Shown piece after piece: positions 1-38,015 of a DNA stretch of 38,015 nt. Below the pieces are notes generated by a model. The model was given only the letters and a program-made list of their open reading frames with translations. It searched no databases and had not been told where the DNA came from. The position numbers and the translations under genes are program-made. The DNA is from Acidobacteriota bacterium. Lineage in GTDB: Bacteria; Acidobacteriota; Thermoanaerobaculia; Multivoradales; JAGPDF01. The stretch is from positions 1 through 38,015 of the forward strand of contig JACTMI010000011.1 in the NCBI GenBank assembly GCA_014584695.1, read 5' to 3'. Position 1 is the first letter of the stretch. Each line of letters opens with the position of its first letter.

Positions 1-97
1 CGACCGCCCCGTCGCGGTCGAGCACGCACAGGTACATCGTCCGCCGGTGCAGATCGATGCCGCAGGTGAATTCGTGGGCGCGAGCGTAGAATCGCAT
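1..97 (-). CDS. IS110-family transposase, N-terminal fragment (runs off window edge)
   Basis: The first 32 codons are visible on the minus strand, beginning M-R-F-Y-A-R-A-H-E-F and containing C-G-I-D-L-H-R-R-T-M-Y. This is the characteristic N-terminus of IS110-family DEDD transposases: the Asp of the GIDLH motif is the first catalytic acid of the RuvC-like domain. A good ribosome binding site (AGGAGG, complement of 104-109) lies 6 nt before the ATG at 97-95. The rest of the protein, including the C-terminal serine-containing domain, is outside the window. IS110 elements lack long terminal inverted repeats, so the boundary with the attC array cannot be set exactly. The match to the family N-terminus is strong; the subgroup (IS110 or IS1111) is not determinable here. 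Confidence 0.8.
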   Translation of the reverse strand, partial: MRFYARAHEFTCGIDLHRRTMYLCVLDRDGAV

Positions 98-136
98 GCG
101 GTGCCTCCTCTGGCTGGTGGTTTGCGATCCAGGAAA

Positions 137-153
137 GCTACCGCGTGGGTAGC
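137..153. other. Small perfect hairpin between IS110 transposase start and attC 1
   Basis: GCTACC and GGTAGC are separated by a 5-nt loop. It sits in the non-coding leader upstream of the IS110 transposase. In IS110-type elements the non-coding end encodes the bridge RNA, so this stem could belong to the element's end. That assignment is inference; only the palindrome is seen. Confidence 0.35.
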
Positions 154-173
154 CCCAGGGGAGGCCTGTATGA

Positions 174-267
174 GCTTCATTTCGTTCGAGCGGGCGCGCT
201 CGGCAGCGGTGGCCCGCTTCGCGGCCCGCCGCTGGTGGCGCGCCGCTCAGCTCATGATCCGTTATGC
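174..267 (+). other. attC-like site 1 (integron cassette recombination site), left arm degenerate
   Basis: The right end reads GCTCAGCTCATGATCCG followed by GTTATGC at 261-267, which is the R' core with the predicted cut between G261 and T262. The left end carries TTCGTTCGAGCGG (181-193), which resembles the classical L'' box and pairs with the CCGCTC part of the right arm. The expected R'' (GYYYAAC-like) is not intact; GCTTCAT at 174-180 stands in its place. The central part is GC-rich and can fold. The damaged left end next to an IS110 element may mark an insertion junction. Confidence 0.6.
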
Positions 268-285
268 GGCACTTGAACTGTTGCC

Positions 286-291
286 TATACT
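286..291 (+). promoter_or_regulatory. -10 element of hicA (TATACT)
   Basis: TATACT ends 6 nt before the GTG start at 298, so transcription would begin at or next to the start codon (leaderless mRNA). There is no Shine-Dalgarno sequence. The hexamer lies inside the cassette, so the cassette carries its own promoter. Confidence 0.55.
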
Positions 292-297
292 CGCGGC

Positions 298-495
298 GTG
301 AAGGTCCGCGACCTCATTCGTCTGCTCGAAGAGGACGGCTGGTTGCTCGCTCGTACGCGTGGTAGTCATCGGCAGTTTCGCCACCCCACGAAGCTAGGCA
401 CCGTAACTGTCGCCGGCAAGCCAGGCGTCGAGGTCCCGGTTGGTACACTGCGCAGTGCCTTGAAGCAGGCCGGTCTCCTCGGCAGGAAGGAGTAG
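298..495 (+). CDS. hicA: HicA-family toxin (mRNA interferase)
   Basis: This 65-residue protein has the HicA/YcfA fold signature: an N-terminal helix (V-R-D-L-I-R-L-L-E-E-D-G-W), then R-T-R-G-S-H-R-Q-F-R-H-P, in which His24 is the catalytic histidine of HicA ribonucleases. It ends with L-R-S-A-L-K-Q-A-G-L, the usual terminal helix. HicA toxins are small dsRBD-like proteins that cleave mRNA and are neutralised by HicB. The start is GTG at 298, chosen because it lies 6 nt after a -10 box and gives the usual family length. hicB follows after 4 nt. The pair sits in an integron cassette, a typical location for toxin-antitoxin systems, where they stabilise arrays. Confidence 0.9.
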   Translation: MKVRDLIRLLEEDGWLLARTRGSHRQFRHPTKLGTVTVAGKPGVEVPVGTLRSALKQAGLLGRKE

Positions 496-499
496 AGGC

Positions 500-715
500 A
501 TGCAGTATCTCGTCGTAATCGAGAAGGGCGAATCGAGCTTCGGTGCATACGTGCCCGATCTTCCGGGCTGCATCGCCGCTGCGCAGTCCGAGCAGGAGGT
601 TCGTCAGCTCATCAAGGAAGCCATTGAGTTCCACATTGATGGTCTTCGCGAATCGGGCGAACCAGTGCCCCCACCCAGCTCCTCCGCCGCCGTCGTCGAA
701 GTGGGCGCCGCATAA
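500..715 (+). CDS. hicB: HicB-family antitoxin (short form)
   Basis: This 71-residue protein begins M-Q-Y-L-V-V-I-E-K and contains F-G-A-Y-V-P-D-L-P-G-C, the core of the HicB partial RNase-H fold, followed by an E-A-I-E-F-H-I helix. It lacks the C-terminal ribbon-helix-helix or HTH DNA-binding domain of longer HicB proteins, so autoregulation of the promoter by HicB is doubtful. It starts 4 nt after hicA with GGAAGGAG just upstream. Its TAA stop lies inside the R'' box of the cassette's attC (GCATAAC), showing how compact the cassette is. Confidence 0.88.
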   Translation: MQYLVVIEKGESSFGAYVPDLPGCIAAAQSEQEVRQLIKEAIEFHIDGLRESGEPVPPPSSSAAVVEVGAA

Positions 716-778
716 CCCCTCGCTCGAGAGGACAAATGGGCTGCGCCCATTTGCCGCTCAGCTCATGATCCGCGCGGC
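710..778 (+). other. attC site 2
   Basis: R'' is GCATAAC at 710-716. The central perfect stem CAAATGGGC/GCCCATTTG (733-752) is closed by a 3-nt loop. The right arm GCTCAGCTCATGATCCG ends at G772. Bases 773-778 after the predicted cut (CGCGGC) do not match the TTRRRY consensus, so the start of the next cassette is altered. The right arm is identical to that of site 1. Confidence 0.65.
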
Positions 779-796
779 CGGCGTGCGGGCGGGTGC

Positions 797-802
797 TACG
801 CT
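797..802 (+). promoter_or_regulatory. -10 element of the DUF4160 gene (TACGCT)
   Basis: TACGCT ends 6 nt before the GTG start at 809. The spacing is the same as for hicA in the preceding cassette, and there is no Shine-Dalgarno sequence, suggesting a cassette-borne leaderless promoter. Confidence 0.45.
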
Positions 803-808
803 CTTCTC

Positions 809-1048
809 GTGAGTCCGACGATCTTCCGAGCGGCCGGTCTTCGGTTCTTCTTCTTCTCTCGTGAGGAAGCGCGGCTTCACGTTCATGCAGTCGGACCCGA
901 GGGCGAGGCCAAGTTCTGGGTGGAGCCAAAGATCGAAGTTGCGCGGAACTTCGGACTGAGCGAGCGCAAGATCCGCGAGGCTCTGCGGCTCGTCGAGGAG
1001 CACGAGGATGAGATCAGGGCAGCTTGGCGAGAGCACTTCGGCAGCTGA
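809..1048 (+). CDS. DUF4160 domain protein
   Basis: This 79-residue protein is full length for the family. It begins M-S-P-T-I-F-R and continues R-F-F-F-F-S-R-E-E-A-R-L-H-V-H and then E-A-K-F-W-V-E-P, the DUF4160 hallmarks with conserved H-x-H. The C-terminal helix L-S-E-R-K-I-R-E-A-L is also typical. The start is GTG at 809. The molecular function of DUF4160 is not established. The family is very often paired with DUF2442, as here, and is frequent in mobile or cassette contexts, so a toxin-antitoxin-like role is often suspected but is inference. Confidence 0.85.
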   Translation: MSPTIFRAAGLRFFFFSREEARLHVHAVGPEGEAKFWVEPKIEVARNFGLSERKIREALRLVEEHEDEIRAAWREHFGS

Positions 1049-1328
1049 AGTCACGAACGTCTCGCGGCACGGATTCTGGCTGCTGCTCGATGACGAGGAG
1101 CGCTTCCTTCCCTTCGAGCAGTTTCCCTGGTTCGCGGAGGCGTCGATCGCGCAGCTCACCAAAGTGGAGCGTCCACTCCCGCATCACCTCTATTGGCCCG
1201 ACCTCGATGTCGATCTTCACGTCGACTCGATCGATAGTCCCGAGTCGTATCCCCTCGTAAGTGGCGCTCGGCCTAACAAGTCGCCCCAGCGGACACCGGC
1301 TGCGCGGACGCGCAGCCGGCGCCGCTGA
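1008..1328 (+). CDS. DUF2442 domain protein
   Basis: The core V-T-N-V-S-R-H-G-F-W-L-L-L is followed by E-R-F-L-P-F-E-Q-F-P-W-F and then P-L-P-H-H-L-Y-W-P-D-L-D-V-D, which is the DUF2442 signature. The ATG at 1008 overlaps the DUF4160 gene by 41 nt; no later ATG, GTG or TTG precedes the conserved core in frame, so this start is preferred. The reading frame continues through attC 3 and stops inside its right arm at 1328, so the last ~20 residues are encoded by the recombination site. The partner DUF4160 gene is co-transcribed. Function is unknown. Confidence 0.82.
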   Translation: MRSGQLGESTSAAEVTNVSRHGFWLLLDDEERFLPFEQFPWFAEASIAQLTKVERPLPHHLYWPDLDVDLHVDSIDSPESYPLVSGARPNKSPQRTPAARTRSRRR

Positions 1329-1346
1329 GCTCATGATCCGTTGACG
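1271..1346 (+). other. attC site 3
   Basis: R'' GCCTAAC (1271-1277) is followed by AAGTCGCCCCAGCGGAC, a GC-rich stem (CCGGCTGCGCG...CGCAGCCGG) and the right arm GCCGCTGAGCTCATGATCCG with R' GTTGACG (1340-1346). Left arm AGCGG and right arm CCGCT pair. The right arm differs from sites 1 and 2 by one base, as expected for one chromosomal array. R' is not complementary to R'', because R' belongs to the next cassette. Confidence 0.72.
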
Positions 1347-1353
1347 GCTGGCC

Positions 1354-1815
1354 GTGGCTACGAGGATCCCGAACGATGGCGACCTTGTTCGGGCGCTCGG
1401 CTTCGTAACGATGTACTCCGCCTGGCTTGAACAAGATGTAGACGACGTCCTCTACGCCCTCGGCGAGTCAAGCAATGGGTGGTTGAAGTGGTCTATTGGA
1501 AGGAAGATCTAAGCGGCCTCCACCAGATTGGACGGTCGCGACGGAGCGGCTGCACAGCACCTGCTGGAGGCGCTGAGAGACGTTGAGCGACTGTTCGAGC
1601 GCCGCAACGAGTTCGTTCATGGCCGGATCTTCGCTGGCCAGGAGCGCGAATACCTGAAGAGCGGAAGGCCGGGCGTTCCGACGCGAGAGGTCTCCTTCAG
1701 CGAGCTCCGTGATCTCGCGGACAGCATCTTCGATGCAATAGGCTCTCTTGGACTGTTGGCCGAAGAGCTCCTCGACCATGGCCCCGATCCTCTGACCGGC
1801 CGGGAGGATGGGTAA
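1354..1815 (+). pseudogene. Hypothetical cassette gene interrupted by an in-frame stop
   Basis: A GTG at 1354 opens a frame starting V-A-T-R-I-P-N-D-G-D-L-V-R-A-L-G-F and continuing to ...W-S-I-G-R-K-I, where TAA occurs at 1510-1512. The same frame resumes at once (A-A-S-T-R-L-D-G...) and runs to 1815 with E-R-L-F-E-R-R-N-E-F-V-H-G-R. Both halves are in the same frame and read like one ~150-residue protein of the hypothetical type often found in integron cassettes (an L-F-E-R-R-N-x-x-x-H-G-R motif). The break is either a true nonsense mutation or a sequencing error. An alternative is that only the second part (ATG 1528) is expressed. Function is unknown. Confidence 0.6.
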
Positions 1816-1842
1816 CAGTGTAGACCGGCATGATGGGTAACA
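1807..1842. repeat. Direct repeat GATGGGTAACA, two copies 25 bp apart
   Basis: Copies are at 1807-1817 and 1832-1842. The first contains the stop codon of the broken cassette gene. The array has no recognisable attC after this point, so the repeat marks its right-hand limit. The sequence looks like insertion-element end debris, but I cannot name an element from it. Confidence 0.45.
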
Positions 1843-1921
1843 CTTTTCTGGCCTAGGCATGCAGCATCCGGTCACGTTCGTCGAAGCGAGCGAGCAGGCG
1901 ACCAGGCCCCGGGGGCTGGTC

Positions 1922-2842
1922 GTGAGGAGAGCGTGTCTCGCCGTCCTGATCGCCCTGGCGGCGCCGGTCCGAGCCTCCGCCGAGACGATCTACGCGGTCG
2001 CGGCCGCGGAGGGCTGGAGGATCTTCTGGTTCGACAGCGAGACGCCCGGCGAGTTGCTGGGGTCGCTGCCGATCTTCGGCGCCTTCGACGACTACCTGGG
2101 AATCCGGCTCGAGTTCGATCCGCTGACGAGCGAGCTCTACGGCTTCGCCTACCCCAACTGTCCGATCACCTGCCCGACCTCACCGGTCGACCCGGCGCGG
2201 ATCGATCTCGCGACCGGCGCCACGGCGCTGCTGGATTGGCCGGGCTTTCCGTCCTACGAGATCAGCCTCCACGATCTCCGGATCGATCCCGCGACGCGCG
2301 AAGTGCGGATGGTCGGACACCAGCTCAGGAGCTTCCGCTACTCCCTGGACGATTTCCAGCTCCACCTCGACGGGTTGCTCGATGCGCCGGGCCAGTACGT
2401 CGCGCTCGCTCACACCGCGCCCGCGGCGGGGGAGGGGACGCGGACGCTGGCGGTGTTCTATCCCTTGCCGCTCGAGTTCCCCCTGGTGCCGCGGCTGGCG
2501 GAGATCGGTGACGCCGGGCAGGTGACGGTGATCGGCCCGATCGACGTGCCGTACTTCGTCGCGGGATTCGACATCTCCGCGCGCGGCACGGCCTACCTCC
2601 TCGCGGAGCCGCCGGAATTCGCCGGTCAGCGGCTCTACCGATTGAATCTCGAGTCGCTGGCGACGGAGGACCTGGGTGCGATCGCGATGCCTCCGGGCGG
2701 CTGGTACGTCCACGGCATCGCCATCGCGCCGCCGGATCCGACCCTTGGCGCCCTGGAGATCCCCACGCTCTCCCGGTTCGGACTCGCCGCGCTGTCGCTG
2801 TCGCTGGCGTGCGCCGCGCTCTGGCGGTCGCGGTTTGGATAG
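1922..2842 (+). CDS. Secreted protein with C-terminal IPTL-CTERM sorting signal
   Basis: From the GTG at 1922 the protein has 306 residues. It starts with a clear signal peptide (R-R-A-C-L-A-V-L-I-A-L-A-A-P-V-R-A-S-A, cleavage before E-T-I-Y-A-V). An in-frame ATG at 1859 would add 21 residues in front of the signal and is less likely. The body is a repeat-rich beta region with phrases such as L-Y-G-F-A-Y and I-D-L-A-T-G-A-T, as in proteins that describe parameters per segment (DUF4394-like propellers). The C-terminus has I-P-T-L-S-R-F-G-L, then a hydrophobic helix and R-S-R-F-G, which is the IPTL-CTERM signal recognised by a dedicated sorting system. Known for the family: such proteins go to the cell surface. 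Specific role unknown. Confidence 0.75.
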   Translation: MRRACLAVLIALAAPVRASAETIYAVAAAEGWRIFWFDSETPGELLGSLPIFGAFDDYLGIRLEFDPLTSELYGFAYPNCPITCPTSPVDPARIDLATGATALLDWPGFPSYEISLHDLRIDPATREVRMVGHQLRSFRYSLDDFQLHLDGLLDAPGQYVALAHTAPAAGEGTRTLAVFYPLPLEFPLVPRLAEIGDAGQVTVIGPIDVPYFVAGFDISARGTAYLLAEPPEFAGQRLYRLNLESLATEDLGAIAMPPGGWYVHGIAIAPPDPTLGALEIPTLSRFGLAALSLSLACAALWRSRFG

Positions 2843-2856
2843 TCTCGGTCCTCGAG

Positions 2857-3258
2857 ATGCGAAGAGTCGTCTCCTCCGGTTCGCCGCTCGAGCCCCGTAT
2901 CGGGTTCTCGCGCGCCGTCCGCGTCGGGCCGATCGTCGCCGTGTCGGGGACGGCGCCGATCGCTCCCGACGGCAGCGTGGCATCCCCGGGGAGCGTCTAC
3001 GGCCAGACCCACCGCTGCCTGGCGATCGTCCTGCAAGCCATCGCGGAGGCGGGCCTCACGGCGGAATCGGTCGTTCGAACGCGCGTCCTGCTGACCGACA
3101 TCCGACGCTGGGAGGAGGCTGCCCGTGCCCACGGTGAGGTCTTCGGGCAGGTGCGCCCCGCGTGCACCTTCGTCGAGGTCGGTGGCTTCATCGACGAGGG
3201 CTGGCTGGTCGAGGTCGAGGCCGACTGCGTGGCGCCGACGGCGCCGAGTGGCGACTGA
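2857..3258 (+). CDS. RidA/YjgF family protein (Rid deaminase-like)
   Basis: The 133-residue protein has the YjgF/RidA fold pattern: F-S-R-A-V-R-V-G-P-I-V-A-V-S-G-T-A near the N-terminus, Q-T-H-R-C-L-A-I-V in the middle, then V-V-R-T-R-V-L-L-T-D and a C-terminal V-E-V-E-A-D-C-V-A. Canonical RidA hydrolyses reactive enamine/imine intermediates from PLP enzymes as a trimer. The conserved Arg and Glu of active Rid proteins have candidates in V-R-T-R and V-E-V-E-A. The start is ATG at 2857; an upstream GTG/ATG at 2809 would overlap the previous gene and add an unneeded N-terminus. It follows the secreted protein by 14 nt. Confidence 0.82.
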   Translation: MRRVVSSGSPLEPRIGFSRAVRVGPIVAVSGTAPIAPDGSVASPGSVYGQTHRCLAIVLQAIAEAGLTAESVVRTRVLLTDIRRWEEAARAHGEVFGQVRPACTFVEVGGFIDEGWLVEVEADCVAPTAPSGD

Positions 3259-3531
3259 CGCGTGCCTCGAGCGGCGCATTGCAGGCGCCCGGGAGCAAGG
3301 AGCGCGAATGAGCTCCCGGCGGGGGCGGCGCGGACCCGAGGCGGCCGAGTGGGATCTGAGCGCCGCTGCCGCCCGTCCGGCCGCCGAGGAGGTCCAGCGA
3401 CTACCACCCTCTCCCGCCATCCCGGCCGCGATGTGAAATCCGGATTCCCCGACGGCGAGGGCTCGACCCGGGCCGTGACAACAGTGATCGCGCCCGTGGC
3501 CGAAATCCTCGTGGGCGGCTAGGGGCCGAGC

Positions 3532-3921
3532 ATGCCGATCGTGGCTCTCCTCCTGTTCGGTGTCCATGTCGCCTTGCTCGTCTGGGCGCTCGTCGGCATG
3601 GTCGAGCTGGTGAGCGCGAGAGTCCCCTGGCCGAAGGTGAGCAACGCGGCGTTCCCCCCCTGGCTCCTCCTGATCCACTGGCTCGCGGTGCTGGGCGGCT
3701 CCGGCGTGTTCGTGGCCGGCTACCTCGCGCGGTGGCGGCACACGCCCGGCGCCTTGGCGATCGCCTACGCCTTCATGGCCGCGGTCTGCGTGATCGAGAC
3801 CTTCGGGTTCCTCACCGGTACGGGACGATTCGTCGCGATGGCGCTGGAGTTCGGTGCCTACCTCGGCATCCTCTGGCTGTTGCGGAACCACGCGACGTTC
3901 GCGCAGCGCTTCTCCGGCTAG
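3532..3921 (+). CDS. Small four-helix membrane protein of unknown function
   Basis: The 129-residue protein has about four hydrophobic segments: V-A-L-L-L-F-G-V-H-V-A-L-L-V-W-A near the N-terminus, one around W-L-L-L-I-H-W-L-A-V-L, one around A-I-A-Y-A-F-M-A-A-V-C-V and one near F-G-A-Y-L-G-I-L-W-L-L. No catalytic motif is seen. The stretch 3259-3531 in front of it has no gene I can support. The gene ends 27 nt before a -10-like box that serves the next transcription unit. Confidence 0.6.
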   Translation: MPIVALLLFGVHVALLVWALVGMVELVSARVPWPKVSNAAFPPWLLLIHWLAVLGGSGVFVAGYLARWRHTPGALAIAYAFMAAVCVIETFGFLTGTGRFVAMALEFGAYLGILWLLRNHATFAQRFSG

Positions 3922-3948
3922 GAGGTCGCGGCGCGCAGAGGGCGGGCA

Positions 3949-3954
3949 TAGAGT
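3949..3954 (+). promoter_or_regulatory. -10-like element TAGAGT
   Basis: TAGAGT ends 6 nt before an ATG at 3961, the same spacing as the other leaderless promoters in this window. It may serve a short leader ORF and the anchored repeat protein downstream. Confidence 0.4.
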
Positions 3955-3960
3955 CAGAAG

Positions 3961-4068
3961 ATGGACATCGAGGCCGTGGCGCTCGGGGTGATCGGAGATG
4001 GCGACATCGTCTTCGTCCGGCTCGCCGCCTCCGCGGCCGCGCTCGGGCGCCGGAGCCGACCGCGGTGA
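3961..4068 (+). CDS. Possible 35-residue leader ORF
   Basis: An ATG 6 nt after a -10-like box opens a frame M-D-I-E-A-V-A-L-G-V-I-G-D-G-D ... ending at TGA 4066-4068, 10 nt before the ATG of the next gene at 4079. The next gene's GGGAGGGG ribosome site falls right after this stop. That arrangement would allow translational coupling. I do not recognise the peptide, and it may not be a real gene. Confidence 0.25.
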   Translation: MDIEAVALGVIGDGDIVFVRLAASAAALGRRSRPR

Positions 4069-4078
4069 CGGGAGGGGC

Positions 4079-5566
4079 ATGAGGCGGGTCGTGATCGCCG
4101 GCGGAGTGGTGGTGGGCGGGCTGATCCTGCTCGCTGTCGCCGTTACCTTCGGGAGCCGGGCCGCCGAGCGCGAGCGCGATCTCGCCGGGACGGCCTCGCG
4201 CGAGCGCGATTTCGTCGGGACGGCCTCGCGCGAGCGCGATTTCGTCGGGACGGCCTCGCGCGAGCGCGAGGCCGTGGCCGCTCCAGCGCGGAGGGCGGAG
4301 GAGCTGGGCGGGGATGGGGGGGCAGCGGCGGCGGACGGGTCGGCGGCGCGGTCGCCGGAGAGCTACCAGGGCTTCCTCTCCGGGCGCGTCATCACCACCG
4401 GCGGCGACCTGTTCGAAGGGCGGCTGCGTTGGGGCGGCGGCGAGGAGGCCTTCTGGGGGGACTACTTCAACGGCGTCAAGGTCGGCAACCCGTGGGTCGC
4501 GCACGTGCCGCCCGAGCGGCTGCCCCGTGAGCGCCGCCCGTTCGCGGTCTTCGGCCTCGAGATCCTCGAGCGGCAGCGCCCGCTCGAGCTCGGCCGCCCG
4601 TTCATGGCGCGCTTCGGCGACCTGGCGCGCATCGACGCGGAGGGCCGCGACGTGCGGGTGACGCTCAAGAGCGGGACCGAGATCGTCCTCGACCGCTTCG
4701 AGGCGAGCGATTTCGACGACGGCGTCCGCGTCTGGGACCCCCGACGCGGCGTCGTCGACCTCGGGCCGCGGCGGATCCGCGCCATCGAGCTCCTCCCCGC
4801 CAGCGCGCTCGGCGAGCCGCCCGGCCGGCTGCACGGCACCGTGCGCACGGCGGCGGGGGAGTTCACCGGCTTCGTGCAGTGGGAGCGGGAGAAGTGCCTC
4901 GGCTCCGACGAGCTCGTCGGGCGCACCGCCGAAGGCGAGGTCGCGCTGCGCTTCGACACCGTGCGCGCCGTCGCGCGGCAGGCCGACGAGAGCCTGCGGG
5001 TCTCGCTCGTCGACGGACGCGAGCTCGTGCTCTCGGGCGGCGGCAGATCGGGTCCGGGGCCGCGCGGCGTCTACGTCGACGACCCGCGCTACGGCCGCGT
5101 GCTGATCTCCCGGGCGGCCTTCGAGCGGCTCGACCTGGCGCAGCCCGGAGCGGCCGGCAGTGGCCCCGCCTACGGTGACTTCCCGCCGGGCCGGCCGCTC
5201 ACCGGCGTGGTCACCACCCGCGACGGCCGCCGGCTCGCCGGCCGGTTGGTCTACGACCTCGACGAGAGCGAGACCACCGAGACGCTCGACGCCCCCGCGC
5301 GGGGCGTGGACTACACCCTCCCCTTCGGCGGCATCGCCGCGGTCGACCTGGGCGGCGGCTCGCCGGCCGGCGCGCGGCTCGCCCGCGTGACGCTCCGGAG
5401 CGGCGAGGAGCTCGAGCTCGAGCGCGCTGGCGACCTCGGCGCGAACAACGCCGGCCTGCTCGTCTTCCTCGCCGACGGCGAGAGCGCCGAATACGTGCCC
5501 TGGCCCGAAGTCCTTCGGATCGATCTCGACCGGCCGGATGCCGCGCAGGCGGCTCGTGCACGCTGA
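4079..5566 (+). CDS. Membrane-anchored protein with triplicated beta-type repeat, unknown function
   Basis: From ATG 4079 (GGAGGGG 5 nt upstream) the protein has 495 residues. An alternative ATG at 3998 in frame lacks a ribosome site. Residues 1-24 (R-R-V-V-I-A-G-G-V-V-V-G-G-L-I-L-L-A-V-A-V) form a membrane anchor. A 10-residue repeat (R-E-R-D-F-V-G-T-A-S) occurs three times just after it. The rest contains three related units opening L-S-G-R-V-I-T-T-G-G, L-H-G-T-V-R-T-A-A-G and L-T-G-V-V-T-T-R-D-G. Each is followed by an E-G/T-G/A-G-hydrophobic strand and later a V-x-L-x-S/D-G-x-E-L/I-x-L strand. The first unit has W-G-D-Y-F-N-G-V-K. I know no function for this family; it looks like a periplasmic or surface protein. 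Confidence 0.65.
   Translation: MRRVVIAGGVVVGGLILLAVAVTFGSRAAERERDLAGTASRERDFVGTASRERDFVGTASREREAVAAPARRAEELGGDGGAAAADGSAARSPESYQGFLSGRVITTGGDLFEGRLRWGGGEEAFWGDYFNGVKVGNPWVAHVPPERLPRERRPFAVFGLEILERQRPLELGRPFMARFGDLARIDAEGRDVRVTLKSGTEIVLDRFEASDFDDGVRVWDPRRGVVDLGPRRIRAIELLPASALGEPPGRLHGTVRTAAGEFTGFVQWEREKCLGSDELVGRTAEGEVALRFDTVRAVARQADESLRVSLVDGRELVLSGGGRSGPGPRGVYVDDPRYGRVLISRAAFERLDLAQPGAAGSGPAYGDFPPGRPLTGVVTTRDGRRLAGRLVYDLDESETTETLDAPARGVDYTLPFGGIAAVDLGGGSPAGARLARVTLRSGEELELERAGDLGANNAGLLVFLADGESAEYVPWPEVLRIDLDRPDAAQAARAR
4171..4269 (+). repeat. 30-bp in-frame tandem repeat, three full copies
   Basis: Units are 4171-4200, 4201-4230 and 4231-4260, with a partial unit to 4269. Units 2 and 3 are identical and unit 1 differs at two positions (4181 and 4185). 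Each encodes the decapeptide R-E-R-D-(F/L)-(V/A)-G-T-A-S. Because the unit is a multiple of three, copy-number change would lengthen or shorten the linker after the membrane anchor without a frameshift. Confidence 0.9.
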
Positions 5567-5787
5567 CGGGCCGGGCGGTCCCTGCCGCTGGCGGATGCAC
5601 CTTCCCGTGCCGGCCGAGCGGCGGTTCGACGCGCTGACGACCGAGGAGGGGCGGCCGCGCGCACGGCGTCGACTTTCGCCACCACGACCCGCGGCGCACC
5701 TGGCAGCGGCGTCGTGCCGATCCATCCCCGGTCGCACCGGTCGCGGAAAGGCGAACCGGCGGGCCGCGAACCGATCCGGAGGGGACC

Positions 5788-6138
5788 ATGCTGGTGGTCA
5801 TCAGGCTCGCGCACACGATCGTCTGGGCGCTGTTCGTCGCCTGCATCGCGGGGATCTACCTGTTCACCGCGCAAGGCCGCTTCGCGGCCGCGCTCGCCTG
5901 CGTCGGGATCGTCCTGGTCGAGGTGGCCGTGTTGCTACTCAACCGGATGCGCTGCCCGCTCACGGCGGTCGCGGCGCGCTACACGGACGATCGCGCCGAG
6001 AACTTCGACATCTACCTGCCGCGCTGGCTGGCCAGGCACAACCAGGTGATCTTCGGCACGCTCTACCTGCTCGGCATCGCCTACGCCGCGGCGAAATGGG
6101 CCCTCCAGGCGGGGGGCGGCGCCGCCGCCACGGGATAG
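5788..6138 (+). CDS. Small polytopic membrane protein
   Basis: The 116-residue protein has three hydrophobic segments (residues ~5-27, ~32-51 and ~88-107). Between segments two and three lies N-R-M-R-C-P-L-T-A-V-A-A-R-Y-T, resembling the C-P-L-T motif of DUF2784-type membrane proteins, though the rest does not allow a firm assignment. The loop D-N-F/E-N-F-D-I-Y-L-P-R-W-L-A-R-H is polar. ATG 5788 has GGAGGGG 6 nt upstream. The 220 nt before it (5567-5787) hold no gene I can support. The next gene starts 10 nt downstream with its own -10 box. Confidence 0.6.
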   Translation: MLVVIRLAHTIVWALFVACIAGIYLFTAQGRFAAALACVGIVLVEVAVLLLNRMRCPLTAVAARYTDDRAENFDIYLPRWLARHNQVIFGTLYLLGIAYAAAKWALQAGGGAAATG

Positions 6139-6141
6139 GGT
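6136..6141 (+). promoter_or_regulatory. -10 element of the cysteine-synthase-like gene (TAGGGT)
   Basis: TAGGGT lies 7 nt before the ATG at 6149 and overlaps the stop codon of the preceding membrane protein gene. It matches the leaderless arrangement seen elsewhere in the window. Confidence 0.4.
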
Positions 6142-6148
6142 AGGGCGG

Positions 6149-7072
6149 ATGGAGATCCTCGCCGCGGTCGGCAACACCTCGCTCGTCCCGCTGCGACGGC
6201 TGGTGCCGCCGGACTCCGCCGACGTCCTGGTCAAGCTCGAGTGGGAGAACCCGACCGGCAGCATGAAGGACCGGATGGCGGTCGCCGTCATCGGACGGGC
6301 GGCGGCCGACGGCAGGTTGCGGCCGGGCGACACCGTGGTCGAGTACACCGGCGGCAGCACCGGCACCTCGCTCGCTTTCGTCTGCGCCGCCAGGGGCTAC
6401 CCGATCCGCATCGTCACCTCGGACGCCTTCAGCCAGGAGAAGCGGGACCACATGGCGGCGCTCGGCGCCGAGCTGACGCTGGTGCCGAGCGAAGGGGGCC
6501 TGACCACGCGCCAGCTGATCCTCGACATGATCGAGGCCGCCCGCGAGCTGAGCCGGGAGCCCCACACCTACTGGACCGATCAGCTCCGCAACCACGACAG
6601 CATCGCCGGCTACCACCCGCTGGGCGAAGAGATCTGGACGCAGACCGGCGGCCGGGTCGACGCCTTCGTCCACTGCGTCGGCACGGCGGCGACCTCGCGC
6701 GGCGTCGCCACCGTGCTCAAGCGGCACCGGCGAGAGGTGCGGATCGCCGTGGTCGAGCCGGCGGAGTCCGCCGTGCTCTCGGGCGGCGCGGCGGGGCCGC
6801 ACAAGATCGAAGGGGTCGGGATCGGTGACACGCCGCCGCTCTGGGAGCCGGCGCTGGTCGACGAGATCGTGCCGGTGTCGACCGCGGAGGCCAAGGAGAT
6901 GACACGGCGGCTGGCGCGCGAGGAGGGGCTGTTCGCGGGGACCTCCTCCGGCGCCAACGTCGTCGCGGCGATCCGCATCGCCCGGCAGCTGGGTCCGGGC
7001 AAGACGGTCGTGACGCTGATGTGCGACTCCGGCCTCAAGTACCTGAGCACCGACGTCTACCGGCGCGGCTAG
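6149..7072 (+). CDS. PLP-dependent cysteine synthase family protein
   Basis: The 307-residue protein is a fold-type II PLP enzyme. N-P-T-G-S-M-K-D-R contains the PLP lysine (K40), matching N-P-x-x-S-x-K-D-R of cysteine synthases. The loop that is T-S-G-N-T-G in CysK/CysM reads T-G-G-S-T-G here (67-72), so the conserved Asn is Ser. The glycine-rich phosphate loop (V-G-T-A-A-T-S-R-G) and C-D-S-G-L-K-Y near the end are typical. The family makes cysteine from O-acetylserine or uses related beta-replacement substrates; the altered loop means the substrate is uncertain. Length is normal. It appears to be transcribed from its own promoter, upstream of an SDR gene 52 nt away. Confidence 0.85.
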   Translation: MEILAAVGNTSLVPLRRLVPPDSADVLVKLEWENPTGSMKDRMAVAVIGRAAADGRLRPGDTVVEYTGGSTGTSLAFVCAARGYPIRIVTSDAFSQEKRDHMAALGAELTLVPSEGGLTTRQLILDMIEAARELSREPHTYWTDQLRNHDSIAGYHPLGEEIWTQTGGRVDAFVHCVGTAATSRGVATVLKRHRREVRIAVVEPAESAVLSGGAAGPHKIEGVGIGDTPPLWEPALVDEIVPVSTAEAKEMTRRLAREEGLFAGTSSGANVVAAIRIARQLGPGKTVVTLMCDSGLKYLSTDVYRRG

Positions 7073-7097
7073 CGCGGGCGCCGGCCGCGGGTCCGGG

Positions 7098-7103
7098 TAG
7101 GAT
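7098..7103 (+). promoter_or_regulatory. -10-like element TAGGAT upstream of SDR gene
   Basis: TAGGAT ends 21 nt before the ATG at 7125, leaving room for a short leader that carries the GAGGAGGAG ribosome site. This gene is therefore a conventional leadered one, in contrast to its neighbour. Confidence 0.4.
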
Positions 7104-7124
7104 GCCCGCCCGAGGAGGAGAGCG

Positions 7125-7886
7125 ATGGATCTAGGGCTGCGCGGGAAGGGCTGTGTCGTCACCGGCGGGAGCCGCGGCATCGGGCGCGCGATCGCGCTCG
7201 GTCTGGCGGCGGAGGGCGCCAACGTCGCGATCTGCGCCCGGGACGAAGGGGCGCTCGGGGCGACCGAAGCGGAGCTGCGGGCGAGCGGCGGCCGCGTCCA
7301 CGCGCAGAGGTGTGATGTCGCCGACGCCGCGGCGCTTCAGGGCTTCCTCGAGGCGGCGCGGCGCGAGCTCGGCGGCCTCGACGTGCTGGTCCACAACGCC
7401 TCGGCGCTCGCCGTGGGCCCCGACCCGGCCTCCTGGAAGCTGAGCCTCGAGGTCGACCTGATGGCCGGGGTGCGCGCCTGCGAGCAGGTGGTGCCCTGGA
7501 TGGCCGCGGCCGGCGGCGGCAGCATCCTGCTGGTCTCCTCGATCTCGGCCTTCGACGCCAGCCCGATGCCCGACTTCGGCTACACCACCGCCAAGGCGGG
7601 GCTGCTCGCCTACACCAAGAAGCTGGCGGTGCTCGAAGCGCCGCGCGGCATCCGCGTCAACGCCATCGCCCCGGGGTCGATCGAGTTCCCGGGCGGCGTC
7701 TGGGCCCAGGTGAAGGCGGCCCAGCCCGGCGTCTACGAGATGGTGCGCGGGTCGATCCCGGCGGGCCGGCTCGGGACGCCGCAGGAGGTCGCGGACGCGG
7801 CGGTCTTCCTCGTCTCCCCGCGCGCCGGCTGGGTCACCGGCGTCTGCCTGGCGGTGGACGGCGGCCAGCATCGGGGGATGCGCTAG
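7125..7886 (+). CDS. SDR-family NAD(P)-dependent oxidoreductase
   Basis: The 253-residue protein is a classical short-chain dehydrogenase. The cofactor motif T-G-G-S-R-G-I-G is at 13-20. H-N-A-S (90-93) replaces the usual N-N-A-G. The catalytic set is Ser139/Ser141, Tyr153 and Lys157 (Y-T-T-A-K). The C-terminus has the family ending (V-T-G-V-C-L-A-V-D-G-G). G-A-N-V-A-I-C-A-R-D after strand two, with Arg, suggests NADP preference (inference). The protein resembles the 3-oxoacyl-ACP reductase branch, but no fatty acid genes are nearby, so the substrate is open. A strong ribosome site (GGAGGAG) precedes the ATG. Confidence 0.88.
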   Translation: MDLGLRGKGCVVTGGSRGIGRAIALGLAAEGANVAICARDEGALGATEAELRASGGRVHAQRCDVADAAALQGFLEAARRELGGLDVLVHNASALAVGPDPASWKLSLEVDLMAGVRACEQVVPWMAAAGGGSILLVSSISAFDASPMPDFGYTTAKAGLLAYTKKLAVLEAPRGIRVNAIAPGSIEFPGGVWAQVKAAQPGVYEMVRGSIPAGRLGTPQEVADAAVFLVSPRAGWVTGVCLAVDGGQHRGMR

Positions 7887-7932
7887 GCGCCGGGCTCGCC
7901 GCGGTGGTGGGCACGAGCGGGTGGAGAGCCGG

Positions 7933-8229
7933 ATGCCGATGCGCAGGTTCGTGGCGCTCTCCGGCTGCCTCCTGGCGCTCGCGGGGCTGGGGCTCCAGGT
8001 CTACTTCGACTCCGTCTACGACACCTGGCTCCTGGCCGACGCCTCCGCCCCGCCGGGCCTCGAGGTACCCGGGGACCCGCGGGAAGCGGTGCTCTACCCG
8101 AGCGAGCAGCGGCAGGCGCGCGCGCGCGACGGCGCGCGGCTCGGCCGCGGCGTCGCGGCCGCCGGCGCCCTGTTGATGGTCGGCGGCTTGCTCGGCGCGC
8201 GGCGGCGAGCCGGCGGAGGCGAGCCCTGA
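7933..8229 (+). CDS. Small membrane protein, two hydrophobic segments
   Basis: From ATG 7933 (GGAG about 7 nt upstream) the product has 98 residues. An N-terminal helix (F-V-A-L-S-G-C-L-L-A-L-A-G-L-G-L) and a second near the C-terminus (V-A-A-A-G-A-L-L-M-V-G-G-L-L-G-A) flank a polar loop of about 50 residues. In-frame alternatives are GTG 7921 and ATG 7939. It is unrecognised. It lies between the SDR and GNAT genes on the same strand. Confidence 0.5.
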   Translation: MPMRRFVALSGCLLALAGLGLQVYFDSVYDTWLLADASAPPGLEVPGDPREAVLYPSEQRQARARDGARLGRGVAAAGALLMVGGLLGARRRAGGGEP

Positions 8230-8264
8230 GCGCGACGCCGGGCGCCGACGGCCCGCCCGCGAGC

Positions 8265-8744
8265 GTGCGGCTCAGCTGGCTCGACCCGCGCCGGCCGGCG
8301 ATCGCGGCGGGGATCCACGCGGTGCAGATGGCCGCCTACGCCCAGGAGGCGGCGCTGCTCGGGGCGCGGCGCTTCCCGCCGCTCGAGCGGACGGTGGCGG
8401 ACGTGCGCGCGGCGGCCGAGCGCTTCCTGGGCGCCCTCGACGGCGAGCGGATCGTCGCCGCGCTGGGGCTGCTGCCGGAGGGCGAGCCGGGAGCGGCGGC
8501 GGCGAGCGACATCACTTCGCTCGTCGTCCTGCCCGAATGGCAGCGGCGGGGTCTCGGCAAGCGGCTGGTCGAGGCCGCGCTCGCGGCCTGCGCGGGCGGC
8601 GCGGTCACCGTCTCGACCGGGGTCGCCAATGCCCCCGCGCGGGCGCTCTACGCCGGGCTCGGCTTCGTCGAAGTCCGCCGCCGCGTGGTCGGCGCCGAGC
8701 CGATCGAGATCGTCGAATTGCTGCGGCCCCGAGTCGTCGGCTAG
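8265..8744 (+). CDS. GNAT-family N-acetyltransferase
   Basis: The 159-residue protein has the acetyl-CoA motif: I-T-S-L-V-V-L-P-E-W-Q-R-R-G-L-G-K-R-L, with Q-x-x-G-x-G near residue 95, then N-A-P-A-R-A-L-Y-A-G-L-G-F, the usual motif B. The start is GTG 8265, the first usable start in the frame after the preceding gene. Substrate cannot be told. It converges on dcp, with 45 nt between the stop codons and no clear terminator except GC-rich palindromes. Confidence 0.8.
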   Translation: MRLSWLDPRRPAIAAGIHAVQMAAYAQEAALLGARRFPPLERTVADVRAAAERFLGALDGERIVAALGLLPEGEPGAAAASDITSLVVLPEWQRRGLGKRLVEAALAACAGGAVTVSTGVANAPARALYAGLGFVEVRRRVVGAEPIEIVELLRPRVVG

Positions 8745-8789
8745 GACGGCCCGGGGCCCTTCACTTCGGCTCGCGGCGCGGCGCGCCGG

Positions 8790-10943
8790 TCACTTGCCGG
8801 CCGAGGCCGGCTGCGGCACCGGGAAGCCGCGATCGCGCATCAGCGCGTCGATCCTGGCGTCGCGGCCGCGGAAAGCGCGGTAGCCCTCCGCCGGGTCGAC
8901 CGTGTTGCCGACCGAGAAGACGTGGTCGGTGAGCTTCTTCGCCACCGCCTTGTCCCACGGCCCGCCGGCCTCCTGGAAAGCCTGCCAGGCGTCCGCCGTC
9001 AGCGTGTCGGCCCACAGGTAGCTGTAGTAGGCCGCCGAGTAGCCGTCGCCGGAGAAGACGTGGGTGAAGTGCGGCGTGCGATGGCGCATGACGATCTGCT
9101 TCGGCATGCCGAGCCGCTCGAGCGTCTCGCGCTCGAAGCGGTCGGGGTCGATCGGCGTCGAGCCGGCCAGGTGGAGCTTCATGTCGACCAGCGCGCTCGC
9201 CAGGTACTCGACGGTGGCGAAGCCCTGGTTGAAGGTCGCGGCGCGCTCGATCCGCTCGACCAGCTCCTTCGGGATCGGCTGGCCGGTCTGGTGGTGGAGC
9301 GCGAAGCGGCCCAGCACCTCCGGGGTCGACAGCCAGTACTCGAGCACCTGCGACGGGAACTCGACGTAGTCGCGGGCGACCTGGGTGCCGGCGAGGCTCG
9401 GATAGTCGACCGACGAGGAGAGGCCGTGCAGCGCGTGGCCGAACTCGTGGAAGAGCGTCTCGGCGTCGTCCCAGCTGATGAGCACCGGCTCGCCGGGCTT
9501 GCCCTGCACGAAGTTCGAGTTGTTCGAGACGATCGTCGTCACTTCGCCGTCGAAGCGCTGCTGGGTCCGGTAAGCGTTCATCCAGGCGCCCGAGCGCTTG
9601 CCCGGCCGGGCGTAGGGGTCGAAGTACCAGAGCCCGATGTGGCGATCCGAAGCGGCGCCCCGGACCTCCCAGACCTTGACGTCCTGGTGCACGACCGGCA
9701 GCCCTTCGACCGGCACGAAGCGGAAGCCGAACAGCTCGCCGGCGACGAAGAACATCCCCTCGCGCAGCTTGTCGAGCTGCAGGTAGGGCTTGATCGCGTC
9801 GGTGTCGAGGTCGTACTTGGCCTTGCGCACCTTCTCGGCGTAGTAGCGGTAGTCCCAGGGCTCGATCGTGATCTTGGCGCCGTCGCCCGCCTCGCGGTCG
9901 GCGATCGCCTGCATGTCGGCGACCTCTTCGGCGACCCGCGCCACGGCCGGCGTCCACACCGCCTCGAGCAGCTCCATCGCCCGCTCCGGCGACTTCGCCA
10001 TCGAGTTCTCGAGCCGCCAGTGGGCGTGGGTCTCGTAGCCGAGGATCTTGGCGCGCTCGGCGCGCAGCGCGAGGATCTCGGTGATCAGCGCGTTGTTGTC
10101 CTTGGCGTCGCCGTTGTCGCCGCGGCTGTAGTAGGTCTTCCAGACCCGCTCGCGCAGGTCGCGGCGGTCGGAGTAGACCAGGAACGGCTCCATCGAGGAG
10201 CGGGTGTTCGAGATCGCGAACTTGCCCTCCTGGCCCCGCGCGGCGGCCGCGGCGGCGGCGCCGGCGCGGATCGAGTCCGGCAACCCGGCGACCTCCTTCT
10301 CGTCGAGGAAGAGGACGTAGTCGGTCTCGTCGGCGAGGACGTTCTGGCCGAACTGGGTGTAGAGGCCGGCCAGCCGTTGGTTGATCGCCGACAGCCGCTC
10401 CTTGGCGGCAGCGTCGAGCTTGGCGCCGGCGCGCACGAAGTTGGTGTAGCGCAGCCACGCGAGCCGCTGCTGCTCGGGGGTGAGGCCGGCCTTCTCGCGC
10501 CCTTCGTAAACGGCGGCGATGCGCGCGAAGAGCTTCTCGTTCTGGGTGATCTTGTCGGCGAAGGCGGCCATCTTGGGCGCCATCTCGCGCTCGACCGCCT
10601 GGAACTCCGGGGTGGCCATGGTGCTGGCGAAGACGCCGTAGACCGCGCGCACGCGGTCGAGGGTCCGGCCGGCGCGCTCCATCGCGGCGAGGGTGTTGGC
10701 GAAGTCGGCCGGCGCCTCCTGGGCGGCGATGGCATCGATCTCGGCGAGCGCTTCCGCCATCGCCGCCTCGAGGGCGGGGGCGAAGTGCTGGACCTGGACC
10801 TGGTCGAACGGCGGCACGCCGCCGTGCGGACCGCTCCAGGGGGCGAGCAGCGGGTTCGAGGCGGCTGAGGCGGGCGCGGCGGCGAGCAGCGTCGCCACGC
10901 CGAGACTCGGCAGGAGGTGGTTGGGCATCTCGGGGTTCTCCAT
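8790..10943 (-). CDS. dcp: Exported peptidyl-dipeptidase Dcp (M3 family)
   Basis: The 717-residue zinc metallopeptidase matches Dcp closely in length and motif order. H-E-F-G-H-A-L-H-G-L (His500 and His504 as ligands, Glu501 catalytic) is followed by R-D-Y-V-E-F-P-S-Q with the third ligand. It ends with H-I/V-F-S-G-D-G-Y-S-A-A-Y-Y, the substrate-binding loop typical of the family. Dcp removes C-terminal dipeptides from oligopeptides. The N-terminus (L-L-P-S-L-G-V-A-T-L-L-A-A-A-P-A-S-A) is a signal peptide, so the enzyme is probably periplasmic. The start may instead be the ATG at 10928, which has GGAG better placed. The long open frame upstream (to 11465) is not coding. Confidence 0.9.
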   Translation of the reverse strand: MENPEMPNHLLPSLGVATLLAAAPASAASNPLLAPWSGPHGGVPPFDQVQVQHFAPALEAAMAEALAEIDAIAAQEAPADFANTLAAMERAGRTLDRVRAVYGVFASTMATPEFQAVEREMAPKMAAFADKITQNEKLFARIAAVYEGREKAGLTPEQQRLAWLRYTNFVRAGAKLDAAAKERLSAINQRLAGLYTQFGQNVLADETDYVLFLDEKEVAGLPDSIRAGAAAAAAARGQEGKFAISNTRSSMEPFLVYSDRRDLRERVWKTYYSRGDNGDAKDNNALITEILALRAERAKILGYETHAHWRLENSMAKSPERAMELLEAVWTPAVARVAEEVADMQAIADREAGDGAKITIEPWDYRYYAEKVRKAKYDLDTDAIKPYLQLDKLREGMFFVAGELFGFRFVPVEGLPVVHQDVKVWEVRGAASDRHIGLWYFDPYARPGKRSGAWMNAYRTQQRFDGEVTTIVSNNSNFVQGKPGEPVLISWDDAETLFHEFGHALHGLSSSVDYPSLAGTQVARDYVEFPSQVLEYWLSTPEVLGRFALHHQTGQPIPKELVERIERAATFNQGFATVEYLASALVDMKLHLAGSTPIDPDRFERETLERLGMPKQIVMRHRTPHFTHVFSGDGYSAAYYSYLWADTLTADAWQAFQEAGGPWDKAVAKKLTDHVFSVGNTVDPAEGYRAFRGRDARIDALMRDRGFPVPQPASAGK

Positions 10944-11010
10944 CGGATTCGCTCGGGTCCGGCCCGAAGGGGCGGGGATCGAGGAGCGCCGGCCGGTGTG
11001 GCCGGGAGAC

Positions 11011-11016
11011 ATTCTA
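11011..11016 (-). promoter_or_regulatory. -10-like element (TAGAAT on minus strand) upstream of dcp
   Basis: It is the only such hexamer in the 167 nt between dcp and the nitronate monooxygenase gene. It would leave a leader of about 60 nt before the dcp start. The rest of this spacer shows nothing else I can name. Confidence 0.35.
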
Positions 11017-11110
11017 TCGCCCCGGCGCGGCCGCGGCATCTCGCGCGGCGGTGGCCGCGGGTCGCCGATCCCACGACGGGACCGGCCTGGCCCCGAAACG
11101 GGCCGCCGCG

Positions 11111-12133
11111 TCAGCTCGACGCGGCCAGCGCTTCGCAGCGGCGGACGATCTCGCCGGCCGGCTCGATCGCCGCGACCGAGTCGACGCTGCGCCCGGCCTG
11201 CCAGACGTCGCGGTAGCTCAAGCCCTCGAGCGAGGCCTTCTTGAGCTCGCGCAGCGAGCGCAGGGCGTAGAAGGTCCGCATCCAGTGCTTGGTCCGCGGC
11301 CCGCGCAGCAGCCAGCGCCCGAGCGGTCCGGCGCGAGTGCCGACGCGCTCGATCCAGGGGGTGCGGATGACCGAGCAGGGGACTCCGGACAGGCGCTCGG
11401 TCAGCACGATGTCGTCGGCCGCCGCGGCGACGATGGCGCGCTTGTAGTCCTCGTGCGCCCGGCACTCCGGGGTGGCGATGAAGCGGGTGCCCATTTGGAC
11501 GCCGGCGTAGCCCGAGTCGAGCGCGCGGACGAAGCCCGCCGCGTCGCCGACGCCGCCGGCGCAGACCAGCGGCACGCCGAGGTCACCGAGCTCGGCGAGC
11601 AACTCCGCGGGCGAGAGTCGGCCGGTGTGGCCGCCGGCGCGATGGTTGACGCAGATCAGCCCGTCGACCCGCTCGGCGAGCGCCCGCTCGGCCCACTTGC
11701 GCTCGGTGACGTCGTGGTAGACCACGCCGCCCGCCGCGTGCACCCGCTCGACCACCCAGCGCGGGTTGCCGAGCGCGGTGACCACGAACCGGACGCCCTC
11801 TTCGAGCGCGACGTCGAGCCAGCGCTTCATCCGCTCCTCGTAGGTGCGGGCGCTCTTCTCGACGATGACGTTGAGCCCGATCGGCCGCGAGGTCAGGCGG
11901 CGCAGATGGCGCAGCCCGGCGCGGAACTCGTGGCCGTGGACGTAGACGAGCGAGATCGGCTGCACGATGCCGAGCCCTCCCGCCTCCGAAACCGCCGCCA
12001 CCAGCTCCGGGTTGGAGCAGGGGTACATCGCGCCGCACAGCAGCGGCACGCGGATGCCCGCGGCGCGGGCGAGCGGCGTGTCGAGGCGGGAGCTGGCGAG
12101 GCGCGCCGCGTCCGGTCGAGGGTCGTTCGACAT
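11111..12133 (-). CDS. Nitronate monooxygenase-like FMN protein
   Basis: The 340-residue protein is a TIM-barrel flavoprotein of the 2-nitropropane dioxygenase/NMO family. It has P-L-L-C-G-A-M at the start of the barrel, A-V-S-E-A-G-G-L-G-I, a V-N-H-R-A-G-G-H-T-G loop, and the FMN phosphate-binding segment V-C-A-G-G-V-G-D-A-A-G-F and G-V-Q-M-G-T-R-F. NMOs oxidise alkyl nitronates; related members are FabK enoyl reductases, so the substrate is not certain. ATG 12133 is preferred over 12142 because a TAGGAT box on the same strand (12146-12141) lies 7 nt upstream and would overlap the earlier start. It is divergent from the molybdenum hydroxylase genes. Confidence 0.85.
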   Translation of the reverse strand: MSNDPRPDAARLASSRLDTPLARAAGIRVPLLCGAMYPCSNPELVAAVSEAGGLGIVQPISLVYVHGHEFRAGLRHLRRLTSRPIGLNVIVEKSARTYEERMKRWLDVALEEGVRFVVTALGNPRWVVERVHAAGGVVYHDVTERKWAERALAERVDGLICVNHRAGGHTGRLSPAELLAELGDLGVPLVCAGGVGDAAGFVRALDSGYAGVQMGTRFIATPECRAHEDYKRAIVAAAADDIVLTERLSGVPCSVIRTPWIERVGTRAGPLGRWLLRGPRTKHWMRTFYALRSLRELKKASLEGLSYRDVWQAGRSVDSVAAIEPAGEIVRRCEALAASS

Positions 12134-12140
12134 CGCTCGC

Positions 12141-12146
12141 ATCCTA
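12141..12146 (-). promoter_or_regulatory. -10 element of the NMO-like gene (TAGGAT on minus strand)
   Basis: The hexamer is 7 nt before the ATG at 12133. No Shine-Dalgarno sequence is present, so the mRNA is probably leaderless. Confidence 0.45.
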
Positions 12147-12305
12147 CGGCGAGGAGCCGCTCGCCAGTGCGCCCCGCGGCCGGGCCGGTTCGTCCCGAGC
12201 GCCACCGCGAGGGGTGTCGCAGCCGATTGACAGGCTGGAGCGAGCGTGGTCGGCTCGATCGACGCCGCCTGGCCGGGCGACGCGGCCTCTCGGAGGGTGC
12301 GGGCG

Positions 12306-12779
12306 ATGGCGATCGAGTTCACCGTGAATGGCCGGCGCGCGCGCTTCGACGGCGCGCCGAGGATGCCGCTGCTCTGGTATCTGCGCGACCACGCCGGGCT
12401 CACCGGCACGAAGTTCGGATGCGGCATCGGCGCCTGCGGCGCCTGCACCGTGCTGGTCGATGGCGCCGCGCAGCGCAGCTGTCTGCTCCCGATGGGGGGT
12501 CTCGAAGGGCGCGGCGTCACCACGATCGAAGGTCTCGCGCGTGGCGAACGCCTCCATCCGGTCCAACAGGCCTGGATCGAGGTGGACGTGGCGCAATGCG
12601 GCTACTGCCAGGCCGGCCAGATTCTGGCCGCCGTCGACCTGCTGGCGCGCGTCGCGGAGCCGAGCGACCAGGAGATCGCGGCCCTCGCCAACCTCTGTCG
12701 CTGCGGCACCTACCCGCGCATCCGCCAAGCCATCCGCCGCGCCGCCGAGCTCGGCCGCGGGGGCCCGGGGTCGCGATGA
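12306..12779 (+). CDS. [2Fe-2S] subunit of an IorAB-type molybdenum hydroxylase
   Basis: The 157-residue protein has two iron-sulfur domains. Cys39, 44, 47 and 59 form the plant-type cluster ([12 protein letters not shown]). Cys98, 101, 131 and 133 form the second (Q-C-G-Y-C-Q-A-G-Q and L-C-R-C-G-T-Y). This is the small subunit pattern of isoquinoline 1-oxidoreductase and aldehyde oxidases. It passes electrons from the Mo centre. ATG 12306 gives the family N-terminus; a GTG at 12246 would add 20 residues. Its stop overlaps the next start (ATGA), so the two subunits are co-translated. No FAD subunit is present, as in IorAB. Confidence 0.9.
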
Positions 12780-15061
12780 GCGAGAGGTCGAAGAGCGAGC
12801 CCGTGACGAGCGGCGCCAACGGTCCGCTCGGCCTCGATCGGCGGGCCTTTCTCAAAGTCACCCTCACGGCCACCGGCGCGCTGCTCGTCAGCCGCTGCGC
12901 GCCGGCGCCGGCGCCCCTCGGAGACCCGATCGAGCTGGGGCTCTTCGTCCGCCTCGAGCCGGACGGGCGGGTCGTGATCGGCGCGCGCTCGCCGGAGATC
13001 GGCCAAGGGGTCAAGACGGCGCTGCCGATGCTGATCGCCGAGGAGCTCGACGTCGACTGGGAGCGGGTGACGGTCGAACAGCTGCCACTCGGTCTCGTCC
13101 CGACCTCCGAGCCGCCCGGAATGACCTGGAAATACGGGCCCCAGGGGGCTGGAGGGAGCACGAGCATTCCCGCCGCCTGGCGCGACCTGCGCCAGGCGGG
13201 CGCCGAGGCGCGCCGACGCCTGGTGCTCGCCGCCGCCGAGCAGTGGGGCGTGGAAGCGGCGTCGTTGGTGACCGAGTCGGGCAGCGTCGTCAGCGGCGAC
13301 GGCCGGCGCCTCGCTTACGCGGCGCTCGCCGCCGGCGCCGCGGCCCTGGGTCCCCCCGCGGAGCCGGCGCCGCTCAAGGAGCCGATGAGCTATCGCATCG
13401 TCGGCCGGCCGCAGCGCACGGTCGACGGCCGCGAGATCGTCACCGGCGCCGCCCGCTACGGCCTCGACGAGCGGCTGCCCGACTCGTGGGTCGCGGTGGT
13501 GGCGCGCTGCCCGACATTCGAGGGCGAGATCGTGCGTTTCGACGATCGCAGGGCGCGTGCCGTCCCGGGCGTGCGCGACGTCGTCGTGCTTTCCGGCCCG
13601 AAGCCGGGCGAGCCGATCACCGCGAACCTCGCCCCGGGCGTGGCGGTGCTCGCCGACGACACCTGGTCGGCGCTCGAGGGGCGCGCCGCGCTCGAGATCG
13701 AGTGGACGGCGGGTCCCTGGGCTGCGGAGAGCAGCACCAGCCTCGACGCCCAGTGCGAGGGCCTGCTCGCCGGTCCGATGCGGCGAGTCCACTCCGAAGG
13801 AGACTTCGACCGCGCGCGCGCCGCCGCCCGCCAGGTCGTCGAAGGACGCTACCGGGTCCCCTTCGTCTCCCACGCGCCGCTCGAGATCCAGAACGCCTGC
13901 GCGCACGTCGAGGCGGACCGGGTGACGATCGTCGCGCCGATGCAGCAACCAGCCGGCGCCTCGCGCGTCGCGCACGCGCTCACCGGCGTCGACCGCCAGC
14001 GCATCGAAGTGCGGATGACGCGAGTCGGCGGCGGCTTCGGCCGGCGTCTGACCAACGACTTCGTCGCCGAGGCGGTGCTGCTGTCGAAGGCCGTGGGCCG
14101 CCCGGTTCAGGTGGTCTGGACGCGCGAGGACGACCTGCGGCACGACTGGTTCCGGCCTTTCGGACACCACCACCTGATCGCCGCTCTCGACCGCGACGGG
14201 GCGGTCACCGGCTGGGCGCATCGGCTGGCGAGCACCTCGAAGTACCACCGTCGCCCCGGCGTGCCGGCCGAGGAGATGTGGACTCCGGAGCTCTGCCCGG
14301 ACGACTTTCCGTCGAAGCTGGTGCCGAGCTACGCCCTGGAATGGGCGGCGGTCGAGTCGGGCATGGTGCGTGGCTCGTGGCGAGCGCCCGCCCATACCGC
14401 CAACGCCTTCGCCGTGCAGTGCTTCCTCGACGAGGTCGCGCACGCGAGCGGGCGCGACCCGCTGGCGTTGCGGCGCGAGCTGCTGGGACCGCCGCGCGAG
14501 CTCGACTACGCCCAGCACGGCGGACCGAAGTTCCACACCGGTCGCCTCGCCGGTGTGCTCGAGGCGGCGGCGGAGCGGATCGGCTGGGGGCGGACGCCAC
14601 CGCCGGGGCACGGCCTCGGCCTGGCGGCGCACTTCACTTTCGGCGGCTACTGCGCTCACGCTCTCGAGGTGGCGGTCGACGGCGACGGGCAGTGGCGGAT
14701 CGTCCGCTGCGTTTGCGCGCTCGACGTCGGACGACCGATCAACCCGCTGGGGGTCGAGGCCCAAGCGATCGGCGGCACGATCGACGGCCTGTCGACGGCG
14801 CGCTCGCTCGAGATTCGAGTCGCGGGCGGACGCGTGGTCAACCGCAACTTCTCCGACTATCCCCTGCTCGCCATGCGAGACGCACCCGACATCGAGGTGA
14901 TCGTGGTGCCGAGCGAAGCCGCGCCGGCGGGCGCGGGCGAAATGGCGATTCCGACCCTCGCGCCGGCGCTCGCCAACGCCCTCTTCGCCGCCAGCGGCGT
15001 CCGCCTGCGCTCCCTGCCGATCGGGGACCAGCTGCGCGCGGCGCTGGCCGCGCGCGCCTGA
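12776..15061 (+). CDS. Molybdopterin-binding large subunit, IorB-type, Tat-exported
   Basis: The 761-residue protein belongs to the xanthine dehydrogenase family molybdenum subunits, closest in layout to isoquinoline 1-oxidoreductase beta. A twin-arginine signal L-D-R-R-A-F-L-K is followed by a hydrophobic stretch ending V-S-R-C-A. The Mo-cofactor motifs G-G-G-F-G-R-R and R-G-S-W-R-A-P are visible. Near the C-terminus [14 protein letters not shown] has the catalytic Glu. Such enzymes hydroxylate N-heterocycles or oxidise aldehydes in the periplasm. The small subunit lacks a signal, so it would travel with this one (inference from known Tat complexes). An XdhC-like chaperone is not in the window. 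Confidence 0.9.
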
Positions 15062-15071
15062 TCGCCCGGAA

Positions 15072-15090
15072 CTCCGCCCCCGGCGCGGAG
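15072..15090. terminator. Hairpin between convergent genes
   Basis: CTCCGC and GCGGAG are separated by a 7-nt loop, in the 36-nt gap between the molybdenum subunit stop and the asnA stop. There is no T-run, so it is only terminator-like. Confidence 0.3.
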
Positions 15091-15097
15091 ACCGCGC

Positions 15098-16258
15098 TCA
15101 GCAGTCGAGCACGTGGATGTTGCGCGCGGCGCACATCTGCTTGAGCACCCGCGGCCAGACGGTGACCGAGACCTCGCCCAGATGGGCCTTGCGCAGCAGG
15201 TACATGAGCGTGCGCGACTGGCCGATGCCGCCGCCGATCGACAGCGGCAGCGTGCCGTCGACGATCCCCTGGTGGTACGGGAACTTCAGGAAGTCGGTCT
15301 GGCCGGTCAGCTGGAGCTGGCGCACCAGCGTGTCGGCGTCGACGCGGATCCCCATCGAGGAGAGCTCGTGCCGGCGCCGGGTCACCGGGTTCCAGACCAG
15401 GATGTCGCCGTTCAGGCCGTGCATCGGGCGGCCGTCCTTCGACACCGTCTCGGTCACCCAGTCGTCGTAGTCGGCGGCGCGCATCTCGTGCGGGTAGCCG
15501 TCGGCGAGCGTCCAGCCGATGCCGTAGATGAAGATCGCCGGGTACTCCTGGAGGATCGCGGTCTCGCGCTGCTTGCGCGGCAGATCGGGGTAGCGCTCGA
15601 GGATCTCCTCGGCGTGCAGGAACTCGAGCTTCTCGGGCAGCGCCGGGAAGCGGGACTTGCCCAGCACCGGGAAGAGGTCGCGCGCCACCTGGTCGGCCTC
15701 GCGGATCACCTTCCAGATCCGCTCGACGGTGTCGGTAAGGTAGGCGAGATTGCGGTCGGCGCGGGTGATCGTCTTCTCCCAGTCCCACTGGTCGACGTAG
15801 GCCGAGTGGTCGTGGTCGAGGAAGTAGTCCTTGCGCACCGCGCGCATGTCGGTGACCAGTCCCTCGCCGGGCGCCAGGTCGAACATCTTGAGAGCCACCC
15901 GCTTCCACTTCGTGGCGGCCTGCACCACCTGGGCGTCGACCGGGTTCTTGCCGTGGTCGTTGACGATGCGGAAGCAGATCGGCCCGCGCGAGCCGTCGCG
16001 GTCGAGGTAGTCGTTGACGCCACTCTCGGCGTCGACGATGAGCGGCACTTCGACCCGCATCAGGTCGAGCTCGCGGCAGAGGCCGTCTTCGATCGCCCGC
16101 TTGACCGCGGTGATCGCGCGCTGGGTCTCCTTCGGGGTGAGCAGGGGGTCGTAGCCGGTCGGCAGGATCTTCTCGAGCTCTTCGTAGTTGCCGATGCCGG
16201 GGCCGGCGAGGTCGGCCTTCTTGTCGAGGCTGGGGGGCGGCGAGAGCAGCGTGGTCAT
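15098..16258 (-). CDS. asnA: Aspartate-ammonia ligase (asparagine synthetase A)
   Basis: The 386-residue enzyme makes asparagine from aspartate, ammonia and ATP. It belongs to the class II aminoacyl-tRNA-synthetase-like fold. Family signatures are plain: A-T-K-W-K-R, P-G-E-G-L-V-T-D-M, V-D-Q-W-D-W-E-K, Y-D-D-W, L-N-G-D-I-L-V-W-N-P-V, L-S-S-M-G-I-R-V-D and G-G-G-I-G-Q-S-R. E. coli AsnA is about 330 residues; this one has about 40 extra residues at the N-terminus (including P-P-P-S-L-D-K-K-A-D-L and G-N-Y-E-E-L-E). GGAG lies about 9 nt before the ATG. A perfect 7-bp inverted repeat is in the leader, 41-58 nt upstream. The gene converges with the molybdenum hydroxylase operon. Confidence 0.95.
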   Translation of the reverse strand: MTTLLSPPPSLDKKADLAGPGIGNYEELEKILPTGYDPLLTPKETQRAITAVKRAIEDGLCRELDLMRVEVPLIVDAESGVNDYLDRDGSRGPICFRIVNDHGKNPVDAQVVQAATKWKRVALKMFDLAPGEGLVTDMRAVRKDYFLDHDHSAYVDQWDWEKTITRADRNLAYLTDTVERIWKVIREADQVARDLFPVLGKSRFPALPEKLEFLHAEEILERYPDLPRKQRETAILQEYPAIFIYGIGWTLADGYPHEMRAADYDDWVTETVSKDGRPMHGLNGDILVWNPVTRRRHELSSMGIRVDADTLVRQLQLTGQTDFLKFPYHQGIVDGTLPLSIGGGIGQSRTLMYLLRKAHLGEVSVTVWPRVLKQMCAARNIHVLDC

Positions 16259-16298
16259 GGTGCGGGCTCCAGGTGGGAAGGCGGATCAAAGAACGTCC

Positions 16299-16316
16299 GC
16301 GGACCGGTCGGTCCGC
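16299..16316. repeat. Perfect inverted repeat in asnA leader
   Basis: GCGGACC and GGTCCGC are separated by GGTC, the whole unit reading GCGGACCGGTCGGTCCGC. It lies 41-58 nt upstream of the asnA start, so it may be an operator or RNA hairpin in the asnA leader. No regulator is identified. Confidence 0.5.
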
Positions 16317-16383
16317 GCGGCGGGTCGTCGCAGTCACCCGCCATTACGCGCCGGTGCCGCGCCGGCCGCACGCTCTTTCCGGG

Positions 16384-16418
16384 TGGCGCCGCCCCGCCCG
16401 CGGGGGCGGGAGGCGCCA
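16384..16418. repeat. Long hairpin upstream of the DHOD-like gene
   Basis: A 15-bp stem with a single G/A mismatch (TGGCGCC-G-CCCCGCCC on the left arm and its mirror on the right) closes a 3-nt loop, in the 205-nt divergent region between asnA and the DHOD-like gene. This spacer otherwise holds the smaller asnA inverted repeat and a TAGGCT box at 16437-16442. The hairpin's role is unknown. Confidence 0.6.
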
Positions 16419-16463
16419 GCGGCGGCGCCGAGGCGATAGGCTCGACCGGCGAGAGTGCCGGCG

Positions 16464-17408
16464 ATGGATCTGACCACCTCCTACCTCGGTCTCGAGCTGG
16501 CCCACCCGGTGCTGCCCGGGGCTTCGCCGCTCGCCGACAGCGTGGACGGCGTGCGCCGGCTCGAGGACGCCGGGGCGCCGGCGATCGTGCTGCGCTCGCT
16601 GTTCGAGGAGCAGTTCGACCCGGTCGCGGCCATGTCGCCGGAGCTCGGGCCGCTCGACTTTCCGTTCGACCCCGAGGGCTACCTGGAGCACGTGCGCAAG
16701 GTGCGCGCGGCGGTCGCGGTGCCGGTCTTCGCCTCGCTCAACGGCAGCACGCCGGGGGGCTGGCTGTCCTGGGCGCGGCGGCTCGAGGAGGCGGGAGCCG
16801 ACGCGGTCGAGCTCAACCTCTATCACCTCGGGGCCGACCCGACCGAGGCCGGACCGCGGCTCGAATCCGAGACGCTGGCCATGGTCCAGGCGGTGAGCGA
16901 AGCGCTGCTCGTGCCGCTGGTGGTCAAGCTTTCGCCGTTCTACACCTCGCTCGCCCACTTCGCGGCGGCGCTCGACGAGGCCGGCGCCGAAGGCCTGGTG
17001 CTGTTCAACCGCTTCGCGCAGGCCGACATCGCGATGGACCAGCTCGAGCTGCTGCCGACCACGACCCTCTCGGACCGCTCGGAGCTGCTGCTGCGGCTCC
17101 ACTGGCTGGCCATCCTGGCGGGCAGGACGCGGGCTTCGCTCGCCTGCTCGGGCGGCGTCCAGGAGCCGCTCGACGTGGTCAAGGCGCTTGCTTGCGGCGC
17201 CGACGTGGTCCAGGTGGTCTCCGAGCTGCTCCGGCACGGGCCGCGCCGGCTGGGGGCGCTGCGCGACGGGCTCTCCTACTGGCTCGAGGAGCGCGAGTAC
17301 GACGCGCTCTCCGATCTGCGGGGCTCGATGAGCCTCGCCCGCCAGGACGATCCCGAGCGCGTCGAACGCCTGCAGTACCTGCGGATTCTCGGGCAGTGGC
17401 GGCGGTAG
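16464..17408 (+). CDS. Dihydroorotate dehydrogenase-like protein
   Basis: The 314-residue TIM-barrel protein is related to PyrD. It starts M-D-L-T-T-S-Y-L-G-L-E-L-A-H-P-V and contains V-E-L-N-L-Y-H in the position of the DHOD N-strand, V-V-K-L-S-P-F (the FMN-binding lysine region), L-V-L-F-N-R-F and C-S-G-G-V at the FMN phosphate end. It belongs to the branch of dihydroorotate dehydrogenase-like proteins that lack pyrimidine neighbours, so its substrate is unknown. The ATG at 16464 is chosen over a GTG at 16455. The start follows a long stem-loop and a TAGGCT box. Confidence 0.8.
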   Translation: MDLTTSYLGLELAHPVLPGASPLADSVDGVRRLEDAGAPAIVLRSLFEEQFDPVAAMSPELGPLDFPFDPEGYLEHVRKVRAAVAVPVFASLNGSTPGGWLSWARRLEEAGADAVELNLYHLGADPTEAGPRLESETLAMVQAVSEALLVPLVVKLSPFYTSLAHFAAALDEAGAEGLVLFNRFAQADIAMDQLELLPTTTLSDRSELLLRLHWLAILAGRTRASLACSGGVQEPLDVVKALACGADVVQVVSELLRHGPRRLGALRDGLSYWLEEREYDALSDLRGSMSLARQDDPERVERLQYLRILGQWRR

Positions 17409-17538
17409 GCCGCCGGTCGGTCGGCGCGGTTCTCGGTCCGCGCACCGAGCGGCCGAGCGGAGGGAGGTGCTAGGCTCAGGGGGCCGCCGGGCAGGCTCGC
17501 GCGAGCCCGGCGCGACGAATCGCAGTTGGAGGGAGCCC

Positions 17539-18075
17539 ATGCCGCATCGTTTTCCGCAGGAGGCCGTGCTCCGCGACGGCCGACGCGTGATGTTGCGCCC
17601 ATTCGCCCGCAAGGACGTCGGCGCGCTCTACGAGTTCTTCCAGCGTCTGCCGGAAGAGACCCGGCGCTTCGCCTGGGACCGCCTCGACGACCGCAAGGTG
17701 GTGGAGCGCTGGGGGCGCGAGCTCGACTACGCGCAGGTCTTTCCGATGCTGGCCATGGACGGCGGCCGGATCGTCGCCGACGCCACGCTCCACCGGCGCG
17801 ACCGCGGCCCGCTGCGGCGCACCGGGCGGATCAAGTGGACGATCGACCCCGAGTACCGGGGCGTCGGGCTGGGCGCGCTGCTGGTCAACCACTTCATCGA
17901 CGCCGCCCGCGCGAACGGGCTGCGCCACCTGAACTGCATGCTGATCTCGGACCTCGAAGCCGACGCGATCCACGTGCTCGAGACGCTCGGGTTCCAGAAG
18001 CACCGGCTGCCCGGCTACGGCGTCGATCCGGACGGCAATCCGCACGACATGACCTACCTGACGCTCGCGCTCTAG
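17539..18075 (+). CDS. GNAT-family N-acetyltransferase
   Basis: The 178-residue protein has L-R-P-F-A-R-K-D at the N-terminus and the acetyl-CoA motif I-D-P-E-Y-R-G-V-G-L-G-A-L-L, followed by L-G-F-Q-K-H near the C-terminus. This resembles the acetyltransferase module found alone or in Pat-like protein acetyltransferases, but the substrate is unknown. ATG 17539 has GGAGGG 6 nt upstream. Its TAG stop at 18073-18075 is followed in the same frame, without a normal start codon, by the hydrophobic N-terminus of the MltA gene, which raises the possibility of readthrough. Confidence 0.8.
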   Translation: MPHRFPQEAVLRDGRRVMLRPFARKDVGALYEFFQRLPEETRRFAWDRLDDRKVVERWGRELDYAQVFPMLAMDGGRIVADATLHRRDRGPLRRTGRIKWTIDPEYRGVGLGALLVNHFIDAARANGLRHLNCMLISDLEADAIHVLETLGFQKHRLPGYGVDPDGNPHDMTYLTLAL

Positions 18076-18231
18076 GAGACGCGGGCGATCGATCGACGGG
18101 CGGCAGGGCGAGCGCCGAGACGGGACCAGGCGCGCGCCTGGCGCGCCGCGGCGTTCGGCTTCGCGCTGCTCTCCGTCGCGCTCGCGCTGCTCGCCGCCTG
18201 GGCCCTGCGGAGCGGCTTCGGCGTCGAGCCG

Positions 18232-19410
18232 GTGCCGGTGCGGGGCGCCGAGCGGCGCGCGCCAGCGCCGGAGTTGGCGGCGCGACTCGACTTCGCGCCG
18301 GCGAGCTTCGAGGAGCTGCCGGGCTGGCGCGCCGAGCGCCACGCCGAGGCCATCCCGGTCCTGCTCGCCTCGTGCGGCCGGCTGACGGCGGGCGTCGCGG
18401 GGAGCCCCCTGCGGGCGGCGCTCGCGGCCGCGCCGGAGGTGTCGCGGCGCCTCTGCGCCGCCGCGCGAGCGCTGCCCGCCGGGGACGCGGAGGCGGCGCG
18501 CGCGTGGCTCGAGCGGGAACTCGTCCCCTGGGCGGCCTCGAACCGCGGCGTGCGCCAGGGCCTGCTCACCGGCTACTACGAGCCGGAGCTGGCCGCCCGG
18601 CGCCGGCGCGGCGGCCGCTTCGTCCATCCGCTCTACCGTGACCCCGGCGACCGCGTGGTGGTCGACCTGGGCGAGTTCAAGCAGGATCTCGCCGGCCGGA
18701 GGATCACCGGGCTGGTGCGCGGCGGTCGCTTCCGGCCCTACTTCGACCGCGCCGAGATCGAAGGCGGCGCGCTCGGCGGCCGGCGGCTGGAGCTCGCCTG
18801 GGTCGAGGACCCGGTGGCGCTGTTCTTCCTCCAGATCCAGGGCTCGGGGCGGCTCCGTTTCGAGGATGGCTCGCTGCTGCGGGTCGGCTACGCGGCGCAG
18901 AACGGCCACGACTACCTTGCCATCGGCCGCGTTCTGATCGAACGCGGCGAGCTCGCCCGGGAGGAGGTCTCGCTGCAGACCATCCGCGCCTGGCTGCGCG
19001 CCCGCCCGGCGGAGGCCGCGGAGGTGATGAACGCCAATCGCTCCTACGTCTTCTTCCGCGTCCTCGCGGGCGGCGCGCCCGAGGGCGCGGCCGGCGTCGA
19101 GCTGACCGCCGGCCGGTCGCTGGCGGTCGATCCCTCGCACTGGGCCTACGGCCTGCCGCTCTGGCTCGAGACCGTGCTGCCCGAAGCGCCCGAGATCGGC
19201 CGCGCCGCCGCGCCGTTCGCGGCACTGGTCGTGGCGCAGGACACCGGCGGCGCCATCCGCGGTCCCGTGCGCGGCGACCTCTTCCTGGGGCCGGGCGAAG
19301 CGGCCGAGGCGATCGCCGGACGGATGAAGCAGCCGCTCACGCTCTGGCTGCTCTGGCCGCGCGCGCTCGGGGCGCCCCCCGGCGCCGCCGGCCATAGAAT
19401 GGCGCCATGA
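18232..19410 (+). CDS. mltA: MltA-family murein lytic transglycosylase
   Basis: The 392-residue protein has the MltA/3D layout: L-T-G-Y-Y-E-P-E-L, V-E-D-P-V-A-L-F-F-L-Q-I-Q-G-S-G, N-A-N-R-S-Y-V-F-F and the end A-Q-D-T-G-G-A-I-R-G with the catalytic Asp. Such enzymes cleave peptidoglycan to 1,6-anhydro-muropeptides at the outer membrane or periplasm. GTG 18232 is the first ordinary start, but the same frame reads upstream through a hydrophobic segment (A-F-G-F-A-L-L-S-V-A-L-A-L-L-A-A-W, ~18151-18201) that looks like the missing membrane anchor. Between the previous gene's TAG (18075) and 18232 there is no ATG, GTG or TTG. ATC 18088, 9 nt after TAGGAG, is a candidate non-canonical start. pepD overlaps the end by 4 nt. 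Confidence 0.85.
   Translation: MPVRGAERRAPAPELAARLDFAPASFEELPGWRAERHAEAIPVLLASCGRLTAGVAGSPLRAALAAAPEVSRRLCAAARALPAGDAEAARAWLERELVPWAASNRGVRQGLLTGYYEPELAARRRRGGRFVHPLYRDPGDRVVVDLGEFKQDLAGRRITGLVRGGRFRPYFDRAEIEGGALGGRRLELAWVEDPVALFFLQIQGSGRLRFEDGSLLRVGYAAQNGHDYLAIGRVLIERGELAREEVSLQTIRAWLRARPAEAAEVMNANRSYVFFRVLAGGAPEGAAGVELTAGRSLAVDPSHWAYGLPLWLETVLPEAPEIGRAAAPFAALVVAQDTGGAIRGPVRGDLFLGPGEAAEAIAGRMKQPLTLWLLWPRALGAPPGAAGHRMAP
19395..19400 (+). promoter_or_regulatory. -10-like element of pepD (TAGAAT) inside the 3' end of mltA
   Basis: TAGAAT lies 6 nt before the pepD ATG (19407) and within the last codons of mltA. This gives pepD an internal leaderless promoter in addition to possible read-through from mltA. 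Confidence 0.4.
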
Positions 19411-20864
19411 CCACCTTCGTCTCCGAGCTCGAGCCGCGCCCCCTGTGGGCGCACTTCGACCGCATCCTCGCGCTCCCCCGCCCTTCGAAGTCGGAAGAGC
19501 GGATGCGCGCTCACGTCCTCGATCTCGCCGCCCGCCGCGGCCTCGTCCATCGCACCGACAGCGCCGGTAACGTCGTCGTCGAGGTGCCGGCCACGCCCGG
19601 TCGCGAAGGGGCGGCTCCGGTCGTGCTGCAGGCCCACCTGGACATGGTCTGCGAGAAGGACTCCGGCGTCGCCTTCGACTTCGAGCGCGACGCGATCGTG
19701 CCGCGCCGCGAGGACGACTGGCTCTACGCCACCGGCACCACGCTCGGCTCGGACAACGGCATCGGCGTGGCGGCGATGCTGGCGGTGGCGGAGGCGGACG
19801 ACCTGGTCCACGGTCCGCTCGAGCTGCTGTTCACGATCGACGAGGAGACCGGTCTGACCGGGGCGAGCGACCTCGATCCGAAGATGCTGCGCGCGCGCCG
19901 CCTGATCAACCTCGACACCGAGGAGGAAGGGGCGCTCTACGTCGGCTGCGCCGGCGGCGCCGGCACCGACCTCGCGATCCCGCTCGACGCGATGTTCGGC
20001 GCCGACGGGCGCGAAACGGTCGAGGTGCGGGTCACCGGCCTCTCCGGCGGCCACTCCGGAGTCGACATCCACCTCCAGCGCGGCAACGCGATCTCGCTGC
20101 TCGCCCGCCTGTTGTGGGCGAATCTCGCCGAGTTCCAGTTCGAAGTGGCGAGCGTCGAGGGCGGCAACCTCCACAACGCCATCCCGCGCGAGGCGGCGGC
20201 GAAAGTGCGGGTCGCGCGCGACGACCGGGAGCGCTTCGCGGCGGCGATCGCGGCGGAGGCGGCGCGGATCCGGACCGAGCTCGCCGGCATCGACGACGGC
20301 TTCGTCGCCGCGGTCGGCCCGGCCGAGGTCGGCGCCGAGGTGTGGGCCGACGAGACCACCGCGCGGGTGCTGGCGCTGCTCACGGCGCTGCCGCACGGGG
20401 TGCTGGCGATGAGTCACGACATCCCGGGGCTGGTCGAGACCTCGACCAACCTGTCGAAGGTGCGCACCGAGGGGGCGACGCTGCGGATCCACCAGAGCAA
20501 CCGCAGCTCGGTCGGCTCGGCGCTGCGGGCGACGCAGCGCCGGATCGCCGCCTTCGCCGAGCTGGCCCGCGGCACCGCGACCCAGAGCGAGGGCTATCCG
20601 GGCTGGCAGCCCGATCTCTCCTCGGAGCTGCTGGCGCTGATGCAGCGGGTCCACGGCCGGGTGCTGGGCGCCGAGCCGGCGGTCAAGGCGATCCACGCCG
20701 GCCTCGAGTGCGGTCTGATCGGCGAGAAGTTCCGCGGCATGGACATGATCTCGTTCGGCCCCCAGATCGAATTCCCCCACTCGCCGGGCGAGCGGGTGCG
20801 GATCTCGTCGGTCGGCCGGTTCTGGCACCTGCTCGCCGCGGCGCTCGACGAGCTGTCGAAGTAG
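19407..20864 (+). CDS. pepD: Aminoacyl-histidine dipeptidase PepD (M20C)
   Basis: The 485-residue protein is the full-length PepD type. Metal ligands are visible: Q-A-H-L-D-M-V (His and Asp), T-L-G-S-D-N-G-I-G (Asp bridging), D-E-E-T-G-L-T-G (catalytic Glu pair) and G-G-H-S-G-V-D-I near the dimerisation lid. It hydrolyses dipeptides such as beta-alanyl-histidine and other X-His peptides in the cytoplasm. It overlaps mltA by 4 nt (ATGA) and is followed by the amidase 27 nt downstream. No signal peptide is present. Confidence 0.92.
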   Translation: MTTFVSELEPRPLWAHFDRILALPRPSKSEERMRAHVLDLAARRGLVHRTDSAGNVVVEVPATPGREGAAPVVLQAHLDMVCEKDSGVAFDFERDAIVPRREDDWLYATGTTLGSDNGIGVAAMLAVAEADDLVHGPLELLFTIDEETGLTGASDLDPKMLRARRLINLDTEEEGALYVGCAGGAGTDLAIPLDAMFGADGRETVEVRVTGLSGGHSGVDIHLQRGNAISLLARLLWANLAEFQFEVASVEGGNLHNAIPREAAAKVRVARDDRERFAAAIAAEAARIRTELAGIDDGFVAAVGPAEVGAEVWADETTARVLALLTALPHGVLAMSHDIPGLVETSTNLSKVRTEGATLRIHQSNRSSVGSALRATQRRIAAFAELARGTATQSEGYPGWQPDLSSELLALMQRVHGRVLGAEPAVKAIHAGLECGLIGEKFRGMDMISFGPQIEFPHSPGERVRISSVGRFWHLLAAALDELSK

Positions 20865-20891
20865 GGCGAGAGTCGCGCGGAGGCGAGGAGC

Positions 20892-22550
20892 ATGAGCGAG
20901 CGGGACGAGCAGCTCGAGCTCACCCGGCGTCAGCTGGTCGGCGGCGCGGTCGGCGCCGCGGCGTGGGCCGGCGGCGCACCGCTGGCGGCGCAGTCGCCGG
21001 CGGCCGACGCGCCATCCGCGCCGGCGCCGCATCCCGGCACGGCGGCCTTCGAGCTCGCCGGTCTCGGCCTCGCCGAGCTCGCCCGCGGGCTCGCCGCCGG
21101 CCGCTTCACCTCGCGCCGCCTGGTCGAGCTCTACGTCGAGCGGATCGAGGCGGTCGACCGCGGGCCGCGGGGGACGAACGCGATCGCCGAGCTCAACCCG
21201 GACGCGCTGGCGCTCGCCGCCGAGCTCGACGCCGAGCGCCGGGCCGGCAAGCTGCGCGGCCCGCTGCACGGCCTGCCGATCGTGATCAAGGACAACATCG
21301 ACACCGCCGATCGCCAGACGACCACCGCCGGCTCGCTGGCGCTCGTCGGCTCGACGCCGCCCCGGGACGCTTTCGTGGTCCAGCGGCTGCGCGCGGCCGG
21401 CGCCCTGCTGCTCGGCAAGACGAACCTGTCGGAATGGGCGAACTTCCGCTCCACCCGCTCGACCTCGGGCTGGAGCGGACGCGGCGGGCAGGTGCGCAAC
21501 CCGCACGCGCTCGACCGCAATCCGTGCGGCTCCTCCTCGGGCTCCGGCGTCGCGCCGGCCGCCGATCTGGCCGCCGCCGCCGTGGGCACCGAGACCGACG
21601 GCTCGGTGACCTGCCCGGCGTCGATGTGCGGCATCGTCGGTCTCAAGCCGACGGTCGGCCTGGTCGCGCGCACCGGGGTGATCCCGATCTCGCACAGCCA
21701 GGACACCGCCGGCCCGATGGGGCGCACGGTCGAGGACGTGGCGATCCTGCTCGGCGCCATGACCGGCACCGACCTGCGCGATCCGGCGACCGCCGAAAGC
21801 GCCGGCCGGGCGGCGTCGGACTACGCGGCGGCGCTGGCGCCCGCGGGGCTCGCCGGCGCCCGCCTCGGCGTGGCGCGGAACTTCTTCGGCTGGCACCCGG
21901 AGATCGATCGCCAGATGGAGGAGGTGCTGGCGCTGCTGAAACGGCTCGGCGCCGAGCTGGTCGATCCGGCCGAGATCGCGCACGCCAGCGAGACCGGCAA
22001 GCCCGAGCTCGAAGTGCTGCTCTACGAGTTCAAGCACGACCTCAACGCCTACCTCGCGGCGCTGCCCGCGCGGGGTCAGCCGCGCACCCTGGCCGAGCTG
22101 ATCGAGTTCAACCGCCGCCACGCCCGCGAGGAGATGCCCTGGTTCGGTCAGGAGCTGTTCGAGCAGGCGGAGGCCAAGGGTCCGCTGACCGAGCCCGGCT
22201 ACCGGGAGGCGCTCGAGAGCTGCCGCCGGCTGGCGCGGACGGAGGGGCTCGATCCTCACTTCGGCGCCGGCCGGCTCGACGCGCTGATCTGCCCGACCAT
22301 GGGACCGGCCTATCCGACCGACTGGATCCACGGCGACCACTACACCGGCTCGGCGACCTCCCCCTCCGCGATCGCGGGCTATCCCCACCTGACCGTCCCC
22401 GCCGGCACCGTCCACGGTCTGCCCTGGGGGCTGTCGTTGCTGGGACCCGCCTGGAGCGAGGCGAAGCTGCTGCGCTACGGCTTCGCCTTCGAGCAGGCGA
22501 CGCGGGCGCGCCGCGCGCCGGCCTTCCACGCCACGCTGCCGCTCGGCTGA
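20892..22550 (+). CDS. Amidase-signature family hydrolase, probably Tat-exported
   Basis: The 552-residue protein has the amidase signature Ser-cisSer-Lys triad: Lys133 in I-V-I-K-D-N-I, cis-Ser215 in C-G-S-S-S-G-S-G, and nucleophile Ser238 in G-T-E-T-D-G-S-V-T. The family hydrolyses C-N amide bonds in many substrates; here it is not specified. The N-terminus T-R-R-Q-L-V-G-G followed by A-V-G-A-A-A-W-A-G-G looks like a twin-arginine signal, implying a periplasmic enzyme. GAGGAG precedes the ATG. Its stop lies 1 nt from the stop of the converging membrane protein gene. Confidence 0.9.
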   Translation: MSERDEQLELTRRQLVGGAVGAAAWAGGAPLAAQSPAADAPSAPAPHPGTAAFELAGLGLAELARGLAAGRFTSRRLVELYVERIEAVDRGPRGTNAIAELNPDALALAAELDAERRAGKLRGPLHGLPIVIKDNIDTADRQTTTAGSLALVGSTPPRDAFVVQRLRAAGALLLGKTNLSEWANFRSTRSTSGWSGRGGQVRNPHALDRNPCGSSSGSGVAPAADLAAAAVGTETDGSVTCPASMCGIVGLKPTVGLVARTGVIPISHSQDTAGPMGRTVEDVAILLGAMTGTDLRDPATAESAGRAASDYAAALAPAGLAGARLGVARNFFGWHPEIDRQMEEVLALLKRLGAELVDPAEIAHASETGKPELEVLLYEFKHDLNAYLAALPARGQPRTLAELIEFNRRHAREEMPWFGQELFEQAEAKGPLTEPGYREALESCRRLARTEGLDPHFGAGRLDALICPTMGPAYPTDWIHGDHYTGSATSPSAIAGYPHLTVPAGTVHGLPWGLSLLGPAWSEAKLLRYGFAFEQATRARRAPAFHATLPLG

Positions 22551-22551
22551 G

Positions 22552-22947
22552 TCAATCGCGATCGAACAGCGCGGCGACTTCGGGGCGCGCCAGGGTGGCG
22601 AGCGTGTAGGCGCCGAGCGCCGTGCCGAAGGGGGCGAAGAGGAGCGAGCAGGCGGCCACGGCGCGGCAGAAGCCTCGGCGGCGCGCCGTCATCAGGCAGC
22701 GCCCGGCGAGCGCGAGCGCGGCGCCCAGGGCGAGGCCGGCCAGCAGCACGAGCCCGGAGCAGCCGAGCGGCACCGCGGCGAGCATCCGTTCGCCCTCGGC
22801 GCGCATCGCCGCCTCGCCCCCCGGCGCCGCCAGCTCGGCGCCGGCGAAACCGAGGATCAGCGGCGCCAGCGACACCAGAGCGCACATCGCCCCGACGGTG
22901 AAGTGGGCGTAGGCCAGCCATTCGAGCAGCTCGCGTCGGTCCCGCAC
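22552..22947 (-). CDS. Three-helix membrane protein of unknown function
   Basis: From GTG 22947 the product has 131 residues (R-D-R-R-E-L-L-E-W-L-A-Y-A-H-F-T-V-G-A-M). Three hydrophobic stretches are around residues 11-37, 60-90 and 95-125. The start is chosen because a TAGAGT box (minus strand, 22961-22956) lies 8 nt upstream; a GTG at 22953 would leave only 2 nt. No motif is recognised. It is back to back with the membrane glycosyltransferase gene. Confidence 0.55.
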   Translation of the reverse strand: MRDRRELLEWLAYAHFTVGAMCALVSLAPLILGFAGAELAAPGGEAAMRAEGERMLAAVPLGCSGLVLLAGLALGAALALAGRCLMTARRRGFCRAVAACSLLFAPFGTALGAYTLATLARPEVAALFDRD

Positions 22948-22955
22948 GGACACCG

Positions 22956-22961
22956 ACTCTA
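22956..22961 (-). promoter_or_regulatory. -10 element (TAGAGT) of the membrane protein gene
   Basis: It is 8 nt before the GTG at 22947 and 34 nt from the opposite-facing TAGGAT box of the next gene. Both look leaderless. Confidence 0.4.
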
Positions 22962-22995
22962 CTGCGCCGGACCAACGCGACCGGGGCCCGCCGCG

Positions 22996-23001
22996 TAGGA
23001 T
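22996..23001 (+). promoter_or_regulatory. -10 element (TAGGAT) of the membrane glycosyltransferase gene
   Basis: It ends 7 nt before the ATG at 23009. There is no ribosome binding site, which fits a leaderless transcript. Confidence 0.45.
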
Positions 23002-23008
23002 CTTCCGG

Positions 23009-24856
23009 ATGAGCTCCCGAGCGGCAGATCGCCTCGCGGCCTGGGCGCGCCCCGGGGCGGTGGCCGGGCTGCTCGCCACCGTCGCGCTCGCGGTGGCGCT
23101 CTGGGAGGGCACCCGCTCCTACGACGACGCCTACATCACCTTCACCTATGCGCGCAGCCTGGCCGAGGGTCTCGGCCTGACCTGGAAGGGCGCGCTCGGG
23201 CTCGGCACCTCGAGCCCGTTCCTGGCCCTCCTGCTCGCCGGGCTGGAGCGGCTGGCGCCGCTCGGCGTGCCGGTCTGGGCGGCGCTCGGGTCGCTGGTCG
23301 CGGGCCTGGTCGCGGCGCTCGGGCTGGCGGCGCTCGGCCGCCGCGAGGGCTGGCCGCTGGGCGGCCTGGCGGCCGGCCTGTTCTGGCTGCTCTGGCCCGG
23401 CCGCTGGGGGCACGGGGGAGGAGAGATGCCGATGGCGGCGGCGGCCGTGGTGGCGGCCGCCTGGGCCTTCGCCGCGCGGCGGGAGTTGGTCGCCGGCGGG
23501 GCGCTAGCGCTCGCGGTCGCGCTCCGGGCCGAGTGCGGCCTGGCCGCGCCGCTGCTGGCGCTCGCGGTGGTGGGCCGCGACGGCCTGGCGCGCGCGCTGC
23601 GGCCGGTGACCCGCGCGGCGGCGGTGGCCCTGGCTCTCACCCTCGCCTGGGGTCTCGTGCTCTACCGCCTCGCCGGCACGCTCGTGCCACGGACCCTCGA
23701 GGCCAAGCGCGCTCAGGTGGCGAGCGCCCTCGGCGTCTGGAGCGACGCCGGCCTCGAGCTGCTGCTCGGCCAGCTGCGCTGGCTGGGCGGGGCCGCGACG
23801 AGCGCGCTGGCGTTCCCGCTCCTGTTGGCGGTGGTGGGCGGGGTGCTCCTGGTGCGCGACCGCCACGCCTTCGCGCTCGGGCTCGTCGGTTGGGGGATCC
23901 TGCATCTCGGCCTGCTGGCCGCCATCGGCGTGCCGACCTACACCTGGTACCTGGTCCCCTTTCACTTGGCGCTGCTGCTGCTCGCCGGCTTGGGCGTCGA
24001 GGCGCCGGTGCGGGCGGAGGTGGCGCGGATCGCCCCCCGAGCCACGGTCGTGCTGCTGGTCGTCGGCACGCTCGCCATCGGCGTGCGGGAGCTCGTGCTG
24101 CAGGGGCGGGGCGATGCGCGCCGATTCAGCTATGGACAGGTGGCGGCGCTGGCCGATCGCTACCCGCCCGGGACCCGGCTCGCGGCTTACGAAGTCGGCT
24201 ATCTCGGGTACTTCTCGCGCCAGCCGGTGGTCGACCTGCTCGGGCTGACCAACCCCGAGGTGCCCCTGGAGCTGGTCGAGCGCGGCGAGCTCGCGGCGAT
24301 CCGCGAGCTGCTCGCCCCCGGGCTGCTCATGCTGCCGCTCAATGGCGGCTCCCTGCTCGCCGCCACGGTGGGTGACGTGCCGGCCTTCCTCGCCGGCTGG
24401 CGGTTGGACCGCTTGCAGCTGGCCGGCGAGCCGCACCTCGCGGTCTTCCGCCGCGTCGAGCTCGCGCCGCGGGGCGAGGTCGAGCTCGACCTGCTGCCGG
24501 CGCTCGCCCTGGCCGGAGCGCGCGTCGAGCTCGCCGGGCACCCGGGCGAGTGGGGGCTCACCCTCGTCCTGGCGCCGGGAGAGCGACGAGAGATCGAGCT
24601 GCCCGCCGGCGGCCCTCGAATCCTCGTGCTCGGTCTCGCCGCGCCGAGCGGGCCGGCGCGTGCCGCCGTGGAGCGATCCCAGGCGGCGCAGAGCGTCGTG
24701 CTCGGCGGCGCCGAGGCGCTGCTGGCGCCCGGTTGGCAGCGCTGGGAGATGGCGCTCCCGGCGAGCGGCGCCGACGAGCGCTTGGTTTTCGCTTGCGCGG
24801 CGGAGACGGCCGTCGCCTGCTGGCTCGGCCAGCCGCACCTCTCCAGGGCCGAGTAG
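23009..24856 (+). CDS. GT-C-like polytopic membrane glycosyltransferase
   Basis: The 615-residue protein has about ten hydrophobic segments in its first 350 residues. It has the GT-C motif near the N-terminus: Y-D-D-A-Y-I-T-F-T-Y-A-R (Asp39-Asp40 in the first extracytoplasmic loop), followed by L-G-L-T-W-K-G and T-S-S-P-F-L-A, the pattern of lipid-linked-sugar glycosyltransferases. The C-terminal ~270 residues are soluble and include Y-L-G-Y-F-S-R-Q-P-V-V-D-L-L-G-L-T-N-P, common in this family. It transfers a sugar from a polyprenyl carrier on the outer face of the inner membrane; acceptor unknown. It converges with the FAD oxidoreductase operon (7 nt gap). Confidence 0.7.
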   Translation: MSSRAADRLAAWARPGAVAGLLATVALAVALWEGTRSYDDAYITFTYARSLAEGLGLTWKGALGLGTSSPFLALLLAGLERLAPLGVPVWAALGSLVAGLVAALGLAALGRREGWPLGGLAAGLFWLLWPGRWGHGGGEMPMAAAAVVAAAWAFAARRELVAGGALALAVALRAECGLAAPLLALAVVGRDGLARALRPVTRAAAVALALTLAWGLVLYRLAGTLVPRTLEAKRAQVASALGVWSDAGLELLLGQLRWLGGAATSALAFPLLLAVVGGVLLVRDRHAFALGLVGWGILHLGLLAAIGVPTYTWYLVPFHLALLLLAGLGVEAPVRAEVARIAPRATVVLLVVGTLAIGVRELVLQGRGDARRFSYGQVAALADRYPPGTRLAAYEVGYLGYFSRQPVVDLLGLTNPEVPLELVERGELAAIRELLAPGLLMLPLNGGSLLAATVGDVPAFLAGWRLDRLQLAGEPHLAVFRRVELAPRGEVELDLLPALALAGARVELAGHPGEWGLTLVLAPGERREIELPAGGPRILVLGLAAPSGPARAAVERSQAAQSVVLGGAEALLAPGWQRWEMALPASGADERLVFACAAETAVACWLGQPHLSRAE

Positions 24857-24863
24857 CCCGCGC

Positions 24864-26417
24864 CTACGATCGCTGCGGGCGGGCGAGGACAGCGTCGGCG
24901 GCGAGCAGACCGGCGGTCGGGCGGACGCCGCCGCCGGGGTGACAGCCGGCGCCACCGAGATAGAGACCGCCGAGCGCCGTCGCGTAGCGGGCGGCGCTCG
25001 GGCTCGGGCGCAGGACGAAGAGCTGGTCGAGCGCCGGCTCGACCTGGTGGAGCTGTCCGCCGGTGGCGCCGAACGACGCTTCGAGATCGGGCGGTGCGAG
25101 CAGCTCCGAGGCGACGACACGGCCGCGAACGCCGGGCGCGTGGCGCTCGAGGCGGGTGAGCACCGAGTCGAGGAGGCGGGCGCGCGCGGCCGTCGTCCAG
25201 CCGCCGTCGAGCTGGTGGGGCGCGAAGCTCACCAGGATCGAGACCACCTCGTGGCCGGCGGGCGCGAGGCTCGGGTCGGCGACCGTCGGCACGCGGACCT
25301 CGAGATGGGGTGCCGGCGAGCACGCGCGGTACTTGATGGCGTCGAAGGCGCGCTCCAGGTCGTCGATGTGCCCTCCGCCGATCCGGATCGCCTCCAGCCG
25401 CTCGCCCGGTCGGCCGGCGAGCTCGAGCGGGCCGTCGAGCGCCAAGTGGAGCTTCGCCGCCGTGCCGCGGCTGCGGATCCGCCGGGCCTCCTCCTCGGTC
25501 TCGAGCGGCAGCATGCCCGGCGACACCAGCTCGAGGAGGGTCCGCTTCGGGTCCGTGGTCGCGACCACGAGCGGCGCGTCGAGCGTCTCGCCCGAGGCGA
25601 GCGTGACTCCGGCGACGCGGCCGCGCTCGACGCGGACGCGGGTCACCTCGGCGCCGGTCCGGATCTCGGCGCCGGCGGCGCGCGCCGCGCGCTCGAGGGC
25701 GTCGACGAGCGCCGGCGGGCCCCCGGCGACGAAGCGGCCGGCCGCGCACTCCTCGAGCAGCCAGAGGGTCGTCGTCCCCGCCGACCAGGGTCCCGACCAG
25801 GTGCCGGCGAGCGCGGGCGCCGCCAGCCCCTCGATCAGCAGCGGCGTCGCGAAGCGCTCGTTCAGGAAGTCGGCGACGCACATCGGCGCGACCCGCAGCA
25901 GCTCGGTCAGGTCGGCCCGGCCCATCCGGCGCAGGGCGAGCGCCGGCCGCGCCAGCCGCCAGAAATCGCCGAGACTCTCCGGCGCGAGCCTGGGCGGCGG
26001 CTCGGCGAGCAGCCGGCGGACGATCGGCGCCAGGCGCGCGAGCCAGGCGCGCAGCTCGGCGTAGGCGGCGGCGTCGGCGGCCGAGCGCCTCGCGAGCTCC
26101 GAGGCGGCCGCCGCCGGCGCACGCGCGAGCAGGAGGCCGGGGCCCCCCTCTTCGGCCAGGAGCACCGGCGGCTCGGCGCGGAAGGCGAGGCCGTGGCGCT
26201 CGAGGCCGAGCCGGGCGGTGACTTCGGGGTCGACCAGCCCGCCGTCGTGGAGGACGCCGGGCACGCGGTAGCCGGGGTGGAGCTCGCGCGCGGCGCAGAG
26301 GCCGCCGACGCCGTCGCGGCGTTCGAGCACGACCACCCGCCGCCCGGCGGCCGCCAGGCGCGCGGCGGCGGCGAGCCCGTTCTGACCGGCGCCGAGGACG
26401 ATCGCGTCGCCGGCCAT
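24864..26417 (-). CDS. FAD-dependent oxidoreductase, phytoene desaturase/retinol reductase type (distal copy)
   Basis: The 517-residue protein has a dinucleotide fold at the start (I-V-L-G-A-G-Q-N-G-L-A-A-A-A-R-L) and V-V-V-L-E-R-R-D-G-V-G-G-L-C, the family's R-x-G-G motif. It ends with L-G-G-A-G-C-H-P-G-G-G-V-R, the CrtI/RetSat C-terminal FAD motif. The family includes carotenoid desaturases, retinol saturases and amine-oxidase-like flavoenzymes. No carotenoid genes are here. It follows the related FAD protein by 1 nt and the GcvT-like gene, so it is the third gene of a compact operon. The two FAD proteins differ enough to have separate roles or to form a heteromer (inference). Confidence 0.85.
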   Translation of the reverse strand: MAGDAIVLGAGQNGLAAAARLAAAGRRVVVLERRDGVGGLCAARELHPGYRVPGVLHDGGLVDPEVTARLGLERHGLAFRAEPPVLLAEEGGPGLLLARAPAAAASELARRSAADAAAYAELRAWLARLAPIVRRLLAEPPPRLAPESLGDFWRLARPALALRRMGRADLTELLRVAPMCVADFLNERFATPLLIEGLAAPALAGTWSGPWSAGTTTLWLLEECAAGRFVAGGPPALVDALERAARAAGAEIRTGAEVTRVRVERGRVAGVTLASGETLDAPLVVATTDPKRTLLELVSPGMLPLETEEEARRIRSRGTAAKLHLALDGPLELAGRPGERLEAIRIGGGHIDDLERAFDAIKYRACSPAPHLEVRVPTVADPSLAPAGHEVVSILVSFAPHQLDGGWTTAARARLLDSVLTRLERHAPGVRGRVVASELLAPPDLEASFGATGGQLHQVEPALDQLFVLRPSPSAARYATALGGLYLGGAGCHPGGGVRPTAGLLAADAVLARPQRS

Positions 26418-26418
26418 C

Positions 26419-28026
26419 TCAGACCGCCCGCGCCGAAAGCAGCGAGCGCGCGCAGAGGGCTCCCGGCGCGCCCATGATGCCGCCGCCGGGGTGCGTGCCG
26501 GAGGCGCACATCCAGAGGTTTCCGACCGGCGTCCGGTAGCGGCTCCAGCCGGCGACGGGGCGGAGGAAGGCGAGCTGCTCGAGCGAGAGCTCGCCGTGGA
26601 AGATGTTGCCCTCGGTCAGGCCGTAGATCTGCTCCAGGTCCCAGGGCGAGAGCACTTGGCGGTGGAGGATCCGCCGCTCGAGATCGGGCAGGTACTCCGA
26701 GAGCGTGCGGATCACCGTGTCGCCGAAGGCGTCGCGCTGGTTCGGCCAGTCGGCGGCGCCCTCCTTCAGGTGGTACGGCGCGTACTGGACGAAGATCGAC
26801 ATCACGTGCTGTCCCGGCGGCGCCACGGTCGGATCGGTCAGCGACGGGATGACGATGTCCATGAACGGGCGCCGCGAGAAGGCGCCGTACTTGGCGTCGT
26901 CGTAGGCGCGCTCGAGGTAGTCGACCGAAGGCGCGATGGTGATGTCGCCGGCCAGGTGCCGCCCGCGACCGGGCAGGCAGGCGAACTCGGGCAGGCCGTC
27001 GAGCGCCAGGTTCACCTTGCCCGACGAGCCGCGCATCTTGAAGCGCCGCACCTGGCGCGCGAAATCGGGGTCGAGGTGCTCGGCGCCGACCAGCCCGAGG
27101 AAGGTCCGGTGCGGGTCGGCGCCCGAGACGACGACGCCGGCGGCGATCTCGTCGCCGTTCTCGAGCACGACGCCGGTGGCGCGCCCGCCCTCGATCCGGA
27201 TCCGGGCGACCGGCGCCCCGGTGCGGATCTCGGCGCCCAGGGCGCGCGCCGAGGAGGCGATCGCCGCGGCGACCGCGCCGGTCCCCCCCTTGGGCAGCCC
27301 CCACGCCCGGTAGGAGCCGTCGATCTCGCCCATGTAGTGGTGGAGCAGGACGTAGGCGGTGCCCGGCGAGCGCACGCCGAGGAAGGTGCCGATGATGCCC
27401 GAGACCGACATCGGCGCGATCAGCTGCTCGCACTCGAACCACTCGGCGAGGAAGTCGACCGCGCTCATCGTCATCATCTTCACCAGGCCGACCAGCCACC
27501 GCTCGCCGCGCCCGGCGAGCCCGCGGCCGAGGCGGGCGAGGCGGGCGAGCTCGCGCGGCCGGAGCGAGGTCGGATCGGGCGCGACACCGTCGACCAGCGG
27601 TTTGACCAGGCGGCCGAGCTCGGCCATTCGCTGGCCGAACTCCTTGTAGATCTCGGCGTCGCGCGGCGAGAAGGCGGCGATCGCCCGTCGCGTCCGTTCG
27701 GGGTCCGCGTCGCGCAGCAGGTAGCGGCCGTCCGGGAAGGGGGTGAAGGTCGAATCGAGCGGCAGCACCTCGTAGCCGTGCCGCGGCAGGTCGAGGTCGC
27801 GGATGATCCACGGGCGCAGCAGGCTGACGACGTAGGAGCAACAGGAGAAGCGGAAGCCGGGGTGGAGCTCTTCGGTGATGGTCGCGCCACCGACCAGGTG
27901 GCGGCGCTCGAGCACCAGCACCTTGCGGCCGGCGCGGGCGAGGTAGGCGGCGCAGACCAGGCCGTTGTGGCCGGCGCCGACCACGATGGCGTCGTAGCGG
28001 CCGCGGGCCGGACTCGCCGCGCTCAC
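26419..28026 (-). CDS. FAD-dependent oxidoreductase, phytoene desaturase type (proximal copy)
   Basis: The 535-residue protein begins near D-A-I-V-V-G-A-G-H-N-G-L-V-C-A, with L-V-L-E-R-R-H-L-V-G-G-A and E-E-L-H-P-G-F-R-F-S-C-C-S-Y-V. The C-terminus has M-C-A-S-G-T-H-P-G-G-G-I-M-G-A-P-G, the family FAD motif. GTG 28026 overlaps the TGA of the GcvT-like gene by 4 nt, a translational coupling overlap. Members of this branch act as desaturases or dehydrogenases; here the context (aminomethyltransferase and Rieske oxygenase) suggests an amine substrate rather than a carotenoid, which is inference. About 30% of residues appear shared with the distal copy by eye. Confidence 0.85.
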   Translation of the reverse strand: MSAASPARGRYDAIVVGAGHNGLVCAAYLARAGRKVLVLERRHLVGGATITEELHPGFRFSCCSYVVSLLRPWIIRDLDLPRHGYEVLPLDSTFTPFPDGRYLLRDADPERTRRAIAAFSPRDAEIYKEFGQRMAELGRLVKPLVDGVAPDPTSLRPRELARLARLGRGLAGRGERWLVGLVKMMTMSAVDFLAEWFECEQLIAPMSVSGIIGTFLGVRSPGTAYVLLHHYMGEIDGSYRAWGLPKGGTGAVAAAIASSARALGAEIRTGAPVARIRIEGGRATGVVLENGDEIAAGVVVSGADPHRTFLGLVGAEHLDPDFARQVRRFKMRGSSGKVNLALDGLPEFACLPGRGRHLAGDITIAPSVDYLERAYDDAKYGAFSRRPFMDIVIPSLTDPTVAPPGQHVMSIFVQYAPYHLKEGAADWPNQRDAFGDTVIRTLSEYLPDLERRILHRQVLSPWDLEQIYGLTEGNIFHGELSLEQLAFLRPVAGWSRYRTPVGNLWMCASGTHPGGGIMGAPGALCARSLLSARAV

Positions 28027-29213
28027 GGCCGACGCTTCCGCTCGGGATCGAAGAACGGCGTCGCGACCACCCGCGCCGGCACCCGCCGGCGCTCGAACTC
28101 GACCGTGTGCTCGAGCTCGAGCAGGCTGCCCGGCGCGGCGTGGCTCGCCTCGACGGTGGCGAGGACCAGGTACTTCTTCAGCAGCGGCGACCAGGTGTGG
28201 CTGGTCGCCTTGCCGACCTGGCGCGCGCCGCGGTAGATCGGCAGGCCGTCGCGGCGCGCGGTCGCGGGCAGCGCCGGCGGCAGGCCGTAGCTCTCGTAGA
28301 GGGCCTCGAGCGCCTCCCAGGCGACCTCGAGGCCGACGAACCTCCAGGCCGGTGGGCGCCGCCGCTCGGCGGCGATCGCATCGCGGCCGACGAACGGTCC
28401 GCGGTCGAGGTCGACCATCCAGGCGAGGCCGAGCTCGTCGGGAGTCGACTGGCGCGACTCGAGCACCACCTTGGGCGCGCTGTAGTAGTCGATGCCGAGC
28501 AGCAGGAAGCCGGCCTCGATCCGCGCCACGTCGAGGGCGTCGAGTCCGGCCGGCTCGAGCCCGTGCGGCCGGCCGGCGTCGACGAGCGCGTCCCAGGCCC
28601 GCAGGGCCGAATCGCGCTCGACCCAGACCTCGTAGCCGAGATCGCCGGTGTAGCCGGTGCGGCTCACCCAGACCTCGATCCCGTCCAGCCGGGCGCGGGC
28701 GATGCCGAAGAACTTGAGCGCGTCGAGATCGGCGTCGGTCGCGGCGCGCAGGATGTCGCGCGAGCGTGGCCCCTGCAGCGCGAGCGCCGCCAGGCGCGCG
28801 CTCGAGTCCTCGACGGTGGCGCGCAGGCCGCGGCCGACCGCGAGCAGCCAGTGGAGGGTGGGGTCCGCGGCGGTCATCCGGAAGGCGTCGTCGCCGAGGC
28901 GGGCGACGGTGCCGTCGTCGACCACCTTGCCCCGGTCGTCGCACCAGCAGACGTAGGCGACCCGGCCGACCGCGAGCTTGCCGACGTCGCGGACCACCAT
29001 GCGCGACAGGAGCGCCGCGGCGTCCGGGCCGGAAATCTCGTACTTGTAGAGCGGCGAGACGTCGAGCAGCCCGGCCGATTCGCGAAAGGCGAAGTACTCG
29101 CGGTCGTGCGTGGTGTCGTAGCTGCACACCGCCGCGTAGCCAGCCCAGTCCTTCCAGCGATAGCTCGTGCACAGGGCTCGAGTGCGCTCGTGGAAAGGCG
29201 ACGGAATCGGCAT
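28023..29213 (-). CDS. GcvT-like aminomethyltransferase family protein
   Basis: The 396-residue protein matches the T-protein of the glycine cleavage system and related tetrahydrofolate-dependent demethylases. It shows G-L-L-D-V-S-P-L-Y-K-Y-E-I-S-G-P-D, the D-D-R-G-K-V-V-D-D-G-T-V loop with the catalytic Asp candidate, L-A-L-Q-G-P-R-S-R and R-T-G-Y-T-G-D-L-G-Y-E-V-W-V. Such enzymes transfer a C1 unit from an amine to tetrahydrofolate. No glycine cleavage partners (GcvH, GcvP) are adjacent, so it is more likely part of a demethylation system, as in dimethylglycine or dimethylsulfoniopropionate demethylases. The ATG is at 29213. It is first in the operon and divergent from the Rieske gene. Confidence 0.87.
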   Translation of the reverse strand: MPIPSPFHERTRALCTSYRWKDWAGYAAVCSYDTTHDREYFAFRESAGLLDVSPLYKYEISGPDAAALLSRMVVRDVGKLAVGRVAYVCWCDDRGKVVDDGTVARLGDDAFRMTAADPTLHWLLAVGRGLRATVEDSSARLAALALQGPRSRDILRAATDADLDALKFFGIARARLDGIEVWVSRTGYTGDLGYEVWVERDSALRAWDALVDAGRPHGLEPAGLDALDVARIEAGFLLLGIDYYSAPKVVLESRQSTPDELGLAWMVDLDRGPFVGRDAIAAERRRPPAWRFVGLEVAWEALEALYESYGLPPALPATARRDGLPIYRGARQVGKATSHTWSPLLKKYLVLATVEASHAAPGSLLELEHTVEFERRRVPARVVATPFFDPERKRRP

Positions 29214-29321
29214 CGGTCGGCTTCGGCAGTTCCCGTTCGGACGGAGCGCGCAGTGTACCGCGAGCGGTCGCCGGGCGGGCCGGCCGCGACGCCGCTCGCC
29301 CGCCGAGGCTCGCCGGCCGGG

Positions 29322-29327
29322 TAGAAT
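29322..29327 (+). promoter_or_regulatory. -10 element of the Rieske oxygenase gene (TAGAAT)
   Basis: It ends 8 nt before the GTG at 29336. No -35 match and no Shine-Dalgarno sequence are visible. An opposite-facing TACACT candidate for the GcvT-like operon is at 29257-29252 (minus strand). Confidence 0.45.
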
Positions 29328-29335
29328 CCGCGCCC

Positions 29336-30469
29336 GTGACCGAGCCGCGCAGCGCCCGGGGCCAGCGCACCCTCGCCGGCGAGTACTTCACCTCGGAGGA
29401 GATCTTTCGCCGCGAGCAGGAGCGGATCTTCGCCCGCCGCTGGCTCTGCGCCGGCCACGTCTCGGAGCTCGGCCAGCCGGGCAGCTACCTGCTGTTCGAG
29501 CTCGGCGCCGAGAGCCTGATCGTGCTGCGCGACGAGAGCGGCGGGGTCCGCTCGCTCCACAACGTCTGCCGCCACCGCGGCAGCCGGCTCTGCCTCGAGC
29601 CGGCGGGCGAGCTCGGCCGCGCCATCCGCTGCCCGTACCACGCCTGGACCTACGCGCTCGACGGCACGCTGCGCGCCGCGCCGAACATGGCCGAGGTCGC
29701 CGGTTTCGAGCGCGCGGACCATCCGCTGCGCTCGGCGCCGGTCACGCTCTGGGAGGGCCTGCTCTTCGTCCACCTCGGCGCCGCGCCGGAGCCGTTCGCG
29801 CGCGAGCTCGCGGCGCTCGGCGGCCGCGTCGAGCCCTGGCGGATCGGCGAGCTCACCCGCGTCCAGCGCACCACCTACGAGGTCGAGGCCAACTGGAAGC
29901 TGTTCTTCCACAACTACAGCGAGTGCTACCACTGCCCGACGGTGCACCCGCATCTCAACCAGCTCACCCCCTACCGGAACACCCGCAACGATCTCGCCGA
30001 GGGGGGAGTGCTGGGCGGGCCGATGTGGATGACCCACCCGGACGGCTCGATGACCATCGGCGGCGAGCGCTGCGCGCCGCTGCTGCCCGGCCTCGGCGAG
30101 GCCGACCGCGGCCACGTCCGGTACTACACGGTCTTCCCGTCGATGTTCCTCTCGCTCCATCCCGACTACGTCCTCGTCCATCGCGCCCAGCCGCTCGGGC
30201 CGACGCGGACGCGGATCCACTGCGACTGGCTGTTCCACCGCGACGCGCTGGCCGCTCCCGGCTTCGACCCGGCGCCGGCGATCGAGTTCTGGGACCTGAC
30301 CAACCGCCAGGACTGGGAGCTGTGCGCCAACGCCCAGCGCGGCGTCGCCTCGCGCGCCTACGTGCCGGGGCCGTACGCCGAGCTCGAGAGCCAGCTGGCG
30401 GCGTTCGACCGCGAGTACCTGGCGGCGATGGACGGCGAGCCGGCCGCGGCGGCCCGCCCGGCCGGGTGA
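29336..30469 (+). CDS. Rieske non-heme iron oxygenase alpha subunit (choline/betaine monooxygenase-like)
   Basis: The 377-residue protein has the Rieske cluster ligands Cys78-x-His80 (N-V-C-R-H-R-G) and Cys99-x-x-His102 (R-C-P-Y-H-A-W). The mononuclear iron site is in N-Y-S-E-C-Y-H-C-P-T-V-H (His199, His204), with a downstream Asp in N-R-Q-D-W-E. These are the features of single-component alpha subunits such as choline monooxygenase, glycine betaine demethylase and carnitine oxygenase, which need a reductase. No reductase gene is in the window. The GTG start is set by the TAGAAT box and by homologous N-termini. The gene is divergent from the GcvT-like/FAD/FAD operon. Confidence 0.9.
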   Translation: MTEPRSARGQRTLAGEYFTSEEIFRREQERIFARRWLCAGHVSELGQPGSYLLFELGAESLIVLRDESGGVRSLHNVCRHRGSRLCLEPAGELGRAIRCPYHAWTYALDGTLRAAPNMAEVAGFERADHPLRSAPVTLWEGLLFVHLGAAPEPFARELAALGGRVEPWRIGELTRVQRTTYEVEANWKLFFHNYSECYHCPTVHPHLNQLTPYRNTRNDLAEGGVLGGPMWMTHPDGSMTIGGERCAPLLPGLGEADRGHVRYYTVFPSMFLSLHPDYVLVHRAQPLGPTRTRIHCDWLFHRDALAAPGFDPAPAIEFWDLTNRQDWELCANAQRGVASRAYVPGPYAELESQLAAFDREYLAAMDGEPAAAARPAG

Positions 30470-30506
30470 GGCCGCGCGGCGGGAGCGTCGGTCGGTCGCG
30501 GCGCCG

Positions 30507-31637
30507 TCAGTGGCGCTCGAGGCGCACGCCCCGCTGCGCCAGCTGATCGACCAGGAACCGGAAGCAGGCCTCCTCGCGGCCGAGCCACTCGGGCGGCACG
30601 ATCCCCGGTCGAGAAAAGCGGCCCGAGGCGAGCAGCCGCAGCGCCGCGGTCGCGGTGTAGCCGGTGGTGCGTGCCATCGAGGAGGTGGCGGTGGGGCGGT
30701 CGTAGCGATCGAGCATCGTCCAGCGGGCAGCGACCGGCGCGCCGTCCAGACTGCCCTCGGCCTCGACGAAGAACAGCGTCAGGTCCTCCTCGCCGGGCGC
30801 GTACTGCCAGAGCAGGAACAGCAGCCGGCCGGTGAAGTCGACCGGCGCCACGCGCGCGCCGCCGACGTCGATCGGCTCGTGCGACAGGAAGCCGGCCTCG
30901 CTCAAGGCGCGGAGCCGCGCGGCGTGGCCGGGGTAGCGCAAGGTGAGCTCGCGCATCTCGGGGCAGCGGACGGTCGTCAGCAGCGTGCGGAGCCCGTCGC
31001 TCGCGAAGGCCTCGACCGTGCCGACGCCGGGGAACTCGTAGCTCTCGACCCCCTCGAGGGCGGGCCGCGCGGTGATCTGTCCCGCGGCGACGACGCGCGC
31101 CGGCCGGGTGTAGATCTCGAGCACGTCGACCGGCGAGAAGGCCGCCTTGTATTCCCACGGCAGCGTGCGCACCACCGGCAGCCCGCCGACGCCGCAGACG
31201 AAGCGGTCGAGGGAGTCCCAAGTCGCGTCCAGGTGTCCGGCGAGGAGGTTGGTCAGGCCCGGCGCGACGCCGGCGTCGATGACCGCCGAGACCCCCTTGG
31301 CCTTGGCCGCCGCGTCGAGGCCGAAGGCGTCCTGCTCGAAGAACGTGATGTCGACCACGTCGACGCCGGCGTCGACGATGGTCGCGAGCGTCCGGTAGCC
31401 CATGAAGCCGGGCACCGCGCCGAGCGCGTACTGCGCGCCGGCGAGCGCCCGGCGAACCTCGCCGCCGTCCGCGAGGTCGGCGCGCAGCGTCGAGACATGG
31501 GGCACGCCGGCGAGCGCCGCGAGCGCCTCCTCCGAGGCGTCGGCGACGCGGACCTCGAACTCCCCGTCCCGCGCCAGGTCGAGCGCCATCGCGCGCCCCA
31601 CCCGGCCCGCTCCGAGCACCGTCACATGCTGAGTCAT
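30507..31637 (-). CDS. Saccharopine dehydrogenase-like / lysine 6-dehydrogenase-like protein
   Basis: The 376-residue protein starts with V-T-V-L-G-A-G-R-V-G-R-A-M-A-L-D-L (Rossmann fold) and contains V-V-D-I-T-F-F, then I-D-A-G-V-A-P-G-L-T-N-L-L-A-G, a motif typical of lysine 6-dehydrogenase and related saccharopine-reductase proteins. These oxidise or reduce amino acid C-N bonds with NAD(P). The ATG at 31637 has GGAGGG 7 nt upstream. It converges with the Rieske gene. It may act on the amine product of the neighbouring cluster, which is inference. Confidence 0.82.
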   Translation of the reverse strand: MTQHVTVLGAGRVGRAMALDLARDGEFEVRVADASEEALAALAGVPHVSTLRADLADGGEVRRALAGAQYALGAVPGFMGYRTLATIVDAGVDVVDITFFEQDAFGLDAAAKAKGVSAVIDAGVAPGLTNLLAGHLDATWDSLDRFVCGVGGLPVVRTLPWEYKAAFSPVDVLEIYTRPARVVAAGQITARPALEGVESYEFPGVGTVEAFASDGLRTLLTTVRCPEMRELTLRYPGHAARLRALSEAGFLSHEPIDVGGARVAPVDFTGRLLFLLWQYAPGEEDLTLFFVEAEGSLDGAPVAARWTMLDRYDRPTATSSMARTTGYTATAALRLLASGRFSRPGIVPPEWLGREEACFRFLVDQLAQRGVRLERH

Positions 31638-31716
31638 GGCGTCCCTCCAGTCGAACCCACACCCATTTCGATGGTATCGCTCCGGCGCGATCGGCACCCG
31701 ACCCCGCGGCGCGTGC

Positions 31717-31722
31717 CAGAAT
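31717..31722 (+). promoter_or_regulatory. -10 element of the helicase gene (CAGAAT)
   Basis: CAGAAT ends 7 nt before the ATG at 31730, with no ribosome binding site in between. Confidence 0.4.
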
Positions 31723-31729
31723 CACCCCG

Positions 31730-34273
31730 ATGAGTGGTCGACCGAGCCTCGCCGCGCGGCTGCCCGCGGGGGAGGCGCCGCCCGAGGAGCTGCTCGACCG
31801 GTTCGTGGGGTGGACGGCCGATGTCGGCCTCACCCTCTATCCCCACCAGGAAGAGGCGCTGCTCGAGCTCTGGGCCGGCCGCCACGTGGTGCTCAACACC
31901 CCGACCGGCTCGGGCAAGTCGCTGGTCGCGCTCGGCCTCCACTTCCAGGCGCTGGCGCGGGGGCGCACCTCCTACTACACCAGCCCGATCAAGGCGCTCG
32001 CCTCGGAGAAGTTCTTCACGCTGTGCGAGGAGCTCGGCGCCGAGCGGGTGGGGATGCTGACCGGCGACGCCTCGATCAACCCGGGGGCGAAGGTGATCTG
32101 CTGCACCGCCGAAGTGCTGGCCAACATGGCGCTGCGCTCCGGGCGGCGGCTCGACGCGCCGGAAGTGGTGATGGACGAGTTCCACTTCTACTCCGACGCC
32201 GAGCGGGGCTGGGCCTGGCAGGTGCCGCTGGTCGAGCTGCCGCGGAGCCGCTTCCTGCTGATGTCGGCGACGCTCGGCGACATGACGCCGATCGCCGAGC
32301 GGATCGAGGCCGCGAGCGGACGCGAAGTGGCGCGGGTGACGGCGGTCGAACGGCCGGTGCCGCTCGATTTCGAGTGGCGGGAGACCCCGCTCCACGAGTC
32401 GATCGAGAGCTTGCTCGCCTCGGGGCGCTTCCCGATCTACGTCGTCTCCTTCACCCAGCGCGAGTGCGCCGAGCTCGCCCAGGCGCTGACCTCGATGGCG
32501 CTCACCGGACGCGACGAGCGCGAGGCGATCCGCGCGGCGATCGGCGACTTCCGCTTCGACACCCCCTACGGCAAGGAGATCCGGCGCTACCTGACCTTCG
32601 GCGTCGGCCTCCACCACGCGGGTCTGCTGCCGAAGTACCGGCTGCTGGTCGAGCAGCTGTCGCAGCAGGGCTTGCTCAAAGTGATCTGTGGCACCGACAC
32701 GCTGGGCGTCGGCGTCAACATCCCGATCCGCACCGTGCTGTTCACCAAGCTCGCGAAGTACGACGGCGAGAAGGTGCAGATCCTCTCGGTCCGCGACTTC
32801 CAGCAGATCGCCGGCCGCGCCGGCCGCAAGGGCTTCGACGACCGCGGCTCGGTGGTGGCGCAGGCGCCCGAGCACGTGATCGAGAAGCGCCAGGCGGCGC
32901 GCAAGGGCAAGCGGTCGGGAGCGAGCGGACCCAAGAAGGGCGAGATCGTCTGGACCGAAGAGACATTCCGGCGCCTGATCGACCGACCGCCCGAGACGCT
33001 CAAGAGCCGCTTTCGGGTCACCCACGGCATGGTGCTGGCGCTGCTCCAGCGCGACGAGGAGCAGGACGATCCCGCGGCGCGCAACTTCGCCTCGCTGCGC
33101 GCGCTGATCGCGGGCTCGCACGAGGACGACGCCGCGAAGCGCCGTCACCTGCGCGCCGCCGCCGTGCTGGTCCGCTCGCTCGGCCGCGCCGGCATCCTGA
33201 CCCTGCGTCAGGACACCGTGCGCGACTACCTCTGGGTGGTGGTCGATCCGGACTTGCAGTTCGACTTCTCGCTCTACCATGCGCTGTCGCTGTTCCTGGT
33301 CGACACGGTGGCGCTGCTCGACCCGGCCTCCGAGAGCTACGCCGGTGACCTGCTGTCGGTGGTCGAGGCGGTGCTCGAGGATCCGGACATCGTCCTGCGC
33401 AAGCAGGCCGACAAGGAGAAGCAGCGGCTGATCGCCGAGTGGAAGGCGGACGGGATCGGCTACGACGAGCGGATGGAACGGCTCGAGGAGGTCACCCATC
33501 CGAAGCCCCTGGCTGATTGGCTGGGCGGCAACTTCGAGGCCTTCGCGCGGCTCCATCCCTGGGTCGGCGGGCGCGAGATCTCGCCCAAGTCGATCGGCCG
33601 CGAGATCTGGGAAGGCTTCGCCTCGTTCACCGACTACGTCCGCCGCTACGGTCTCGAGCGCAGCGAAGGGGTGCTGCTGCGCTATCTGTCCCAGCTCTAC
33701 CGGACGCTGGCGCAGAACGTGCCCCAAGCGGCCAAGACGCCGGCGGTCGAGGACGCGGTCGGGTTCTTCCGCACCACCATCGAGCTGACCGACACGAGCC
33801 TGCTCGAGGAGTGGGAGGGCCTGATGCATCCGGAGCTGCTGGTGCGCGCCAAGGGCGAGCGCGAACGACTGGTCGAGGCGCTGTGGGTGCGCGAGCTGAT
33901 CGAGAGCCCGCGGGCGCTCTCGGCGCGCGTCCGCTCCGAGATGCACCTGCTGGTCCACGCCCTGGCGCGCCGGGACTGGGAAGAGGCGGCGCTGCGGGTG
34001 GCGCCGGAGGGCGAGGAGCCCTGGGACGCCGACCGGTTCGAGCGCGCGCTCGCCCCCTACTTCGCCGAGCACGGCGAGCTCGTCGACAGCGCCGAGGCGC
34101 GCCGCCACCAGTGGACCCAGATCCGGCCGGCGGGCGAGCGGCAGTGGGAGGTGCAGCAGACCCTGCTCGACCCGGCCGGCGACCACCTGTGGGGGATCCG
34201 GGCGCGCGTCGACCTGCGGCGGGCCAAATCGGTCGACCAGCCGCTCCTGCGGCTGACCGCGATCGGGCCCTGA
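31730..34273 (+). CDS. SKI2-like DEAD/DEAH-box helicase with DUF3516 C-terminus
   Basis: The 847-residue protein has a Walker A motif T-P-T-G-S-G-K-S (57-64), D-E-F-H (149-152), S-A-T (179-181) and motif VI Q-I-A-G-R-A-G-R (359-366), the superfamily 2 SKI2-type set. C-terminal residues (from about 400) form the all-alpha region of the DUF3516 family found in bacteria with this helicase. A role in RNA or DNA remodelling is likely; the specific substrate is unknown. It is about the usual length for the type. The start has a CAGAAT box 7 nt upstream. A strong hairpin follows the stop. Confidence 0.88.
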   Translation: MSGRPSLAARLPAGEAPPEELLDRFVGWTADVGLTLYPHQEEALLELWAGRHVVLNTPTGSGKSLVALGLHFQALARGRTSYYTSPIKALASEKFFTLCEELGAERVGMLTGDASINPGAKVICCTAEVLANMALRSGRRLDAPEVVMDEFHFYSDAERGWAWQVPLVELPRSRFLLMSATLGDMTPIAERIEAASGREVARVTAVERPVPLDFEWRETPLHESIESLLASGRFPIYVVSFTQRECAELAQALTSMALTGRDEREAIRAAIGDFRFDTPYGKEIRRYLTFGVGLHHAGLLPKYRLLVEQLSQQGLLKVICGTDTLGVGVNIPIRTVLFTKLAKYDGEKVQILSVRDFQQIAGRAGRKGFDDRGSVVAQAPEHVIEKRQAARKGKRSGASGPKKGEIVWTEETFRRLIDRPPETLKSRFRVTHGMVLALLQRDEEQDDPAARNFASLRALIAGSHEDDAAKRRHLRAAAVLVRSLGRAGILTLRQDTVRDYLWVVVDPDLQFDFSLYHALSLFLVDTVALLDPASESYAGDLLSVVEAVLEDPDIVLRKQADKEKQRLIAEWKADGIGYDERMERLEEVTHPKPLADWLGGNFEAFARLHPWVGGREISPKSIGREIWEGFASFTDYVRRYGLERSEGVLLRYLSQLYRTLAQNVPQAAKTPAVEDAVGFFRTTIELTDTSLLEEWEGLMHPELLVRAKGERERLVEALWVRELIESPRALSARVRSEMHLLVHALARRDWEEAALRVAPEGEEPWDADRFERALAPYFAEHGELVDSAEARRHQWTQIRPAGERQWEVQQTLLDPAGDHLWGIRARVDLRRAKSVDQPLLRLTAIGP

Positions 34274-34280
34274 CCCCGCT

Positions 34281-34310
34281 CCGAGCCGGCCCTCGAAGGG
34301 CGCGGTTCGG
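34281..34310 (+). terminator. Stem-loop after the helicase gene
   Basis: CCGAGCCG-GCCC and GGGC-(G)-CGGTTCGG form a 12-bp stem (one G-U pair, one bulged G) around a 5-nt loop (TCGAA), starting 7 nt after the stop. It lacks a U-tract but is the best terminator candidate in the window. Confidence 0.5.
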
Positions 34311-34407
34311 CCCCGTCCGGCCGCGCCCGTCCCGGCCAGGTAACCGCCGGCACCCGCCGGCCGTATCCATCTCCGGAAGCGAGACCACCCAGCTTCGGGG
34401 GATCACC

Positions 34408-36678
34408 ATGCCCGTCTCGACCCGCTCTCGACGCCCCGGCTCCGCCCCGCTCGCGGCCCTGGGCTGGATGCTCCTGCTGGCGGCCGGTGGCGCCTCGGCG
34501 GCGCTGCTCGACAACGGCCCCGAGATCGCGCTCCGGCGTCTGCCCGAGCCGATCGTCGTCGACGGCGACCTGGGCGATGCCGCCTGGAGCCAGGCGACCG
34601 AGATCGACAGCTGGTGGGAGACCAACCCCGGCGACAACCTCGAGCCGCGGGTCGGCAACCGCGCCTGGCTCGCCTACGACGGCGAGTACCTCTACGCCGC
34701 CTTCGACTTCTCCGATTCCGATCCGCGCGCGATCCGCGCCCCTCTGGGCGACCGCGACAACGTCCCCTCCTACACCGACTACGGTGGCGTCATCCTCGAC
34801 CCGCGCGGCGACGGCAAGACGGCGCAGATGTTCCTCGCCAACGCGCGCGGCATCCAGTACGACGCGATCACCAGCGACGCTTCCGGCGAGGACTCGGCCC
34901 CCGACTTCTACTGGGAGGCGGCGGGAAGGATCACCGACCGCGGCTGGCAGCTCGAGCTGCGGATCCCCTTCTCGTCGATCCGCTACGTCGACCCGAACCC
35001 GAAGGCCTGGGGGATCCTGCTCTACCGCAACCACCCGCGCGACTACCGCTACCAGTACTTCAGCTCGCGCCTGCCGCGCGAGCGCAACTGCTTCATCTGC
35101 AACGTCCGCGAGCTGACCGGCATGGCGGGCCTGCCGCAGGCGGGCCACTGGGTGGTGGCGCCCTACGCGACCGCCGCGCAGACGGCGCGGCCCGAGAGCG
35201 GCCTCGGCTCGCGCCTGGCGAGCGAGAGCCCCGGCTACGAGCTGGGCGCCGACCTGAAGTGGGTGCCCAATCCGGAGACGGTGATCGACGTCACGCTGAA
35301 TCCGGACTTCTCGCAGATCGAATCGGACACCGCGCAGATCACCGCCAACGAGCGCTTCGCCCTCTTCCTGCCCGAGAAGCGACCCTTCTTCCTGGAGAGC
35401 GTCGACCTGCTCTCGACGCCGATTCCGGCCGTCTACACACGGGCCTTCTCGTCGCCGCGCTGGGGGGCGCGGGCCACCGGCGGCGGCGAGCGGACCAAGT
35501 ACACCGTCTACCTCGGCCAGGACCGCGGTGGCGGCAGCTCGATCCTCCCCGGCCCCGAGGGCTCCGCCTTCGCGGACCAGGACTTCGAGTCGCTGGTCGC
35601 CGTCGGCCGCTACCGGCGCGACTTCGGCCGGGCCTTCGCGAGCTTCCTCTACGCCGGGCGCGAGATCGACGGCGGCGGCTTCAACCGGGTGTTCGGCCCG
35701 GATTTCGAGTGGCGCCCGACGGAGCGAGACACGCTCTCCGGCCAGCTGCTGTGGAGTGTCTCGGAGACGCCCGACCGCCCGGAGCTCGCCGCGGAGTGGG
35801 ACGGCCGCGACCTCGCGGGCCACGCCGCGGACCTGTGGTGGAACCGTTCGACCGGCACCTGGGACTACTTCCTGCGCTACCGCGACGTCGACGGCGAGTT
35901 CCGGGCCGACAACGGCTTCGTGCCCCAGGTCGGCTACCGGCGGGGCGTCGGCGAGATCGGCCGCACCTTTCGCCCGCGCGAGCACGCCGTGCGCCGGCTG
36001 CGGCTGTTCACCTACGGCACCTGGGAAGAGGACGAGCGCGGCCGCCCGCTCTACCGTGAAGTGGTGCCGGGCTTCGGGCTCGACGCGCCGTGGAACTCGT
36101 TCGTGCGGGTCGAGCTCGCCTGGAGCGAGATCCGCAGCGGCGAGCGGCTGATCGAGAGTCGGCAGGTGCGGCCGACGATCGAGATTCGGCCGGGTCGCCG
36201 CCTGGCGCGGGTGCTGGTCGAAGGCAACTACGGCGACCAGGTCGACTTCGCCAACGGCCGCGAGGCGTCCGGCGGCACCCTCGGAATCACCTCGGATCTG
36301 CGCCCCTCGGATCACCTGCAGCTCGGGCTGACCCTCAATCGCCGGTGGCTCGACGTCGACGCTCCGGGCGGCGGCGACGGGCGGCTGCTGACCGCCCAGG
36401 TCGCCCGCCTGCGCGCCGTCTACACCTTCGACGCCCGCACCTGGCTGCGCCTGATCGGTCAGTACGTCGAGACCGAGCGCGACCCCGAGCTCTACAGCTT
36501 CGCGGTCGAGCGCCGGAGCGGCGGCTTCTCCGGCTCGCTGGTCTTCGCCTACAAGCTGAACTGGCAGACCGTGCTCTACCTGGGCTACGCGGACAACCGC
36601 GTCCTCGACGAGAGCGAGGAGCTCCAGCGCGCCGACCGCCAGGCCTTCCTCAAGGTCTCCTACGCCTTCCGCGGCTGA
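34408..36678 (+). CDS. CBM9-like/DUF5916 secreted outer-membrane-type protein
   Basis: The 756-residue protein has a signal peptide (L-A-A-L-G-W-M-L-L-L-A-A-G-G-A-S-A) and then a CBM9-like domain: I-V-V-D-G-D-L-G-D-A-A-W, W-L-A-Y-D-G-E-Y-L-Y-A-A-F-D-F, and E-L-R-I-P-F-S-S-I-R-Y. From about residue 260 the DUF5916 region begins (T-L-N-P-D-F-S-Q-I-E-S-D, N-E-R-F-A-L-F-L-P-E-K-R-P-F-F-L-E). The rest is rich in alternating hydrophobic strands that look like an outer-membrane barrel, ending L-K-V-S-Y-A-F-R-G. Function of the family is unknown; carbohydrate binding plus barrel suggests surface glycan handling. The ATG is the first start after a clear spacer. Confidence 0.82.
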   Translation: MPVSTRSRRPGSAPLAALGWMLLLAAGGASAALLDNGPEIALRRLPEPIVVDGDLGDAAWSQATEIDSWWETNPGDNLEPRVGNRAWLAYDGEYLYAAFDFSDSDPRAIRAPLGDRDNVPSYTDYGGVILDPRGDGKTAQMFLANARGIQYDAITSDASGEDSAPDFYWEAAGRITDRGWQLELRIPFSSIRYVDPNPKAWGILLYRNHPRDYRYQYFSSRLPRERNCFICNVRELTGMAGLPQAGHWVVAPYATAAQTARPESGLGSRLASESPGYELGADLKWVPNPETVIDVTLNPDFSQIESDTAQITANERFALFLPEKRPFFLESVDLLSTPIPAVYTRAFSSPRWGARATGGGERTKYTVYLGQDRGGGSSILPGPEGSAFADQDFESLVAVGRYRRDFGRAFASFLYAGREIDGGGFNRVFGPDFEWRPTERDTLSGQLLWSVSETPDRPELAAEWDGRDLAGHAADLWWNRSTGTWDYFLRYRDVDGEFRADNGFVPQVGYRRGVGEIGRTFRPREHAVRRLRLFTYGTWEEDERGRPLYREVVPGFGLDAPWNSFVRVELAWSEIRSGERLIESRQVRPTIEIRPGRRLARVLVEGNYGDQVDFANGREASGGTLGITSDLRPSDHLQLGLTLNRRWLDVDAPGGGDGRLLTAQVARLRAVYTFDARTWLRLIGQYVETERDPELYSFAVERRSGGFSGSLVFAYKLNWQTVLYLGYADNRVLDESEELQRADRQAFLKVSYAFRG

Positions 36679-36688
36679 AGCTGCCTGG

Positions 36689-37747
36689 TCAGGACCCGAA
36701 GATCAGCGCCAGCGCCAGCGCGAGCGCGACCAAGGCGACGGCGAGGCCGATCTTCACCCACGACCAGGGGGCGGTGCCGGTGGCCTTGCCGGTGGCGCCG
36801 TTGACCACGTAGCGGTAGCCCGCCGCGCCGTATCGATAGGCGGCGATCCAGACCGGCAGCAGGCCGCTCTTGTAGGCGAGGCCGGAGTAGGTGGTGTCGA
36901 CCACCAGGTTGCGGCAGTGCTCCCCCGGCACCTCGGCGCGGCAGGCGGCGCGCAGCGTCGCGTCCATGCGCGCGCGCGCCCGCGTCCAGGCCTCCTCGAG
37001 CCCGACGCCGTACTCCTCGGCGAGGAAGCCCGAGAGGTAGCCGGGGTCGTAGGTGGCCAGATCGCGGGTGGGAAAAGGCTCGAGCTGCTGCGCCGTGGCG
37101 GCGTCGAGGCCGCGCGAGGCGGGGACCGGCAGGTCGTCGAAGAAGTGCTCGAGCTCGCCCGCGACGCGCCGCCAGACGATGCGGGCGTTCTTGCCGCTGC
37201 CCTGGCGCCGCCCCGACTCGGCGCTCCAGCGCGAGTGGGTGGCGGCGTCGAAGGTCCAGAACGGCACGTAGACGCCGCGCACCCCCGCGATCTCGGCGCG
37301 GTGCTTCAGATCACTGGGCCGGAACCAGAGTGAGCCGAGCCAGCCCCGGAAGCGGTTCAACGCGTCCTGTCGGGTGACGCGGAAGGGCAGCACGCCGGCC
37401 GGCTGGACGAGGTCCGGATCGCTCGCCTGCTCGACCACCGCCGGCGTGCCACAGAACGCGCAGGCCCCCGCCGCGGCGCCGAGCTCGAGCGTCTCGACGG
37501 CGCCGCACTTGGCACAGCGGTAGCTGCGGCGCTCGGCTCCCCAGCCGACCTTGCGCGGCGCCTGGAGCCCCTGTTCCAGCGGCTGCTCGGCCACCCCATT
37601 GCCGGAGTCGACCACGTCGCGCTCGAAGCCGCAGTAGGCGCAGCGCAGACGCGCCGCGCCCGGGTGCCAGACGACGTCGGCACCGCATTGCGGGCAGGGG
37701 AACTTGCGGACCTGGACCGCCGAATCGGACTGCGGCTCGGAGCTCAC
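36689..37747 (-). CDS. Double zinc-ribbon protein with C-terminal membrane helix
   Basis: The 352-residue protein has two zinc ribbons: Cys18, 21, 36, 39 (C-P-Q-C-G ... C-A-Y-C-G) and Cys78, 81, 96, 99 (C-A-K-C-G ... C-A-F-C-G). The middle region W-T-F-D-A-A-T-H-S-R-W is conserved in this widespread family, and a single membrane helix is at the end (I-G-L-A-V-A-L-V-A-L-A-L-A-L-A-L-I-F). It is often annotated as a TFIIB-type zinc ribbon or helicase-like protein, without an actual helicase domain. It lies 19 nt downstream of the GYF_2 protein gene on the same strand; such pairs with SPFH/GYF_2 proteins are common. Confidence 0.8.
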   Translation of the reverse strand: MSSEPQSDSAVQVRKFPCPQCGADVVWHPGAARLRCAYCGFERDVVDSGNGVAEQPLEQGLQAPRKVGWGAERRSYRCAKCGAVETLELGAAAGACAFCGTPAVVEQASDPDLVQPAGVLPFRVTRQDALNRFRGWLGSLWFRPSDLKHRAEIAGVRGVYVPFWTFDAATHSRWSAESGRRQGSGKNARIVWRRVAGELEHFFDDLPVPASRGLDAATAQQLEPFPTRDLATYDPGYLSGFLAEEYGVGLEEAWTRARARMDATLRAACRAEVPGEHCRNLVVDTTYSGLAYKSGLLPVWIAAYRYGAAGYRYVVNGATGKATGTAPWSWVKIGLAVALVALALALALIFGS

Positions 37748-37766
37748 CGCGCGAGCGGGGCTCCGG

Positions 37767-38015
37767 TCAGCTCGCCGCGGGCGGCGGCGGCGGCGGCGGC
37801 GCCTCCGCGGTTCCGGCGAGCTCGCCGAAGGTCGCGACCGCCGCCCAGCCCGGCGCCCCGGGACGCCAAGCCATCGTCTCGGGGGTCACCTGGCCGCTCG
37901 CCAGCATGGCGCGCATCTGGTCGTCGGTGTAGGGGCCGTAGGTCTGGCCGGCGATCGCCAGCGACCAGCGCGGCGCGCCGGCCGGCGGCGGCGGCCGCGC
38001 CGGGCGCGGCGCTGC
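37767..38015 (-). CDS. GYF_2-domain protein, C-terminal part (runs off right edge)
   Basis: Only 82 residues are visible. After a Pro-rich stretch comes W-S-L-A-I-A-G-Q-T-Y-G-P-Y-T-D-D-Q-M-R-A, then V-T-P-E-T-M-A-W-R-P-G-A-P-G-W, the GYF_2 (DUF4339) fold, and a Pro-rich tail. This domain often ends SPFH-type or virion-core-like proteins next to double zinc-ribbon proteins, so the unseen N-terminus may be an SPFH domain (inference). Confidence 0.7.
   Translation of the reverse strand, partial: AAPRPARPPPPAGAPRWSLAIAGQTYGPYTDDQMRAMLASGQVTPETMAWRPGAPGWAAVATFGELAGTAEAPPPPPPPAAS

Follow-up and report, generated by a model that had tools for sequence, protein, structure and literature searches.

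A membrane-anchored MltA-type transglycosylase gene with a candidate ATC start codon behind a GNAT gene in an Acidobacteriota genome

The mltA locus and its counterparts in related genomes

The window, meaning the whole 38,015-nucleotide stretch of DNA analysed here, is contig C47 of genome G000 (Acidobacteriota bacterium). A dihydroorotate-dehydrogenase-like gene is followed by genes for a GNAT acetyltransferase, a lytic murein transglycosylase A (MltA) and an M20-family peptidase, the last three on the forward strand. The GNAT gene (17539–18075; 178 aa; Pfam Acetyltransf_1, E = 2.9e-10) ends in a TAG stop at 18073–18075 that overlaps a Shine-Dalgarno (SD)-like AGGAG, together reading TAGGAG (18073–18078), with an anti-SD duplex energy of -7.3 kcal/mol. 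Read from its likeliest start, a candidate ATC at 18088–18090, mltA spans 18088–19410, and its TGA stop shares a 4-nt ATGA overlap with the ATG of the peptidase gene (19407–20864; assigned by Pfam). No stop interrupts the MltA frame between 18076 and 19407. On scanning all forward frames, neither ATG, GTG nor TTG was found between 18053 and 18231; the GTG at 18232–18234, the first standard start in the mltA frame, is the only such codon up to 18233. The open but start-less interval that the first-pass annotation had described between the GNAT stop and this GTG is thereby confirmed. A frameshift concealing the start of mltA is ruled out by the same scan, because no forward frame offers a standard codon there.

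The protein matches the MltA-specific insert domain (PF03562; E = 3.3e-59, 200 bits against a cut-off of 24.3) and the 3D domain (PF06725; E = 2.5e-18), and has PDB relatives 7esj, 2pnw, 2g5d and 2ae0. Its active-site segment QDTGGAIRGPVRGD aligns to QDTGGAIAGEVRAD of 7esj, and the Asp in this segment is presumably catalytic. Translation of 18088–18231 gives IDRRAAGRAPRRDQARAWRAAAFGFALLSVALALLAAWALRSGFGVEP, an N-terminal signal anchor in which basic residues precede a hydrophobic core of 17 residues (about 18148–18198; Kyte-Doolittle mean 2.36). The first-pass annotation had recognized a hydrophobic anchor behind basic residues; it is indeed present, and it is also kept in the MltA proteins of the relatives G001, G002 and G007. 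Compared with G001, the anchor has a dN/dS of ~0.63 over 29 codons, a weak sign of constraint. A codon-usage scan that was blind to the mltA finding placed the start of coding at 18124, 36 codons before GTG 18232. With annotation limited to ATG, GTG and TTG, the export anchor would be lost and the enzyme labelled cytoplasmic.

The MltA family acts on murein outside the cytoplasm, and E. coli MltA carries a lipoprotein signal. The protein described here resembles its E. coli counterpart in combining MltA and 3D domains, and its PDB matches include E. coli chains, but it differs in having a signal anchor without a lipobox Cys. No Cys occurs in the anchor, and hence no lipoprotein signal of the E. 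coli type. Such a signal does not define all MltA members; those of the same order have either transmembrane anchors or Cys-ended segments.

Among eight genomes of the family, four contain this MltA and seven the GNAT protein. In G001 (same genus, 72% identity), mltA starts with GTG 50 nt past the GNAT stop and in a different frame; in G002 and G007, it starts with TTG at 6 and 0 nt past the stop, respectively, in register with GNAT. The corresponding gap to ATC in G000 is 12 nt. None of the three relatives that carry the gene pair keeps the non-canonical start. In G004 and G005, GNAT is followed by other sequence. In G003, the GNAT gene (L067, minus strand) lies near a contig end, with ~70 bases after its stop and an inverted-repeat-like stretch; the contig end in this stretch is probably an assembly edge, and mltA is not seen in G003 because the contig ends there. 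Across the order, 50 of 72 genomes have an MltA match. Of 49 loci that were read, one per genome (leaving aside G056, the G001 duplicate L005, and L006–L019 from other phyla), 48 show a standard start close to the anchor by a permissive criterion, which accepts ATG, GTG or TTG up to 60 codons ahead of the hydrophobic core or slightly within it. The mltA gene of G000 is the sole exception.

Other genes without a standard start

The codon-usage scan covered 782,305 bases of G000 with 591 called genes, and retained genes whose coding signal begins 12 or more codons ahead of their first standard start. Twenty genes passed. One was mltA; another was infC, which thereby served as a positive control that had not been planned. 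By reading, which was not blind, five of the 20 were taken as genuinely lacking a standard start: mltA, infC, glmM, a sigma-like gene and the nucleotidyltransferase gene NTP_transf_5. The other 15 were set aside; several that lack a Pfam match resemble antisense frames, others offer a credible standard start ahead of, or close to, the part that Pfam supports, and one, the GGDEF gene at L108, may be a fragment. Pfam was run on part, not all, of these 15.

As read from the sequences, the genome uses ATC for infC, and so do all five family genomes with a match (G000, G001, G002, G003 and G007); the upstream codons shown for these five, up to 60, contain no ATG, GTG or TTG. Among the family genomes searched, G005 gave no infC match. 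In the infC region of G038 (L073), the 20 codons shown before the match are likewise free of ATG, GTG and TTG, and AAGGAGG is followed by a possible CTG start.

The remaining three genes present CTG. In glmM (L118:12999, contig C38), it overlaps the end of the upstream gene as CTGA, 6 nt after the SD motif GAGGAG; ATG or GTG occupies the same codon in three relatives and lies within two codons of it in three others. The CTG of the sigma-like gene (L105:13823, C25) corresponds to ATG in G006, and G001 has GTG two codons earlier. Read by eye, a possible leader frame of 16 codons, opened by ATG, terminates in the CTGA at this site. NTP_transf_5 (L090:10989, minus strand, C10) has its CTG in a CTGA overlap as well. 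Its start could be compared in two of the five relatives with a match, which have ATG (G004) and GTG (G005) at the same codon; the first standard start in G000 would cut into the Pfam domain. Judged from sequence, the ATC and CTG starts of infC, glmM, the sigma-like gene and NTP_transf_5 look like a habit of the genome and not like sequence error.

In control scans, 12 of 299 genes passed in G007 and eight of 309 in the distant, near-complete genome G049. None of the former and two of the latter were judged clear cases by reading, with Pfam consulted for a few. In G049, an epimerase gene (L164:about 11465) and a methylpurine glycosylase gene (L174:about 16757) each have a CTGA junction with no standard start close by.

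The start of mltA and competing readings

Before the anchor core, the only codons one mismatch away from ATG are ACG 18079, which abuts the SD, and ATC 18088, which is separated from TAGGAG by 9 nt. Called genes with GGAG-type motifs show a spacing peak at 5–8 nt, and 14 of them have 9 nt. An SD duplex of -7.3 kcal/mol is matched by 34% of called genes versus 5.3% of 3000 random positions in the window. Among 8911 GGAG sites, an ATH codon in a given frame at a spacing of 5–10 occurs at 2.8%, and any near-cognate codon at 13.8%; these statistics are suggestive and favour ATC 18088, short of proof. Initiation at ATC would place 17 residues before a conserved Trp, close to the lengths in G001 and G002. 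The locus thus combines an anchor that is present and conserved, the absence of a standard start, and an SD placed as in normal genes. We consider it reasonably likely that mltA is intact and encodes a membrane-anchored lytic transglycosylase, predicted to cleave murein, and that its translation begins at the non-canonical ATC 18088, guided by TAGGAG. The latter had been proposed in the first-pass annotation and emerges as the better-supported reading, given the ATC of infC and the other start-less genes of the genome. The ATC itself was read from one genome, the sole representative of its species in the set analysed.

The most serious competitor, to which we assign a minor but real share of the probability, is that an ordinary start near 18088 was lost, through either a base error or a genuine mutation in the strain; mltA would then be normal in the species, or silenced in strain G000. 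The standard starts of mltA in G001, G002 and G007 are in its favour. G000 also departs from its relatives time and again: they have ATG or GTG where three of its genes show CTG, and a standard codon in every G000 case except infC. The sample from G007 gave no clear case either, and together these points leave some probability to a peculiarity of the strain or assembly. Random errors frequent enough to explain all these cases are, however, difficult to reconcile with the sampled genes, although one mutation or local base error confined to mltA would be compatible with them. Four lost starts (mltA, glmM, the sigma-like gene and NTP_transf_5) in 591 genes imply ~2.5e-3 errors per base, at which ~41 nonsense codons would be expected. 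Among 16 candidates in the sampled G000 genes, where coding signal crosses an in-frame stop, there was no clear nonsense codon; one is the GNAT–mltA junction itself, and 12 have a standard start at most 11 codons after the stop. Moreover, the ATC of infC is common to five genomes, and two CTGA-junction genes without a near standard start occur in G049 as well. A screen for frameshifts, based on coding signal in other frames, flagged 210 genes; it was too noisy to bound the indel rate and was not used. The homolog comparison suggested by the first-pass annotation as a check for sequence error did reveal standard starts in the interval (GTG in G001, TTG in G002 and G007). As proof of an error it fell short: the intergenic stretch is too diverged to name a changed base, and there is no sign of a high error rate.

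Initiation at a different non-canonical codon, either ACG 18079 or a two-mismatch codon nearer the anchor, is improbable. The coding signal is clear only from 18124, leaving 18088–18123 not proven to be coding, which is compatible with a start further downstream. Against this, ACG 18079 has a spacing of 0 from the SD, no other single-mismatch codon besides these two precedes the core, and the 17 residues between ATC and the conserved Trp agree well with G001 and G002.

Still less probable is a start at GTG 18232, which would yield a protein without an export signal. Although this codon is the first standard start in frame, beginning there would drop an anchor that relatives retain, the coding signal reaches 36 codons farther upstream, and the family is known to work on murein outside the cytoplasm; on the grounds of anchor conservation, we rejected it. 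Read-through of the TAG to give a GNAT–MltA fusion, the alternative raised in the first-pass annotation, is the least likely of all and finds no support: the two frames are in register in G000, G002 and G007 but out of register in G001. Moreover, TTG starts follow the GNAT stop in G002 and G007, TAG is an ordinary stop that ends 110 of the 591 called genes, and it is hard to see what purpose a cytoplasmic enzyme in front of an anchor would serve. The arrangements in G001, G002 and G007 thus both disfavour a fusion and fix the place of the mltA start.

Known systems, proposed mechanism and stop-start junctions

Non-canonical start codons are already known, and mltA adds one gene with a rare start codon to them. 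According to PMC5472188, infC starts with ATT in E. coli and ATC in Streptomyces and is repressed by IF3, and Streptomyces sigR starts with GTC, for which IF3 repression was tested. The infC genes of E. coli (ATT), Streptomyces (ATC) and S. aureus (ATA) share with mltA a near-cognate start with an SD, and infC of G000 itself has ATC; unlike them, mltA does not code for a translation factor, and its relatives do not keep the non-canonical start. Like mltA, sigR is an ordinary gene whose non-canonical start is expected to lower output, but its GTC start is established by experiment (PMC5472188), whereas the ATC of mltA is a candidate from sequence. In S. aureus, AUU and AUA starts gave ~10% of AUG output in poor medium, as described in PMC13009471. 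In the same paper, cvfC1 (AUU) and ccpN (AUA) also combine a near-cognate start with an SD; there the SD is extended and the codon conserved, in contrast to the 5-base SD and unconserved codon of mltA. A search of the literature for 'Acidobacteria' together with 'non-canonical start codon', in that wording, returned nothing.

Termination–reinitiation pairs (ATGA/TGATG) resemble the GNAT–mltA pair in that the start lies just past the upstream stop and the SD at the end of the upstream gene; they differ from it in its 12-nt gap and non-canonical start (PMC6728339 and PMC10666635). The term CTGA does not appear in the part of PMC6728339 available to us. In PMC10666635, coupling falls steeply with distance, overlaps or gaps of -8 to +10 nt are taken as predictive of coupling, and +11 to +20 nt is excluded as gene-dependent. 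The 12-nt gap is within this variable range, and coupling of mltA to GNAT is therefore plausible, not assured.

We infer that either the ribosome that terminates on GNAT or a new 30S subunit binding the TAGGAG SD may initiate at ATC 18088, that ribosomes finishing GNAT would help this initiation, and that IF3 would act as repressor. Since IF3 rejects near-cognate codons, MltA would be expected to be made at a low, IF3-sensitive level; the ATC is probably a weak start downstream of GNAT that responds to IF3. Low output might suit an enzyme that cuts the cell wall.

The more interesting part is a hint that, in this clade, near-cognate starts cluster where one gene stops and the next begins. Ribosomes that reinitiate may tolerate a broader range of start codons, leaving a set of genes truncated by annotation; we regard this wider reading as tentative and somewhat doubtful. 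In G000, the set would include glmM and NTP_transf_5 in CTGA overlaps, probably the HprK-like gene described below, the sigma-like gene, whose CTGA ends the possible 16-codon leader, and mltA at 12 nt after TAG; in G049, it would include the epimerase and DNA glycosylase genes with their CTGA overlaps. If so, genes with relaxed starts may respond to IF3. Were non-canonical starts a real class in the clade, gene starts, signal peptides and a layer of IF3-dependent control would have been missed, and relaxed start choice at stop-start junctions would be directly testable.

A scan of NTGA junctions in G000 found that five of 19 CTGA junctions have no standard start within -20 to +12 codons, an under-count given that glmM and NTP_transf_5 are missing from its list. 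Of the five, two are followed by an ATG farther downstream and one seems to fall within a repeat protein; L114 and position 8226 of the window remain. At L114:10046 (minus strand, C34), an HprK-like gene, named from a look at its sequence, follows a signal-peptidase-like gene through a CTGA junction, and a standard start is absent for ~60 codons. At 8226, a second acetyltransferase-like frame, likewise identified by look, follows a 102-aa gene via a CTGA junction, and its first standard start comes ~14 codons later.
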